Shown in pieces: positions 1-64,000 of a DNA stretch of 64,000 nt (position 1 is the first letter of the stretch; each line of letters starts with the position of its first letter). The notes under the pieces were generated by a model. It was not told the DNA's origin. It made no database searches and worked only from the letters and a program-made list of their open reading frames with translations. A program made the translations under genes and the position numbers. The stretch lies in the NCBI RefSeq assembly GCF_000024465.1, contig NC_014010.1:1426001-1490000 (forward strand). The letters run 5' to 3'. The stretch is from Candidatus Puniceispirillum marinum IMCC1322. GTDB lineage: Bacteria > Pseudomonadota > Alphaproteobacteria > Puniceispirillales > Puniceispirillaceae.

Positions 1-678
1 TCTGTGAAACGAAACTTTGCGACTATCCGTTCTATCATCAACCTGAGCATTCAAGAGCATGGTTTAGATTTTAAAAATGTATTCTCAAAAGTGTATTTGC
101 CAGACCTTGATGACAGCTTGAAACGCAAACCTATCCCACTTGAAGTTATCAGGATAATTCAAAATGAGTGCAAAGAACTTGATGATGAACCAAGATGGTT
201 GGTCGCACTAATTGCTGATACAGGGATGCGTTTATCAGAAGCAGCAGGATTGCACATTGACGATATCAAGGTCGATTGCGAAATACCTTATATTGACCTT
301 AAACCATACCCTTGGAGGAGTCTAAAGACTAGAGGTAGCCGGAGACAGATTCCCCTTATCGGCAGTGCTCTATGGGCTGCAAAGCGTTTACTTGAATCAA
401 ATACTGTGAGCCCTCATGCCTTCCCTAAATATACTGATGACAAATCGACCAATGCCAACTCAGCATCAGCCGCTATCAACAAATGGCTTAAGCCAAGAGT
501 GCCAGAGGGGTGTGTCATACATTCCTTCAGACACTCGCTCAGAGACCGTCTCAGGGTTACTCAGTGTCCGGCTGATATGATTGACCAGATAGGAGGTTGG
601 TCTACCGCAGGAGTGGGTCAGGGATATGGAGAGGGCTACTCTATTAATTTGCTCCACAGGAGCCTGGTGAAAATTTAA
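1..678 (+). CDS. Tyrosine recombinase/integrase, C-terminal part (5' end outside window)
   Basis: This is the catalytic domain of a phage-type tyrosine recombinase, which breaks and rejoins DNA at att sites through a covalent tyrosine intermediate. The frame is open to the first base, so the gene starts upstream. Numbering from the GTG at position 4, visible residues are Arg76 (TGMRLSEAAG), a hairpin lysine near 108 (SLKTRGSRR), HSFR at 173-176, Trp199 (GGWS) and candidate nucleophiles Tyr208 and Tyr212. It is clearly homologous to the 388-aa integrase at 28464-29630. The missing N-terminal arm and core-binding domains are presumably left of the window. Its 3' end faces the inverted repeat about 335 bp downstream, the same polarity as in element 2. 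Confidence 0.9.
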   Translation, partial: SVKRNFATIRSIINLSIQEHGLDFKNVFSKVYLPDLDDSLKRKPIPLEVIRIIQNECKELDDEPRWLVALIADTGMRLSEAAGLHIDDIKVDCEIPYIDLKPYPWRSLKTRGSRRQIPLIGSALWAAKRLLESNTVSPHAFPKYTDDKSTNANSASAAINKWLKPRVPEGCVIHSFRHSLRDRLRVTQCPADMIDQIGGWSTAGVGQGYGEGYSINLLHRSLVKI

Positions 679-705
679 TAATTGCTCAAAGCTTGAGGAT
701 TGGTA

Positions 706-927
706 TTAATCTTCAACCTTACTAATAAAACTTTGGGCATATTTAGTTTCCAGATATTTTGTTACTACCAATGGTCCTAAAATTAGAACAAATCTAGTTA
801 CATCAGTAATAAACGCATTTTCGAAGTTAAAATATACTTTCGTTAAATGCTGAGCAGCGAAGTAATACATGATTACTTGGATAATAGCGGATAAATAGTT
901 TCCATATCTGTTGAATATTGAGCTCAT
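706..927 (-). CDS. Small hydrophobic membrane protein, unknown
   Basis: This 73-residue ORF lies convergent to the integrase, between it and the outer end of the inverted repeat. It has two hydrophobic stretches, roughly residues 10-27 and 42-57, separated by a short polar loop, and a charged C-terminus ending KVED, so it is likely a two-helix inner-membrane protein. I do not recognise the family. Its place in the integrase-to-repeat interval may mean it belongs to the mobility module rather than the cargo, but element 2 has no counterpart. Coding status rests on length and composition only. Confidence 0.4.
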   Translation of the reverse strand: MSSIFNRYGNYLSAIIQVIMYYFAAQHLTKVYFNFENAFITDVTRFVLILGPLVVTKYLETKYAQSFISKVED

Positions 928-1013
928 ATGACCACCCCCACTCAGCGTTAACTCTAGAAAACCAGAGAAAACCTTGGGTTAGCTGCAGTGAACTTGGGGT
1001 ATATTGGGGAGTT

Positions 1014-1317
1014 ATGGCGCACCCGAGACGGGTTCATTTCCCTAATACTGCGCTAACTTAGAGTAAACTCAAGTCATACCGCCAGTTTAAGAGACCACCA
1101 CCAGCTGTCAACAGGCGCATTTGGTATACCCTGTGTACACCAAGCGGTTTCCTCAAGCTCACCCTAGTTCTTCCCAAGCTTCTCCTAGAACCCACCCATG
1201 CCCCTCTTATGTGTCTTGTGGGGTATTTTTTCCTGCAGGACAGACATAAGGGGGGACGGGGGAAAACAGCATAAGGCTGCTCCTTGATAGGGCTCTGAGA
1301 TTTTTTGGGGCAAACTA
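1014..1317 (+). repeat. Terminal inverted repeat of element 1, left copy (IR1-L)
   Basis: These 304 bp reappear in reverse complement at 11884-12187 with no net indel (paired coordinates sum to 13201). I found one mismatch, C at 1018 against T on the equivalent strand. The outer tip reads ATGGCGCACCCGAGACGG, resembling the reverse complement of a tRNA T-arm and CCA end. GCCAGTTTA at 1081-1089 and GTCAACAGGCGCA at 1107-1119 are also found in the unrelated repeat of element 2 with the same 26-bp spacing. The inner end is at the sequence CAAACTA. Confidence 0.95.
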
Positions 1318-1350
1318 GAGTGGGGACTTGAGAGAGGCTTGGGATAGAAC

Positions 1351-2645
1351 TTATGCGGCTATGGAGACAGCAGGATGAGTTGAAGTAATGGGGGTGTTCA
1401 GCCAGTCTTCAAACAAGCCTCTCATGCGAGGAGACGGAATATAAAGCGTGATAGGCTCAACCCTTCTTATCCGAGACCGCCAAACCCATTGTATCAATTC
1501 AGTGAGTGCATACGCATCACTCATTTGCCTATTGGCGGCTCCAAGCCAGCGACCAACATAGGGGTTGATATACTGGTCATAGAGGTAGACTAGATGAGAG
1601 CAATGTGCATAGTCGTTTGTGCCTCTTGTGGTGTTGGGTATCCAGTTGGCCTCAAAGAAGCGTGCACCTTTTGAAAACCCTGTAGAAAGAGGCCTATCAT
1701 CATTGCCCTTTTGCCATTGGCTTTTTGTACAAGTGATAATTACATCTTGTAAATCGATACCCCTTAATTCGCCATAACGTAGCGTCTTCAAAGCAGAGGC
1801 TACCTTCTTTTCAGTGGCTCGTTTACCCTCCAATTTGGTCTGACCTGTATGAGTAAAATTAAATCGTTCCAAGTTAGGAAGTGTCTTTACTGTAATTAAC
1901 TCCTTTGCCTGACAACGAAACTTTTCCTCTTCTTCAGTATTTCTCTCAATTTCCACCCCAACATTAAATTTTTCCAAAAATGGGAGCAAGAGTGAGCCTT
2001 GAGACATAAAAGTTAGAATAGTCATTGAACGACACGACGTTAGCAATTCAGTAGGCAATACCCAAATGAATAAAGTTTCATCTAGAAGATATAAGAACCC
2101 ACTTTTAGAAAAATGATAGAGTTTTTCATCGAGTGTATCTGAGACAGCTTCATGGTCTCTATCCCATTTTTCAGTCGCAAATACTTTTCCATTTTCATCA
2201 ACTTCTATATAGCCATTGCCGATATAAAATTCCTTCAAGGAGCGTTTGTGTTTATTCTGAATAGATTCACAAACATTGGGCACTTCATCGATGATAATGT
2301 GGTAGTCAGATAACAACCCTTCACGAGCAAGAGAGACAATAGCTGAATAGAGCTGGTGACGATATTCTTGCCTTCAAGAAGGAGGGTTTCTAAGCCTTCA
2401 TATTTGGTTCTATGCTGATTGTCTTCGTCCCCATTAGGCTGGTGAAAGGATACATGAGACAGTGAGATGATACGCTCAACCTCAGACAAGAGAGGGACAA
2501 CGATGAGGTATTTTTTGTCATAAGATAGACCTTCAATCATTTTAGATGTTTTTCCTGAACCACATGGATAGTCTTTGATAAGTATTTTTCCGTTTTGCAT
2601 ATATTTACCTTTATTTGATGGCAATAGTGAAGTGTTCCCAGACAT
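1351..2645 (-). pseudogene. Helicase-like NTPase gene, split by a frameshift
   Basis: Two overlapping leftward frames (2235-2645 and 1351-2316) read as one helicase-like protein of about 430 residues. The first part has a Walker A motif, PCGSGKTSK (P-loop at residues 29-33 from the 2645 start; a second start lies at 2600). The second part has a Walker B motif, YHIIIDEVPN. Continuity breaks near 2355-2360. Across the break the intended reading looks like NIVT then HQLYSAIVSLAREG, so one base appears to be lost. The C-terminal half has SPRMRGLFEDWL, which I associate with phage or satellite helicases, without certainty. It is separate from the defence operon and may be the replication protein of the element. 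A sequencing error is possible. Confidence 0.65.
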
Positions 2646-2740
2646 AAAGCGTGTCTAGGTGACTTTTTATCTATCTGATTTTTATTGAATTTTTTACGAT
2701 TTCCCTTATAAGAAAAACATACAGAAACATCTAATCAAAG

Positions 2741-2888
2741 CTGTCTCTTCTAATGGGTGTCGTAAGTCTTAGACCAAATTTATGCAGAGAGAACTTCGAT
2801 AATTTTTGTCTCTCTCTAGTACGGGTCGTAAGTCGAAATGGCGTCAGCTTTGTGACTTGAGCACCTCTTCTAGTCCAGGGTGTAAGTT
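2741..2888. repeat. Three imperfect direct repeats upstream of the helicase-like gene
   Basis: Units of 28-29 bp lie at 2741-2768, 2806-2834 and 2861-2888. They share a CTCT(T)CTA core and end in GTAAGTC, GTAAGTC and GTAAGTT. Start-to-start spacing is 65 and 55 bp. They sit between the end of the AIPR gene and the start of the helicase-like gene, in otherwise noncoding DNA. They could be iterons of a replication origin, operators, or decayed repeats of another kind. No function is shown by the sequence. Confidence 0.5.
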
Positions 2889-2924
2889 ACAACCAAACGC
2901 CTAATGAATAAATTTAATTTTAAT

Positions 2925-4974
2925 CTAGATTTCGAAACCTTCTTGGCGAACTTTTTCTAAGACTTTCATCAACAGTTTTGTTTGAACTGTAGTCGGCACT
3001 TTACCTTTAAGAATTCTTGATATTGCCATATCTTGTTCTGGAGTTATAAGTCTATTCGCCATAGCGTAATTTTGCACTTCTTGCCATTTAGACCCAAGTT
3101 GGAATACCAACACCTCAGCGGATACCTCATTGTCTAGCTTTTGGGTCTTACGAGAATCTCGCTTTTCTTCCTTGATCATGTCGTGAGATTTGGTAACGCT
3201 TTCTAATAAATCAGGTGCTAGATCGATTTCCATCCTCTCTACACCAGCCCAGCATGCTTGCTTCTTACACCACTCCGTAACATTCCGAACGTTATCGGGT
3301 GTCTGCTGAATTTTTATAGCGATTTCCTTTGTTACCTTCTCGAAGCAGGAAATTAAATCATTAGACATCGTTTGAGCATTCCAAACCATTGTTAAGTCGA
3401 TGCCAGAATTCTTTTTAGCTTTGAGAAATGAAGACAGCCAAGAAAGAGAATACGTTACAATATTAGCTTTATATCCACCTTGGTACCATTCAGCAGACAT
3501 AACCATTTTATCCACTTCTTTAAAAATAATGGCTTTCGCTACCGCATCTTTAAACCATTGCTCACTAAAATATGCATCATCCTTCTCCCAAGTTTTGGCA
3601 ATTTCAGATGCAAAGGAGATAAAGTTTTTCTGAGCACCTTGACTAACGATATGAGGTTTCCCTGCGAAAGATACTTCATATTTTGCTAAATCAGTTTTGG
3701 TGAACATTTGTTGGCGGGGATATTCAGTCAAGAATTGCTTTCGCTTTGCTTCACTTAAATAAGCTTGTCCATCTTTATACTGTCCCCTAGCTCTCTCATA
3801 GAACCATTTGCTCTGGGCAAATTGTCCATCTCTTGGGGGAGAGCTAATTCTCCTAGAAAATGTTTCTATTCGGACATGGAATGGATGGTTTGAGAAGAAA
3901 TCGGCCTCACTTAACTCTATTCTGAGTATTCGCAAATCGGGAGATTTTTGGCACTACTTCGTCAATTCGTTCTTCTGAAATCACAGATAATTTAACTTGA
4001 ATAAACACCTCTGAGAGATCGGTTTTATCTTTGTCACGAGCATAGAGCATTGAGGCTGTAGTTTGACCACCATTTACAATTTGAAGGTTTTTGATCGAAG
4101 TAATTTTTTCGATACCATCAGAACTCGTTGATATCTCTACCCCTGATGCTGTTGCTGTGAGGCCATTGTTATAAGCAAAAAACATCTCCGGTTCCTGTTT
4201 AAGGGTATTTTGAATTCCCTTATTCACCTTTCCTCTTGCTTGAAGAAACGTCCTAACATTCTGTTCAAGCAATCTTGCCCCGTATTCTGAATATATCTTT
4301 GCTAATAAATTACCTGGAATTGCGAGCAAGTAAGCCTCATAGTCACCTGCATCTTTTGCTGCCGATAGGAACGGTAACGGATGACCACCTAATTCAACTA
4401 TATCAATTTCTACTGGTTCGTTGCCAGTTCTGGAATGCACGATATCAAAATAGCGGCTAAAGTCTAATACGTTGTATGATAGCGTGATATTATCAATTTT
4501 TTTATTTTCTAAACCTTTTAAGCGAGTAGATATTTCAGCGTTTGAAAATAAGATTAACCGTATCCTTGATATTGATCTTTTTTCAGTCATCAACAGATAT
4601 GCAAGTTGGAAACCAGCACTACTTTCTTCCATGCTGCTTACATAATTAGGAAGAAAGGAATTCGAAATGAACGTCTCGGCTCTCTTAAAAGCCGTGGTTA
4701 TGTCCGATGCATTAAGCTTTTGAATATCAGGGTTATTTCTGAAATCACAAATTGCAATTGTAATAGTTCCCGTCTCTTGCTCAAAATGATAGCCATCTAC
4801 TTTAGCCCCTTGAGACCTATGTGGCGTATAGTCTAAGGCCTCTACGTCACCATTTTCAGATGCAATTTCTTCAAACATTTCAAACATTGAAGCCAGCATC
4901 CAATCACCACCACTATCGGCTCGAATGGTAGCTTCCGCAAAAAATTCTTTATGGAATTCCTCAAGCTTGCTCAT
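2925..4974 (-). pseudogene. AIPR-family abortive-infection protein, split by a frameshift
   Basis: Two frames, 3907-4974 (355 aa) and 2925-3935 (336 aa), together make one AIPR protein of about 680 residues. This family is known from operons with restriction-modification genes and is proposed to act in abortive infection. The first frame has FFAYNNGLTATA (265-276), NLQIVNGGQTT (296-306) and ISRFANTQNRV (344-354). It stops at GTT-AAG-TGA (3907-3915), and the next frame continues as SEADFFSNHPFHVR, which fits directly after QNRV. One extra A in that codon run explains the break. The start overlaps the DUF4420 gene by 14 bp. Either the last defence component is inactive, or this is a base-call error or a recoding site. 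Confidence 0.85.
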
Positions 4975-5962
4975 TTCTAAAGACCTCGCCTAAAAACTGA
5001 TTTTCAGAAATACTCAAATGTGATGCTAAGCCAATGTCGACCACATATCTTGCAGAAATTATCTCTGACGGTGTGGAAGAGCGCTTTATTCTAGGGAAAG
5101 CGTCACTTACCTTGAAGAAGGTTCTTTGAGCCAATTCGTATGCCACTTCATCATAGGCTGGATCTGCTTCAAATCCTATTTCGAGCAGTATCGTTTTAAA
5201 ACTATCCATTGCAAATATATCGGAATCAATTTTCGAAGAAATTTCGGAAACTATCGCATTTAAAGTCCTGCTTATGCCTGACTTATGTTCGTTTGCTGCG
5301 AATGTCTGATGCACCAACCAAATATATCCTGAGATATCATCTAGCTGCTCTAGTGAGTTAATTTGAATTTTGCTATCTGAGGTGCTGAATTGTGATTTCA
5401 CCTCGACTAAATGTTCACCAAAACCAAAATCTTGTTCACTTCCGGAAGGACCACGCCATGTTGCAATTGCGGTAATAGGCTTAAAATTTTCCAAAAAATA
5501 CTCATTTAAAATTGATAGTTCACCAAATAAACCAAGTTGCTCTGAATTTGACAATAAATCAGATTTCTTCTTACCCAACAGTTCTTGCCATCTTTTTAAC
5601 CTCGCATTGATAGCTAGGACAACTGTAGAAGGTTTTTTAGCATCTATTGTTCGGGTTGAGGCAACAAGGTCATTACAAATCGTGCGAAATATGTCCCTTG
5701 ATGGGTCATCAATTAATTTTATGATTAGATTAAATTGCTTCTCATTGGATATGTGTTGTTCGAGTAAAATGCCTTTCAACTTAACTTCATCAATTTTAAC
5801 TTTCGTATCTGAAGCACAAGAAAAAATTAGGCAGCATTGCCCAAGGTCATTTTTGGCCCAATAAAAACTATGACTGGTAGGTGTTGCAACTCGTCTTGAT
5901 GAGTAGCTGTTTGGTTTGTCAGGGATACTTAGGTGACTCCACGGATTTGTCTCATCATGCAT
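4961..5962 (-). CDS. DUF4420 PD-(D/E)XK nuclease of the defence operon
   Basis: This is a predicted restriction-type endonuclease. I start it at ATG 5962 (MHDETN), which overlaps the end of the Z1 gene by 8 bp and gives 333 residues. The longer frame from 6091 would lie inside Z1 coding sequence. Visible nuclease elements are Glu148 in GLFGELSIL, Asp178 in SEQDFGFG and the EVK triad at 187-189 (HLVEVKSQ), matching the E...D...ExK layout. The family is usually found with Z1 proteins, MORC/MutL-like ATPases and C5 methyltransferases, exactly as here. It probably cuts DNA that the methyltransferase has not marked, within an ATP-dependent complex. The recognition sequence cannot be read from sequence alone. 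Confidence 0.85.
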   Translation of the reverse strand: MHDETNPWSHLSIPDKPNSYSSRRVATPTSHSFYWAKNDLGQCCLIFSCASDTKVKIDEVKLKGILLEQHISNEKQFNLIIKLIDDPSRDIFRTICNDLVASTRTIDAKKPSTVVLAINARLKRWQELLGKKKSDLLSNSEQLGLFGELSILNEYFLENFKPITAIATWRGPSGSEQDFGFGEHLVEVKSQFSTSDSKIQINSLEQLDDISGYIWLVHQTFAANEHKSGISRTLNAIVSEISSKIDSDIFAMDSFKTILLEIGFEADPAYDEVAYELAQRTFFKVSDAFPRIKRSSTPSEIISARYVVDIGLASHLSISENQFLGEVFRNEQA

Positions 5963-8654
5963 CGTAGGTCTCCATGTCATCATCCGTATCATCAAAATCA
6001 GGATCGTCAAAAAGATTGAGTTGTGACCAAACTTCGTTTGCCATGTATTTTCTCTCAGGAGAGTAAGTGCTTGTTCCTGGAAAACACACACTCAAGGAAA
6101 CACAAGTCTCTTTTTCCCCAAGCATTGCGGCTTGAAAATAATGTAAAATGAGTATTGGTCTCGTCCGCTTCGAATTACATTCCCAATCTGCTTTTAGATC
6201 TTTTTCATTAATGGATTTATTTAACCCAAATAATGAATCACGCCTGTCTGCGACACGATTGGACTTCCCGGTAATTCGATAGATTTTTCCAGACTGTTCT
6301 AATTTTCCACTTATTCTTTTCCGGAGCTTAAGAGTAAGTGCTTCAAGTGTATTAAAATCTTCTTCGCCGGAGTTTGATTCTGGCACACAGACGTCCCAAT
6401 CTAACAATTCGTCCGGTCGGTCATCCAAATAGTCTAAGACCAGAGAAGTGCCGCCATTTCTTACCGATAACTCTTTGCATATATCAGGAAAATGAAATTT
6501 CGATAATAATTCACGAACAGTGGACTTATCCACATTATCCCAAAACAACCTAGGTCTATAGTGTGAGTGTTTGTCAGAAGTAGGCCCAAGTTCTCTCACA
6601 AAATTCTTAACTAAGTTTAAATTTTTGAAATTTATACTTTCACTTGTGAATATAGCGTGGCCTTCAACATGTTTTTTCTCAAAACTAATGGACAAAGAAA
6701 TTGGAACAGCTGCACTCATTTTATTCGCTGCTGTGATTCTAATGGCAGCAGGATGTTCTCTTACTTTTAAACCAAATTCTTTTGGGGTTTTTCCCTCACT
6801 TTCCATCAACTTTATTTCACTCCGCAACTCATCAGTAGCGTAGGTAATGTATTCGTAATAATCTCGGGCAAAATCTGGTATGTAAAGTCTGCACAAATGC
6901 TCATACCTAGGCCTATATCCAAACCATCTGCCCATTTGCATCAAGGTATCGTAAGCAGATGGATTGCGGAGGATATATGACACACAAAGTCCTTCTAGGG
7001 TAAGGCCTCTAGAGAGTGCCAAGCCACCTACTGCGATTACATGCAAACCTGTTTCTTCATGCTTGTCATATTCAATACCACCACCTCTCATATTCACAAT
7101 TTGAATGCTTATTGTTGAAACAGCCTTCACTAATGTTGCCTTAACAGAAGACCAATCAGGAATCACTTCACCACTATCAGTATCAACAAATTCACGTTCA
7201 AAAAGATCGTATATTTCTTTTAAAAACTGGGAATTTCTTTCACCAGAAATTGAATGGCTGTGCAACTTTACGTCATCAGACAATCTTGTCAGATACTGAT
7301 GAATTTTGCCGCTAACTGCATCTTGAACCGAATTAAATCTGGAGACATTTACCATCATGGTACAATGCTTATGCCCATCTCCATTTATAATCCTGATACA
7401 TCTAACCAAGATAAATACAATAACAGCCTCTTCTAAAGACTTAGGCAGTTCGTCTATTTCTGTGTGGTTTTTATGTTTTACAGGAAGAATGTCTTCATAA
7501 TCGTTAGGTTCTCTGACCATTAAAGAGGACAAATCACCATCATGAGAAAATATTCTAGAGGGTCCTACATAATTATCCGGCGCTTCTAATACTTTTATAA
7601 AATCACTTGGAAATAAATCTTGAGAGGACATTTCATCAGAGCTGTCAGGGCTGATGAATATATTAGCAAATGGCGTGGCTGTATACGCAACATAAGAAGC
7701 TTTGTTGAATTGGTTCAATATTGCACGAATTCCCTCGTTAATTCGGGTGACTTCACCTTTTTGTTTTTTTGTATTTATTGAAGCGTTGTCAGCTTCGTCA
7801 TCAATCAACAATAATGGATGATCAATTCCTCCGTTTGGATAATAAAGTTTAAGCCATTCAAGTAAGTTAGCTAAAGTTGATGGATTTTTTTTTGTAGTGA
7901 AAATCACTGGCTGATCCAAACTCTGGATAGGAACGCCAAATGAATTTGCTGATTTTAAGCTAAAGTCCTGTGCTAACGTAGTTCCAAAAAGTGGCCATTT
8001 ATCATCCCCATTGGAGGCGTACAGAGCAGCCCCAATTTTTTCTGATTTAATGCCTTTACCGAATTCTGCTCGCCTCCCAATAAATGCGTGATCAATACGA
8101 TCCTGTGTTTGGCGACGCAGAGAATTAGTTATCCCTGTAAGCAAAATGATTACTTTGTAGCCAGCATCTGCCGCTTTGCAAATCAATGACGAATAACTTG
8201 AAGTCTTGCCCGATTGAACATGACCAACAACCATGCCTCTTCTCTGGAACTTTTGAACAGATGGGTCTCCAGCATAGTCCAAAATACTATCGGTATCTTG
8301 GTCAAGGGTCATGATAACTTGGGGTGGGAGCCGAACGCCTTGCTCTAAATATCGCCTGAATCTGTCCCAAAAATAAAAGTCTATTTCTGCCTTTTTTTGC
8401 ACCAGCCAAGGCTTGTGAGTTTCAGAAACAATTGCACTCCCGAATGATTGTTGAACCTCAAACTGCTGCTCAAAATGTCTGGCAAGTTTTTCTACTGCAT
8501 CTTCGCTATATTCTGCGTTAGTTAGTGCAAAAATTGCTTTCCCGTTTTGAATAATTTCACGTATTTTTTCAGGTGTTCTCTGCTGTGTTTCCTGTTTCTG
8601 AATCATTTGTTGAAAAAAGGAAATTATTTCGGGGTATTTATCAATCTCGAACAT
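5955..8654 (-). CDS. Z1-domain superfamily II helicase-like ATPase
   Basis: This large 899-residue protein is the motor-like component of the defence operon. It has a Walker A motif, GHVQSGKTSS (144-153), a Walker B motif, LLLIDDEADN (281-290), and YTATPFANIF after residue 323, a motif-III-like segment of Z1 proteins. The C-terminal half has AVGGLALSRGLTLEGL and MGRWFGYRPRYEHLCRLY, typical of the Z1 domain. Z1 proteins are known from predicted restriction systems with MORC/MutL-type ATPases. It probably couples ATP hydrolysis to DNA translocation or remodelling for the DUF4420 nuclease. Its ATG overlaps the TAA of the preceding GHKL ATPase gene (TAATG), indicating translational coupling. Confidence 0.93.
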   Translation of the reverse strand: MFEIDKYPEIISFFQQMIQKQETQQRTPEKIREIIQNGKAIFALTNAEYSEDAVEKLARHFEQQFEVQQSFGSAIVSETHKPWLVQKKAEIDFYFWDRFRRYLEQGVRLPPQVIMTLDQDTDSILDYAGDPSVQKFQRRGMVVGHVQSGKTSSYSSLICKAADAGYKVIILLTGITNSLRRQTQDRIDHAFIGRRAEFGKGIKSEKIGAALYASNGDDKWPLFGTTLAQDFSLKSANSFGVPIQSLDQPVIFTTKKNPSTLANLLEWLKLYYPNGGIDHPLLLIDDEADNASINTKKQKGEVTRINEGIRAILNQFNKASYVAYTATPFANIFISPDSSDEMSSQDLFPSDFIKVLEAPDNYVGPSRIFSHDGDLSSLMVREPNDYEDILPVKHKNHTEIDELPKSLEEAVIVFILVRCIRIINGDGHKHCTMMVNVSRFNSVQDAVSGKIHQYLTRLSDDVKLHSHSISGERNSQFLKEIYDLFEREFVDTDSGEVIPDWSSVKATLVKAVSTISIQIVNMRGGGIEYDKHEETGLHVIAVGGLALSRGLTLEGLCVSYILRNPSAYDTLMQMGRWFGYRPRYEHLCRLYIPDFARDYYEYITYATDELRSEIKLMESEGKTPKEFGLKVREHPAAIRITAANKMSAAVPISLSISFEKKHVEGHAIFTSESINFKNLNLVKNFVRELGPTSDKHSHYRPRLFWDNVDKSTVRELLSKFHFPDICKELSVRNGGTSLVLDYLDDRPDELLDWDVCVPESNSGEEDFNTLEALTLKLRKRISGKLEQSGKIYRITGKSNRVADRRDSLFGLNKSINEKDLKADWECNSKRTRPILILHYFQAAMLGEKETCVSLSVCFPGTSTYSPERKYMANEVWSQLNLFDDPDFDDTDDDMETYDA

Positions 8655-10123
8655 TATTTGTTTCCTGATTCATTTAGTGCGGCAGTAATGATCTCGATGT
8701 AATCTGAAAAAGGAGCAGTTGTTTTAATAACATCAAAAACCTCTTCTTTTGACAATCCACTTTGTTTCAAGCCCTCAGATAACTCTTTTACTAAGCGCAC
8801 AATTTCCTCAGGTTCTGTTTCTGCTTGGACGATATTGTTTGGGTTTTCTGAAAAATCAGTGTGAATAGCTTCGACAGGAAACCCAGACGCAATAATTCTA
8901 AGAATATCCGTAAAATGACTTTTTTGGGATGAAGATAGTGTCTCTACAAAATTAGAGATGCCACGATTATCGGTGTTGACTGTAAATTGGATTCTGCCCT
9001 TCGTTACTGTCCGATTCCAGACAGGACTGACATCAGTTCGATGGATTTTACTGCCACGTTGCCGATAGACCCGAGAAGATTGATTGCTTATTTTTTCTGT
9101 TAGATCCCTTAATCTTCTTTTGAGTGTGGTGGGGATTTGTGCATCTGACTTGTCGACTGTAATCCGCCATTGAGCATCAAGAGTATTTGGAATATCAACC
9201 ATCACTCTCGCCAATTTTGATAATTCACCATGTCTAAATAATTTAAACCAAGTGCCATGAATAATCAGCCTACGGTTTCTATAAACATAGAACCCTTGGT
9301 TGCGAACATACCCTTCTTCTCCTGCCAATCTCTCATATTCATTTGGAGGAAGCTTAGAAAAATGTGGGAGGATATAAGGTGTGATGACAACCTTTGACCC
9401 AGTTACTGAGAGCGTTTCAGTATCAAGTTGTTGAGTTGCGGGGTGGTTCCTTTTAAAGGGATCGTGTGGTTCTAATTTTATGCCATTTAGATAAAGCATA
9501 ATCGACTTTTTTGTTAGAGAGGTCTGCTTTTCCATATAGCGATGAAAAATTAGAGAGAGCTGATCTGCTGAGGAAATGAGAAGCCTGTTAAAATCTTCTG
9601 AGGACATAGCTCCGTCTTCAGTAACACGGTCAAGCTTCCGCCAGATAACTTCCGTAACAGTCTCGAAGATAGGGTTTTCAATGAAGTGTGCGTTTGCCTC
9701 TTCATCCGAATAGCACAACATTGTCCAATCCGAAATTGAATCTAAATCCCAATTGGCGGCAAATACTTTGCCATCTTTCTTTGAAATTACTGTTAAATTT
9801 CGTGCTTGAGAAAATGAGGCGGTCTTTAAGCCTAATCCAAACCGTCCGAGGTCATCTGGACTTCTGTCTTCCAGTGGATTTTTTGATGCAGGACGCATGG
9901 CATTTTTGAGTTCATCTTCACTCATACCTTGTCCGTCATCAGCTATTCGTATGAAAGAAACATCACCATCATAGGAGCAATCAATAGAAACCTTGGTTGC
10001 ACCTGCTGTTATGCTATTATCGATTAAATCAGCCAAAGCAGCGGCAAGATCATAATTGCCAAAACTTCTAGAGGCCTCCATCAACGCAGACGCATCTGGA
10101 GGATTTGATATTAACAAAGCCAA
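8654..10123 (-). CDS. GHKL (MORC/MutL/Hsp90-like) ATPase of the defence operon
   Basis: This 489-residue ATPase has an N-terminal GHKL fold: the N-box with Asp32 and Asp35-Asn36 (ADLIDNSITAG), the G1 box DDGQGM (62-67) and the G2 box GRFGLGLKTAS (93-103). It lacks histidine kinase phosphorylation and receiver features, and the layout suits the prokaryotic MORC/MutL-like group found in restriction-modification operons. Such ATPases are thought to clamp or dimerise on DNA and gate an associated nuclease. It starts 57 bp after the methyltransferase stop and is coupled to Z1 by a TAATG overlap. The last 50 residues are acidic and helical, perhaps for partner binding (inference). Confidence 0.93.
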   Translation of the reverse strand: MALLISNPPDASALMEASRSFGNYDLAAALADLIDNSITAGATKVSIDCSYDGDVSFIRIADDGQGMSEDELKNAMRPASKNPLEDRSPDDLGRFGLGLKTASFSQARNLTVISKKDGKVFAANWDLDSISDWTMLCYSDEEANAHFIENPIFETVTEVIWRKLDRVTEDGAMSSEDFNRLLISSADQLSLIFHRYMEKQTSLTKKSIMLYLNGIKLEPHDPFKRNHPATQQLDTETLSVTGSKVVITPYILPHFSKLPPNEYERLAGEEGYVRNQGFYVYRNRRLIIHGTWFKLFRHGELSKLARVMVDIPNTLDAQWRITVDKSDAQIPTTLKRRLRDLTEKISNQSSRVYRQRGSKIHRTDVSPVWNRTVTKGRIQFTVNTDNRGISNFVETLSSSQKSHFTDILRIIASGFPVEAIHTDFSENPNNIVQAETEPEEIVRLVKELSEGLKQSGLSKEEVFDVIKTTAPFSDYIEIITAALNESGNK

Positions 10124-10180
10124 ATTTAAACTCCACCTATGCTATTTATCAAGCTAGTGAATTTGACCCTAGTTTTCAAC

Positions 10181-11797
10181 TTATTGTTTTAAATGAAACA
10201 TTTTGGAAATCGATAGAGCAATCTGCTTTGCAAGCAATACTGGCACAGCGTTTCCGACTTGATGATATTGCTGCGTCCTATTTCCACAAAAATAATAATT
10301 ATCTGGGAACGTTTGTAATCTAGCGGCCTCTCTAACTGTTAAGCTACGACATTGTGTTGGATCGGGATGAATGAAATAATGCCCGTCTTTAGAAATATGA
10401 CTAACTACTGTACTAGAGGGCTTGTTCCAGACTTGAACTTTAAATCTATCATTATGGGCAACAGTGAGTAAATTTTTTGCTGTTGCCTCAACATTAGAAT
10501 GGTTTGGCCTTAATTCATTAAGCCTACCCTCCCAGTCTGAAAGTCGTGGAGATTTACCAAATATTGTTCCATAAGAAGAAACTAGAAAATATCTAAGTAA
10601 GTCCCTTCGGATATGCGACCGAGTCTCATGCTGGATGAAGCCTCCAATTTTTTTATCACTAAGGGTTGATTTTAACTCATTTGAATTTGTTTGCTCAAAT
10701 TCGTCTTTGCTCTCGATAAATGAAGCCCCCCGAGTAAAAGTGGCGTTTTCACCCTTTAAACGAGAATAGATATCTTTTAATTCTGAATCGAAGGAAGTCT
10801 GGTTAATTAAGTATTCTTTAATTTGTGAAATTAAAACCTCTTTCCACAATTTTGCATCATCTTTTTCCTTGGAAAGACCGCTTCTTAGTCTTGGCAAATC
10901 GGAAATTGCATCCTGTACTGTATAGGTTTTCTCGTTTGGCACCAGAGAGTCGGGAATCTTTTGAATGTCTTCTCGTATACCAACAATAATTAATCGATGT
11001 CTAGTTTGGGGGATGCCGAAGTCTTCTGATTTCAATATACATTCAGTCGAATTTTTAATTTCTTCTTCAGTTCGCTCTGGGTTCATTGAAAATAGTTTGT
11101 AGCCTTTTCGAGCGAGACTACCGCCTCTTGAAATAACAGTTTCTTCTCCAATACCACGCCTCAAACCATTGCAAATGTTGTCGAATACGCTTCCCTTATC
11201 AGCGTCCTTTCCCACTTTTGCTGATCTTAAACCTTTTACATTTTCCATTATGAAAACAGCTGGCTGATATCGATACAGTATTTTTAAATATTCAAGATAA
11301 AGAGTGTGTCTTTTATCGCTATAAAAATCAGATGCTAATCTATTTTCGAGTTGATTTTTTTCCTCTGAGCTGAGGTTGAGTTTTCCAGCTCCTGCGCCCA
11401 ACATTCTCGATCTTCCGGCTAGCGAGTAAGCTTGGCAAGGAGGGCCGCCAATTAATATGAAATCTTCAGATGGACTAACTAATTTATCTAGTCTTTCGTA
11501 GAGCTCTGAATTGCCCTTTTCAGTACCTAATTCAATATTGGCAACAGCTGAAACAGCCTTTTCCCATTCAATTGGATATAATTGCTCAAGCTCAGATTGG
11601 TCAATTTCACCACGAACGAACGAATAATATTTGGAAGGCACTTTGTCAGGAGTAAATTGATTAAAAAACTTTCTCAGTGTTAGGGTTTTGTAGGCTATTG
11701 GATCCATTTCAACTGATAGCCTCACATCGAAGCCTGCTTGTGCAAAGCCTTCACCTAGTCCGCCTGGGCCAGCAAAAATATCTATTACTGGAAGCAT
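10181..11797 (-). CDS. DNA (cytosine-5) methyltransferase
   Basis: First gene of the defence operon; it methylates cytosine C5 using S-adenosylmethionine and presumably protects host DNA from the linked nuclease. Motif I is DIFAGPGGLGEG (6-17), the catalytic PCQ has Cys121 (GGPPCQAYS), motif VI is ENV (185-187), motif VIII is QTRHR (264-268), and motifs IX-X near the C-terminus include QVGNAVP. Its 538 residues exceed small Dcm-type enzymes, with extra sequence between motifs IV and VI and in the target-recognition region. A GAGG ribosome site precedes the ATG. The short AT-rich stretch between it and IR1-R (11798-11883) must hold the operon promoter, so transcription starts just inside the right repeat. 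Confidence 0.95.
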   Translation of the reverse strand: MLPVIDIFAGPGGLGEGFAQAGFDVRLSVEMDPIAYKTLTLRKFFNQFTPDKVPSKYYSFVRGEIDQSELEQLYPIEWEKAVSAVANIELGTEKGNSELYERLDKLVSPSEDFILIGGPPCQAYSLAGRSRMLGAGAGKLNLSSEEKNQLENRLASDFYSDKRHTLYLEYLKILYRYQPAVFIMENVKGLRSAKVGKDADKGSVFDNICNGLRRGIGEETVISRGGSLARKGYKLFSMNPERTEEEIKNSTECILKSEDFGIPQTRHRLIIVGIREDIQKIPDSLVPNEKTYTVQDAISDLPRLRSGLSKEKDDAKLWKEVLISQIKEYLINQTSFDSELKDIYSRLKGENATFTRGASFIESKDEFEQTNSNELKSTLSDKKIGGFIQHETRSHIRRDLLRYFLVSSYGTIFGKSPRLSDWEGRLNELRPNHSNVEATAKNLLTVAHNDRFKVQVWNKPSSTVVSHISKDGHYFIHPDPTQCRSLTVREAARLQTFPDNYYFCGNRTQQYHQVGNAVPVLLAKQIALSISKMFHLKQ

Positions 11798-11883
11798 GAT
11801 AAAATAGGATCCTCGCTTGCTAGAATTCTTCTAAAAACTACTTATATTTAAACACAATAGCAGCAGATATATTTATTTTATTT

Positions 11884-12187
11884 TAGTTTGCCCCAAAAAA
11901 TCTCAGAGCCCTATCAAGGAGCAGCCTTATGCTGTTTTCCCCCGTCCCCCCTTATGTCTGTCCTGCAGGAAAAAATACCCCACAAGACACATAAGAGGGG
12001 CATGGGTGGGTTCTAGGAGAAGCTTGGGAAGAACTAGGGTGAGCTTGAGGAAACCGCTTGGTGTACACAGGGTATACCAAATGCGCCTGTTGACAGCTGG
12101 TGGTGGTCTCTTAAACTGGCGGTATGACTTGAGTTTACTCTAAGTTAGCGCAGTATTAGGGAAATGAACCCGTCTCGGGTGCACCAT
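11884..12187 (-). repeat. Terminal inverted repeat of element 1, right copy (IR1-R)
   Basis: Reverse complement of 1014-1317, differing at one noticed position (12183). Its inner end is 86 bp upstream of the methyltransferase start. The shared motifs lie at 12082-12094 (GTCAACAGGC type) and 12112-12120 (GCCAGTTTA type) on the minus strand. The outer tip reads GGGTGCACCAT on the plus strand, like a tRNA CCA end. Confidence 0.95.
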
Positions 12188-12703
12188 TTCCTAGTCATCG
12201 TTCCCATGACACATATTTCAACCCATTGTTATCCCCAGCTTTTCTGTGTGTAATTGTGTGGGTGGTTTTTCCGTGGCAGAACGACGAGTGCATCACTTCC
12301 TATGCCGGAAGAGCTGAAGTTACTATTTTGTCAAACGAACACCTAAGAATATTCAGGATTATTATAAGTTTTCTAGGGTTGTTATCTGCCTGAAGACAAA
12401 GAGATGAGATGGTGCCTTAAAGGCGTCTTGTTCTATTGCGCAGAGGCTCTAGAGCTTTATATCAAGGCTCAAAGGAAGCAATAAGAATTAAATCTTCCAT
12501 AGAGGCGCTGAGAGAAACATTCAGCCTGTTATTGATGTCCAAGGCGAGTGGATGAGTATGCTTCGTCTTATGCTGCTTTGTTTGTGCATTGTTTTCTGTT
12601 TAAGAATGTCTTTGCAAAAATACTTTAGTGTTTTGTTCAAATAGTTGTAATAAAAAAATGTAAAACGTGTCTCTTCACTCAAACCCTTGAAGAGGCTTCC
12701 TAG
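12188..12703. other. 516 bp without a recognisable gene
   Basis: Between the right repeat of element 1 and the secreted-protein gene I see no convincing ORF, RNA gene or repeat. The last part, near 12640-12703, is AT-rich and must contain the promoter and leader of the next gene. A weak GAGG lies just upstream of ATG 12704. Confidence 0.5.
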
Positions 12704-14761
12704 ATGAAACAATTAATCCTTACCACTCTCTTGAGTACCACCTTGTTATCGTCTTCACTGACGTTTTCTGTAGTTGCTAGCGAACACGGCTCGCACAAGG
12801 CAATCGGTGAGACAAGTGCACTTATCCCTGAAGCTGGTCTTGCAACACAGCCTCTAAAGGATGGTGAAAGCGCAAATACCAACTTCCCATTCGCAAATTT
12901 CAAAGCCATTGCTACTGTTGGTGAAATTGATGCCGTATCAGGGTTGGCGTTGACAGGTTATCCAGATGGTCAGGCAGCCATGCTTGCAGATCATGACACT
13001 GTTCGGGTTGTCTATCAAAGTGAATCTTACGCAACAATGGGTCGTGCTCCGCAGCCTGAGACATATCCATGGCAGATGAAGAATGGGGTTTCCTTTACAG
13101 GTTCACATATCCACACAATTGATTATGACAGAGCCAAATTTGCAGATTTCATGAACACTAAAAACTCTGCAAAGGACATGGTCAAAGGTTCAGGAAAACT
13201 GTTTGATACGGTATATAACGGTTTTGGCGAGATCGTATCTGCACCATCTTTTGACCCTGCCTACCTTTCAGGCAAATGGGGTAACCAAACTCGTCCAGAT
13301 GGTACTTTAGTGCAATTCAAGCCCGACTTTCAGTTAAGTGAAGCAGATTATTTCTTCCAAAGTTTCTGTGGCGCTTGGTATGAGCAAGCAAACAAATATG
13401 GCAATGGGATTGGATTTTCTGATGATGTATGGTTGACAGCTGAAGAATGGGAAATCGGTTCAATGTTCCCAGCTGGAAAGTCTGATTCATCAGCAACTCT
13501 TGGCCTAGCAAGTGTCGTTGTCGATATCGCTAATCGTACAGCTTATACTGTACCTGCGCTTGGGCAGACAGGCTATGAAAAGCTAATGCCAATCAACTCA
13601 GGTCATAAAGATTATGTGGTTATTGTGGCAGCTGGATATAACCATGGCCAAGAACCTGCGCCAAATCGGATCTATGTTGGTATGAAAGACCGTCATGCAG
13701 ATGGTAGCAAAATCAACTATGCAACAGCAAATGAGCGTGATGCCTTCCTTGCACGTAACGGCTTGTTACATGGCAAGATTTATGGGCTGGCACTTGCCCC
13801 CGAAGTATTTGCTGACCTTGGCATTGAGGTGAAGCTTGATGCGAAAATGGTAGATGACTATATGAAAGACGCTGCTGCGCCAAACGATTTTGACGGTCGT
13901 TTTTATCCTACATCTTATCAGTGGTCAGGTTTTGATAAGCCATTAGCTGTTCAAGATACAGAGATGATGTTGTGGGAAAATGAAGATGAGCAGCCAGAAG
14001 GCTATGTATTCTTCAATGGTGATACCAAAACCGAACACCCTGCTGCTGACCCTTCAGGGGCTGCACGTTATTTCCAAAACATGACTGATGAAGGTGGTTT
14101 GCTTGCTTTTGACCTTGGCAACCTTGCTAAGGCTCTGAACGCAGCCAACGGTGAGCTTCCTGCATTCCTTGATGTGTCTGTAAAGCGTTCTGTTGCAGCA
14201 GTAGATGGTGCATTGACACTAAAGCTTGGAGGCGAAGGTAAGACTAAGGATGGCGATGCTTCTATCCATATGGATAAAGGCGTTGCTAAGATGGTTGCAC
14301 CTGATGGCCTGTATTGGGCAAAAACAAGCGATGGTGACTATCTGATTGTTGACGAAGATTCAGGAAACAATTTCGGCGAACGCAAATATGTGCTGACAAT
14401 CGATAATGACATGAATGTCACTGATGCACATCTTCTTGCGATTTCAGGTGGTAAGCATAGCTCACGTTATGAAGCAGGTGTGTCAGCACTAGGTGGTGCT
14501 TTCACAAAGCCAGGCACAACTGAATTTTCAGGTTCATGGCCTGTGACTGCTCTGATTGAAAAGAAGGCTGATGGCTCTTTCTATTCAATGGAAGAGTTGA
14601 AAGGAACAGCTCGTCAGGACATTCGCAGCAAAATCAGTACTGCTGACCAAACCTACATTGGCGTGGTTCAGGCTCGTCCAGAATCAAGTGGTTCTGTAGA
14701 AGCACATGGCGGTGATGCAGGTGGACAAATCTTTATGTTCACCATGAACCCTAAGAATTAA
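12704..14761 (+). CDS. Secreted protein of unknown function, possibly PhoX/DUF839-like
   Basis: This 685-residue protein begins with a clear signal peptide (hydrophobic core about residues 4-22, likely cleavage after SVVA at 23-26), so it is exported. The mature part is acidic and rich in short beta-type segments with Asp/Gly turns, for example PNRIYVGMKDRHADG and YLIVDEDSGNN. That pattern suits a beta-propeller such as the PhoX/DUF839 group, but I do not see the diagnostic metal or phosphate ligands, so this is only a suggestion. The gene stands alone, followed by a strong terminator. It lies between IR1-R and a diverged element end at 14982-15080, so it may be older cargo. Confidence 0.8.
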   Translation: MKQLILTTLLSTTLLSSSLTFSVVASEHGSHKAIGETSALIPEAGLATQPLKDGESANTNFPFANFKAIATVGEIDAVSGLALTGYPDGQAAMLADHDTVRVVYQSESYATMGRAPQPETYPWQMKNGVSFTGSHIHTIDYDRAKFADFMNTKNSAKDMVKGSGKLFDTVYNGFGEIVSAPSFDPAYLSGKWGNQTRPDGTLVQFKPDFQLSEADYFFQSFCGAWYEQANKYGNGIGFSDDVWLTAEEWEIGSMFPAGKSDSSATLGLASVVVDIANRTAYTVPALGQTGYEKLMPINSGHKDYVVIVAAGYNHGQEPAPNRIYVGMKDRHADGSKINYATANERDAFLARNGLLHGKIYGLALAPEVFADLGIEVKLDAKMVDDYMKDAAAPNDFDGRFYPTSYQWSGFDKPLAVQDTEMMLWENEDEQPEGYVFFNGDTKTEHPAADPSGAARYFQNMTDEGGLLAFDLGNLAKALNAANGELPAFLDVSVKRSVAAVDGALTLKLGGEGKTKDGDASIHMDKGVAKMVAPDGLYWAKTSDGDYLIVDEDSGNNFGERKYVLTIDNDMNVTDAHLLAISGGKHSSRYEAGVSALGGAFTKPGTTEFSGSWPVTALIEKKADGSFYSMEELKGTARQDIRSKISTADQTYIGVVQARPESSGSVEAHGGDAGGQIFMFTMNPKN

Positions 14762-14784
14762 CGGTTTCATAAAATGAAAAAGAA

Positions 14785-14812
14785 AGAGGCGTCATATGGC
14801 GCCTCTTTTTTG
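14785..14812 (+). terminator. Rho-independent terminator
   Basis: AGAGGCG pairs with CGCCTCT around a short loop, followed by a run of T. It lies 24 bp after the stop of the secreted-protein gene. Confidence 0.85.
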
Positions 14813-14981
14813 TTTCTGCGTCAAATGCCCTATCTTTCAAAGAAGAAAAATAACAACAACCAGCCTCCCTTTTAACGGTCTTCTTAAAGTCGTGTTTTTT
14901 CACCCATTGAGGGGTCACTTTCATCGACGACGTTTTCCTCAGGCTATCGCCAATATAACACTCCGTATAACAAATGTGTCT

Positions 14982-15080
14982 GTTGACACGAACTAGTGAT
15001 TATCTAACCTATTGATATGGCTCAAGGGTGACTTGATTTGACGCTGGGCATAGGTACTTCAGCTTCCTGGGCGCACCATT
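14982..15080 (-). repeat. Diverged element-end sequence resembling IR1 and IR2 tips
   Basis: On the minus strand this reads ATGGTGCGCCCAGGAAG at the tip (15079 leftwards) and GTCAACAGACACATTTG starting at 14987. That is 91 bp from the TGG of the tip, against 92 bp in IR1 and 93 bp in IR2. The GCCAGTTTA motif is not preserved at the expected place. It has the orientation of a right-hand end. The rest of the 14813-15196 interval shows no gene. Confidence 0.5.
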
Positions 15081-15196
15081 TTCTCACAGCCAGTTTATCA
15101 TTTATTATGTGCAACACCATTTTGGTTGCCATGTTCGTGTGCCAGCCATAAGGTAATTATATGAATGCCTTTTGGGTATAGTAATAGTGGTGAAAC

Positions 15197-16477
15197 TTGT
15201 TTGCATATGCCCTGAAAGACAGACTTGCGCGTTCTGGCATTCATTACGGATGGGTGATGGTCAGCATCGCTTTTCTGACCACGGTATTTTCGTCAGCCGT
15301 GGGAAGCGTGCCGCAGATTCTGATCCTGCCTATGATCAGGGAATTTGGCTGGAACATTTCTGATATATCTGTGGCCACCGCCTTAATGTATGTCGTGCTG
15401 GCCTCACTTTGTCCGTTTGGTGCGGCGTTGATGCTCAGAATTGGCGTGGTGAAAGTCGTTCTTCTATCGATCATGTTGAATGCTACAGGGCTATTATTGA
15501 CTATCCTTGCCTATGAAAAATGGCATTTGCTGGTCAGTATCGGTGTTTGTCTTGGTGTGGCAGCCGGCATCATTGGATTGGGGCTGGCTTCGACGATTGC
15601 CATTCGCTGGTTTAATCTCAAAAGAGGGCTTGTCATTGGCATATTGACCTCGGCCTTTGCCGCCGGGCAATTGGTATTTGTGCCGTTTATGGCATGGATT
15701 ACAACGGTCTTTGATTGGCGCTTTGCCGTGCTGCCCGCCATGATTGGTATAGGCATATGCGGTTTATTATATTTTTTCTTTGGAAAAGACTGGCCCGCAG
15801 ATTTAGATTTGCCAGCCTATGGCGATAAAGACATCTATCATCCACCCGCACAAAGTGCTGATAATGTAATGCTGATCAGCCTAAAAAGCCTGGCCATGGC
15901 AGCACAGCAACCAGCCTTTTGGGTTCTAGCGGGTACTTTCTTTATTTGTGGCCTGACATCAACCGGCATCGTCGGCCAGCATTTCATCCCATTCTGCGGT
16001 GACAATAATGTCGGCATTGTTCTCGCCTCATCCTATCTGGCGATGATGGGTGTTTTCAATTTCATTGGCACAATGGGATCCGGCTGGCTGTCTGACCGGT
16101 TTGATAATTACAAACTTCTGGGGGTCTATTACGCCTTACGCGGCGTGTCTCTGGTATATCTGCCCTTTAGCGATTTTGGCGTGTTGGCAATGACGTTATG
16201 GGCCATCTTCTTTGGCTTGGACTTTATCGCAACGGTGCCACCTACAGTGCGCCTGATCGGCAAGCTGTTTGGCACTGTCAGCGCGCCGGTTGTGTTTGGC
16301 TGGGTGTTTGCCGCACATCAATTTGGTTCAGCAGCAGCAGCCTATGGGGCAGGTTACAGCCGCGATACCCTATTTTCCTATGCCCCCGCCTTTCTGATTG
16401 CTGGTGCCGCCTGTTTCGCCGCCACCGCCATGATCATGTCCTACAAAGCGTTTGGGCCGAAAAAATTACATATTTAG
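15197..16477 (+). CDS. Major facilitator superfamily transporter (OxlT-like)
   Basis: A 426-residue, 12-helix MFS permease. It begins with the pattern common in OxlT/monocarboxylate-type proteins (HYGWVMVSIAFL), with a cytoplasmic loop near residue 205-235 (DWPADLDLPAYG) and a second signature, GSGWLSDRFDNYKLLG, around 290. The only upstream start available is TTG at 15197, just after a stop codon. The substrate is probably a small organic anion, but it cannot be fixed from sequence. The gene is single, with no partner nearby. It lies just right of the diverged element end at 15080. Confidence 0.9.
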   Translation: MFAYALKDRLARSGIHYGWVMVSIAFLTTVFSSAVGSVPQILILPMIREFGWNISDISVATALMYVVLASLCPFGAALMLRIGVVKVVLLSIMLNATGLLLTILAYEKWHLLVSIGVCLGVAAGIIGLGLASTIAIRWFNLKRGLVIGILTSAFAAGQLVFVPFMAWITTVFDWRFAVLPAMIGIGICGLLYFFFGKDWPADLDLPAYGDKDIYHPPAQSADNVMLISLKSLAMAAQQPAFWVLAGTFFICGLTSTGIVGQHFIPFCGDNNVGIVLASSYLAMMGVFNFIGTMGSGWLSDRFDNYKLLGVYYALRGVSLVYLPFSDFGVLAMTLWAIFFGLDFIATVPPTVRLIGKLFGTVSAPVVFGWVFAAHQFGSAAAAYGAGYSRDTLFSYAPAFLIAGAACFAATAMIMSYKAFGPKKLHI

Positions 16478-16644
16478 AACTATGTCACCAGATATGGCAG
16501 AGGCAGCTGGTACAAAACACTTCTTCTTCTTGACATACGCGTTGGCATTGCTAAAAAAATCATTCAGATAGTTAATATAATAATTGTCTGAATACGCTTT
16601 ATATAATCGGTTTGATGACTGTTCTTGTTACGTGTTTTTTATGA

Positions 16645-17265
16645 ATGGAATATAAAATTAAAAGCCTCAAACGCATCATATCAATCATTTTTGTTTTTGG
16701 CTTTGGCGCTGGAGCGTCATTTCTATTTTTCACATATAAAAATAGTGATCATGATTATAAATCCATGCATGAACGTCATCACAGCCAATCTGGTATGGCT
16801 GAAGGCAACACGCATAAGCATGATGAAGTCAATATGCCGGGCTTGCAGGGCAAAGACACAACTGACCAGGAAGTTAATGACCTCAAGACCATATTCCAAG
16901 AACATAAGGGGATTAAAAGAGACGTCATCAATCTTGCAAATGGCATAAAAACAACGACCGAAGCGCATGATGTAAAATTGCGAGATGCTATTACGTCTCA
17001 TGTTTCAATGATGGTCACAAGACTCCAACAAGGCAAAAACCCAGAAGTGATGATACAATCACCTACGTTGGATGCTTTGTTTGAAGTGTATGAAGAAATT
17101 GAAACTGAAATAGAAACAACTGAATTAGGCGTTGCGGTTATTCAAACATCATCTAACCCAGAAGTGGTCAAATTCCTTCAAACTCATGCGGCAGAGGTCA
17201 GCGATATGTCTGCAAGAGGTATGGTCGCAGTCCATGAAAGAATGATGCGGACAACAGATGAGTAA
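16645..17265 (+). CDS. Membrane-anchored periplasmic protein of unknown function
   Basis: This 206-residue protein has one N-terminal membrane segment (about residues 10-31) and then a His/Lys-rich linker (MHERHHSQSGMAEGNTHKHD), which could bind metal. The rest is mostly helical, with DTTDQEVNDLKTIFQEHKGI and a C-terminal region ending HAAEVSDMSARGMVAVHERM. I do not recognise the domain. It is 71 bp upstream of a secreted dienelactone hydrolase on the same strand and the two may be co-transcribed, both acting outside the cytoplasm. Confidence 0.7.
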   Translation: MEYKIKSLKRIISIIFVFGFGAGASFLFFTYKNSDHDYKSMHERHHSQSGMAEGNTHKHDEVNMPGLQGKDTTDQEVNDLKTIFQEHKGIKRDVINLANGIKTTTEAHDVKLRDAITSHVSMMVTRLQQGKNPEVMIQSPTLDALFEVYEEIETEIETTELGVAVIQTSSNPEVVKFLQTHAAEVSDMSARGMVAVHERMMRTTDE

Positions 17266-17336
17266 TAATCCTGGGCCACAGCAAACTATATTTATGGTAT
17301 AAAGTATCACTATTCACAATTTATCGAGGCGTTCAG

Positions 17337-18092
17337 ATGAGAAACCTTTTTTTATCCCTATTCTCTTTTATTACCGTCGTTTCCACACTTATTGCTCCAG
17401 CCTGGTCAAATGGACATGGACATCAGATTGATTATGCTGTTGGAGACAAAAATTTTTCTGCTCACCTTGAAAAATCAACCTCATCAAAAGGTACAGTATT
17501 TATCATTCATGATTGGGACGGATTAACAGATTACGAAAAATCACGAGCCAAAATGCTGTCTGAAATTGGGTTTGACGCCATTGCTGTAGATTTATTCGGT
17601 ATTGATGCAAAGTTAGACGGTCGTGATGACTATAGACGAGAAACAAGCGCACTTTACAAAGATCGTGCTCAGTTCAGAGCTAGAATTTCTGCTGCAGTGG
17701 ACGCAGGCAAAGCCAGCGGTGTAAACACAGAAAATATCGTTATCATAGGGTATTGCTTTGGTGGCGCGGCTGTTCTTGAAGCAGCTAGAGCCGGAATAAA
17801 AGCCAATGGTTTTGTTAGCTTTCATGGCGGCTTAGGCACACCAGAAGGACAAAATTATAACCAGACCACGGCTCCTGTTCTTTTGCTACATGGTTCAGCA
17901 GACCCTGTTTCAGGGATGGAGGATTTAGCATCTCTTCTTAATCAGCTTAAGGAGGCAAATGTTCCTCACGATGCGGAAGTGTTTGGAGGTGCAAGGCACT
18001 CTTTTACTGTTCCCGGTTCCAGAGATTATGACGCTCAGGCTGATAAAAAATCTTGGGATGCATTACAGAGGTTTCTGAATAGGCTAAGCTAG
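17337..18092 (+). CDS. Secreted dienelactone hydrolase family protein
   Basis: An alpha/beta hydrolase of 251 residues with an N-terminal signal peptide ending near WSNG (residue 25). The nucleophile is Cys in GYCFGGAA (about residues 138-145), the acid is Asp in HGSADPVSG and the base is His in GARHSFTVPG, the Cys-Asp-His triad of dienelactone hydrolases. Family members hydrolyse lactones and related esters, and exported members often have undefined substrates. It is likely co-transcribed with the upstream anchored protein. Confidence 0.9.
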   Translation: MRNLFLSLFSFITVVSTLIAPAWSNGHGHQIDYAVGDKNFSAHLEKSTSSKGTVFIIHDWDGLTDYEKSRAKMLSEIGFDAIAVDLFGIDAKLDGRDDYRRETSALYKDRAQFRARISAAVDAGKASGVNTENIVIIGYCFGGAAVLEAARAGIKANGFVSFHGGLGTPEGQNYNQTTAPVLLLHGSADPVSGMEDLASLLNQLKEANVPHDAEVFGGARHSFTVPGSRDYDAQADKKSWDALQRFLNRLS

Positions 18093-18173
18093 CAATATCA
18101 CCCCAAAATTGGGTTCCGAAATCAGTATATCAGCGTGGTGGCAGGGCGTTCTAGACGCACATTATTATTTCAG

Positions 18174-20480
18174 TTAGTCATCAAGGCCATCAAAAAGGCC
18201 CTTCAAAAATGGCTTATAATGTTTCCATTGTTGCGAACTGCCTTGATACACTTTATCTCTTACTTGCACGTTAGATGCTGTTGTGACTCTGCGCCTATTA
18301 TTTTGGGGGGATAAACATTTTTCATCCCAGTCTAAATCGAGATACGTAATTAATTTATGTGTCTCGTCCGTCTGGTTCACTGTAAGCCGTTCGTAATCAA
18401 GGGTATAAATCCTTTTACCAAGCGCCGTGTCCCAAAACGCCATGAGGCTTTCATAGAGCTTGTGGTACCGAACGACATCACCAAGATCGTAACAGTAGCC
18501 AAGGCCATTGGATTTGAAATACTGTTTATAATTCGCCCAACATACGGCAGCCGGATTTCTTTTTACGTGAACTATTTTAGCTTCTGGGAATGCGGCGGCA
18601 AGCAACCCTATGTAACGAAAATTTTGGGGCATCTTGTCTGTAACCATCAGATTGCCATTGGACAAATTCTGCAATTTTGACAGATATTGTTCCCTGAATT
18701 TATGTATGGCATCTGTACTGATTGAAGTTGCGCCTCTGGCGATGAACCCACCATATTGAGCCACGAACGATAACTCACCAGCCCCCGTAACGTTTGAATG
18801 CGAGGAGATTATTTGTTCAACTAGCGTTGTGCCAGAGCGCGGCATGCCTACAATAAAAACTGGTGTTGGTTGATGGGCAAGATTACCAATATCTAGGGCG
18901 TTTTTTTCTATTTTCGGATAGCTGGATTGAAGTTGAGAAAATAGCTCAACATCCTGACTAATATTGTAATTTAAAAACTTCTTACGTAGCGCATTACCTT
19001 CACAATAATGAGTAAAAGCTTGCTCAAAATCCTCTAAATCCTCACTCGCCTTAGCTAAAGCAAAATTTATATGGCAACGTTGCTCTTCTGGCATTTTTTC
19101 GTCACGATATAGTTCTTGAAGCTTTGAATATTGGTCATCCTTTGTGAGGAATTTCTTCATTGTCGTAAGGTAATGGTAGGCTTTGGCATAACCCGGTTGC
19201 AACGCGATCGCGTCATTATAGCGTGCTTCTGCCACGTCTAATCGACCTAATTCCTGGAGCATTAAACCCAGATTAGCATGGGCAGCGACATAACCTGGTT
19301 GCAACGCGATCGCGTCATTATAGCTTGCTTCAGCCTCGTCTAATCGACCTAGTTCACGGCGTGTGCCAGCCAAATTAAAATGGGCTTTGGCATAGTCGGG
19401 CTGTAATGCTATCGCTTGTTCATAACTGGCCTCAGCCTCATCTAACCTACCCAAATCATGGAGCGTGCTAGCCAAGTTGAAATGGGCTTTGGCATAATCA
19501 GGTTGCAAGACAATCGCGTGCTTAAAATTTGCTTCGGCCGCATCTAATTTGGCAAGGCTTTGGCGCGTTATTCCCAAATTGATATGAGCATCTGTAAAGG
19601 TGGGGATCAACGCTATCACTTGCATATAGCTTACTTCAGCCTCATCTAATCTGCCCAGATCGTGAAGCGTGCTGGCCAAATTGAAATGGGCTTTGGCATA
19701 ATCAGGTTGCAAGGCAATCGCTTGTTTATAACTGGCTTCAGCCTCGCTTAATCTACCACATTCTTGGAGCGTGGCTGCTAAGTTGCCGTGCGCTTCCGCA
19801 TAGTCAGGTTGCAAGGCAATCGCTTGCTTATAACTGGCTTCAGCCTCGTCCAATCTTACTAGTTTCTGGAGTATCACACCCAAATTGCAATGAGCTTCGG
19901 CGTCTTTAGGAGATAATGTAACTGTCATTTGGATGGCGGTCAGCGCTTCCGCGTTTCGGTTCGTTTGCCCCAATATTGCTCCTAGCACCTTCCAGCCAAA
20001 TTGATGTCTGGGAAATGTCTTAGTAAGTGATAGCGCCTGCTTTTCAGCGTCACCATATTGTCCGGCTTGATAGCATTTCAATAAACTATCGAGTTGTGCC
20101 TGAGGTGGTGTTTTCCCTGCGACTGGCAATTTTGGAGACAAGGACAGAGCTTCCAATTTTTGGCTATCAAACCCGATCTTTTTTGCTTTCTTTATCGCAC
20201 GCTTGGCATCTTTAATTTGATTGTTTTTGATGAGTGCATCAACGTAGCTAAGCCAAAACTGTTCAACTTTTGGATTTACGTCTAAAGCCTTTTGAAACAA
20301 CTGTAATGCCGTTTCAGACTTGCCCATTGCGATAGCTATCAACCCTAAATTATGGTTAGCATCTGGATGCTTTGGCTGGGATTGCAATATAGCCTGATAA
20401 ATGCGTTCAGCTTTTTGGAGATTCCCTTGATTATGTGCGGCAACGCCATGCTGCAATGCTTGTTGAATTGTTAATTCCAT
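18174..20480 (-). CDS. TPR-repeat protein with C-terminal sulfotransferase domain
   Basis: A 768-residue fusion. Residues 1-435 are tetratricopeptide repeats; from about 197 to 435 there are seven nearly identical 34-residue units (DEAEASY, AIALQPDYA, AHFNLA). Residues 540-765 form a sulfotransferase domain with the 5'-phosphosulfate loop VGMPRSGTTLVEQII (PRSGTT at 547-552) and a 3'-phosphate segment, RNPAAVCWANYKQYF. Such fusions are common in marine bacteria and are thought to transfer sulfate from PAPS to surface glycans or peptides, but the acceptor is unknown. The strong resemblance between repeat units suggests recent repeat expansion. It is related to the 584-aa protein at 22603-24357, especially across the catalytic domain. 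Confidence 0.92.
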   Translation of the reverse strand: MELTIQQALQHGVAAHNQGNLQKAERIYQAILQSQPKHPDANHNLGLIAIAMGKSETALQLFQKALDVNPKVEQFWLSYVDALIKNNQIKDAKRAIKKAKKIGFDSQKLEALSLSPKLPVAGKTPPQAQLDSLLKCYQAGQYGDAEKQALSLTKTFPRHQFGWKVLGAILGQTNRNAEALTAIQMTVTLSPKDAEAHCNLGVILQKLVRLDEAEASYKQAIALQPDYAEAHGNLAATLQECGRLSEAEASYKQAIALQPDYAKAHFNLASTLHDLGRLDEAEVSYMQVIALIPTFTDAHINLGITRQSLAKLDAAEANFKHAIVLQPDYAKAHFNLASTLHDLGRLDEAEASYEQAIALQPDYAKAHFNLAGTRRELGRLDEAEASYNDAIALQPGYVAAHANLGLMLQELGRLDVAEARYNDAIALQPGYAKAYHYLTTMKKFLTKDDQYSKLQELYRDEKMPEEQRCHINFALAKASEDLEDFEQAFTHYCEGNALRKKFLNYNISQDVELFSQLQSSYPKIEKNALDIGNLAHQPTPVFIVGMPRSGTTLVEQIISSHSNVTGAGELSFVAQYGGFIARGATSISTDAIHKFREQYLSKLQNLSNGNLMVTDKMPQNFRYIGLLAAAFPEAKIVHVKRNPAAVCWANYKQYFKSNGLGYCYDLGDVVRYHKLYESLMAFWDTALGKRIYTLDYERLTVNQTDETHKLITYLDLDWDEKCLSPQNNRRRVTTASNVQVRDKVYQGSSQQWKHYKPFLKGLFDGLDD
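19176..19892 (-). repeat. Seven tandem 102-bp TPR-coding repeats
   Basis: Within the TPR-sulfotransferase gene, 34-codon units repeat with high nucleotide similarity. For example, the CGATCGCGTCATTATAG segment occurs identically in two adjacent units. Copy-number change by slippage or recombination is likely. Confidence 0.75.
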
Positions 20481-20767
20481 TACATGCCCGCAAGGGTTAC
20501 TTCAACCATTTTTAAGCTCCTGTTTTACGCGGAATTAATTTATTTATTTTTTTGAATAGCGAAATAATAATAAGATATTGAAATATACGCTTTTGCTTGC
20601 AATTTCTGATAAATTTTTAATTATCCACCCATATATACAGACCAAGAGCACCCTATAACGTAAACAGGATTTCATAGACTTTAATAGAACTATCACTTGC
20701 ATTCTTGCTTAGTCAAACGTTGCTTAGGTCTCTGCATTTCAAATCCAAAAGTACGGTTGCCAGAGCG

Positions 20768-20942
20768 CAAATATGTCATAGGCGAGCTTACATCTTCAGC
20801 AACTCAAAAAGTGATTCTAGAAAAGATGGGACATAGAAATTGCGCAGAGGTAAATCTTTCTAGATTTTCTGATGGCAATAGAAGGCCATTTGCGTCGGTT
20901 GTTGACCCTGAAATAATCGTGCTTGCCGAGGAGGTTCTTTAG
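20768..20942 (+). pseudogene. 3' fragment of a GNAT acetyltransferase gene (duplicated piece)
   Basis: The last 57 codons (KYVIGELTSSATQKVILEKM and following, to a TAG stop) copy the end of the broken gene at 24556-25179. The frame can be extended upstream to 20697, but the sequence before 20768 is unrelated to the acetyltransferase, so the fragment has lost its catalytic core and start. Confidence 0.8.
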
Positions 20943-21698
20943 CCTTATCGCCCGAAGCTATCATTGGAGCTTATGTGTTCGTGCCGACCACTCTCTGGCC
21001 TCCGGTTGCGGGGCTGGTGATCATATTCGGAATTGATTGGGCATGTAGTTGCAGAGATGAGCTTTGTCTAGCGCTTGTATTCTGGCTGATTTTCTGTCTC
21101 TATCATACATAACAGATATCAATTTTTGTGGTTTGATTGAATGCCCCCGCAGTTGCAGATAAAACTGCCCAAGGATAAAGAAAAGCTTTTGCTAGCTTTG
21201 TTCCATAAGGGCAAATTTTCCACTATCATCCAGCAAGTTCAGGATTTAAGACTGCATTTTCCAAAAGACGTGTTTCTGTTAAACATTCTGGGCGCGTCTT
21301 ATGCGCACTGTAACGACTTTACAAGCGCTATTGAGACATACAGCCAGGCCATCAGCATTAGTCCCAAGGATGCTGAATTACATTTCAATCTTGGTAGGGC
21401 CAAGAAAATGACTGGGGATATAGATGGCGCACTGACAAGCTATCAACAAGCCCTGCGGCTTAATCCTAGAAATGCTACTATCTACAACAATATTGGCAAT
21501 TTATGGCTGAGCAAGGGCAACTTGCCCAAAGCTGTAGACAATTTACAAATGAGCATCAAATATAAGTCAGACTTTGCTTTTGCCCATTTTAACTTGGGAT
21601 GTGCATTTCAGGCACAGCAAAGATTTGATGATGCTATAGACAGTTACAACAAAGCCATTCTACACAAGCCAGATTACTTTGAAGCCCAACATAATCTG
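20768..21698 (+). repeat. 931-bp inverted duplication, left copy (IR3-L)
   Basis: Reverse complement of 23800-24730, with no net indel (paired coordinates sum to 45498) and no mismatch in the segments I compared; the encoded 186-residue N-termini are identical. It contains the 3' end of a broken acetyltransferase gene, the shared promoter region and the first 186 codons of the TPR gene. The right copy is continuous with the rest of the acetyltransferase gene, so the left copy is probably the derived one. Confidence 0.95.
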
Positions 21699-22547
21699 AT
21701 TGATATTTTGACATATCACATTCCCAACGCCGATGGCTCCAATTCCTTGATAAAGGCCAACAATGCTATCCGCTCCATTAAAATGAACGATATAAGCCAA
21801 TCACTGTTTTTAAACCGCGATATAAAGGCTTATTACAAACAAATGTATGATATTGTTTCGCTATATGATGTTGAAAAACCTTGGCCATATTCGCAGATTT
21901 ATCAAAGAAATGATGTGGATCTAAACTGCAAAAGACATAAATCTATTTTTGAAAAACATAATGTCATCCCAAAATTTTGTTTTGGGTGCTATAAAGTGGA
22001 AATTCTTCCAATTAATGTGGCTGATCTTTTTAAGACAGTATTTCTTTTCAGCAAGCTGAAACTTCAAAACAACAATGCTAGGAAATGTTTTGTTGAACTA
22101 AGACCAAAAATTTCAGGAACCTATAAGGGACTGATTTACTGCTCAAGCCTTGATGAGGCTATTAGTGCAAAGCAAGCACTGGCTGATTTCACAGCCCCCC
22201 ATTTTCAAAAAGCACCGCAAATAAGCATAAAACGGGGTTGTAGCGAATTTGGTGAGTTATATCCGGACTATAAACATATAAACTATACTGGCGCACAAAA
22301 AATGATCTATCCTGAAGCATGGGCTGCTGCTGAAGATATCTATGATAGGCAGCAAACCTTTTCTGAAAAACCACAAATCACCTTGTCAATTTTGAGCCTT
22401 AGCAATGCGCTAACCATGCTAAATTGGCTTAGCTATGCTAAAATTATAGGTGATAGTAGTTATCACGACATAAGCAATAATGTTTCAGTCTCCAAGTATA
22501 TTGAGACGAATTTGAAAAACCAGATCACAAAGCGTGTTTTATCTTAA
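21141..22547 (+). CDS. TPR protein with unrecognised cysteine-containing C-terminal domain
   Basis: A 468-residue protein. Residues 1-186 are TPRs identical to those of the leftward gene at 22603-24357, because they lie in the 931-bp inverted duplication. From residue 187 it is completely different: no sulfotransferase motifs, but a domain with KFCFGCYKVE (278-287), RKCFVELRPKISGTYKG (314-330), LIYC (331-334) and IKRGCSEFGELYPDY (363-377). The five cysteines at 280, 283, 316, 334 and 367 could bind a metal or form a catalytic centre; I do not recognise the family. It may be a chimera made when the duplication joined a TPR start to an older C-terminus, or an original gene that received the TPR region by conversion. 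Confidence 0.85.
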   Translation: MPPQLQIKLPKDKEKLLLALFHKGKFSTIIQQVQDLRLHFPKDVFLLNILGASYAHCNDFTSAIETYSQAISISPKDAELHFNLGRAKKMTGDIDGALTSYQQALRLNPRNATIYNNIGNLWLSKGNLPKAVDNLQMSIKYKSDFAFAHFNLGCAFQAQQRFDDAIDSYNKAILHKPDYFEAQHNLIDILTYHIPNADGSNSLIKANNAIRSIKMNDISQSLFLNRDIKAYYKQMYDIVSLYDVEKPWPYSQIYQRNDVDLNCKRHKSIFEKHNVIPKFCFGCYKVEILPINVADLFKTVFLFSKLKLQNNNARKCFVELRPKISGTYKGLIYCSSLDEAISAKQALADFTAPHFQKAPQISIKRGCSEFGELYPDYKHINYTGAQKMIYPEAWAAAEDIYDRQQTFSEKPQITLSILSLSNALTMLNWLSYAKIIGDSSYHDISNNVSVSKYIETNLKNQITKRVLS

Positions 22548-22602
22548 GAGCTCATGCAAAATATCATCAAGGTTGCCAGACCCGTTTGCTTATGACGCAT
22601 TT

Positions 22603-24357
22603 TTATGAGTCTAATATCTCAATCATAGGCTTTAAAAATGCTTGATATGCTTCCCATGAGTCAGAAGATCCCTGGTAAATTTTATTGCGCACTTGCATGC
22701 TAGACGCGGTTGTTACTATTGATTTTTGTTTCTGAATATCTAGATAAGAACGATCCCAGCGTAGTCCTAAATAATGGAATAATTGCTGAGCTTCATCTTC
22801 GGGGCTTTCGGTTAGTTTTTCATAGTTCAGACTATAAATTGCCCTAGGAAACACTTTCTGCCAGAACTTCATCATGTTGTTATATAAAATATAATAATGT
22901 GCGATATCCTGCATATCAAAGGTGAAAGCCATACCCTCTGCTGGAAAGTAGGTTTTAAAATTTGACCAACAGATTGCTGCTGGTTTTCTGGTTATATGAA
23001 CAATTTTGGCGTGAGGAAACGCTTTTTTAATAAAGCCAATCCATCTAAAGTTAAGTGGCATTTTGTCTGTAAAAAATGCTGGATTACCGTCATTCTCAAG
23101 ATATTTTAAATAACGATCACGTATATTGATTATCGTTTTATTTTTATTTTTATTTTTCTGTTTATACCACCCACTCTCATGCACTGATTTATTCATATAT
23201 TCAAGCTCACCCAAAGCGGTGACGTCAGGGTGGGCTGCGATAATTTGCTCAACTAAGGTGGTTCCTGACCGAGGCATGCCCACTATAAAAATTGGCTGTG
23301 GCTCGAAACTTTCAATTCTTAAATTCATATCTCCAATATCTGAATTAAAATATTTTAGTATATTATTGAAAATTGTTACATCCTTATTAAATGTATAATT
23401 AAGCTGACATTTTCTGTTTGAATTGGCTGAAATCAGATATTGCATGCCTGCTTGCGCGTTCTGATTGTCAAATTCTATTTGTGCCAATGCATAGTCAAAG
23501 AACATTCTATCTGGGCTTCCTTTTAACGAAGCCATTCTCTTATCAAGAATATGTTTAAAAATTGGGTCGGTACGTGCTACTTTTTCCACTGACGTATAAT
23601 GGTAATATGGTTCGGCATAGTTTGTTTGTTTTTTAATTGATTCGATATAAAGGACTTTTGCGCGTTCTCGATTTCCCATCGCCCGTTCCAAGTTGCCAAG
23701 ACTGTTGTAAGACAGTGCAAAATTTGGATTTATCTTAATGGCCGCTTCAAAGGCTTTGCGCGCATGTACAAAATTTCGCACCTCAAAACATACAACACCC
23801 AGATTATGTTGGGCTTCAAAGTAATCTGGCTTGTGTAGAATGGCTTTGTTGTAACTGTCTATAGCATCATCAAATCTTTGCTGTGCCTGAAATGCACATC
23901 CCAAGTTAAAATGGGCAAAAGCAAAGTCTGACTTATATTTGATGCTCATTTGTAAATTGTCTACAGCTTTGGGCAAGTTGCCCTTGCTCAGCCATAAATT
24001 GCCAATATTGTTGTAGATAGTAGCATTTCTAGGATTAAGCCGCAGGGCTTGTTGATAGCTTGTCAGTGCGCCATCTATATCCCCAGTCATTTTCTTGGCC
24101 CTACCAAGATTGAAATGTAATTCAGCATCCTTGGGACTAATGCTGATGGCCTGGCTGTATGTCTCAATAGCGCTTGTAAAGTCGTTACAGTGCGCATAAG
24201 ACGCGCCCAGAATGTTTAACAGAAACACGTCTTTTGGAAAATGCAGTCTTAAATCCTGAACTTGCTGGATGATAGTGGAAAATTTGCCCTTATGGAACAA
24301 AGCTAGCAAAAGCTTTTCTTTATCCTTGGGCAGTTTTATCTGCAACTGCGGGGGCAT
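22603..24357 (-). CDS. TPR-repeat protein with C-terminal sulfotransferase domain
   Basis: 584 residues: TPRs from 15 to about 250, then a sulfotransferase domain with FIVGMPRSGTTLVEQIIA (PRSGTT at 362-367), KMPLNFRWIGFIKKAFP and a 3'-phosphate segment, RKPAAICWSNFKTYFP. It is predicted to use PAPS as donor; the acceptor is unknown. It is convergent with the preceding TPR gene across 55 bp, and shares its promoter region and first 186 codons with that gene through the inverted duplication. It parallels the larger protein at 18174-20480, so the region carries two sulfotransferase fusions. Confidence 0.92.
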   Translation of the reverse strand: MPPQLQIKLPKDKEKLLLALFHKGKFSTIIQQVQDLRLHFPKDVFLLNILGASYAHCNDFTSAIETYSQAISISPKDAELHFNLGRAKKMTGDIDGALTSYQQALRLNPRNATIYNNIGNLWLSKGNLPKAVDNLQMSIKYKSDFAFAHFNLGCAFQAQQRFDDAIDSYNKAILHKPDYFEAQHNLGVVCFEVRNFVHARKAFEAAIKINPNFALSYNSLGNLERAMGNRERAKVLYIESIKKQTNYAEPYYHYTSVEKVARTDPIFKHILDKRMASLKGSPDRMFFDYALAQIEFDNQNAQAGMQYLISANSNRKCQLNYTFNKDVTIFNNILKYFNSDIGDMNLRIESFEPQPIFIVGMPRSGTTLVEQIIAAHPDVTALGELEYMNKSVHESGWYKQKNKNKNKTIINIRDRYLKYLENDGNPAFFTDKMPLNFRWIGFIKKAFPHAKIVHITRKPAAICWSNFKTYFPAEGMAFTFDMQDIAHYYILYNNMMKFWQKVFPRAIYSLNYEKLTESPEDEAQQLFHYLGLRWDRSYLDIQKQKSIVTTASSMQVRNKIYQGSSDSWEAYQAFLKPMIEILDS

Positions 24358-24730
24358 TCAATCAAACCACAAAAATTGATATCTGTTATGTATGATAGAG
24401 ACAGAAAATCAGCCAGAATACAAGCGCTAGACAAAGCTCATCTCTGCAACTACATGCCCAATCAATTCCGAATATGATCACCAGCCCCGCAACCGGAGGC
24501 CAGAGAGTGGTCGGCACGAACACATAAGCTCCAATGATAGCTTCGGGCGATAAGGCTAAAGAACCTCCTCGGCAAGCACGATTATTTCAGGGTCAACAAC
24601 CGACGCAAATGGCCTTCTATTGCCATCAGAAAATCTAGAAAGATTTACCTCTGCGCAATTTCTATGTCCCATCTTTTCTAGAATCACTTTTTGAGTTGCT
24701 GAAGATGTAAGCTCGCCTATGACATATTTG
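23800..24730 (-). repeat. 931-bp inverted duplication, right copy (IR3-R)
   Basis: Pairs with 20768-21698. Outer end at 24730, inside the acetyltransferase pseudogene; inner end at 23800, inside the TPR region of the sulfotransferase gene. The 2101 bp between the copies could invert by homologous recombination without changing either protein, because both copies encode the same N-terminus. Confidence 0.95.
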
Positions 24731-25179
24731 TACCCAAGTAATTTTGTTCGGCGACTGATCTCTTTACGCAGCGCTTGCTAAATTCCCTTAGACGTGTGAG
24801 GTAGCGATACTGCGGCCATATCAACAAGCAAAGCGTCTCCCATAATCAGATGCCTCTGTTGTAAATAGCTTGTCTCCAGCATTTGAAACAACTTAGAGAT
24901 CAATTTGTATTTTTCTTGAAACGGAAGGTGATTCTTAGGGCGATTCTTCAGTAAGTCTCTAGCTACAAGGACGCCGAGTAATTCGCCACTCGTCGCATCT
25001 GTTGCCGCCAAGGATAAGCCATCTTTGATGTCGTCAAAAAAAGTAGGCCGAAGATAGGCTCTGTATTCTTCAAGATCGGTATTTAGGGCAACATGCAAAA
25101 CACTTTAACTCGCAAAGTTACTGCTCGCCAAGGCAAAAGCCTTTTCGGCCAAATGCGCGTCCAGCGTCCTGATTTCCAT
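24556..25179 (-). pseudogene. GNAT-type acetyltransferase gene with two in-frame stops
   Basis: One continuous frame of about 207 codons starts at ATG 25179 (MEIRTLDAHLAEK) and ends at TAG 24556. It is interrupted by TAA at 25105-25107 and TAG at 24778-24780, with no frame change. Across the stops the protein reads on smoothly: SSNFAS then SVLHVALNTDLEEY, and HTSKGI then QALRKEISRRTKLLGYKY. The pattern, including the QALRKE helix after a glycine turn, is that of a GNAT N-acetyltransferase. It is probably dead; the substrate is unknown. Confidence 0.8.
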
Positions 25180-25704
25180 CTGCATCATTATTAAAGGTTA
25201 GCAGATCGATCATCAAAATTACAATGTGACCCTCGAGCCCCTTTTGGCATCACTGTTTGTCTCAACGGCAAGGGAACGATTCGATCCTTATTCAATATTT
25301 AGTAGCATTTGGTTACTTTAAATACTATATCTAGAAAAGTTATCTGTTTTGCTTGACTTAAAAAAAGAACAAAGGTAGAACAAAAATAGAGGTTCGCCAC
25401 TTAGTCTCCCTAACAAAAGGCAAAAAGACATGAATGATTCAACATTTGACGCCAGCAGACTTTCGATCACTAACGGCCTCTCATCCGGATATCGGAAAAA
25501 GACGAGAAATGTGCAAATGAAAGCAATGATCACGCTGCTGACTTGTGGAACTTTAGTTTACGTAATTACCAATCATATATTTTAGTCATCATAATCGGTA
25601 ATTAAAGTCTCCTAACCACCAATATACGCACGCATTGGCCAAACTTTGGTTCAACGTTAACAGATCAGGTGCCGTGATACATTACTAAGATTGGAAGGTG
25701 AATA
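25180..25704. other. 525 bp without a recognisable gene
   Basis: AT-rich spacer between the acetyltransferase pseudogene and the DUF1330 gene. A 71-codon minus-strand frame (25318-25533) has no family resemblance or ribosome site and I do not call it. An AAGGTG ribosome site near 25694-25699 serves the next gene. Confidence 0.4.
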
Positions 25705-25998
25705 ATGTCTAAAGGTTATTTGGTTGCTAACATAAGAGTCACGGACCAAGACAGGTTTCAAGAATTCTCCGGTATGGCAGGACCAGCTATTAAAAAATAT
25801 GGCGGTAGGGTACTTGCACGCGGTCCCGTCGCTGACAGACTTGAAGGCGATGTTAGTGGCATTGTTATGATGATTGAGTTTGAAAGCAAAGAAGCTGCAA
25901 ACACATTTTATCATAGCGAAGAGTATCAGGCCGCAAAAGCTGTAAGAGAGGAATGTTCAGATACTGATTTAATGATCGCAGAAGGCGTGTCTGATTAA
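25705..25998 (+). CDS. DUF1330 family protein
   Basis: A 97-residue protein of the dimeric ferredoxin-like DUF1330 family: SKGYLVANIRVTD at the start, YGGRVLARGPV in the middle and a conserved segment, IEFESKEAANTFYHSEEYQAAK. Function is unknown, though related folds include small oxygenases and dimeric stress-related proteins. It ends 3 bp before the integrase remnant on the opposite strand, so it could be old cargo or a chromosomal gene disrupted by insertion. Confidence 0.88.
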   Translation: MSKGYLVANIRVTDQDRFQEFSGMAGPAIKKYGGRVLARGPVADRLEGDVSGIVMMIEFESKEAANTFYHSEEYQAAKAVREECSDTDLMIAEGVSD

Positions 25999-26001
25999 AT
26001 T

Positions 26002-26484
26002 TCAGCACTCAATTTTCCGCATCCATTTAGCCAGTATATCCACGCTACAGCCTTTACCACAGGCATGACCGATGTCTATTGTGTCCCTCTCTTAGACTAT
26101 GCCTAAAGCTATCGATAACGCAGCCCTCTGGTACCCTTGGTTTAAGCCACTTAATTAAAGCCGCACTGGCGGAGTTAGCGTTGCACTTGGTCTCATTACA
26201 GTATCTTGCAAAGGCAAATTTTAGACCTCCATCAACAATCCTCAATGCCGCTTCATAAGAGCTCCCCACCAACGGAATATCTCTCTCACTAGCAATATTA
26301 TCTTCAGGGATAAATATCCCGATGAAGGGATTGAGTTAGCAATACCAAGTTCTTTTGAAGCTAGGTTATAAATAGCCTTAATAGAGGACAGAACACGCCT
26401 GACGAAGTGATAAATACCAAAACGGACACGGATATATGAGGATTGATTGTACGTCATTCTGCACGACACCTGACCTGTTAGCAC
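26002..26484 (-). pseudogene. Degenerate tyrosine integrase (older copy at tRNA-Phe)
   Basis: Fragments of an integrase like the one at 28464-29630 survive: an N-terminus (MTYNQSSYIRVRFGIYHFVRR) at 26484-26390, a middle piece with VGSSYEAALRIVDGG and NANSASAALIKWLKPRV, the HxxR region as DSFRHSLRE, and a C-terminus KGCSVDILAKWMRKIE ending at 26002. There are internal deletions and frameshifts. Where the active gene has SSYGKG, this reads HACGKG, so the likely nucleophilic tyrosine is lost. The catalytic part is closer to the integrase of element 1, the N-terminus closer to that of element 2. It marks an earlier insertion at the same tRNA. Confidence 0.9.
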
Positions 26485-26537
26485 AATAAATGCTTATATA
26501 TCAGTCATGTAGGTGAAGTAGTGGTGCCCGGGGGCGG
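26391..26537 (-). repeat. 147-bp direct repeat, left copy (old attachment junction)
   Basis: Matches 29537-29683 with about six mismatches. It covers the integrase 5' end, its upstream region and the last 16-17 bp of tRNA-Phe (26521-26537). It shows that two related elements inserted one after the other at the same tRNA 3' end. Confidence 0.9.
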
Positions 26538-26902
26538 TAGTAGATTCCCACACTAGGCACTTACATGCACAGCTACATAAGCATTACAGCCAGTTTACGT
26601 ATCATTGATACACAGTCAACAGGCACACTCTGTGCGTCAGTTTGTACGTCAGTCAGAAATCTTCGGGTAATGGAATAGACCTATATATCCTTACCGTTAT
26701 CAGTACAGAGTAAATGACCAGCTAAGTGCTATCTGAGTTTCGTATGAGTATAGGGTAAGTGGGTGTGTAGGTGATATTCATCTCAACCCTGAATAACAGT
26801 TATCTGTAGCAGCTAAACTGCATTAATAATCTTCATAAGACACGTATCTATCATCACTTACATGACCCATGCAGAAATCTTCTGGCAATGGAAAGAACCT
26901 AC
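26520..26902 (+). repeat. Terminal inverted repeat of element 2, left copy (IR2-L)
   Basis: 383 bp, the exact reverse complement of 27996-28378 as far as I could compare (coordinates sum to 54898). The outer tip is the tRNA-Phe 3' end (GTGGTGCCCGGGGGCGG, 26521-26537). GCCAGTTTA is at 26589-26597 and GTCAACAGGCACA at 26615-26627, the motifs shared with IR1. It also holds two 29-bp direct repeats at 26654-26682 and 26872-26900 with five differences (both start CAGAAATCTTC). Confidence 0.97.
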
Positions 26903-27001
26903 TAGAATAAAGGGGGGTAACTAAGTTGACTAGGTGCTCTTTTATGAAATACGATATCAATCACTGTGAGAATTATATTTGAGTCTTAAAAGGATTTAAT
27001 C

Positions 27002-27139
27002 ATGTCAGAAAAAGAAGAAAACAAAGAAAATGAAGAAAACGAAGGTGGAAAATTAAGTTCCGCCATAGGTTCGGGTATCAAGTATGCCATTGTAGCTACA
27101 ATATTATATTATGCTGCAAAATGGTTAGGATGGGTTTAA
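27002..27139 (+). CDS. 45-aa acidic single-helix membrane peptide (element 2 cargo)
   Basis: The peptide starts with a strongly charged Lys/Glu/Asn segment (about 15 residues) and ends with a hydrophobic helix (KYAIVATILYYAAKWLGWV). An AAAGGA ribosome site precedes the ATG by about 7 bp, supporting translation. It is 81 bp upstream of the lipoprotein gene on the same strand. I do not recognise it. Its size and tail-anchor layout recall small membrane toxins or envelope stress peptides, but nothing proves that. Confidence 0.6.
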   Translation: MSEKEENKENEENEGGKLSSAIGSGIKYAIVATILYYAAKWLGWV

Positions 27140-27220
27140 TCCTCTAAACATTTTCTTGCCGAACTGCTTTTATCATGTTTTGAATTTTAACCATTTTTCA
27201 ATGTAATCAGGTAGATTTAA

Positions 27221-27703
27221 ATGTCTTTTTTATTTGCTAAATTCATAACAGGAAAATTTCTTAGGTCTATCTTTGCTTGCACTTTCATTATGTTGCTGGG
27301 CGCTTGTGATGATGCCGCTGATGTTAGTACAACTCAAAAAATTACTATAAACGGCCAAAATATTGAAGCATCGCCCGAAATTTTTGAAACTTTGGCATCT
27401 TTAATTAAACGAGCATCATCATCGTCTAGTGGGGTTTTAAGCAGTTCAAAAGCAAGCACATCAGAAAAAGAAGAAAACCAAGATGTAACACGTGGTTCTG
27501 CTATTGGAGACTGCCACAACAGTGCCGATGCTGTGTTCCAGAAAATTTCTTCTTTAAATCATGATGGGAATATTGAACTTAATAAAAATAAATTTGAGGT
27601 AAAACTTTTTTCTTCGGTAAAATTTGACAATCTAGATTCTATATCTAACCTCGAAATATCAATAGATGGTTCAAATTGCATGGTGATGGTATCCTTTGGA
27701 TAA
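27221..27703 (+). CDS. Predicted lipoprotein, element 2 cargo, unknown function
   Basis: 160 residues with an N-terminal signal ending in the lipobox LLGAC (Cys about residue 28), so it is probably lipid-anchored in the envelope. A Ser-rich linker (about 65-85) precedes a small C-terminal domain with a cysteine at each end (GDCHNSADAVF and SNCMVMVSFG). I find no known family. With the upstream membrane peptide it is the only cargo of element 2, which suggests that the pair acts at the cell envelope. Confidence 0.75.
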   Translation: MSFLFAKFITGKFLRSIFACTFIMLLGACDDAADVSTTQKITINGQNIEASPEIFETLASLIKRASSSSSGVLSSSKASTSEKEENQDVTRGSAIGDCHNSADAVFQKISSLNHDGNIELNKNKFEVKLFSSVKFDNLDSISNLEISIDGSNCMVMVSFG

Positions 27704-27995
27704 AATAACCAAACTCAGGTTGCCACATACAAACCTCACATAGATTCTCTGAGCCAGTGCAGTGTATAAGTGGTTTAGAATGATGCCAGAGGCTATCAGT
27801 GAACCCTGTTCAGCTGTTAATGGCATGTCTGTGATGCAATGTTTCCTGCGATGCCGAAAACTCATGGATGTTGGTTTTTGGGCAAGGGATTGGTTACCTA
27901 ACTCCGACACCTAATCTGTGAAACATCACCTGTATAATATGAACGTAACCGTGCATGGTTCCTGCCTACCCATTTAATAAATACGCGTATCTGTG

Positions 27996-28378
27996 GTAGG
28001 TTCTTTCCATTGCCAGAAGATTTCTGCATGGGTCATGTAAGTGATGATAGATACGTGTCTTATGAAGATTATTAATGCAGTTTAGCTGCTACAGATAACT
28101 GTTATTCAGGGTTGAGATGAATATCACCTACACACCCACTTACCCTATACTCATACGAAACTCAGATAGCACTTAGCTGGTCATTTACTCTGTACTGATA
28201 ACGGTAAGGATATATAGGTCTATTCCATTACCCGAAGATTTCTGACTGACGTACAAACTGACGCACAGAGTGTGCCTGTTGACTGTGTATCAATGATACG
28301 TAAACTGGCTGTAATGCTTATGTAGCTGTGCATGTAAGTGCCTAGTGTGGGAATCTACTACCGCCCCCGGGCACCACT
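27996..28378 (-). repeat. Terminal inverted repeat of element 2, right copy (IR2-R)
   Basis: Mirror of 26520-26902. The inverted copy of the tRNA-Phe end is at 28361-28377; the shared motifs are at 28271-28283 and 28301-28309 on the minus strand. The integrase stop codon lies 86 bp beyond its outer end. The 27704-27995 interval before it has no gene. Confidence 0.97.
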
Positions 28379-28463
28379 TTCCTGAAAAACAGCCATGTAA
28401 ATCACCTTAATTCAAGCAGTTAACTGTTTCACTGCTAATTAGGGTAGGTCGTAGTGAGTATAT

Positions 28464-29630
28464 CTACTCTTCCATCAACTTCATCCACTTAGCCAATACA
28501 GGCAGTTCATAGCCTTTACCATAGGATGAACCAATAGAGGATAATGACCATCCTCCTATCTGGTCGATAATATCTGATGGACATTCAACAGCACGAAGCC
28601 TATCTCTCATAGAATGTCGAAGACTATGTACAACTGTATGTTCAGTGACTCTTGGCTTCATCCACTTGTTCAGTGCCGCACTGGCTGAGTTGGCATTGCA
28701 TGTCTGGCCATCACAATAGCGCGGAAAGGCATAGCTACTATCAGACTCTTGTAGCCTTTGCGCCGCCCACAGAGACGCACCAACCAGTGGTATATGTCTC
28801 GCACTGCTCTTGGTCTTCAAACGTCTCCATGAGTGCGCTTTGAGGTCTATATATGGCACAGGAGTATCAAGGATGATGTCGTCCTTATTTAGTCCTGCCG
28901 CTTCTGCTAGGCGCATTCCGGTGTCACTGATAAGAGCAAGTAGCCAACGCATCTCATCATCCTCACGCTTACAGGCATGTTGCAACTCTATCAGCTTGTC
29001 TTGCGGTATTGGTTGCCTGTCTTGGCTGTCGTCTCTTTCTGGCATGTAGGTCTTGGCAAACCCATTAGCACCTTCAATGCCATGCTCTTGCATCACAAGA
29101 TTAATGATTGACCTGATTGACCCAAAGATGCGTTTGACACTGCCAACAGCAAGACCTTTATCAAATAGGTAATCACGGAATGCTGATGCGTCAGATGATG
29201 AGTATGACGTGATGGCTCTATTGCCCAATGCTTCTGCTACATATTTGCCATTACGTTTAGCGGCACGAATGAATGTGGGTGTCTGCTTGTGTGATTTGAG
29301 GCGAAGGTAAATATCAACAGCCTCCATCATCGTTGGGCTGTCATCCACGACATCATCTTTATCATCAATGACCAGATGTAATGCTGGTACATCCATCTTC
29401 TGCAATCTTAGCCCATGCCAGTAATCATTTAATCGCTGGCTAATAGACTGGGCAGAACGAGTGGCTGTTTTAGCTGATTTGGTACGAAGGCTGATACTGA
29501 CTCTATCACTGCGGTAATGCTGTTTAACATCAGCAGGAACACGCCTGACGAAGTGATAGACACCAAAACGGACACGTATATATGAGGATTGATTGTACGT
29601 CATTTTGTACGTCACCTGACCTGTTAGCAC
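28464..29630 (-). CDS. Tyrosine recombinase/integrase of element 2
   Basis: A complete 388-residue phage-type integrase. The N-terminal arm-binding region begins MTYNQSSYIRVRFGVYHFVRR (a second possible start at 29603). The core-binding SAM-like region covers about 100-195, and the catalytic domain has Arg in TGMRLAEAAG, Lys in LKTKSSARHIPL, HSLRHSMRDR, GGWS and tyrosines in SSYGKGYE. It lies between IR2-R and tRNA-Phe, its 5' end 37 bp from the tRNA 3' end, the usual place for an enzyme that uses that tRNA as attB. It probably catalyses integration and excision, and perhaps inversion between inverted core sites. Confidence 0.95.
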   Translation of the reverse strand: MLTGQVTYKMTYNQSSYIRVRFGVYHFVRRVPADVKQHYRSDRVSISLRTKSAKTATRSAQSISQRLNDYWHGLRLQKMDVPALHLVIDDKDDVVDDSPTMMEAVDIYLRLKSHKQTPTFIRAAKRNGKYVAEALGNRAITSYSSSDASAFRDYLFDKGLAVGSVKRIFGSIRSIINLVMQEHGIEGANGFAKTYMPERDDSQDRQPIPQDKLIELQHACKREDDEMRWLLALISDTGMRLAEAAGLNKDDIILDTPVPYIDLKAHSWRRLKTKSSARHIPLVGASLWAAQRLQESDSSYAFPRYCDGQTCNANSASAALNKWMKPRVTEHTVVHSLRHSMRDRLRAVECPSDIIDQIGGWSLSSIGSSYGKGYELPVLAKWMKLMEE

Positions 29631-29667
29631 AATAAATGCTTATATATCAGTCATGTAGGTGAAGTAG

Positions 29668-29683
<16 letters not shown>
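29537..29683 (-). repeat. 147-bp direct repeat, right copy (tRNA-Phe attachment site)
   Basis: Partner of 26391-26537. The 3' end of tRNA-Phe forms its tRNA-proximal 17 bp, the probable attachment core. Confidence 0.9.
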
Positions 29684-29743
<60 letters not shown>

Positions 29744-29896
29744 CTTAGCATCATCTCGGTAGGTATCGTCAGATACCCATCATCTGAAATGGTGATCAAT
29801 GGTAAGACGCACTGATGCGTGATCACTTTAGCTTCAACGGATATAACGACCTTGCAAGGCGGTGTCCAGCCTCAATTGACCAAATGAAACAGTCTT

Positions 29897-30160
29897 TTAC
29901 CCTTCGTCATCATTTCCATCTTCATGATCGAAGCGTCTGCTTCGCCCTGTACCATCGGCTTCGGCCTCGGCGATCAACGCATCTATAATCGTATCGTCTG
30001 CTGCATCAACCGCTGGGATTGCGTATTTACCCTGAAACCAGCGCCCAAGATCAATATCAGCACAGCGTGATGAACAAAACGGCCGCGCCGCATTACTGGC
30101 CATATCGCCACAGGTCGGACATTTAACCGGCTTCAAATTTGATTTCGACGATGCAGACAT
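29897..30160 (-). CDS. yacG: DNA gyrase inhibitor YacG-like zinc-finger protein
   Basis: 87 residues with the YacG zinc site, CPTCGD and CSSRCADIDLGRW, four cysteines in a C-x2-C...C-x3-C layout. In Escherichia coli YacG binds GyrB and blocks gyrase. The acidic C-terminal tail is species-specific. It follows the RNase G-like gene by 7 bp and completes the maf-rng-yacG cluster common in alphaproteobacteria. Confidence 0.92.
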   Translation of the reverse strand: MSASSKSNLKPVKCPTCGDMASNAARPFCSSRCADIDLGRWFQGKYAIPAVDAADDTIIDALIAEAEADGTGRSRRFDHEDGNDDEG

Positions 30161-30167
30161 AACGGCC

Positions 30168-31499
30168 TCAATTCAGGATATAAGCTGGCGCATCTGGCGC
30201 AAGGTCTGACAAAACTACAGGACGAAGCGGTCTGTCAAGCGCCGTGCAGGCGGGCGCCCCTTGCTCTGCTAACCATTTGGATACTGGCGCTGAAACTGCC
30301 AACTCAACCACGGCTGGCACCGGAGATGAAGCGATACGATGCGACGCAAGCCTTAAGCCAGCAAGTGCCGTTTGGGCAATGCGGTCAGCCATAATATCAG
30401 CTAGGCTTTGTTCACCATATGGCACACGCATTTCCAACAAACCACCGCGGGTAAATCCCAGAATTTCAGGGGCGCGCGAATCATCGGCGCAAGCATCGGC
30501 AAACCGCGTTAGAAAGGCCTTTCCCGCTTTACTGCCAAGGCGGGGCAAATCAATACATAATGCACCCCCCATTGCCCGCAAACGTATCTGACGGGTCATT
30601 TCGGGTATGGCGACCATCGCTAGGCTTTGCAGCATATCACCAGCTTTAGGGTTGTTATAACCGGCGCTATCCAGATCAATCGCCCATAAAGCATGTGTAC
30701 GCTGACACCATAAGCACCCGCCTTGCGGCAATGGCACCCTTGCCTGCAGCGCATTATCAATCACCTCATCCAGCGTCGCAGCAAGATGCTGACTCGCGGC
30801 CGGGTCTGGCAGTTTAATCAGCTCGGCATCAGGGGCGTAGCGTGCAATCTGTTCAGCTAGAGTACCTGCGTCATGGATTACACGCGGGGACCGTGCCACA
30901 TCTATCTGGTCAGATGTCAGCTGCGCTCCCATCTGCCAGGCATGAAGCAATGTTTTCACCGCATCTTCCATCGCATCTAAAGACAGCGCACTGGCAGCCC
31001 CGCGGATAATAAAGCCAAAATCATGCGGCAGAACCGCCTTGATCATTGACTCTATCGCATCACCAAAATCAGATGATGAAAATCTTTTCGAACGGAAAAC
31101 ACCACTACTTCCTGGCAGTAAAATACCGTAACGCGACACCAGACGCGCTCCAAGAACAGCCTGCCATGCCTTATCTTCGCGCGGGGCGGCGGTGATGGTT
31201 ATAGGCCGCACATCGCCAGGTTTTAGCCGGTCTTTTGCCCGTAATCGCACGCTTACAGACGTATCATCATATAAACGCGCTGTGGCACGATTCTGAGTGG
31301 TGAAAACCTGTTCGACACGTGCGAGATGCACTGTACCTAGGAAAGTTGGTACGTCCCAACGGCGATGCCATATTTCATAGATGGAATCAGGTGTTACCGC
31401 ATAGTCATCCAAGACCCCCTTGGGTTTTCCGCAGATGAACGCAACACGCGTTTGCCCTGGTGCCTCGTCAACATATATATGGGTGACCAGACCTGTCAT
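30168..31499 (-). CDS. Ribonuclease E/G family protein
   Basis: 443 residues, a short RNase G-type protein. The N-terminal S1-like part has FLGTVHLARVEQVF. The DNase I-like catalytic part keeps the two expected aspartates, in AIDLDSAG and CIDLPRLG, around NNPKAGDMLQSLAM and TRQIRLRAMGGALC. The CPxCxGxG zinc link of true RNase E/G is not evident, so it may be a divergent paralogue. It is expected to process 5'-monophosphorylated RNA. It overlaps the maf stop by 4 bp (ATGA). Confidence 0.85.
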   Translation of the reverse strand: MTGLVTHIYVDEAPGQTRVAFICGKPKGVLDDYAVTPDSIYEIWHRRWDVPTFLGTVHLARVEQVFTTQNRATARLYDDTSVSVRLRAKDRLKPGDVRPITITAAPREDKAWQAVLGARLVSRYGILLPGSSGVFRSKRFSSSDFGDAIESMIKAVLPHDFGFIIRGAASALSLDAMEDAVKTLLHAWQMGAQLTSDQIDVARSPRVIHDAGTLAEQIARYAPDAELIKLPDPAASQHLAATLDEVIDNALQARVPLPQGGCLWCQRTHALWAIDLDSAGYNNPKAGDMLQSLAMVAIPEMTRQIRLRAMGGALCIDLPRLGSKAGKAFLTRFADACADDSRAPEILGFTRGGLLEMRVPYGEQSLADIMADRIAQTALAGLRLASHRIASSPVPAVVELAVSAPVSKWLAEQGAPACTALDRPLRPVVLSDLAPDAPAYILN

Positions 31500-32140
31500 G
31501 TCATATCCGGTATTTGCATGACATCAAAACCCTGCCCACCCAGCATAGCCGCTATATCAAACAAGCTAAAACCAACGATATTGGAATAGGATCCGCTAAT
31601 TTGCTGGATAAATATGGCGGCCATACCCTGGATGGCATAACCACCTGCTTTACCTTGCCATTCGTTAGTAGCGATATAATTGTCAATATCATCTGGCCCA
31701 AGCGTGCGAAAGCGCACCATACTTGTAACCAAACGGGTGCGCAAATGACCATCTGGTGAGATCAGCGCAATACCACCATAAACGCGATGGCGTCGTCCTG
31801 ACAGCAAGGAAAGACAAGTACGGGCCGTCACTGGATCCTCGGTTTTGGGTAAAATGCGCTGGCCACATGCGACCACAGTGTCACCAGCCAGAATAAATTT
31901 ATCAGCCGTTTCAGCATTCTGATTACGGGCTTTGAGCGCTTTTTCCGCTGCCATACGCACGGCATAAGGTTGAGGCTTTTCTCGTTTGTGCGGGGTTTCG
32001 TCAATATCGGCAACCATGATTGCCGGTGATAGCCCAATCTGGGCCAGTAACTCACGTCGGCGCGGCGAGGCCGATGCCAACACAAGCTGGCTATCATGCC
32101 CTATCACTTTTTTATTATGAGGTTTCTGTTTGGTGGCCAT
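31496..32140 (-). CDS. maf: Maf family nucleotide pyrophosphatase
   Basis: 214 residues with the Maf signature LASASPRRRELLAQIG near the start, DIDETPHK, a catalytic-type AGDTVV, and QGMAAIFIQQISGSYSNIVG near the C-terminus. Maf proteins hydrolyse modified or non-canonical nucleoside triphosphates to monophosphates. First gene of maf-rng-yacG. Confidence 0.95.
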   Translation of the reverse strand: MATKQKPHNKKVIGHDSQLVLASASPRRRELLAQIGLSPAIMVADIDETPHKREKPQPYAVRMAAEKALKARNQNAETADKFILAGDTVVACGQRILPKTEDPVTARTCLSLLSGRRHRVYGGIALISPDGHLRTRLVTSMVRFRTLGPDDIDNYIATNEWQGKAGGYAIQGMAAIFIQQISGSYSNIVGFSLFDIAAMLGGQGFDVMQIPDMT

Positions 32141-32261
32141 CGCGCACGACTTCCTAATATGGGCACTTTAATATCACGCTTAACCCAAGCATAACATAAA
32201 GCGGCAATATCATGCGTTTTACAACACCATGCCCATAAATGTGCGGGCCAGTTCCAGAAGT

Positions 32262-32480
32262 TTACTTGAAACGAAAGGTTATGCGCCCTTTGCTGAGGTC
32301 ATATGGGGTCATTTCAACATTAACCCTATCACCCGCAAGCACACGAATACGGTTTTTCCGCATCTTGCCACTAGTATGGGCAAGCACTTCATGATCATTG
32401 TCAAGCTTCACCCGAAACATTGCGTTGGGTAACAGTTCTGCGACTGTTCCTGAAAATTCAATTACGCCTTCTTTGGCCAT
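32262..32480 (-). CDS. infA: Translation initiation factor IF-1
   Basis: Single S1/OB-fold domain of 72 residues starting [13 protein letters not shown], with [16 protein letters not shown] and [14 protein letters not shown]. It binds the ribosomal A site during initiation. I choose ATG 32480 because IF-1 proteins start MAKE; the ATG five codons upstream (32495) is the alternative. Confidence 0.98.
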
Positions 32481-32538
32481 GTGACCCTTTTCCATAGCTG
32501 ATTAGTTGCAATAGAGATGCGCAAAAAAGCGGGAAAGG

Positions 32539-33006
32539 TCAAGCTTTTCCTGTAATTTTCGTATCAAGGTAAATGCCAAGCTTAGCCGCAATGTCATCGC
32601 GCACCGCGCGATAAGCTACCAAACGCTCTTCGCGGCTGCCTTGCAAATCAGCCAGATCATCTACCGGCCAGTATAATGTTTCACAATCTACATTGCGTAC
32701 CCGTTCCTGGGCGGCCTTGTCGGCCTCTTTGGAAAAGGAAATAATCACGTCATAAAACTCACAATCCAGATCAGCGAATGATTTAGGCACATGCGCGGCC
32801 ATATCAATATCAATTTCCTGCATAACCGCCATTGCAAATCCATCTGGTGCCCCAGGTCGCACACCACAGGAGTCGGTAAAAATCTTGCCCGGAAAGGTTG
32901 ATTTCACCATCGCTTCGGCCATGGCTGAGCGTACTGCATTCAGGTTACAAGCAAATAGGATCGCACCAATCGATCCTGTAGCCTTTTTTACATATTCATC
33001 ACTCAT
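32539..33006 (-). CDS. Low-molecular-weight phosphotyrosine phosphatase-like protein
   Basis: 155 residues. The P-loop Cys-x5-Arg is seen as CNLNAVRSAMAE (about 19-30), and a late DLQGSREERLVAYR resembles the second half of the fold. Such proteins are tyrosine phosphatases or arsenate reductase-like; the substrate is unclear. It lies 26 bp after UPF0262 in a leftward run with hisD, consistent with an operon. This neighbourhood recurs in alphaproteobacteria. Confidence 0.85.
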   Translation of the reverse strand: MSDEYVKKATGSIGAILFACNLNAVRSAMAEAMVKSTFPGKIFTDSCGVRPGAPDGFAMAVMQEIDIDMAAHVPKSFADLDCEFYDVIISFSKEADKAAQERVRNVDCETLYWPVDDLADLQGSREERLVAYRAVRDDIAAKLGIYLDTKITGKA

Positions 33007-33032
33007 CTAATTAGCCTATTCTGCGTTTGGAT

Positions 33033-33524
33033 TTATCTTGTTTGCAACACACAAATCAATGTGAAAAGGCGGCGGGCCGTGTCGAAATCGGTTTCGACTT
33101 TACCATTAAGCCGCGTTTGTAAAATTTCAGAGCCTTCATTATGCAAGGCGCGCCGCCCCATATCGATAGCTTGAATTTGTGATGGTGATTTTGTCCGGAT
33201 CGCATCATAATATGTATCACAGACGGTGAAATAGTCACGCATGACCCGTCGCATTGGCCCAAGCGCCATAAAAAATTGTGCCAGATTTTGCTCGTTAGCA
33301 TCACGAATATCAAAATTGATATGCCGCCCTTCAAGGCGAAGATAAAGATGAAAAGGCCCTGTATGTTCGGGCAAATCAAAGACATTATCCTCAATGATAT
33401 CATAAATCGCAATTGCGCGCTCCTGCTCGGCTTCGGCGCTGCGGCGCGGGGCATCGGCCTCGTCAAGTTCGATTTTGACAAGTCGGCGTGCCTGATCACT
33501 CTCATGTCCATCATTATTGGACAT
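33033..33524 (-). CDS. UPF0262 family protein
   Basis: 163 residues of an alphaproteobacterial family without known function. Recognised by RRLVKIELDE, ERAIAIYDIIEDN, GPFHLYLRLEGRHINFDIRD and MGPLRR-like LGPMRRVMRDYF. A parallel frame on the same strand (33056-33610) is a shadow. It usually follows hisD, as here. Confidence 0.9.
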   Translation of the reverse strand: MSNNDGHESDQARRLVKIELDEADAPRRSAEAEQERAIAIYDIIEDNVFDLPEHTGPFHLYLRLEGRHINFDIRDANEQNLAQFFMALGPMRRVMRDYFTVCDTYYDAIRTKSPSQIQAIDMGRRALHNEGSEILQTRLNGKVETDFDTARRLFTLICVLQTR

Positions 33525-33610
33525 TGCTTCCCCTCATTAATGAACGCGCACAATAAACGCTCAAAGACCAGATTATGATAATCGCGCGACCAGTCTAGTA
33601 TAATCGCCAA

Positions 33611-34912
33611 TTATACGGGCTTTGTCATCCGGATCGTCATCGACAAAGCATGTGCGCCGAGCCCTTCGGCATTGGCAAGTTTTACACCTGCTGGGGCGAT
33701 TTTGGCAAAGCTTGCCGCATCACACCCTACCAAAGTTGTACGCTTCATGAAATCAACCACACCAAGACCAGACGAAAATTTTGCCGTGCGCGCTGTGGGC
33801 AACACATGATTGGGGCCAGCAACATAATCGCCAATTGCTTCAGGCGTGTAACGACCAAGGAAAATAGCGCCAGCATGGCGAATGTCTCCAGCCCATTTCT
33901 CGGGATCATCCAGCGCTAGCTCCAGATGCTCGGCGGCAATACGGTTGGCAAGTTCAGGCATCTTTGCCATATCAGGCACAGTGATAATAGCACCATTATC
34001 CGCCCATGATTGGCTTGCTACTGCCACCCGGTCCAGACGGGGCAGCATAGCCGCAACGGCGGCGTCAACAGCGTCGGCAAAATCCGCATCATCAGTGATC
34101 ATGATCGATTGAGCCGCTTCGTCATGCTCGGCCTGGGACAATAAATCAGCCGCAATCCATTCAGGATCATTCTGAGCATCGGCAATCACCAGAATTTCCG
34201 ATGGCCCTGCGATAGAATCGATACCAACCGTTCCAAAGACCTGCCGCTTTGCCGTGGCCACAAAGGCATTGCCAGGCCCAACAATTTTATCAACCGGCGC
34301 AATGCTCTGGGTACCATAGGCCAATGCCGCAACCGCCTGCGCGCCACCAATACGCCAAACCTCGGTTACATCAGCCAGCGCTGCTGCTGCCAGCACCAAT
34401 GGATTAACATAACCATCGGGTGCGGGCACAACCATGACGCGGCGCTCAACACCAGCAACCGCCGCCGGAATGGCGTTCATAAGAACCGATGATGGATAGG
34501 CCGCTTTTCCACCAGGCACATAAAGCCCTGCGGCATCAACAGGCGTATAACGCATCGCCAGCGCAACCCCATCATCATCAAGGCCGCCAAAACCATCCGG
34601 CACCTGTTTTTCATGAAACGCACGGATACGATCACATGCCGTCACCAGCGCGGCGCGCAATGTTGGATCCAACTCATCAAGTGCTGATTGCATCTCAGCT
34701 TTTGAAATCGCCAGCGCGGCAACATTATCTTGTTGGAAATGGTCAAACTGTGCCGTTAGATCAAGTAAGGCTGCATCACCTTCATTGCGCACACGCGCCA
34801 GAATAGACGCGACAATATCAGCAACATCCTGATCTGACTCGCGTTTGCTATCAAGCAATGCGGCAAATTGTGGCTCAAAATCAGCCTGATTGAAATCCAG
34901 CCTAGCTGTCAT
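33611..34912 (-). CDS. hisD: Histidinol dehydrogenase
   Basis: 433 residues, full length for HisD, the last enzyme of histidine synthesis (histidinol to histidine with two NAD). Visible motifs are AGLYVPGGKAAYPSSVLMN, GPGNAFVATAKRQVFG and GPSEILVIAD in the substrate and zinc region, plus AEHLELALDDP and GPNHVLPTARTAKFSSGLGV. It stands apart from other his genes here. Confidence 0.97.
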   Translation of the reverse strand: MTARLDFNQADFEPQFAALLDSKRESDQDVADIVASILARVRNEGDAALLDLTAQFDHFQQDNVAALAISKAEMQSALDELDPTLRAALVTACDRIRAFHEKQVPDGFGGLDDDGVALAMRYTPVDAAGLYVPGGKAAYPSSVLMNAIPAAVAGVERRVMVVPAPDGYVNPLVLAAAALADVTEVWRIGGAQAVAALAYGTQSIAPVDKIVGPGNAFVATAKRQVFGTVGIDSIAGPSEILVIADAQNDPEWIAADLLSQAEHDEAAQSIMITDDADFADAVDAAVAAMLPRLDRVAVASQSWADNGAIITVPDMAKMPELANRIAAEHLELALDDPEKWAGDIRHAGAIFLGRYTPEAIGDYVAGPNHVLPTARTAKFSSGLGVVDFMKRTTLVGCDAASFAKIAPAGVKLANAEGLGAHALSMTIRMTKPV

Positions 34913-34948
34913 GATTGTTTCAACTCTCTTCTGTTCCTAAAACCCACC

Positions 34949-35461
34949 CTAAGCAGAGTCGTGCCAAGGATGCACTGCCGTGGGACGGGTGAGGTCAATA
35001 TCCTCGGCGATAACGTCAATATCCTGAACTGATAATTTTATCGTTGTATTACCTGAAAACAACAAACTTATAGTCCATTTCGCCAGATTTGCACTCTGCT
35101 TTTCCGCCGCAGCCTGAAACGGTTCAACGTGAAGCGCCAGAAGACTTAGCAGGCTACCCTGTCGATTAGCTGGCATACCGCTTTGTTGCACCTGTTCAAC
35201 ATTGAAAATCTGCAATCCAGATAGCACCCGTTCATAGACAACACCGCCATCTTCAAGCGTCACACCCTCTGCTGGCGGGCGCTCCCAGCAAAACCGATTT
35301 GCAACAAGTACAAAGCGTTTATTTGCCTTATCGATATGCATATCACTACCGGGAATGATGGCGTCCTGAAACAATGATGACAAAACCGCCAGATCATCAG
35401 TATCCTGCGCCCGAAGCCGCAAATTGCTATTGATGCTTTTCGTAGTCTTGTTGTCACTCAT
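34949..35461 (-). CDS. DUF2948 family protein
   Basis: 170 residues starting MSDNKTTKS at 35461, just after the murA stop; a longer frame from 35515 would overlap murA. Family features: LRLRAQDTDDLAVLSSLFQDA, KRFVLVANRFCWE, YERVLSGLQIFNV, LLALHVEP and a C-terminal DLTRPTAVHPWH. Function is unknown; it is conserved next to murA and hisD in alphaproteobacteria. Confidence 0.9.
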   Translation of the reverse strand: MSDNKTTKSINSNLRLRAQDTDDLAVLSSLFQDAIIPGSDMHIDKANKRFVLVANRFCWERPPAEGVTLEDGGVVYERVLSGLQIFNVEQVQQSGMPANRQGSLLSLLALHVEPFQAAAEKQSANLAKWTISLLFSGNTTIKLSVQDIDVIAEDIDLTRPTAVHPWHDSA

Positions 35462-35475
35462 ACCAGTTTGGCCTA

Positions 35476-36738
35476 TCAGTCTGTTTCTGATTTTCGGATA
35501 ATTTGCGCACCGCAATTGCCGAGCTTTGTTTCCAGCTGGCTGTAACCACGATCAAGATGATAAATACGGCTAACCTTGCTTGTTCCGATGGTGGCTAAAG
35601 CAGCTAGAACCAAAGATACCGACGCCCGCAAATCAGTTGCCATTACAGGTGCAGGCGTCAGGGTTTCACGCCCCCGAACTACCGCTAGCCCGCCATCAAC
35701 TCTAATATCAGCACCCATACGAACAAGTTCCGGCACATGCATGAAACGATTTTCAAAAATCGTTTCGGATATACGCGATGATCCGTCAGCCACACACATC
35801 ATCGCCATAAATTGTGCCTGAAGATCAGTCGGAAAGCCTGGAAATGGATCCGTTACAATATCAACTGAGCGCATCCGTTTATCAGCGCGAACATTGATAT
35901 AATCAGTCCCCACTTCAATATCGGCACCAGCTTCACGCAACACCATAATCAGCGCATCCAAATGTTTTGGTAATGCGCCTTGCAACCGCAGATCACCCTC
36001 GGTCATCGCTGCCGCTATGGCAAAAGTCCCAGCCTCAATACGATCGGCAACAACAGCATGTCTCGCCACGCCAAGACTGGCAACACCTTCAATCACAATG
36101 GTGTCGGTGCCAGCTCCGGTGATCTGTGCGCCCATTGCGTTCAGACAATTGGCCAGATCGATGATTTCTGGTTCACGCGCAACATTTACCAATTCAGACG
36201 TGCCATCGGCGAGAGCCGCCGCCATCATGGCATTCTCGGTTGCGCCAACCGAGACCATTGGAAAAACGACGCGTGCGCCTTTCAGGCCTTTTGACGAACG
36301 TGCCTGAATATAGCCATCGGCTAGCTCGACCACCGCGCCAAGTGCCTGCATCGCGCGTATATGAAGATCAACAGGCCGTGTTCCAATCGCACATCCACCT
36401 GGCAAAGACACGCGCGCTTCACCAAATCGTGCCAGCAACGGCCCTAGCACCAATATTGAAGCCCGCATTTTACGAACCAGATCATAAGGCGCATCAAAGT
36501 TATCTGCCACCCCCGCCAAGGTCACAGTCTCGCCATCACGCGCAACATCAAGCCCATGATGCCGCAGCAAATCTTCCATCAAAATAGTGTCAGCAAGGTT
36601 TGGCACATTATCGAGTGTTAGAGTTTCTGATGTCATCAACCCTGCCGCAAGCAAAGGTAGCGCCGCATTTTTGGCACCGCTGATTTTGATATCACCTATC
36701 AGCGGAACTCCGCCGGCAATTTCTAAGTAATCCACCAA
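35476..36738 (-). CDS. murA: UDP-N-acetylglucosamine 1-carboxyvinyltransferase
   Basis: 420 residues, the first committed step of peptidoglycan synthesis. The N-terminal SGAKNAALPLLAAGLM carries the substrate-binding lysine and asparagine, and the catalytic cysteine is in LPGGCAIGTRPVDLH, the residue targeted by fosfomycin. FPGFPTDLQAQFMA and HLDRGYSQLETKL are also typical. Full length and ordinary. Confidence 0.98.
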   Translation of the reverse strand: MVDYLEIAGGVPLIGDIKISGAKNAALPLLAAGLMTSETLTLDNVPNLADTILMEDLLRHHGLDVARDGETVTLAGVADNFDAPYDLVRKMRASILVLGPLLARFGEARVSLPGGCAIGTRPVDLHIRAMQALGAVVELADGYIQARSSKGLKGARVVFPMVSVGATENAMMAAALADGTSELVNVAREPEIIDLANCLNAMGAQITGAGTDTIVIEGVASLGVARHAVVADRIEAGTFAIAAAMTEGDLRLQGALPKHLDALIMVLREAGADIEVGTDYINVRADKRMRSVDIVTDPFPGFPTDLQAQFMAMMCVADGSSRISETIFENRFMHVPELVRMGADIRVDGGLAVVRGRETLTPAPVMATDLRASVSLVLAALATIGTSKVSRIYHLDRGYSQLETKLGNCGAQIIRKSETD

Positions 36739-36739
36739 G

Positions 36740-36952
36740 CTACCCTTTCATATCCGATTCAGCATCAGACGACTGTCTATCATCCGAGATAGTGTTATGT
36801 GACGACGCCTTAGCCGTGTCGCCGCTATGTGCCCGCGCCCGTGCTTGCGCCTTACGCCGGAACAGATTTTCCCTAAGCGCCGACGCCAACCGCTCGTCTG
36901 CATTTGACGCGGTTGATTTTGACCTTTCACGATCTGACATGTGATTACTCAT
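36740..36952 (-). CDS. Small conserved alphaproteobacterial protein upstream of murA
   Basis: 70 residues, one base upstream of the murA stretch. The central segment ADERLASALRENLFRRKAQA is the recognisable conserved part, amphipathic and basic; the ends are low-complexity Ser/Asp. The family recurs before murA in alphaproteobacteria; function is unknown. Confidence 0.8.
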   Translation of the reverse strand: MSNHMSDRERSKSTASNADERLASALRENLFRRKAQARARAHSGDTAKASSHNTISDDRQSSDAESDMKG

Positions 36953-37124
36953 TCACTTTCAATCTCAGTATTGCCCATAACGGTATTTGCCATCACCGTT
37001 AACCATGTCTAGAGTTTGTGGCAGTATTTTGATGTTTGCAAGATACGCCAAAAGTTTCAAAGAATTATTGCGTTATGTATAGGCATAGTTTGGCACTAAA
37101 TCCACCTAATTGCAGGACAGATAC

Positions 37125-37835
37125 ATGGCATTCATTCGTAAATATGCGCTTCCGGTAACGTTGGTCAGCGGCCTGATACTGTTTTTTGTGACCGGTACGC
37201 ACAAACTGGTAAGTTGGGAAACAATCAGCAACAATTACAGTCTGCTAAAACAGTTTGCCAATGATCAGGTTCTGACAAGCTATGCAATGTTCCTTTTGCT
37301 TTATGTGATTGTAGTGGCTTTTTCATTGCCTATAGCCTTGCCTTTGACGCTTACTGGCGGCGCGCTTTTGGGCTGGCCAGCCGGCATAGTGATTATTTTT
37401 GCGGCCACCATGGGGGCTGGTATCGTTTTTATGGCCGCGCGCACGGTTTTTAGTGATGTTTTGCGTGACAAAGCTGGGCCATTTATAGCGCGGCTTGAAT
37501 CTGGCTTTAATGAAAATGCCTTTAACTATCTACTGGCGTTAAGACTAATCCCTGCTGCCCCCTTCTGGGTGGTAAATATCATTCCCGGGCTGACAAAAAT
37601 GAAACTGTCATCTTTTTTATTGGCTACCTTTATTGGTATCATTCCGGGCACTATGGTGTTTGTGTCGGTTGGCCGGGGGTTTGACACCATTCTGGCTTCG
37701 GGCCAGACACCTGACCTATCGGTGTTATCATCGCCATCAATTCTGATTGCCTTGGGCGGGCTTGGCGCCCTAGCCTTGATGCCTGTCATCTATAAACGGG
37801 TCACCCAATCCCGCAAAGCATCTGAGACAAAATAA
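37125..37835 (+). CDS. TVP38/TMEM64 (DedA-like) membrane protein
   Basis: About 236 residues with five or six membrane segments. The family core (SNARE-associated/VTT domain) is visible as ALPLTLTGGALLGWPAG, then FNYLLALRLIPAAPFWVVNI and GIIPGTMVFVSVGRG. Members are thought to handle lipids or maintain the envelope. I prefer ATG 37125, which has CAGGACAG upstream, over TTG 37110. The stop overlaps the start of the next reductase (TAATG), so the two are coupled, an arrangement seen repeatedly with mercuric-reductase-like flavoproteins. Confidence 0.9.
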   Translation: MAFIRKYALPVTLVSGLILFFVTGTHKLVSWETISNNYSLLKQFANDQVLTSYAMFLLLYVIVVAFSLPIALPLTLTGGALLGWPAGIVIIFAATMGAGIVFMAARTVFSDVLRDKAGPFIARLESGFNENAFNYLLALRLIPAAPFWVVNIIPGLTKMKLSSFLLATFIGIIPGTMVFVSVGRGFDTILASGQTPDLSVLSSPSILIALGGLGALALMPVIYKRVTQSRKASETK

Positions 37836-39271
37836 TGAAGACAATAAAAGCCGATATCGTGATCATTGGTGCTGGGTCAGGCGGGCTTAGTCTGGCCGCA
37901 GGCGCGGCGCAAATGGGCGCGCATGTGGTGCTGTTTGAAGGTAGCGCCATGGGCGGTGATTGTCTGAATAGCGGCTGTGTGCCGTCCAAGGCTCTATTGG
38001 CAGCTGGTAAAGCGGCACATAATGCGCATAGCAAAGCCAATTTCGGCGTTCATGTTGCCGACACGAAAATCGATTTTGCCGCCGCCAAGGATTATGTCGA
38101 TACGGTGATTGGCACCATTGCCCCGCATGACTCTGTAGCGCGGTTTACCAGTCTTGGCGTTACGGTCATCAGCGAATTTGCCCGCTTCAAAACGGCCCAT
38201 ATTGTGGTGTCGGACACATATGAAGTCACCGCAAAATATATTGTTATTGCCACCGGATCGACAGCATCTGTGCCGCCAATTTCTGGGCTTGATAGCGTCC
38301 CTTACTATACCAATGAAACGATTTTTACCGACCACGACAAGCCTGATCACCTTGTTATCATCGGCGGTGGGCCAATTGGCATTGAAATGGCACAAGCACA
38401 TTGCCGCCTTGGTGTCAAAGTGACCATTATTGAAGCATTGGCCGTCATGGCACGCGATGATCAAGAGCTTGTCAGCATCTTAAAAAACCAGCTCATAAAC
38501 GAAGGTGTCACCATTATCGAGGGTGCTGGCGTCACCAAAATCACCCAAACCACCAATTCAGTCGCGCAAAATAACGAGAATATTAATGTGCAACTGGCAG
38601 ACGGGCAGGTTCTTCATGCCAGTCACCTGCTGGTTGCGGCAGGACGCCGTCCGGCACTTGAACGGCTTGATCTTGACGCGGCAGGGATTAAGCACAACCG
38701 CGCAGGCATCATCACTGACGAAAGATTACGTGCGAATAAGAAACATATATTCGCGATAGGTGACGTTGCCGGACGTCAGCAATTTACGCATATCGCTGGC
38801 TATCATGCTGGTATTGTGATCCGCAATATCCTGTTCAAGCTACCTGCCAAAATCGATGATAAAGCGATTCCTTGGGTGACCTATTGTGATCCCGAATTAG
38901 CCCATGTGGGGTTAACCACCGATGAAGCGCACGCCAGATTTGGTGCCGACCGGATACGTGTTCTTAAAGCCCCCCTATCAGGAAATGATCGGGCTATAGC
39001 CGAATCACGCACCGAAGGCATGGTCAAAGTCATCACCCACAAAAAGGGGCATATTCTGGGGGCATCGATACTGGCACCTAACGCAGGTGAGATGATTCTG
39101 GCTTGGGCGGTGGCGATCACTGCTGGGCAAAAAATTGGCACAATGGCTAGCGTGATTGCACCCTATCCCACCTATGGCGATGCCAGCAAACGCGCAGCAG
39201 GTAGCTTTTTTACTGACAAATTGTTTAGTCCCCGCATGCGCCGTATTGTTCAATTCTTGATGAAATTCTGA
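37835..39271 (+). CDS. FAD-dependent pyridine nucleotide-disulfide oxidoreductase (dihydrolipoamide dehydrogenase-like)
   Basis: 478 residues of the class I flavoprotein disulfide reductase family. FAD site: DIVIIGAGSGGLSLA. Redox cysteines: Cys43 and Cys48 in GGDCLNSGCVPSK. NAD(P) site: HLVIIGGGPIGIEMA. Second FAD site: IFAIGDVAG. The C-terminal half ends in YPTYGDASKRAAGSFF, with no clear His-x4-Glu of true dihydrolipoamide dehydrogenase, so it is closer to the mercuric-reductase-like group that pairs with TVP38 proteins. The substrate is unknown. Confidence 0.9.
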   Translation: MKTIKADIVIIGAGSGGLSLAAGAAQMGAHVVLFEGSAMGGDCLNSGCVPSKALLAAGKAAHNAHSKANFGVHVADTKIDFAAAKDYVDTVIGTIAPHDSVARFTSLGVTVISEFARFKTAHIVVSDTYEVTAKYIVIATGSTASVPPISGLDSVPYYTNETIFTDHDKPDHLVIIGGGPIGIEMAQAHCRLGVKVTIIEALAVMARDDQELVSILKNQLINEGVTIIEGAGVTKITQTTNSVAQNNENINVQLADGQVLHASHLLVAAGRRPALERLDLDAAGIKHNRAGIITDERLRANKKHIFAIGDVAGRQQFTHIAGYHAGIVIRNILFKLPAKIDDKAIPWVTYCDPELAHVGLTTDEAHARFGADRIRVLKAPLSGNDRAIAESRTEGMVKVITHKKGHILGASILAPNAGEMILAWAVAITAGQKIGTMASVIAPYPTYGDASKRAAGSFFTDKLFSPRMRRIVQFLMKF

Positions 39272-39389
39272 CACCGTCTGTAGCAATCTGGCGGCTAGGA
39301 AGCCATCATGAGCGTGCATATGCTGTAAAACGGCAAAATTATTCGCACCGAAACAGGTGTAACCCCTTTGGATAGGTAAACCAAACTCA

Positions 39390-39418
39390 AAGGTGGCTGG
39401 CCATAGATCAGCCACCTT
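39390..39418 (+). terminator. Possible terminator hairpin after the reductase
   Basis: AAGGTGGCTG pairs with CAGCCACCTT around a 9-base loop. No T run follows, so it is weak as a Rho-independent site; it could serve either of the convergent genes. Confidence 0.4.
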
Positions 39419-39436
39419 CAAACATAGTCTCGTGCC

Positions 39437-39865
39437 CTAGGAATTAATGAACTGCTTGATCAGCTCTGTTTCGCGTTCGTATTTTTCCAGCATTCTTTTA
39501 ACCACATCACCGATTGAGACAATCCCGACAAGTTTTTTGTCTTTTGTGATGGGCACATGCCGAATACGATTCTTGGTCATCAAATGCATTAATTCCGAGG
39601 ACGTTACCTGTTGGTCAACCGTTATAACCTTGGCAGTCATAAGGTCTTGCGCCTTCATCCCTTCAAGTGTTTTTCCCTTTGATAAATGACGAATAATATC
39701 GCGCTCGGACAGGATTCCTAGAACCTGCATGTTCTGATCGGCAACAACAACGGTGCCGATACCCCATTTGACAAGCATATCAACCACAGTTTCAAGGGCG
39801 CTATCGGCATTTACGGTAACACAGCCTCTTTCAATAAGTTTGGCAATGAATGGTGTCATTTTCAA
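39437..39865 (-). CDS. CBS-domain pair protein
   Basis: 142 residues forming two CBS domains (Bateman module), with MQVLGILSERDIIRHLSKG and KLVGIVSIGDVVKRML. Such modules bind adenosyl ligands and usually act as sensors, but no output domain is attached. Common stand-alone type in alphaproteobacteria. Convergent with the reductase gene. Confidence 0.95.
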   Translation of the reverse strand: MKMTPFIAKLIERGCVTVNADSALETVVDMLVKWGIGTVVVADQNMQVLGILSERDIIRHLSKGKTLEGMKAQDLMTAKVITVDQQVTSSELMHLMTKNRIRHVPITKDKKLVGIVSIGDVVKRMLEKYERETELIKQFINS

Positions 39866-40005
39866 CCTCCCTCAATGTGACCTTCAACTGTGCTTGCGAG
39901 AAATAATTTATGTCAAATTAGAGAAATGCGATGTACCATTGTGCTAGACTGCACTGCCAATCCTGCTTGCAAAGCTTTGCACTCTATTGTAAATACCGCA
40001 TCAGT

Positions 40006-40081
40006 GCTGCCATAGCTCCAGCGGTAGAGCGCACCCTTGGTAAGGGTGAGGTCGCGTGTTCGAATCACGCTGGCAGCACCA
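40006..40081 (+). tRNA. tRNA-Thr (GGT)
   Basis: 76 nt including CCA. The acceptor stem GCTGCCA pairs with TGGCAGC, the anticodon loop TTGGTAA gives anticodon GGT, and the T-arm has GTTCGAATC. No integrase or repeat lies beside it. Confidence 0.98.
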
Positions 40082-40173
40082 TTTTCCCCTAATGGTGATT
40101 ATAACCAGCGGCTTCGCTGTAAATCGTTGTCAGGTCAGCCGTTGGCTAACAAGGAATAACGGTTGCTTAAACC

Positions 40174-42837
40174 CTAGGCGTTACCAGCAACCGAACCCTC
40201 ACCTAATAGCTCATCCTGACCCGAAGCGCGTTTCGCATCTGTACTGCTGGCAATCATCACGCCATTATTGGAAAAGGTCAGTTTGCCATCTTCATCAACA
40301 CTGACCAGCACCGTATCACCATCACCAAAGGTACCGCTTAACAAAGCCTCGGCCAGCGGGTTCTGCACCGTGTTCTGGATCACCCGTTGCAATGGCCGTG
40401 CACCAAAATGCGGGTCATACCCCTTGTCACTCAGCCAGGCGATTGCTGCATCATCCAGTGTCAAAATGATTGAGCGCTCGGCAAGACGTGCCGCCAAGGT
40501 TGCGATCTGAATCTTGACAATCGCCCCCATATCGTCACGCGAAAGCCGCCGGAATAGCAAGGTCTCGTCAAGCCGGTTCAAAAATTCCGGCCGGAAGGTT
40601 GCCGCCACATCCGCCATCACCTTATCACGGGCATCTTCGCTAGAGGCACCATCCGGCAATTCCAGCAGATAATCAGCACCTATATTGGAGGTCAGCAAAA
40701 TCATGGTGTTGCGAAAATCAACCTGTCGCCCCTGGCCATCGGTTAGATGGCCTTCGTCAAGCACCTGAAGAAGCACATTGAAAATATCGGGATGCGCCTT
40801 TTCAACCTCGTCAAACAGGATCACCTGATAAGGACGACGACGCACCGCCTCAGTCAGACTGCCGCCATCTTCATAGCCAACATAGCCAGGCGGCGCACCG
40901 ATGAGACGGGCCACGGCGTGTTTTTCCATATATTCGGACATATCAATGCGCAAAACCGCCGTATCATTATCAAACAGAAATGCAGCCAATGCCTTGGCCA
41001 GCTCGGTTTTACCAACGCCCGTCGGCCCCAGCATCAAAAAGCTGCCCATAGGTTGATCGGGATTAGCTAGGCCTGCGCGGGCACGCCGTGTGGCATTTGC
41101 CACCGCCGCAATCGCTGCGTTCTGACCAATGATGCGCTGGCCAATGATATTTTCCATCGCCAGTAATTTTTCACGCTCACCTTCCAGCATCTTATCAACC
41201 GGAATCCCTGTCCAGCTGCTGATAACCTCGGCAATATGCTGGCTGGACACGTCTTCATTGACCATATCCGATTTCGATACAGCTTCCTTGGCCGCCGCAA
41301 TCTCCTGTTCCAACCCGGGCATAATCGCATAGGTCAGTTCGGCAGCTTTTTCCAGATCACCTTGCCGCTGGGCAACATCAAGATTATGCCGCGCATCTTC
41401 AAGTGCCTGTTGCAAACGCCCCACTTCGCTCATCTGCGTTTTGACCTCATTCCAGGCGTCAGTCAGCTTCGCCGATTTATCTTCGAGATCGGCCAGTTCC
41501 TTTTCGATCGCCTTGAGGCGCTTATTTTGCGTATCTTTATTTTCTTTGAGTAAAGCTGCCTGTTCTATCTTGAGCTGGATGATCTGGCGGTCGGTCCGAT
41601 CAAGATCATCTGGCTTGCTATCCGACTGGATGCGCAAATGACTGGCTGCTTCATCCATTACGTCAATCGCCTTATCCGGCAAAAACCGTTCATTGATATA
41701 GCGATGCGACAGGCGCGCGGCGGCAATTAGCGCTTCATCAGTAATCCGTACGCCATGATGCAATTCATATTTTTCCTTTAGACCCCGCAAAATGAAGATG
41801 GAGTCCTCAACATTCGGTTCATCGACAAACACCGGTTGAAAACGGCGGGTAAGCGCGGCATCCTTTTCCACATGCTGGCGATATTCATCCAAAGTGGTGG
41901 CGCCAATACAGCGTAATTCACCCCGCGCCAAGGCTGGTTTCAGCAGATTTGACGCATCCATGGCGCCATCGCTTTTGCCAGCGCCAACAAGCTGGTGCAT
42001 TTCATCAATAAACAGGATGATCTCGCCATCGCGATCCTGCACCTCTTTCAAAACGCCTTTCAGACGCTCTTCGAATTCGCCGCGATATTTAGCACCGGCA
42101 ACCAGCATGCCCATATCAAGTGACAATAAGGTTTTATTGGCCAGTGCCTCAGGCACGTCAAAATTGACAATGCGCTGGGCCAGGCCTTCGGCGATCGCCG
42201 TCTTGCCTACGCCCGGCTGGCCAATCAGAACGGGATTGTTTTTTGTCCGCCGCGCCAGAATCTGTATCGTGCGGCGCACTTCAGCATCACGGCCAATAAC
42301 CGGATCAAGCTTGCCACGGCGCGCAGCGTCGGTCAGATCAGTTGTATAACGTGACAAAGCATCATAGGTGTCTTCGGCCGCATCATTATCGGCACTTCGT
42401 CCTTTTCGCATGGCCGTGATGGCCTCAACAAGCCGATCAACAGTAACGCCAGCCTTGTCAAATATGCCCTTGAGCCCACCTTTGGCCATTGCCAACAGCA
42501 AGATATCGATCGCAATAAACTGATCTTTGAAATTCTTGGCTTCGGTTTCGGCCGCAGCCAGAATGCGTGCCAGATCGTTATCCATCTGCAATTGACCTGC
42601 GCCACTACCTGTGACCACGGGCATTGTTGCCAGTTTCGCTTCAAGCGCGGCGCGCAAAGCAGCGCCATCGCCTCCGGCACGCCCGATCAGGCTTCGGACC
42701 ATGACATTTTCATCGCCAAGCATGGCAAGTAAAACATGTTCAGCTGTCAGGCGCTGATGATTAGCATTCAAAGCTGTATTCTGACCAGCAGTCAAAGCAT
42801 TACGCACGAGCGCAGTAAATTTATCTGTTTGCATCAC
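40174..42837 (-). CDS. clpB: ClpB disaggregase
   Basis: 887 residues, the Hsp104-type chaperone that extracts proteins from aggregates with DnaK. It has an N-terminal Clp repeat domain, the first AAA module with [14 protein letters not shown] (near 205), a long middle coiled-coil domain (about 410-530, rich in Lys/Glu/Leu), and the second AAA module with [14 protein letters not shown] and the C-terminal sensor region ending [10 protein letters not shown]. Length matches the family. I did not find a convincing heat-shock promoter. Confidence 0.98.
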
Positions 42838-43059
42838 GCATCACCTTTCTAATATGCGGGTTGCCCGGCGAAAGACTGGCACACCAAGCGGTGGCCGGAC
42901 ACCGGCACTATCCTAATCTTATGTCTTCATGATAATGACATAGGAATATGCCTTTCATATTTCAATATTCGAAGCATCATTAATCTTCTATCTTGCGCAT
43001 AAAATCTTGCCTATGATGAAGCATATAAATAGTTTCCAAGTATCAAACGATCCGTACCC

Positions 43060-44346
43060 ATGAAAATTTCAACGCGTGACTTTTTGACAATCGAATGGCG
43101 ATTTCTGCTGTTTGGGTTACTCATGGCGCTGTTTTCATCGCTTGGGCAGACCTTTTTCATCTCGCTTTTTTCCAGCGACATACGCGCCGCATTAGCGCTT
43201 AGCCACGGTGACTTTGGCACCTATTATGCGATAGCCACGACGGCCAGCGCAATCACGCTGCTCTGGCTTGGCAAACTTGCCGACATAATGCGGGTGGAAA
43301 AGCTGGCCTTGATGGTGCTGATGTCGCTGTCCGGTGCGGCGTTATTCTTTAGCCAGGTGCAGTCAGTCACAATGCTATTGATCGGGTTGTTCATGTTGCG
43401 CCTGTTTGGCCAGGGCATGACAACGCACACTTATGCAACGGCAATAGCGCGGCGTTATATCAGCGCGCGCGGACGGGCGCTATCGATTGCCCAGCTTGGC
43501 CATACGCTGGGGGAATCTATCGCCCCGGTCAGTGTCGTTACAATGATGCTGTTTATTGACTGGCGCACAATCTGGATGATTTTACCCTTTGCTGCGCTGT
43601 TCATTCTGGCACCATTTCTGCGCTATCTGACCCAGCGCACACCCTTGCAGGACGGCGGCGGACTCGAAGGACTTAACATTCAAAAAGATGCCGCCGCCAA
43701 GCATGCAGATGATGTCCAAGACCAGAATGCCTTTGGTGATGATGCTGGTTTTGACGGGCGGCATTGGCGACGCCGCGATGTTATTCGCCATAAAACCTTC
43801 TGGTTTGGGTCAATGTGGCTGACCGCTGTCCCGTCTTATGTTCTGACAGGCGTCATGTTTCATCAGATTTATCTGGCAAATCTGAAAAATGTGTCACTTG
43901 CCAGTTGGACAGCCAATTACGTGCTGTATGCTGTGTTTGCCGTGATTGGGTCACTGGTCGCGGGTCAGCTTGTTGACCGCTTTACCGCGCGACGCGTTGC
44001 CCCCTATACAATGTTGCCAACGGCACTAGCCTGTATCTGCTTATATTTTGCAGATAGCGTGATGGGCATTTCTCTGTTTTTTATGTTGTTTGGCCTTGCC
44101 GGCGGCACCCCAAATGCCGCGACAACAGCGATTATTGCCGAAGCCTATGGAACCCGCTATCTTGGCGAAATCAAGGCTATTTTTCTGCCTATCAGCGTGT
44201 TTGGCTCAGCGCTATCGCCAATGATATTAGGGCTCATGATCGATCTTGGCGGTGGCTTGGAGATGATTTTGGGATCATGTGCGTTGATTGCCATCTTCGC
44301 GCAGATGTCATCAATGATCGTTCTTGGACATTTCCGTAAGGGCTGA
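43060..44346 (+). CDS. Major facilitator superfamily transporter
   Basis: 428 residues, 12 predicted helices with a long central cytoplasmic loop (about 195-235, acidic with many Asp/Ala) and a second-half signature, GSLVAGQLVDRFTARR. Glycine-rich GGTPNAATTAIIAEAYG lies in a late helix. The substrate cannot be assigned. Single gene, divergent from clpB. Confidence 0.9.
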   Translation: MKISTRDFLTIEWRFLLFGLLMALFSSLGQTFFISLFSSDIRAALALSHGDFGTYYAIATTASAITLLWLGKLADIMRVEKLALMVLMSLSGAALFFSQVQSVTMLLIGLFMLRLFGQGMTTHTYATAIARRYISARGRALSIAQLGHTLGESIAPVSVVTMMLFIDWRTIWMILPFAALFILAPFLRYLTQRTPLQDGGGLEGLNIQKDAAAKHADDVQDQNAFGDDAGFDGRHWRRRDVIRHKTFWFGSMWLTAVPSYVLTGVMFHQIYLANLKNVSLASWTANYVLYAVFAVIGSLVAGQLVDRFTARRVAPYTMLPTALACICLYFADSVMGISLFFMLFGLAGGTPNAATTAIIAEAYGTRYLGEIKAIFLPISVFGSALSPMILGLMIDLGGGLEMILGSCALIAIFAQMSSMIVLGHFRKG

Positions 44347-44397
44347 TAAATCTGATAGATAAAACTGGTCAGACAGTCATAACAATTAGGGCTTATA

Positions 44398-44925
44398 ATG
44401 CTTGTAGATAAAATATATGCTAGTGGCAGAACAACATGTAGCCGCCTTCTTTTGACAAGCGCGTTGATGTTAGCACTGTCTTTAGGCGTGATGCGTTCCG
44501 TGAGCGCATCCAATCTACTGGATAAATGGCAAGGGGTCTGGTTTTCCTGCGAATTTGCCCAGCGTCAGCGGGCACCTGATGATGGATGCAAAATGTTTGA
44601 TGATGAAGGTTTCACCTTCACCAATGGCCGCTTGAAGTATGTGCGCATCACCGAGTCTGACGAAACCGCATGCCGAGGTGAAAAAGTCGGGCAATGTTTC
44701 CGTCGTGATCGGTCAGCGATTGCGATCACGTCCCAGGATCGTGGTCAGCTTAAAATGAATTCAGCCAGCTTTACTGTCAGGTTTCTAGGATGCAAACAGC
44801 TTTTCTATTTCAACGACACGCCTGATTTCCGGGAAATATGGCCTGATGAAGATCGTTGTTTCTGGGCTAGCAAACGGCGTTTTTATATTGCGCCCTTCGC
44901 TGGCAATGTTGACTTTGTGGACTGA
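44398..44925 (+). CDS. Exported protein of unknown function
   Basis: 175 residues with a cleavable signal (hydrophobic core 19-30, probable cut after SVSA near 37). The mature part has several cysteines (in FSCEFAQ, DGCKMF, ETACRGEK, GQCFRRD, LGCKQLF and EDRCFWAS), likely forming disulfides in the periplasm. I do not recognise the family. It precedes ygfZ by 28 bp and may be co-transcribed. Confidence 0.75.
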   Translation: MLVDKIYASGRTTCSRLLLTSALMLALSLGVMRSVSASNLLDKWQGVWFSCEFAQRQRAPDDGCKMFDDEGFTFTNGRLKYVRITESDETACRGEKVGQCFRRDRSAIAITSQDRGQLKMNSASFTVRFLGCKQLFYFNDTPDFREIWPDEDRCFWASKRRFYIAPFAGNVDFVD

Positions 44926-44953
44926 TAGGTTTGCCGGTAACGGTAAAAACAAA

Positions 44954-45865
44954 ATGATGGATACTTCAAAAAACAGCGTTTTTGCACATATGCCCGACAT
45001 GGGCTTCATTGCCATTGCTGGCATCGAGGCGGTTGATTTCCTGCAATCAATCATCACGGCTAATGTTGAAACCTTGGATAGTGGCGCCATGCGTCAAGGC
45101 GCGCTTCTGACGCCGCAAGGTCGTGTGTTAATCGATTTTATGATCTATCGAACCAGCCAAGATGAATTACTTCTTCAATGCGAGGCAAATCGCCGCGATG
45201 ACCTCTACACGCGATTGCGCCGTTATCGTCTGCGACGACCTGTTACAATCGAAACGCGTGATGATCTAGCCTGTTATGTCTGGTGGAACCTAGATATCGT
45301 TCCTGCATCCATGCCGCACCTGTTTGCCGATAGGCGAGATGGCGCGCTTGGTTATCGTTATCTGGGCAATGATGCCCAAACAGTGCTAAGCGACCATGGC
45401 GCAACATCCGGAACCATCGATGAATGGCATGCGATCCGTATTGCAAAAGCCATACCGCAAGGTGCGCTTGATCTTACCCCAGAACGCGCCTTGATGCTGG
45501 AATCTGGTCTGGATCATCTTGATGCGGTTGATTTTGGAAAAGGCTGTTATATCGGTCAGGAGGTCACCGCGCGCACGCATTACCGTGGGTTGGTCAAGCG
45601 GCGGCTAGCACCTTTCATGATTGACGCCATGCCAGAACCATCAGCAGATATTATGCTTGATGACGCCGTGATTGGCCGTTGCAAATCAATTGCACCACTG
45701 CCGGGTGGAGGTGCCATAACGCTTGGGCTTGTCAAGCTAAGTGATCTGCATATGCTTCAGGACTCTGGCCAGAATCCATCACTTACCATTGATAGTCATG
45801 TTGCACAGCTAGCCTTGCCCGACTGGATGCTGCCTTTGCCCAAGACCGCCAAAACCGACAGCTAA
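44954..45865 (+). CDS. ygfZ: YgfZ/GcvT-like folate-binding protein
   Basis: About 303 residues from ATG 44954 (the longer frame from 44846 would overlap the previous gene). The signature KGCYIGQEVTARTHYRG with its cysteine is diagnostic. YgfZ binds tetrahydrofolate and helps assemble or repair Fe-S enzymes such as MiaB. It is a paralogue of GcvT, which also occurs in this window. Confidence 0.93.
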   Translation: MMDTSKNSVFAHMPDMGFIAIAGIEAVDFLQSIITANVETLDSGAMRQGALLTPQGRVLIDFMIYRTSQDELLLQCEANRRDDLYTRLRRYRLRRPVTIETRDDLACYVWWNLDIVPASMPHLFADRRDGALGYRYLGNDAQTVLSDHGATSGTIDEWHAIRIAKAIPQGALDLTPERALMLESGLDHLDAVDFGKGCYIGQEVTARTHYRGLVKRRLAPFMIDAMPEPSADIMLDDAVIGRCKSIAPLPGGGAITLGLVKLSDLHMLQDSGQNPSLTIDSHVAQLALPDWMLPLPKTAKTDS

Positions 45866-45882
45866 CGTCTAAATTGATTGAT

Positions 45883-46665
45883 CTATTGTGCTGTCCAGCC
45901 ACCATCCATAATCAATGATGTGCCGGTTATGCTGGCCGATGCTGGCCCACATAAAAACTGCACAGCCGCGGCCACATCATCAGCATCGGTGAATGTCCAG
46001 CTTGGCATTTTATCAGCAACAAGCCTATTGGCTTCTTCGTCAAATGATTTTCCAGATGCTTTGGCGCGCTTGATAATCTGCTGTTCAACCAGCGGGGTTT
46101 TTACCCATCCGGGGCAAATCGCATTAACCGTAATGGCACCTCGTGCATGCTCAAGGGCCATCGTCTTGGTCAAACCAATCACCCCATGCTTTGCAGCAAC
46201 ATAAGCCGCCTTATCTGGTGATGCGACAAGACCATGTACCGACGAAATATTAATAATCCTCCCCCAGCCTGCCGCCACCATATGCACTGCCGCCGCTGCC
46301 GAAGCGTGAAACACGGCTGACAGATTTATCGCCAGCACATCATCCCATTTATCAGGTGGAAACGCTGTTACTGGCGCGACATGCTGAATACCGGCATTAT
46401 TGACCAGAATGGCAATGCCGCCAAACCGATCTGCGGCCACATCAATCATATGGCGCACCGCCACCGGATCACGCATGTCTGCCGGATCATGTATTGTCTT
46501 GGGCGCACCCGCACGTATGAGGCTTTTGCAGATATCAGCGATTTCATCATCCGCACCCAGACCACCAATGGTGATATTCATACCCTGACTTGCCAGACGC
46601 CGTGCTATTGCCAGCCCGATTCCCGACGTTGCACCCGTGATCAGCGCGTGCTGAGCCCCCATCAT
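45883..46665 (-). CDS. 3-hydroxybutyrate dehydrogenase
   Basis: 260 residues, short-chain dehydrogenase fold. NAD site: TGATSGIGLAIA. NNAG: LVNNAGIQHVAP. Catalytic Ser in NISSVHG and Tyr/Lys in YVAAKHG. The long substrate helix with VEQQIIKRAKASGKS and the QHVAP stretch are typical of D-3-hydroxybutyrate dehydrogenase. It interconverts 3-hydroxybutyrate and acetoacetate, as in polyhydroxybutyrate or ketone-body use. It overlaps the DUF1192 gene (ATGA). Confidence 0.93.
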   Translation of the reverse strand: MMGAQHALITGATSGIGLAIARRLASQGMNITIGGLGADDEIADICKSLIRAGAPKTIHDPADMRDPVAVRHMIDVAADRFGGIAILVNNAGIQHVAPVTAFPPDKWDDVLAINLSAVFHASAAAAVHMVAAGWGRIINISSVHGLVASPDKAAYVAAKHGVIGLTKTMALEHARGAITVNAICPGWVKTPLVEQQIIKRAKASGKSFDEEANRLVADKMPSWTFTDADDVAAAVQFLCGPASASITGTSLIMDGGWTAQ

Positions 46666-46850
46666 TCGTTTCCTTTACCGAATAAGGCATCAGCGGCAGC
46701 ATTGACGGCACCCTTATCAGCTATCAAAGCCTTAGCATGTATAATTTCAGCTTCCATATGCGCAATATAGTTCTGTAAATCTTCAATATTCCAGCTTTGC
46801 ATATCCGCAGGCAGGCCAGCTGGTTTCAACTTTTCCAGTTCATCGTCCAT
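46662..46850 (-). CDS. DUF1192 family small protein
   Basis: 62 residues, upstream of and overlapping the dehydrogenase gene by 4 bp. A helical core, WNIEDLQNYIAHMEAEIIHAK, matches the DUF1192 coiled-coil proteins conserved in alphaproteobacteria. Function is unknown. Confidence 0.85.
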   Translation of the reverse strand: MDDELEKLKPAGLPADMQSWNIEDLQNYIAHMEAEIIHAKALIADKGAVNAAADALFGKGNE

Positions 46851-47059
46851 GATACAGTCCGTTTATTTTCTTTATGTCTATTCATTTCAAAACATGACTT
46901 TATGCATAATGTGCATTTTTCCCAGCCGCGTCAAAGGCAGGCTTTGCATTGCGTTCTAAACCAGCTTATACTATAGCCACGTTTCCAGTTATGTTTGTAA
47001 CAACGGCGCGACGGGCTGCACAGAACTTTCGCAGTGTACCGACGCACCAAAGGTAGGAT

Positions 47060-47626
47060 ATGATGACTCAGCTTCTTATGCCCAAAGCGACTGCCGTGTG
47101 GCTTATCGATAATACCAGTCTGTCATTTGAACAGATTGGTGATTTCTGCAATCTTCACGTTCTTGAAGTGCAATCTATCGCCGATGGCGAAGCAGGCATT
47201 GGTATTCAGGGATATGATCCAGTTCAAAATGGTCAGATAACACAACAAGAGCTTGACCGTTGTCAGGCTGATAGCACTGGTCGCCTTGTTCTAGCGACAT
47301 CTGATCTGCCAACGCCAAACCGGCGCACTAAGGGTCCACGCTATGTGCCTGTAGCACGGCGTGGCGATAAGCCAGACGGTATTGCTTGGTTATGCAAGCA
47401 TCACCCTGAATTGAAAGATACCCAGATCATCAAGCTGATTGGCACAACAAAGGAAACCATTGGTAAAATTCGTGAAAAATCGCATTGGAATATCGCTAAT
47501 ATCACAGCAAAACATCCTGCTATGCTGGGGCTTTGTGCCCAGGCTGACCTAGATGCTGCTATTGAAAAGGCTGGTGGTTCGCCGCATTCAGAAGAACAGC
47601 TTTCGAATATGACCGAACTTCCATAA
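47060..47626 (+). CDS. DUF1013 cell-cycle transcriptional regulator TrcR-like
   Basis: 188 residues. TAVWLIDNTSLSFEQIGDFC at the start is a helix-turn-helix-like segment, followed by DGEAGIGIQGYDPV, TKGPRYVPVARRGDKPDG and a second helical unit, KLIGTTKETIGKIREKSHW. The family is nearly universal in alphaproteobacteria and includes TrcR, which binds RNA polymerase and promoters in Caulobacter. Conserved neighbour here: a DUF465 gene. Confidence 0.9.
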   Translation: MMTQLLMPKATAVWLIDNTSLSFEQIGDFCNLHVLEVQSIADGEAGIGIQGYDPVQNGQITQQELDRCQADSTGRLVLATSDLPTPNRRTKGPRYVPVARRGDKPDGIAWLCKHHPELKDTQIIKLIGTTKETIGKIREKSHWNIANITAKHPAMLGLCAQADLDAAIEKAGGSPHSEEQLSNMTELP

Positions 47627-47684
47627 ACCCGATAATCACAGCGTATTTATAGACACATTCACCTAAGGAGACGGTTTCGTAACG

Positions 47685-47894
47685 ATGGAAAGAGCACAGC
47701 AAAAGGCGGCTTTGGCTAATCAGCTGTACCAGCTTGAAAGTGAACATCGTGACCTTGACGAAGTGATTGGACGGTTGGGCGATGACAAACCCTTTGACCA
47801 GCTGAAATTACAACGGCTGAAAAAGCGTAAACTCATCTTAAAAGACGAAATCACTAAACTCAAAGCTGGCATTCTTCCTGATATTATCGCCTAA
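47685..47894 (+). CDS. DUF465/YdcH family protein
   Basis: 69 residues, helical hairpin: LYQLESEHRDLDEVIGRL then LKLQRLKKRKLILKDEITKL. Typical of the YdcH/DUF465 family, function unknown. AAGGAGA ribosome site about 15 bp upstream. Confidence 0.9.
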   Translation: MERAQQKAALANQLYQLESEHRDLDEVIGRLGDDKPFDQLKLQRLKKRKLILKDEITKLKAGILPDIIA

Positions 47895-47940
47895 TTCTTA
47901 TTGCCCAATCTGTCTGATTTAACAGCGACGTGAGTATGAC

Positions 47941-48453
47941 ATGGCCAGTAGCACCCCATCTTCGGCATCTTCTACCCTTGCTAAGGTAGCTATCTGCATG
48001 GGCAGCCAGTCTGACTGGAAAACCATGCAGGAAACAGCATCGTTACTTGAAGAACTTGGTGTAACGCATGACACCAAAATCATTTCGGCACATCGTACAC
48101 CTGCCCGTTTAGCGGCGTTTGCTGAAACCGCGCATGAAAATGGATTCGCTGTTATCATAGCAGGCGCAGGCGGCGCCGCGCATCTACCTGGCATGATTGC
48201 CGCGCATACGCATTTACCTGTGCTTGGGGTGCCGGTTGAGTCAGCAGCGTTAAAGGGAATGGATTCATTATTATCAATCGTCCAGATGCCTGCTGGCGTG
48301 CCTGTCGGAACCTTGGCTATCGGCGTGGCTGGTGCCAAAAATGCGGCTTTGCTAGCGACCCAGATTCTAGCTCTTCAGGATAGCGCCTTATCGCAACGCC
48401 TGATCGCCTGGCGTGATGCCCAAACAGCCAGTGTCGCGGACACACCCGCATGA
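47941..48453 (+). CDS. purE: N5-carboxyaminoimidazole ribonucleotide mutase
   Basis: 170 residues. Class I PurE signature: [41 protein letters not shown] and [21 protein letters not shown]. It moves the carboxyl group from N5-CAIR to CAIR in purine synthesis. It overlaps purK by 4 bp (ATGA), so the pair is coupled. Confidence 0.97.
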
Positions 48454-49502
48454 TCATCGGCATATTGGGAAGCGGACAGCTTGGCCGGATGCTGGCAATC
48501 GCCGCCGCCCAGCTTGGTATAAAGGCGCATATTTTCGCCCCCGACGCAAATAATAGTCCGGCTGGTGATGTTGCCGCCGCCACAACCGAGGCAGCTTATG
48601 ATGACCAAGACGCACTCATTCGCTTTGCCAATTCGGTTGACGTGATTACCAGTGAATTTGAAAACGTACCGGCCAAGACACTCGATATTCTATCTATGCA
48701 TAAAAAGGTCAGTCCGGGCATTAGCGCATTGCACACTGCGCAGCATCGTATCCGTGAAAAGACACTCGCCCGCGATCTTGGCATTGATACGCCAGCTTTC
48801 TGGCATATTACAAACGCCGCCGCACTTCACGTTGCCATGGCTGAACTGAATAAAGACGGCATTTTGAAAACATGCACGCTTGGCTATGACGGCAAGGGAC
48901 AGGCCAGAATTTCACCATCAAGCGATCTTGATGCGGCTTTTGGCGCTTTAGGATCGGATGATGTGATTCTAGAAGAGATGATCCCTTTTACCGCCGAAGC
49001 CAGCTTTTTAATCGCCCGCGCGCATGATGGGCGTTCCTGCGTGTTTCCTGCCAGCCTGAATCAGCATAAGGACGGCATCCTTGACCGTTCAGTTGCCCCG
49101 GCGGCGCTTGACGATACGCTCATAAAGGCAGGTACCGAGGCGGTAAAAAAACTGGCCGATGCGCTGGATTTGTTCGGCGTTATGGCTCTTGAATGCTTTA
49201 TCACCGATGGCAAGCGGTTACTTTTTAACGAAATTGCACCACGGCCGCATAATTCGTTTCACTGGACGATCGAAGGCTGTGCCACAAGCCAGTTCACACA
49301 GCTAGCCCGCGTATTGGCTGAAATGCCATTCGGTTCTGTAAGCACCTATGGACAATGGCAGATGGACAATCTACTTGGCGAACACATGGACAATGTTCCC
49401 GCGTTGCTGGCTAGCGATCATATACATGTGCATCTATATGGCAAAAGCGGTGCCAAAAAAGGCCGCAAGATGGGTCACACTAACCGTCAAATTACGCCCT
49501 GA
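48450..49502 (+). CDS. purK: N5-carboxyaminoimidazole ribonucleotide synthase
   Basis: 350 residues, ATP-grasp enzyme making N5-CAIR from AIR, bicarbonate and ATP. Start [16 protein letters not shown]; catalytic region [38 protein letters not shown]; end [17 protein letters not shown]. Works with PurE. Confidence 0.97.
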
Positions 49503-49510
49503 TCAGATCG

Positions 49511-50431
49511 CTAGCGGTCTTTTAACGTCGCGGCAAGGTCGTACGGCGTTGCCTGATACAGATCATTGATCCAGTTACTCATCAGTAAAAAGGCAAAGGG
49601 ACGCCAGAAATTCACTGGCATCTGCGTCATGTCGTTATTAGGGAAATAATGCTTGGGCAAGGCGGTATCTTTGCCCTCGGCAGCATCACGGTGAAATTCA
49701 TCAGCCAGTGTGGCCGCATCATATTCCAAATGATTCAACACAAACAGATCACCCGTCTGTGCATCACGAACCATTCCAACACCGCATTCATGCCCTTGGG
49801 CAAGCACCTGCAAACCTGCTTTTTCAAGATCATCCTGGCGGTTCATCGTATAGCGCGAAATCGGCATTGGGAAACGATCTGTAAAGCCATTCATAAGACG
49901 GCCTGATAAATCAGTGAGCTGATGCTCAAAAACACCGAACAGCTTTTCATCCATTTCATATTTCGGCACATCATGAAAATAATGCAACAAAGCCTGCGCC
50001 CCCCAACAAATACCAAGCCGCCTGAAACAATGTGTGCGGGACCATTCCATGATGTCGGTCAATTCCTGCCAATAAGTCACATCATTAAATTCTAGGGTTT
50101 CAATCGGCGCCCCTGTTACAATCAACGCATCAAAATAATCATCACGAACATCATCCAATTGCCGATAAAAACGACGCATATAACCCGGTTCAGTATTGCG
50201 CGGGGTATAGCTGGCAGTGGTCATAAGAATCATTTCGACCTGCAATGGTGTATTACCAAACAGGCGCGCAAATTGAATTTCAGTGTCTTTTTTCTTCGGC
50301 ATCAAATTCAGTAATAAGAGACGCAACGGGCGAATATCCTGCTGCATCGCAAGTTCCTGCGGGATAATATCAACCGCTTCGGCGCGAAGTGTTTCCAATG
50401 CGGGCAAATTATCAGGCACTTTAATAGGCAT
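49511..50431 (-). CDS. metA: Homoserine O-acyltransferase MetA, predicted acetyl-CoA type
   Basis: 306 residues from ATG 50431 (MPIKVPDNLPALETLRAE); the longer frame from 50521 is not used by the family. Nucleophile Cys in RLGICWGAQALLHYF, with EHQLTD and PHSR-like PISRYT following. The segment TGAPIETLEF has Glu at the position that in studied MetA enzymes favours acetyl-CoA over succinyl-CoA, so I predict an acetyltransferase. First step of methionine synthesis. I looked for a SAM-II riboswitch upstream and did not see its conserved core. Confidence 0.93.
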   Translation of the reverse strand: MPIKVPDNLPALETLRAEAVDIIPQELAMQQDIRPLRLLLLNLMPKKKDTEIQFARLFGNTPLQVEMILMTTASYTPRNTEPGYMRRFYRQLDDVRDDYFDALIVTGAPIETLEFNDVTYWQELTDIMEWSRTHCFRRLGICWGAQALLHYFHDVPKYEMDEKLFGVFEHQLTDLSGRLMNGFTDRFPMPISRYTMNRQDDLEKAGLQVLAQGHECGVGMVRDAQTGDLFVLNHLEYDAATLADEFHRDAAEGKDTALPKHYFPNNDMTQMPVNFWRPFAFLLMSNWINDLYQATPYDLAATLKDR

Positions 50432-50553
50432 GTTTTCTCCTATGCGTTTCGTCACGCATGTTTCAACATTTATAACGCAAACATCGGTTTTTGCCAGACC
50501 AACAAATAACCGGTTCAACATAATGAAAAACGCTACAGAGGAAAGGTGTATTT

Positions 50554-51255
50554 CTAGCGTGAACGCGCCATTGTTGAGAATAGCCCCATCGCCATACGTT
50601 TGCCTGCAGACATTGCCGCCTTGGCTGGTGCTGTCATTTTTGGTATGCGGCCAATATCACGTAACCGGCGATCAAGAAACGCCTCAGTCGCTGTCATTGA
50701 ACCCGAATTATCCGCCAGCCATGCCAGCAATGTCGCGCTATAGACACCAGCTAAAGTCGCCCGTTTGGTATAGAATGAAAAATCAGTGTCCCGCTGGCCG
50801 GCGGCGCGCCACATGGCATCTACCGTGCGATATAATGCTTTTGCCGAGGCCGGCGCATTAGCCGGAACAGCCAGCACCGCAAGTCCACGCCGGATTGCCT
50901 CTTTATGCAGGCTGGCTTGTTCCAAGCGCAATAAAACCAGTGTCCGTATCATCAAATGCACTTTTTCAGGGCGATTTTCCAGTGCCGCAAAGGCATCAGC
51001 CATGGCCACATCCGCGCGTGCCGAATGCATCAAAATGGCATCGACGGCACCATTGGGAAACAGCGCATCAACCATTTCTGCATCACGCCCACAATCTGCC
51101 GCACCAGCCAGCAAGGCGTCACGTCCCCAACCATCAAATGGCACATGCATCAAGGCAGCATCAAGAATCGCTATCGCATCCTTGGACAGCGAATCATCCA
51201 CAGAATCGGTGCCCTTATGCGTTTTGTCCCTGCTTTTCATCATCACATTATCCAT
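50554..51255 (-). CDS. COQ9-like protein divergent from rpsU
   Basis: 233 residues, helical TetR-like fold of the COQ9/RpsU-divergent family: SKDAIAILDAALMHVPFDGW near the start, RIRTLVLLRLEQ-like IRTLVLLRLEQASLHKEA, and the C-terminal DIGRIPKM. COQ9 binds isoprenoid lipids and assists ubiquinone synthesis. Head-to-head with rpsU, the arrangement that named the family. Confidence 0.9.
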   Translation of the reverse strand: MDNVMMKSRDKTHKGTDSVDDSLSKDAIAILDAALMHVPFDGWGRDALLAGAADCGRDAEMVDALFPNGAVDAILMHSARADVAMADAFAALENRPEKVHLMIRTLVLLRLEQASLHKEAIRRGLAVLAVPANAPASAKALYRTVDAMWRAAGQRDTDFSFYTKRATLAGVYSATLLAWLADNSGSMTATEAFLDRRLRDIGRIPKMTAPAKAAMSAGKRMAMGLFSTMARSR

Positions 51256-51433
51256 TTCTTGGCAAAAATACCCACTTTGATCCTATATATAGGTACTTAT
51301 GGTCAGGTTGCCAGCATCTTTGGCTTGTTATAAAGCACAATCATGCAAAGGCTTTACAAGCCGAACACCGCTATGATAGAAAACCTCTCCGCTCAAAACG
51401 GAAACCAGATATCTTTGAAAGGATGTGAAAGAC

Positions 51434-51637
51434 GTGTTCGTCACCGTTAGAGACAATAATGTGGATCAAGCCCTGCGTGTTCTGAAAAAGAAAATGCAGC
51501 GCGAAGGTGTATTCCGCGAAATGAAAAATCGCCGGTCTTACGAAAAGCCATCAGAACGCCGTGCGCGCGAAGCCGCTGAGTCAACCCGCCGTGTGCGCAA
51601 GCTCATGCGTAAGCGCTTAGAGCGTGAAGGCTATTAG
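51434..51637 (+). CDS. rpsU: Ribosomal protein S21
   Basis: About 67 residues: [38 protein letters not shown] and a basic C-terminus. I choose GTG 51434, which aligns with the usual Met two residues before V-x-V-R-D-N-N; GTG 51425 is the alternative, three codons longer. Confidence 0.95.
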
Positions 51638-51706
51638 AATCCATACACCTGCTTATTAGCATTAAGCCTTGTTAGCTGTGCTTATAACCAGATCCCATCT
51701 TTACCG

Positions 51707-51736
51707 AAAGCCGCCTTCTGGGCGGCTTTTGTTTTT
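51707..51736 (+). terminator. Rho-independent terminator of rpsU
   Basis: AAAGCCGCC pairs with GGCGGCTTT around TTCTG, followed by TTGTTTTT. It lies between rpsU and the convergent pntB end. Confidence 0.88.
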
Positions 51737-51759
51737 GTGGCTTGTGGGTGACGGTTTGT

Positions 51760-53154
51760 CTAATCCAGCGACTGCACGACTTCTTCGCACATCTTTTTGG
51801 CGTCACCAAACAGCATCATCGTATTATCGCGGAAAAAGACTTCGTTCTGCACACCCGCATAGCCCGATGCCATTGACCGCTTGATAAACAGAACTGTCTT
51901 GGCAAGTTCGACATCCAGAATAGGCATGCCATAAATAGGCGAAGACGGGTCGGTTTTTGCCGCCGGATTGGTCACATCATTAGCGCCAATCACAAAAGCA
52001 ACATCCGTCTGTGCAAAATCACGATTTATTTCTTCAAGTTCCAGCACATCTTCATAAGGCACATTGGCTTCGGCGAGTAGCACATTCATATGCCCCGGCA
52101 TACGGCCTGCAACAGGATGAATCGCATAGCGTACGGTAACACCGCGCGCTTTCAGCAAATCGCCCATTTCACGCAAAGCATGCTGCGCCTGAGCCACCGC
52201 CATGCCATAACCCGGGACAATAACCACCGAGTCGGCATTTTCCATGATAAAGGCGGCATCCTCGGCTGAGCCCTGCTTGACTGTCTTGTCACCGTCACTG
52301 CCACCCGTTGCCGCCGCGGCATCATCGCCACCAAAGCCGCCCAGAATAACATTGAAAAATGACCTGTTCATGCCTTTACACATGATATAGGACAGAATCG
52401 CACCCGACGCGCCAACAAGCGCACCAGTGATAATCAATAATGGGTTGCCAAGGGTAAAGCCGATACCGCACGCCGCCCATCCCGAATAGGAATTGAGCAT
52501 TGAAACAACAACCGGCATATCAGCCCCGCCAATCGGGATGATAATCAACACGCCAAGTACCAAAGCGGCTGCAAAAATTGCCCAGAATAATAAGTCGTTA
52601 TTGGTTATGACCAAGGCGGCAATAGCCGCAAGCAAACCAAGGCCAATCACAAGATTCAGCATGTGCTGGCCAGTGAAGGTAACCGGCTTGCCACTGACAA
52701 GCCCCTGCAACTTGCCAAAGGCGATGATGGATCCCGTAAAGGTAATCGCGCCAATCGCAAGACCCAGACCCATTTCGATCAGCGAACCCATGCCAATCGC
52801 GCCGCGCGCACCAATACCATAGGCTTCTGGATTGAAATAGGCAGCTGTGGCCACAAAACAGGCCGCCAGACCAACTAATGAATGAAAAGCAGCTACCAGT
52901 TGCGGCAAAGCTGTCATCTGAATACGTAGGGCCAATAGGGTGCCAATACCGCCGCCAATGGCGATTGCCAGCACGATAAGGCCATAGCTCTCAACCTGGG
53001 GTAGTGCCAATGTTGTAGCGACTGCGATCAGCATGCCTGCCATACCTAACCGGTTGCCCCGTCGCGCGGTTTCAGGTGACGACAATCCGCGCAATGCCAA
53101 TATAAACAGAACACCACTTACAAGATATAATAGTGAAGACATGGTCGCACTCAT
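51760..53154 (-). CDS. pntB: NAD(P) transhydrogenase subunit beta
   Basis: 464 residues: N-terminal membrane domain of about eight or nine helices, then the soluble NADP domain with [39 protein letters not shown] and [15 protein letters not shown]. It uses the proton motive force to drive NADPH formation from NADH. It overlaps the upstream subunit by 4 bp. Confidence 0.97.
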
Positions 53155-53501
53155 TTGCCAGCACCCTTTTTCTTGCCTTTAAACATCGCTAGCATTCGCT
53201 CGGTCACGATAAAGCCACCAAAGATATTGACCGAGGCCAGAACAACCGCCAGAAAGCCCATCACCTGGGCAAAATTGGATTCAGCCGGACCAGCGGCAAT
53301 CAACGCGCCAACCACAATCACCGAAGAAATCGCATTGGTGACACCCATCAAAGGTGAATGCAACGCTGGTGTCACTGACCAGACAACGTAATATCCAATG
53401 AAGCATGCAAGCACCAAAACAGTTATGCCGAACAATAGCGGGTCAATCCCCGCTTGTGCGGCCATATCAGCGGCTTTTTGACTTGTATCAGCTAGTGACA
53501 T
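53151..53501 (-). CDS. NAD(P) transhydrogenase subunit alpha part 2
   Basis: 116 residues, the small membrane subunit with four helices; [19 protein letters not shown] is the conserved part. The alpha subunit is split into two proteins here, as in Rhodospirillum. Confidence 0.95.
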
Positions 53502-53528
53502 GATAAGGCTCCTCTCAATTGGGCAGGG

Positions 53529-54662
53529 CTAGCTCGTGACCGATGGATGCACAAGCTGACCCGCTTCCGCCACCAACGATCCGGCGATAATCTCGTCGTC
53601 TTTGTTAATCGTTAATGCGCCAGCTTCCTTATCCCACAGCAAACCAACAAAATTCATCAGATTCCGTGCATAGAGGCTGGACGCATCTTTCGGTAACCGA
53701 CCCGGCATATTGCAATGACCAATAATGGTGACATCGTTGGCTTTGACAATCTCGTCCGGCTTCGACAAGGCACAATTACCACCCTGTTCAACCGCCATAT
53801 CGACAATCACTGACCCCGATTTCATCGAAGCAACCATTTCGGCAGATACTAATTCGGGTGCGGGGCGACCAGGAATAAGCGCGGTGGTAATAACAATATC
53901 CATTACACGGATCGTTTCGGCGATCAATACCTGCTGTTTGGCCTGATATTCAGCGCTCATCGCTTTGGCATAACCACCATCGGTTTCAGCCTGTTTGAAT
54001 TCTTCATCCTCAACCGCGACAAATTTACCACCCAGCGACTCGACCTGTTCTTTGGCCGCTGGCCTTACATCGGTGGCACTGACAATTGCGCCAAGTCGTT
54101 TGGCTGTGGCTATCGCCTGAAGTCCAGCAACACCAGCACCCATAACCAGCACTTTGGTTGGTGGGATTGTACCAGCCGCCGTCATCATCATCGGAAACGC
54201 ACGGCCAAATTCATAAGCCCCTTCAATTACCGCCCGATACCCCGCTAAATTCGACTGACTCGACAGAACATCCATTGATTGCGCGCGCGAAATACGCGGC
54301 ACTAACTCAAGCCCGAAAACGGTCGCGCCTGTTTTGGCGATAGCCGCGTTACGCTTGGCATCCACGTAGCCTTCAAACAGACTCAATATGATAGTATTTT
54401 TTTGTATCAAAGCGGTTTCTTCAATTTGCGGCGGGCGCACCTTGAAAATTAGGTCAGCCTTTGCATAACCGTCTTTTGCCGTTTTGATAATTTTGGCACC
54501 AGCCTCTGTAAAAGCCGCATCATCATACGATGAAGACGCACCTGCGCCACTTTGAACGGTAACGTCCAGCCCTTGGGCAACTAGTTTTGAGATGGTTTCA
54601 GGTACGACCGCACAGCGCGTTTCGCCAGAGGCTATTTCAGCAGGAACAAAAAGAGTTGGCAT
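53529..54662 (-). CDS. NAD(P) transhydrogenase subunit alpha part 1
   Basis: 377 residues, the soluble NAD-binding subunit. RISRAQSMDVLSSQSNLAGY and the nucleotide fold VLVMGAGVAGLQAIATAKRL are visible, plus VDMAVEQGGNCALS. It starts the three-gene pnt operon; the second part follows after 27 bp. Confidence 0.97.
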   Translation of the reverse strand: MPTLFVPAEIASGETRCAVVPETISKLVAQGLDVTVQSGAGASSSYDDAAFTEAGAKIIKTAKDGYAKADLIFKVRPPQIEETALIQKNTIILSLFEGYVDAKRNAAIAKTGATVFGLELVPRISRAQSMDVLSSQSNLAGYRAVIEGAYEFGRAFPMMMTAAGTIPPTKVLVMGAGVAGLQAIATAKRLGAIVSATDVRPAAKEQVESLGGKFVAVEDEEFKQAETDGGYAKAMSAEYQAKQQVLIAETIRVMDIVITTALIPGRPAPELVSAEMVASMKSGSVIVDMAVEQGGNCALSKPDEIVKANDVTIIGHCNMPGRLPKDASSLYARNLMNFVGLLWDKEAGALTINKDDEIIAGSLVAEAGQLVHPSVTS

Positions 54663-54765
54663 ATAAAATCCTCGATAAATTCAAGCGTTCTTGCTCCCCT
54701 TTATACGCGCTAATTTATAATAGCCAAAACGTTATATCTAATAACCCTAAAAAATAACAGGGTTT

Positions 54766-56139
54766 TTATATAAGACCTTCCGGAATATCGGCAAATTTCG
54801 TAGCTTCGCTTTGCCGTTGTGCTAGTTTATTGACATCAAAATCATCAATCAAATCGTGGAAAAGATTGTGCCAGTTAACTTCAGCGCCAAGATGCATGAA
54901 TACTGAGCCAAGCCCTACAGCCGCGCGGTCCATCAGCACAAATTCTCGTGGTGGCTTAATTCCGCCAATGCGTTTGAGCTCCTGATGAACCTTACCAGCC
55001 AATTCACGACCCGCTTTACCATTTCGCATTTCCTGAATCGGGCGCACTTTATTCTCGAGAAGCGGGGCATAGATAAATTCAGCCCACATATTCAAAACCG
55101 AAATAGCCTCGTTATCAAGACCGGTAAAGCCCCAGCGTTCATAAGCATCAACCGCCTGATCCCGATTCTGATCCCGCAATGCTTTATATAATTCAATAAC
55201 GCCAGCGACGAATTGTGGGCGGAACAGGCGAATCGAACCAAAATCCATCAGATTGATTGAATTATCTTGGCGTAGCGAATAATTACCCAAATGGGGATCA
55301 CCATGAATGACGCCATAATAATAGAATGGCACATACCAGACGCGGAACATATTCTTTGCTATTTCATTGCGCGTTTCCTGGCTTGGATTTGTTTCAAGAA
55401 ATGGCATGACACGGGTGCCGTCTAGCCAGCTCATTGTCAATAAGCGGTCAGTTGACAGCTCCGGAACATATTCAGGCAAAGTGACAACCGGTTCGTCGCG
55501 CAGCATATAGCTGTAGAGTTTGAGATTGGCGGCCTCACGCCGGTAATCGAGCTCTTCTTTCAGCCGGTCAGATAGTTCATCATAGATATCGCGTGTCGAG
55601 ATCGCCGAATCATAGCGTTCATAGAGCTGAAAGAGCAGCTTTAGCTGACGTAAATCAGCCTCGATCGCTGATTGCATATCAGGATATTGAAGTTTGACGG
55701 CTAATGTTTCACCCTCTAGCGAAGTTGCCTGATGCACTTGGCCAAGTGAGGCTGCCGAAACAGCATCGCGCGTAAAACTGGTAAATTTATCCTGCCAGTC
55801 TGCGCCAAGCTCTGAGGCCATGCGCCGCCGCGTAAACAACCAGCCCATAGCTGGGGCGTCAGCCTGTAAACTGGCAAGCTCATCAGCATATTCAGGCGGC
55901 AAAGCATCGGGAATGGTTGATAGAATTTGCGCCACTTTCATGATCGGGCCCTTCAACCCTCCAAGTGCTTTACGTAAATCAGCAGCATGTTTACCACGAT
56001 CAATATCAAATCCGAGATATCGTTCGCCAGCCACACGCGCGGCCAAACCACCCATCGTTGATGTAACCTTTGCATAGCGGCGAAGGCGACCGCCAAACTG
56101 TCTTTCGCGGTCGGGAGACTTGTTGTCTTCAGATGTCAT
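54766..56139 (-). CDS. ABC1/AarF (UbiB-like) atypical kinase
   Basis: 457 residues. KxGQ-like PIMKVAQILSTIPDALP and PPEYADELASLQ near 95-115, an A-loop AASLGQVHQAT, VKLQYPDM, and GDPHLGNYSL with MDFGSIR in the catalytic region. The family includes UbiB, needed for ubiquinone synthesis, where ATPase rather than kinase activity may matter. Its ATG overlaps the TAA of the peptidase gene (TAATG). Confidence 0.93.
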   Translation of the reverse strand: MTSEDNKSPDRERQFGGRLRRYAKVTSTMGGLAARVAGERYLGFDIDRGKHAADLRKALGGLKGPIMKVAQILSTIPDALPPEYADELASLQADAPAMGWLFTRRRMASELGADWQDKFTSFTRDAVSAASLGQVHQATSLEGETLAVKLQYPDMQSAIEADLRQLKLLFQLYERYDSAISTRDIYDELSDRLKEELDYRREAANLKLYSYMLRDEPVVTLPEYVPELSTDRLLTMSWLDGTRVMPFLETNPSQETRNEIAKNMFRVWYVPFYYYGVIHGDPHLGNYSLRQDNSINLMDFGSIRLFRPQFVAGVIELYKALRDQNRDQAVDAYERWGFTGLDNEAISVLNMWAEFIYAPLLENKVRPIQEMRNGKAGRELAGKVHQELKRIGGIKPPREFVLMDRAAVGLGSVFMHLGAEVNWHNLFHDLIDDFDVNKLAQRQSEATKFADIPEGLI

Positions 56140-57920
56140 TATGCCAGACTTTCTAACTCATCAATCATGTTACTAATCATATCAAGGCCGGTTGACCAAA
56201 AGGCCGGATCACCTGCATCAAGACCAAATTTAGCAAGTGCAACATCATAACGCTCGGTACCGCCAGCACTGAGCAAGGCTTTATATTTAGTTACAAAACC
56301 TGCCGCATCACCATTGGCAAGGGCGTTCTGATAATTCTGCCATAGGGCATTAACCAGACAATCACCAAAAGCATAGGCATAAACATAGAATGGTGTGTGC
56401 ACAAAATGCGGCACATAGCTCCAGACCGGGCGGTAGTCATCACCGATCCTAATCCCCTGTCCCAAGGCGGCACGTTGGGTCTCCATCCATATATCCGAAA
56501 TTTCCTCTGGCATCAGTTCAGATGAACGGCGGGCATCATGTAACGCCGTTTCAAAATTGTGAAAAGCGATCTGCCGTACGACTGTATTCAGCATATCTTC
56601 AACCTTGCCTGCCAATAAAACCCGCCGTGTTGCTGGATTCGCGGTGGCGTCAAGCAACCGGCGAAAAGCCAGCATTTCAGCAAAAACCGATGCTGTTTCT
56701 GCCAGCGTAAGAGGCGTATCTGACATTAAATAGCCATTATCAGCGGCAAGGCACTGATGCACCCCATGACCCATTTCATGTGCAAGCGTCATCACATCAC
56801 GCGCTTTGCCAGAAAAATTCATCAGAATATAGGGGTGAGCCGATGGCACTGCCGGATGCGAAAAGGCGCCTGACGATTTGCCAAGGCGCGGTGCTGCATC
56901 GATCCAGTTATTATCGAAAAACGGCTTGGCAATCGTTGCCATGCCCTGATCAAAGCTAGCAAAGGCATCAAGTACGATGTCACGCGCTTCTTGCCATGTA
57001 AAATCACGATCATCATCACCCAGAAGCGGCGCATTGCGATCCCACCAGTCAAGCTGGCTTTGCCCCATCCAGCGTGCTTTCAAGCTATAATAGCGATGCG
57101 ATAGATCGACATTACGGTCATTAACAGCACGCACCAACGCATCAACCACATTATCGTCAACATCATTGGCAAGGTTGCGTGATGCAACTGGCCGCTTAAA
57201 TCCACGCCAGCGATCTTCAACTTCTTTATCTTTGGCAATTGTATTGATGATCAACGATAACAGGCGTTCATTTTTTTTGAGTGTGGTCGAAAGGGATAAA
57301 CCGGCTTCCTTGCGATGCGCGGCATTAGGGCTGGACACCATATCAAGTATCTCGGCTTCGGTGACTTCATCGCCCTGAAACGGAAACCGCATTGCCGTGG
57401 CCGTTTCATCAAATAGCCGCACCCACGCCCCGCGACCTGTTGGCCCCTGTTCGGCCAGCATCTTTTCCATATCAGCCGAGAGCTGATATGGTGCCATTGC
57501 GCGTACCCGGCGAATCCATGGTGCCCAATGCGCCAACTCGGCTGTTTGCATAACCCAATTCATATGGGCGTCATCAAAAGTTGCAATTTCAAGTTCAACA
57601 AACAGCAGTTGCGCGCCAATTTCTGCGCCAGCTTCACGCATCGACTGATGATGCTTGGCTATACTGGCATCCGCTGTGTTGGCCGCAAATAACAATTGTG
57701 CATGACATTGCACACGGCCCAAGCGTTCGATAATCATTTCATAGATGGTGATGACCTCGGCAAGTTCACTGCCATTGGCTTTGTCCAGCTTGCCTTGCCA
57801 GCTGGTTTGCAATGCGGCGCTGTCCTTGCGGCATGATTTGATATCCGCCGCAATACGATTATCGTCAATATCGGTATAGAGGTCGCTGAGATCCCAAACA
57901 GGACTATTATCTAACATCAC
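56139..57920 (-). CDS. M3 family oligoendopeptidase (PepF-like)
   Basis: 593 residues, zinc metallopeptidase with the HExxH motif in LAHEMGHGVHQC and the downstream glutamate region ETASVFAEML. It starts DNSPVWDLSDLYTD, typical of PepF/M3B. It probably degrades short cytosolic peptides. Upstream of and translationally coupled to the ABC1 kinase gene. Confidence 0.95.
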   Translation of the reverse strand: MMLDNSPVWDLSDLYTDIDDNRIAADIKSCRKDSAALQTSWQGKLDKANGSELAEVITIYEMIIERLGRVQCHAQLLFAANTADASIAKHHQSMREAGAEIGAQLLFVELEIATFDDAHMNWVMQTAELAHWAPWIRRVRAMAPYQLSADMEKMLAEQGPTGRGAWVRLFDETATAMRFPFQGDEVTEAEILDMVSSPNAAHRKEAGLSLSTTLKKNERLLSLIINTIAKDKEVEDRWRGFKRPVASRNLANDVDDNVVDALVRAVNDRNVDLSHRYYSLKARWMGQSQLDWWDRNAPLLGDDDRDFTWQEARDIVLDAFASFDQGMATIAKPFFDNNWIDAAPRLGKSSGAFSHPAVPSAHPYILMNFSGKARDVMTLAHEMGHGVHQCLAADNGYLMSDTPLTLAETASVFAEMLAFRRLLDATANPATRRVLLAGKVEDMLNTVVRQIAFHNFETALHDARRSSELMPEEISDIWMETQRAALGQGIRIGDDYRPVWSYVPHFVHTPFYVYAYAFGDCLVNALWQNYQNALANGDAAGFVTKYKALLSAGGTERYDVALAKFGLDAGDPAFWSTGLDMISNMIDELESLA

Positions 57921-58214
57921 ATATCTCTTTCGAAGTTAATCACCAAAGAACTGCAAAATTATATTTTGAGCCGCATTATTTGTCTTTGTTGAAGCTTTGA
58001 TATGGGCATAAACCGCCATCAACACAAGCCATACCATGCTATTTATTAAGCTTGGGTTATATTAAGCGCGGTTCATAATTGGCAGGATATATTTTTTGCC
58101 TCACGTAATCATCAGCACCTTGTTAAGTGTCTGATTATAGTCAGAACCATATGTCTGATTAGCAAAGCTTGCCAAACCACAATATCTGCGATAACCTGAT
58201 CAGGCTTAATACAT

Positions 58215-58435
58215 GGTAGGGGAGAGTCCAGCCGCCTGTAACCGGTATATCCGCATAGCAGTCGTAGTTGGCACCGAAGGAGCAACACCCCACTAAACTC
58301 TCAGGTACCAGTACTTTATCATGTAAGCACTCTGGAAAGTGGCGCGGCAGTGCCCACCGACGGGGACAACCACGAAGTCGCGTTTCAATATGCGTCTCTT
58401 GGCTAATCTCTCAGGTTACAGCGACAGAGGGGGTT
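58215..58435 (+). promoter_or_regulatory. Tandem glycine riboswitch before gcvTHP
   Basis: Two consecutive glycine aptamers. The first runs from GGGGAGAGTCC (58219) through CACCGAAGGAGCAA to AACTCTCAGGTACC. A linker leads to ACTCTGGAAAG (about 58329). The second contains CCCACCGACGGGGACAA and ends in AATCTCTCAGGTTACAG (to about 58425). This is the classical tandem arrangement that turns on glycine cleavage genes when glycine binds. The gcvT start is about 55 bp downstream. The exact ends of each aptamer are approximate. Confidence 0.9.
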
Positions 58436-58490
58436 CATTATCGAGCAATCGATATATGAATCTTGTGTAGCTGGAACTGGGAATGCCAAA

Positions 58491-59621
58491 GTGGATAATC
58501 GCAAAACCGCATTATATGATTTTCATGTCGCCGCAGGCGCCCGTATGGTGCCGTTTGCTGGCTGGGATATGCCAGTGCAATATCCGGCCGGGATCAAAGC
58601 CGAGCATATTGCAACGCGGACAACATGCGGCTTGTTCGATGTTTCGCATATGGCGCAGATTTCCCTTGACTCAGTTGGTGATGATAAAGCTGCGGATGCA
58701 ATGCTTGCACAGCTGACACCAACTGATCTTGGCCTGATCAATGAAGGGCGGGTGCGCTATTCGATGTTCTTGGATGACAATGGTGGTGTGCTAGATGATC
58801 TGATGATCGCCCGGCTTGATGGCCGCCTGCAATTGGTTGCCAATGCTGGCCGTGCGGATCATGACATTGCCCATCTCAAAGCACATCTTGGCGAGCATGT
58901 CCGCATGACAGTGCATGATGATTTGTCGCTGATCGCCTTGCAAGGGCCTAAAGCGGCTACTGTTCTTGAAGATTTAGGCATAAAGCTGGATGTCGATATG
59001 GCTAACTTTGCCTTTATGGATATTCGCCATGCCACCCTGATGGGCACCAAAGTCACTTTGACCCGATCTGGCTATACGGGTGAAGACGGGTTTGAAATAT
59101 CCATTCCGAATACAGCGGTTGTTGAGATCACAACCGCGCTTGCCGCGCATAATGATGTGCATCTTGTCGGGCTTGGCGCACGTGACACTTTGCGCATGGA
59201 AGCGGGTCTGCCTCTATGGGGTCACGAACTCAGCGAAACCATTAATCCGGTCGAAGCGGGGCTTGGGTTTGCTTTGTCAAAACGCCGACGTGACGCTGGT
59301 GATTTTCCCGGGGCCAACCCTATTCTTGCCGATCTGAATAATGGCCCAGCGCGTAAGCTGGTTGGGTTATTACCCGAAGGTGGCCGCCCCGTTCGTGATG
59401 GCACTATCCTGAAACATGGTGATGAAGGCGATGAAACCGAGATCGGTTTTGTGTCTTCTGGCGGCTTTGCGCCAAGCCTAGATGCACCTGCCGCCATCGG
59501 ATTTGTCAGCGCTGAATATGCACAATCAGGCACCCACCTGATAGCCGACACGCGCGGCAAACCTACCCCTATTATCGTGGCTGATCTGCCACTTGTGCCG
59601 CACCAATTTTACCGTGGCTGA
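58491..59621 (+). CDS. gcvT: Glycine cleavage system T protein (aminomethyltransferase)
   Basis: 376 residues from GTG 58491. It transfers the aminomethyl carbon of glycine to tetrahydrofolate. [44 protein letters not shown] and [16 protein letters not shown] are family features. Under the glycine riboswitch; gcvH follows after 25 bp. Confidence 0.97.
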
Positions 59622-59646
59622 TTTATAACCAACAAAGGAGTCCCCC

Positions 59647-60009
59647 ATGATTAAATATAGCGAAGACCATGAATGGATTGACCTAAATGACGATACTGGC
59701 ACCGTCGGTATCTCACCACACGCTATTGAACAGCTTGGTGATATTGTGTTTGTCGAACTTCCCGACGTTGGCATTAATGTCGATAAAGGCGACGCCGTTG
59801 CGGTGTTTGAGTCGGTAAAAGCCGCCTCAGATATTTACAGCCCCGCATCGGGTGAAATCATTGAGGTGAACACCGCCTTGCTTGACGATCTCACAGCGAT
59901 CACCCCCGAAGCCGCAATGGATTGCTGGCTATTCAAAGTCAAAGTCAGTGACGCCAGCGATCTGGACGACATGATGGATGACGCCGCTTACAAAGCAATG
60001 ATTGCATAA
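59647..60009 (+). CDS. gcvH: Glycine cleavage system H protein
   Basis: 120 residues, lipoyl carrier. The lipoylated lysine is in [25 protein letters not shown] ribosome site upstream of the ATG. The end lies 22 bp before the chosen gcvP start. Confidence 0.98.
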
Positions 60010-60031
60010 CTTTACCCAAGAGGAGTCTGAC

Positions 60032-62911
60032 ATGCCCCCCATTAATGTCACCCACAGACCAGATAGCACCCCACAAGCTGCCTTCGCAACACGCCATATC
60101 GGCCTGAATGACGCTGATACAAAAACAATTTTGCAAACATTGGGCACATCAAGCGTTGATGAATTTTTGGATCAAGTGATTCCGGCCAGTCTTTTGCGCA
60201 AAGATGACATGACTATTGATCCGGCGCTATCCGAAGCCGAGGCACTTGATAAATTATATGCGCTAGCCAAACAGAACCAAATCAAGACCTCTTTGATTGG
60301 TATGGGATATTATGACTGCCACACACCACCGGTCATACAACGTAATGTATTGGAAAACCCGGCCTGGTACACGGCCTATACGCCTTACCAGCCTGAAATT
60401 TCACAAGGGCGGCTTGAAGCCATTCTGAATTTCCAGACCATGGTCACCGAGTTAACAGGCATGGCTATTGCAAATGGCTCTTTGTTAGACGAAGCCACCG
60501 CCATTGCCGAGGGCATGGCGCTTGCTTATCGGTCCAATCGTGGCAAAGCGCACAGATTTCTGGTTGACTCAGATACGCACCCACAAACGCTGGCTATTCT
60601 GAAAACCCGGGCTGAACCAATTGGCATCACGCTTGAGACATTCGATCTTGCCACTATTGAAAAAGGGTTTGATGTGCCGGAAGATTGTTTTGGCGCCTTA
60701 TTCAGCTATCCATCAAGCACAGGTAAAATTGCCGATCTGACATCACCAATTGCAACGCTTCACGCAGCTGGTGCATTGGCTGTTGTGGCGACCGACTTGC
60801 TGGCACTAACCATACTCAAAACACCTGGCAAGATGGGGGCAGATATTGTTGCTGGCAGTGCCCAGCGTTTTGGTGTGCCGTTTGGCTATGGCGGGCCGCA
60901 TGCTGCCTTTTTTGCCGTAACAGAAAAATTGCAACGGTCAATTCCAGGGCGTTTGGTGGGCGTATCGCAGGATGCCAATGGGCGTCAGGCCTATCGATTG
61001 GCTTTGCAAACACGCGAACAGCATATAAGACGTGAAAAGGCAACGTCCAATATCTGCACCGCTCAGGTTCTGCTCGCGGTCATGGCAGGGTTTTATGGCC
61101 TCTGGCATGGTCCTGAAGGGCTGATCAAAATTGCGCAGAACACCCATAGACTTGCCTGTCATTTTGCCAGTGCCATGCAAAAGGCAGGGCGCATTATCCG
61201 GCATCAAGCGTTTTTCGATACCGTCACCATCGAAGCGGCTGATGATACTGACAGGCTGGTAAAAGCCGCACTTGATGCTGGCTTTAATATCCGCAAATTA
61301 GATCGTGCAATCGCGGTCAGCTTTGACGAAACCAGCACTGATAATGCGGTGGCGGATATTCTGGTTGCGCTTGGTGCGGGCGTTGGGGGCGTTGGCGGTG
61401 ACACCGATAGGACAGCTAATGTCATTGCCGATAACCTGCAGCGCAGCGACAGCTTTATGCAACATCCGGTGTTCCATGCCTATCGCACCGAAACCGAGAT
61501 GCTACGCTATATGCGCCGCCTTGCCGATCGTGATCTGGCGCTTGATCGCTGTATGATTCCGCTAGGGTCATGCACAATGAAACTGAACGCAACGGCAGAA
61601 ATGATGCCGGTGACATGGCCTGAATTTGCCAAGATTCATCCTTATGTACCTGCCGATCAGGCTATTGGCTACAAGCAGATGATTGACGAGCTCGAAGATA
61701 TGCTGGCCGCATGTACTGGCTATGCCGCAGTTTCGCTACAGCCCAATGCGGGTTCACAAGGCGAATTTGCCGGTCTGCTAGCGATCAAGCGTTACCATGA
61801 ATCGCGCGACGAAGGTCACCGTAATATCTGTCTGATTCCGTCCTCGGCGCATGGCACCAATCCGGCCTCAGCCGCGATGGCTGGCATGAAAGTTACCGTG
61901 GTCAAATGTGATGATGACGGCAATGTCGATATCAATGACCTGCAAACCAAAATCGAGACGCATCGTGATACGATCGCGGCGATTATGGTAACTTATCCGT
62001 CAACTCATGGCGTATTCGAAGAATCAATCACTGATATTTGTTCTATGGTTCATGATGCCGGTGGTCAGGTATATGTCGATGGCGCCAATCTGAACGCCCT
62101 TGTCGGGCATTGTTCTCTGCCGCAATTTGGTGCCGATGTAAGCCATCTCAATCTGCATAAGACATTCTGCATTCCGCATGGTGGCGGCGGTCCAGGTGTT
62201 GGCCCGATTGGCGTGGCGGCTCATCTTGCAGACTTTTTGCCAGGATCGCCGCTTGGCGGAGATAATCCGGTCAGCGCAGCCCCCTTTGGCTCAGCTGGCA
62301 TTCTGCCGATCACCTATGCCTATATTGCGATGATGGGCCCTGATGGATTGAAAAAGGCAACAAGCACGGCCATTCTATCAGCCAATTATATCGCCACCCG
62401 CCTCGGCAACCGCTTTCCGGTGCTTTATACTGGGTCTAAAGGGCGCGTTGCGCATGAGTGCATTATCGATCTTCGCGGATTTCAGGACAGCGTCGGCATT
62501 TCGAATGAAGACGTTGCCAAACGACTGATTGATTTTGGTTTCCATGCGCCAACCATGTCATTCCCGGTCGCTGGCACCTTGATGATCGAGCCAACCGAAT
62601 CTGAATCGCTGGCTGAGATAGATCGTTTCTGCGATGCCATGCTGGCGATTGCTGATGAGATCAGCATGGTTGCCTCGGGCACATGGCCAGCCGAAGACAA
62701 TCCGTTGGTTAATGCACCACATACAGGTGATGACATGCTGGCAGATGAATGGACGCATCCCTATAGCCGTCGGCAGGCTGGCAATCCGGTTGGCAACCAT
62801 CAGGAAAATAAATATTGGCCGCCGGTTGGACGCGTTGATAATGCCTTTGGTGATCGCAATCTGATCTGTTCATGTCCATCACCTGATGAATGGGATCAGG
62901 CCGCCGAATAG
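60032..62911 (+). CDS. gcvP: Glycine dehydrogenase (decarboxylating), P protein
   Basis: About 959 residues, single-chain P protein with both halves fused. N-terminal half: [44 protein letters not shown]. The pyridoxal phosphate lysine is in [17 protein letters not shown] start at ATG 60032 (MPPINV), which has an AGAGGAG site; the frame from 60002 would overlap gcvH. It decarboxylates glycine and passes the aminomethyl group to GcvH. No gcvL lies here, but a reductase-like flavoprotein is at 37835. Confidence 0.97.
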
Positions 62912-62933
62912 GCACATCCATCAACCAAAAATC

Positions 62934-62962
62934 AAAAGCCGTGGTAAATGCCACGGCTTTTA
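62934..62962. terminator. Bidirectional terminator between gcvP and the BKACE gene
   Basis: AAAAGCCGTGG pairs with CCACGGCTTTT around TAAATG. The flanking A and T runs let it act in both directions. It overlaps the last bases of the leftward gene. Confidence 0.85.
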
Positions 62963-63781
62963 GTTTGAACCACCCAACAAAGCCAGTGTTTCGGCGCGGG
63001 TGGCGGGGGTGCAGCTTTGCGCTAGCTGGCGCACAAGCGTGGCATTATCGGGTGCCAAGGTGCCATCTTTGAGATGCAGGTTATTTTCAAACCCGACACG
63101 GCAATGGCCACCAGCCGTAATCGCCGCCTGCATCGCATCAAACTCGCGATAGCCAAAAGCACAAACCGACCAACTGGCAAAGTCCGACATATCAGCCTTG
63201 ATGAAGGCTTGCAGATCGTCCGGATCCGATTGAAAATCGGCCGTATAGCGCCCCAACACCAAAAGCACATGATGGCCCCCAGCCGACGCAGATGGCACTA
63301 TGCCGTCAGCTATCGCATTCTTGAATGCGATCAGGTTTTCGGGTGAATACAGGATATGCTGGACATGAATATTCTGCGCTTGAGCCTGATGATAGAAATC
63401 ACGCGCATGCGCCACGGCGTCCGCACTGGCATCACCAATCATCTCGGCAAATCCCACCGACACGAAATCTGGCTTCACGGCGAAAACAATATCGGACTGT
63501 TCTTGGGGGCTATAGCGGCCAACCGCTTCGGTGGTAATCTGCACCAGCATCTCGGGCACCGCATTACGCATCGCATCTAGCAGGGATATATAACGCTGAG
63601 CATCAAGCACATGCGCCCCATCTTCATCGCGAACATGGGCATGCAGAATGCTGGCGCCTGCGTCACAACATGCCTTAGCCGCAGCCACTGTTTCGGCAAT
63701 AGTTACTGGCAATGCAGGGTGATCCGACTTTTGCTTTCGGGCACCATTAGGCGCCGCCATGATGATTGTAGGCTGTGTCAT
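62960..63781 (-). CDS. BKACE family (DUF849) beta-keto acid cleavage enzyme
   Basis: About 273 residues from ATG 63781 (MTQPTIIMAAPNGARKQKSD); the longer frame from 63940 runs into the divergent gene's leader. The fold is a zinc TIM barrel: metal ligand region ILHAHVRDEDG, PDFVSVGFAEMIGD, and a later conserved GGHCRVGFENNLHLKDG. BKACE enzymes condense beta-keto acids with acetyl-CoA; the known example is 3-keto-5-aminohexanoate cleavage in lysine degradation. The substrate here is unknown. Confidence 0.9.
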   Translation of the reverse strand: MTQPTIIMAAPNGARKQKSDHPALPVTIAETVAAAKACCDAGASILHAHVRDEDGAHVLDAQRYISLLDAMRNAVPEMLVQITTEAVGRYSPQEQSDIVFAVKPDFVSVGFAEMIGDASADAVAHARDFYHQAQAQNIHVQHILYSPENLIAFKNAIADGIVPSASAGGHHVLLVLGRYTADFQSDPDDLQAFIKADMSDFASWSVCAFGYREFDAMQAAITAGGHCRVGFENNLHLKDGTLAPDNATLVRQLAQSCTPATRAETLALLGGSN

Positions 63782-63909
63782 GACAAATCTTTCTATCCAA
63801 TACTGGTTTGCACAGGATGATAGGATTACCATCGACAAAATGCTAGCATGATGGTGACTAAGCACTGATATATGAAGCACCCTCCAGACCAAAATGTTGA
63901 GAGAGTTAT

Positions 63910-64000
63910 ATGCGTAATCTTCAAGCCCCAGGTCGTTCACCTGTCATTGCCCCACACGGTATGGCCAGCACATCACATTCACTGGCTAGTGAAGCGGCCA
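63910..64000 (+). CDS. Gamma-glutamyltransferase, N-terminal fragment (runs off window)
   Basis: The frame from ATG 63910 reads RSPVIAPHGMASTSHSLASE, the typical start of gamma-glutamyltranspeptidase proteins, before the window ends. Only 30 codons are visible. Divergent from the BKACE gene. Confidence 0.6.
   Translation, partial: MRNLQAPGRSPVIAPHGMASTSHSLASEAA

Follow-up and report, generated by a model that had tools for sequence, protein, structure and literature searches.

An inverted 931-bp duplication gives two convergent genes of Candidatus Puniceispirillum marinum the same TPR head

Two convergent genes of Candidatus Puniceispirillum marinum IMCC1322, a cultured SAR116 strain with a genome of 2,753,527 bp (PMC3368413), begin with the same 186 residues, a TPR array, and end in different domains. 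ORF B ends in a sulfotransferase domain, and ORF A in a conserved domain, here called X, for which no family was found in Pfam, NCBIfam or PHROGs. We propose, with a probability of about 0.6, that a TPR-X gene already faced the sulfotransferase gene, and that ectopic recombination replaced its head with that of the sulfotransferase gene.

The inverted duplication and the direction of copying

The window (the whole stretch of 64,000 nucleotides that was analysed) corresponds to positions 1426001-1490000 of a single contig. Self-comparison shows that 20768-21698 and 23800-24730 are reverse complements over 931 bp, 100% identical with 0 differences, and that a spacer of 2101 nt lies between them. 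The features of the region are as follows.

18174-20480, minus strand: second TPR-sulfotransferase gene (768 aa), with a head just 31% identical to the shared head
20768-21698, plus strand: arm 1 (copy), holding the end of an acetyltransferase-like gene, an intergenic stretch and the TPR head of ORF A; 100% identical to arm 2
20768-20942, plus strand: truncated copy of the acetyltransferase-like gene end in arm 1, which marks the direction of copying
21141-22547, plus strand: ORF A (468 aa), TPR head and X tail, from the open reading frame and the X family of 46 loci
21699-22547, plus strand: X tail, conserved domain with no database family, invariant cysteines 77, 94, 97 and 181 (tail numbering; alignment A2 and structure model)
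21699-23799, no strand: middle (2101 bp), whose inversion in silico is silent for both proteins
22603-24357, minus strand: ORF B (584 aa), TPR and Sulfotransfer_3, facing ORF A convergently
23800-24730, minus strand: arm 2 (original), holding the acetyltransferase-like gene end, the intergenic stretch and the TPR head of ORF B; the upstream gene crosses 24730
24559-25188, minus strand: decayed acetyltransferase-like gene with TAA and TAG inside, meeting the arm border at 24730 with no sequence break there
28464-29630, minus strand: tyrosine-recombinase-like integrase adjoining tRNA-Phe, named from a reading of the sequence and not from a family search
29668-29743, minus strand: tRNA-Phe, with an 18-bp 3'-end core repeated at 26520-26537 and 28361-28378

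The length of the identity excludes a chance origin, and a search of the closed genome with the arm sequence returned two copies and no third. Inverted pairs of at least 100 bp and at least 90% identity number three in this window and none in the control, a sample of 400 kb taken from the same genome as 20 stretches of 20 kb. Each arm covers the TPR head and, ahead of the start codon, 373 bp that take in the end of the next gene. The exact inverted pair and the identical TPR start described in the first-pass annotation are thus both confirmed. The single promoter that it placed in the duplicated upstream stretch is unproven: a scan for sigma-70-like promoters found none there, and the stretch is at present a putative promoter region.

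ORF A and ORF B are separated by 55 bp. Past the shared head, ORF B continues with two further TPR-like units and then Sulfotransfer_3 (PF13469; E 4e-43, 148.7 bits against a Pfam cut-off of 27). Several TPR models also pass their cut-off in this protein, which makes it a TPR-sulfotransferase. The ~280 residues of ORF A past the shared head are X.

The direction of copying can be read from the decayed gene on the minus strand, which crosses the outer border of arm 2 at 24730, with just its end present in arm 1. An intact relative from another genus of the same family (63% identity over 210 aa) has no stops and aligns without a gap across this border, and both stops of the decayed gene fall within the stretch that can be aligned to it; a second relative is 40% identical. 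With the gene continuous across the arm 2 border in the intact relative and represented by its end alone in arm 1, the copy is arm 1 and its source arm 2, which bears out the direction proposed earlier. The name acetyltransferase, used here tentatively, is weakly based; the decayed gene has no Pfam match and a weak acetyltransferase match in the PDB (E 0.03).

The X domain and its sulfotransferase neighbours

Based on a profile search, X occurs at 46 loci (including the distant L081), in SAR11, Prochlorococcus, SUP05, SAR116, Rhodobacteraceae, Magnetococcales and Gammaproteobacteria. The 45 X sequences of alignment A2 are 30-40% identical and share the four invariant cysteines; the tail of ORF A carries the invariant Cys/Arg/Lys pattern across ~280 residues and belongs to this family. 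TPR repeats precede X in most X loci, and the junction in ORF A falls at that same TPR/X border. X without TPR is seen in a few genomes (L070, L071). Judging from these sequences, TPR-X is an old and widespread architecture, found in SAR11, Prochlorococcus, SUP05, SAR116 and Magnetococcales. Most likely ORF A did not arise as a chance fusion, and its tail, which the first-pass annotation called unrelated, is not arbitrary.

The X tail yields a confident AlphaFold model (pLDDT 92, pTM 0.90). The best match of this model to a solved fold is eIF4E-like, with a Z of 5.7 that is under the level that signals relation, and a sequence comparison with solved structures gave one chance-level match. This match and one to herpesvirus LANA (E 0.07) are weak; we read both as common topology and base nothing on them. 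Within the class the domain is rare: the X profile finds it in 1 of 385 alphaproteobacterial genomes, the window's own, and in none of 15 other genomes of the genus to which locus L069 belongs. The X tail has no match in phage and plasmid collections. A first viral scan with X found none, and a deeper profile recovered three distant relatives in phage structural regions. The conserved cysteines alone give a clue to biochemistry, and X is at this stage a putative enzyme.

Within 5 kb of X, 27 of the 45 loci contain an ORF with a sulfotransferase P-loop-like motif (the match in L061 is doubtful), against 1 of 20 control stretches, these being 20-kb stretches of the window's own genome only, and with many SAR11 X loci related to one another the neighbourhood counts are not counts of independent events. 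Several of these ORFs are Sulfotransfer_1 or Sulfotransfer_3 by Pfam. In the SAR116 genome AG-893-M18, X and a sulfotransferase gene converge across a gap of 83 bp, and this pair lacks the repeat; the convergent arrangement recurs in seven SAR11 loci, where the gap is short or absent. One Magnetococcales protein combines TPR, X, TPR and Sulfotransfer_3 in a single chain, and another consists of TPR, Glyco_transf_41, TPR and X. Adjacency and the one fusion protein link X to sulfotransferases, and the two likely act in one modification pathway, each on a target-binding TPR scaffold. A literature search on TPR-sulfotransferases or SAR11 TPR islands found no papers in the library that was searched, and the partnership of the two genes appears undescribed.

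Self-comparison of all loci revealed three further TPR-X genes that share a head with a neighbouring TPR-sulfotransferase gene, all in direct orientation: L037 (946 bp, 100%), L069 (1024 bp, 98.8%) and L058 (583 bp, 79%). These amount to two or three other lineages with independent head sharing. The sequences of L037 and L069 come from single cells, and L037, which ends within its repeat, is the weakest case. The L069 repeat has 12 differences, 11 of them in its last 280 bp, and its sulfotransferase copy is interrupted by stops. When X heads were compared with 44 sulfotransferase heads, the neighbour ranked top in the window, L037, L069, L058, L048 and L006. In SAR11, the neighbour ranked top in 0 of the 10 X/sulfotransferase pairs with a detectable local match, and the heads are unrelated. 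Since these ten pairs have unrelated heads, X and sulfotransferase can be coupled without sharing one. Of the modular system suggested by the first-pass annotation, the recurrence of one type of head on different catalytic ends holds up, but shared heads are unnecessary to it. The matching heads are likely a by-product of TPR recombination, perhaps a useful one, and are dispensable.

Origin of the shared head

The event that we favour would have started from a convergent TPR-X gene on the plus strand facing a TPR-sulfotransferase gene on the minus strand, in a tRNA-Phe-associated island. Ectopic recombination between the two TPR arrays, via conversion or break-induced copying, would have copied 931 bp from the TPR unit ending QHNL outward past the start codon and the upstream stretch into the end of the adjoining gene, and the copied tract would have replaced the original head of TPR-X. 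The inverted orientation of the repeat follows from the convergent layout of the two genes. The inner end would have been set in register at a TPR motif common to both genes, and the outer end would have come to lie in unrelated DNA, which is where arm 1 ends. The earlier presence of a TPR-X gene, the copying mechanism and the function are what we infer.

The inner junctions of the window (QHNL), L069 (AYNN) and L037 (AIKLR) are in register inside the last TPR before X, as would be expected from recombination between TPR arrays, and an outer end in unrelated DNA is consistent with copying that started in homologous sequence and stopped outside it. The perfect identity over 931 bp, decayed sequence included, fits a recent event or continued exchange. 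A comparison with relatives for the state before duplication, as had been advised, found the shared head in 0 of the 60 other genomes of the family, the genus consisting of one genome, and the earlier state was not seen. The identity tract was seen in this genome alone, and the search found no relative that has the two genes at this site. A search to the left of arm 1 for a trace of the older head gave two marginal matches of 12-18 residues.

The lack of a remnant head to the left of arm 1, the position of the outer border of this arm in unrelated DNA, and the few genomes that have X without TPR could be expected from a simple inverted duplication, in which a 931-bp piece of the sulfotransferase locus landed before a headless X fragment and made a new chimeric gene. 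We consider this unlikely. The join is in frame and in register at the TPR/X border of dozens of TPR-X genes, which blind insertion would rarely achieve, and the same end state is seen in other lineages. Because TPR-X is widespread and the junction lies at its normal boundary, the event was most likely a head replacement and not the making of a new chimera. An assembly or culture artefact is very improbable. Long perfect inverted repeats make for difficult assembly and this window has three long inverted repeats, but the sequence is a single closed contig from a cultured strain, the arms have four distinct flanks, and the 12 differences in the analogous L069 pair mean that that copy is not a duplicated-read error.

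Perfect arms with an integrase gene 4 kb away also recall an invertible switch, that is, purposeful flipping of the 2.1-kb middle as in phase variation, an explanation to which we give almost no credence. When 21699-23799 is flipped in silico, neither the proteins nor the 373 bp upstream of them change, identical upstream stretches being exchanged, which is not the behaviour of a site-specific switch. The arms are 931 bp of coding DNA and not short recombinase sites, and the L037 and L069 pairs stand in direct orientation, so that flipping is impossible there. The same flip upholds the earlier claim that inversion of the middle would be silent; as both proteins stay intact, such an inversion, possible in principle, may happen unnoticed. 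A silent inversion would also suit the active homogenisation proposed in the first-pass annotation, in which repeated RecA exchange between the arms maintains their identity over the long term. The perfect identity extends to the non-coding and decayed parts, and in L069 the first ~740 bp are nearly perfect with the differences clustered after them, like a conversion tract. Yet a recent single copy would give the same picture, and the heads of L058 are down to 79% identity; we therefore treat long-term homogenisation as possible but doubtful.

tRNA genes, significance and related systems

The integrase-like ORF ends 37 bp from tRNA-Phe and thus places a putative integrase beside a tRNA gene. 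The 3' cores of tRNA-Phe lie at 29666, 28361 and 26520, with none left of the gene pair within the window, and an integrase remnant follows the last core. The gene pair adjoins, and probably lies in, a tRNA island. A tRNA gene is found no more than 300 bp from 20 of the 45 X genes, and six types of tRNA are represented (Gly, Met, Thr, Glu, Leu, Gln); the figure is 0 of 16 for TPR-sulfotransferase loci that are free of X, loci which have short flanks. The X gene of L038 lies between two tRNA-Glu genes. Some of the SAR11 loci have their tRNA directed away from X, so 3'-end insertion cannot account for every locus.

Taken alone, the duplication adds one example of recombination between adjacent paralogues. 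A larger lead comes from an undescribed domain in very abundant ocean bacteria (SAR11, Prochlorococcus, SAR116) that is tied to sulfotransferases by gene order and a fusion protein and is also placed near tRNA genes. X and the sulfotransferase could both be enzymes of a single, as yet undescribed pathway by which marine bacteria modify proteins or surfaces, their genes forming a cassette mobile between tRNA sites, with a common TPR targeting head repeatedly copied between the partners so that both reach the same target; this full scheme is a conjecture that we hold with low confidence. Recurrent head sharing provides natural pairs with an identical targeting part, differing in the catalytic end alone, and such pairs offer a clean test of whether the TPR head selects the target.

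Among known proteins, those with Sulfotransfer_3 (PF13469) after TPR have the same architecture as ORF B and the gene at 18174-20480, whereas ORF A has the common head with X in place of the sulfotransferase. Glycosyltransferases of the TPR-OGT type (Glyco_transf_41) likewise join a TPR scaffold to a modifying enzyme, but the GT41 domain is absent from both window genes. tRNA-associated islands, or tycheposons, of marine bacteria have been described for Methylophilaceae (PMC10872708). The window resembles them in its tRNA-Phe, integrase and repeated tRNA 3' cores, as does the L069 pair, flanked by tRNA-Thr on one side and by a repeat of the tRNA-Thr 3' end on the other; in contrast to tycheposons, the far end of the window island was not found and the L069 islet has no integrase of its own. 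Ectopic gene conversion between paralogues leaves the same high-identity tract confined to the homologous part, with the tails untouched. In the window, by contrast, the outer end reaches into the neighbouring gene, 373 bp before the start codon, and thus only one end was guided by visible homology. The duplication itself is a variant of the known ectopic recombination between neighbouring paralogues.

Inverted pairs and the tRNA-Phe island

Inverted pairs of at least 100 bp and at least 90% identity occur three times in the window, versus none in 400 kb sampled elsewhere in the same genome (20 stretches of 20 kb). Besides the 931-bp pair carrying the shared TPR head of ORF A and ORF B, these are:

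26520-26902 / 27996-28378, second inverted pair, 383 bp, perfect, spacing 1093 bp
1014-1317 / 11884-12187, third inverted pair, arms of 304 bp with 99.7% identity

Genome-wide, the 304-bp arm has two copies only, and between them lies a 10.6-kb block of minus-strand genes. In the 383-bp pair, both arms terminate on their outer side in an 18-bp core sequence from the 3' end of tRNA-Phe. Near the tRNA-Phe gene (29668-29743, minus strand) we also identified a direct repeat (26391-26537 / 29537-29683; 147 bp, 96%) that contains the integrase start and the tRNA-Phe core. It looks as though two islands had integrated in tandem at this gene, the left of them carrying a decayed integrase.

tRNA genes beside X genes

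In 20 of 45 cases (loci L036-L079), the gene encoding X, the conserved tail domain of ORF A, has a tRNA gene no more than 300 bp away; the tRNAs concerned are those for Gly, Met, Thr, Glu, Leu and Gln. The tRNA is divergent from X in many SAR11 loci, an arrangement that integration at the tRNA 3' end does not explain. In a single-cell genome (L069:4695-9500), the entire X/sulfotransferase pair is flanked by tRNA-Thr and a 40-bp repeat of the tRNA-Thr end (93%), forming a 4.7-kb islet that lacks an integrase.

Phage relatives and other TPR genes

Three phage contigs (L132, L133 and L134) each encode a distant X relative (26-31%) as a stand-alone gene, without a family match in Pfam or PHROG; the surrounding genes read like structural genes. 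Within the second TPR-sulfotransferase gene of the window (18174-20480, minus strand), five tandem TPR units of 102 bp each (19200-19898) share 67-75% identity. Magnetococcales locus L105 (8030-19756) encodes a cluster of long TPR proteins whose ends differ; judged by eye, one of them resembles a B12-binding radical SAM enzyme.
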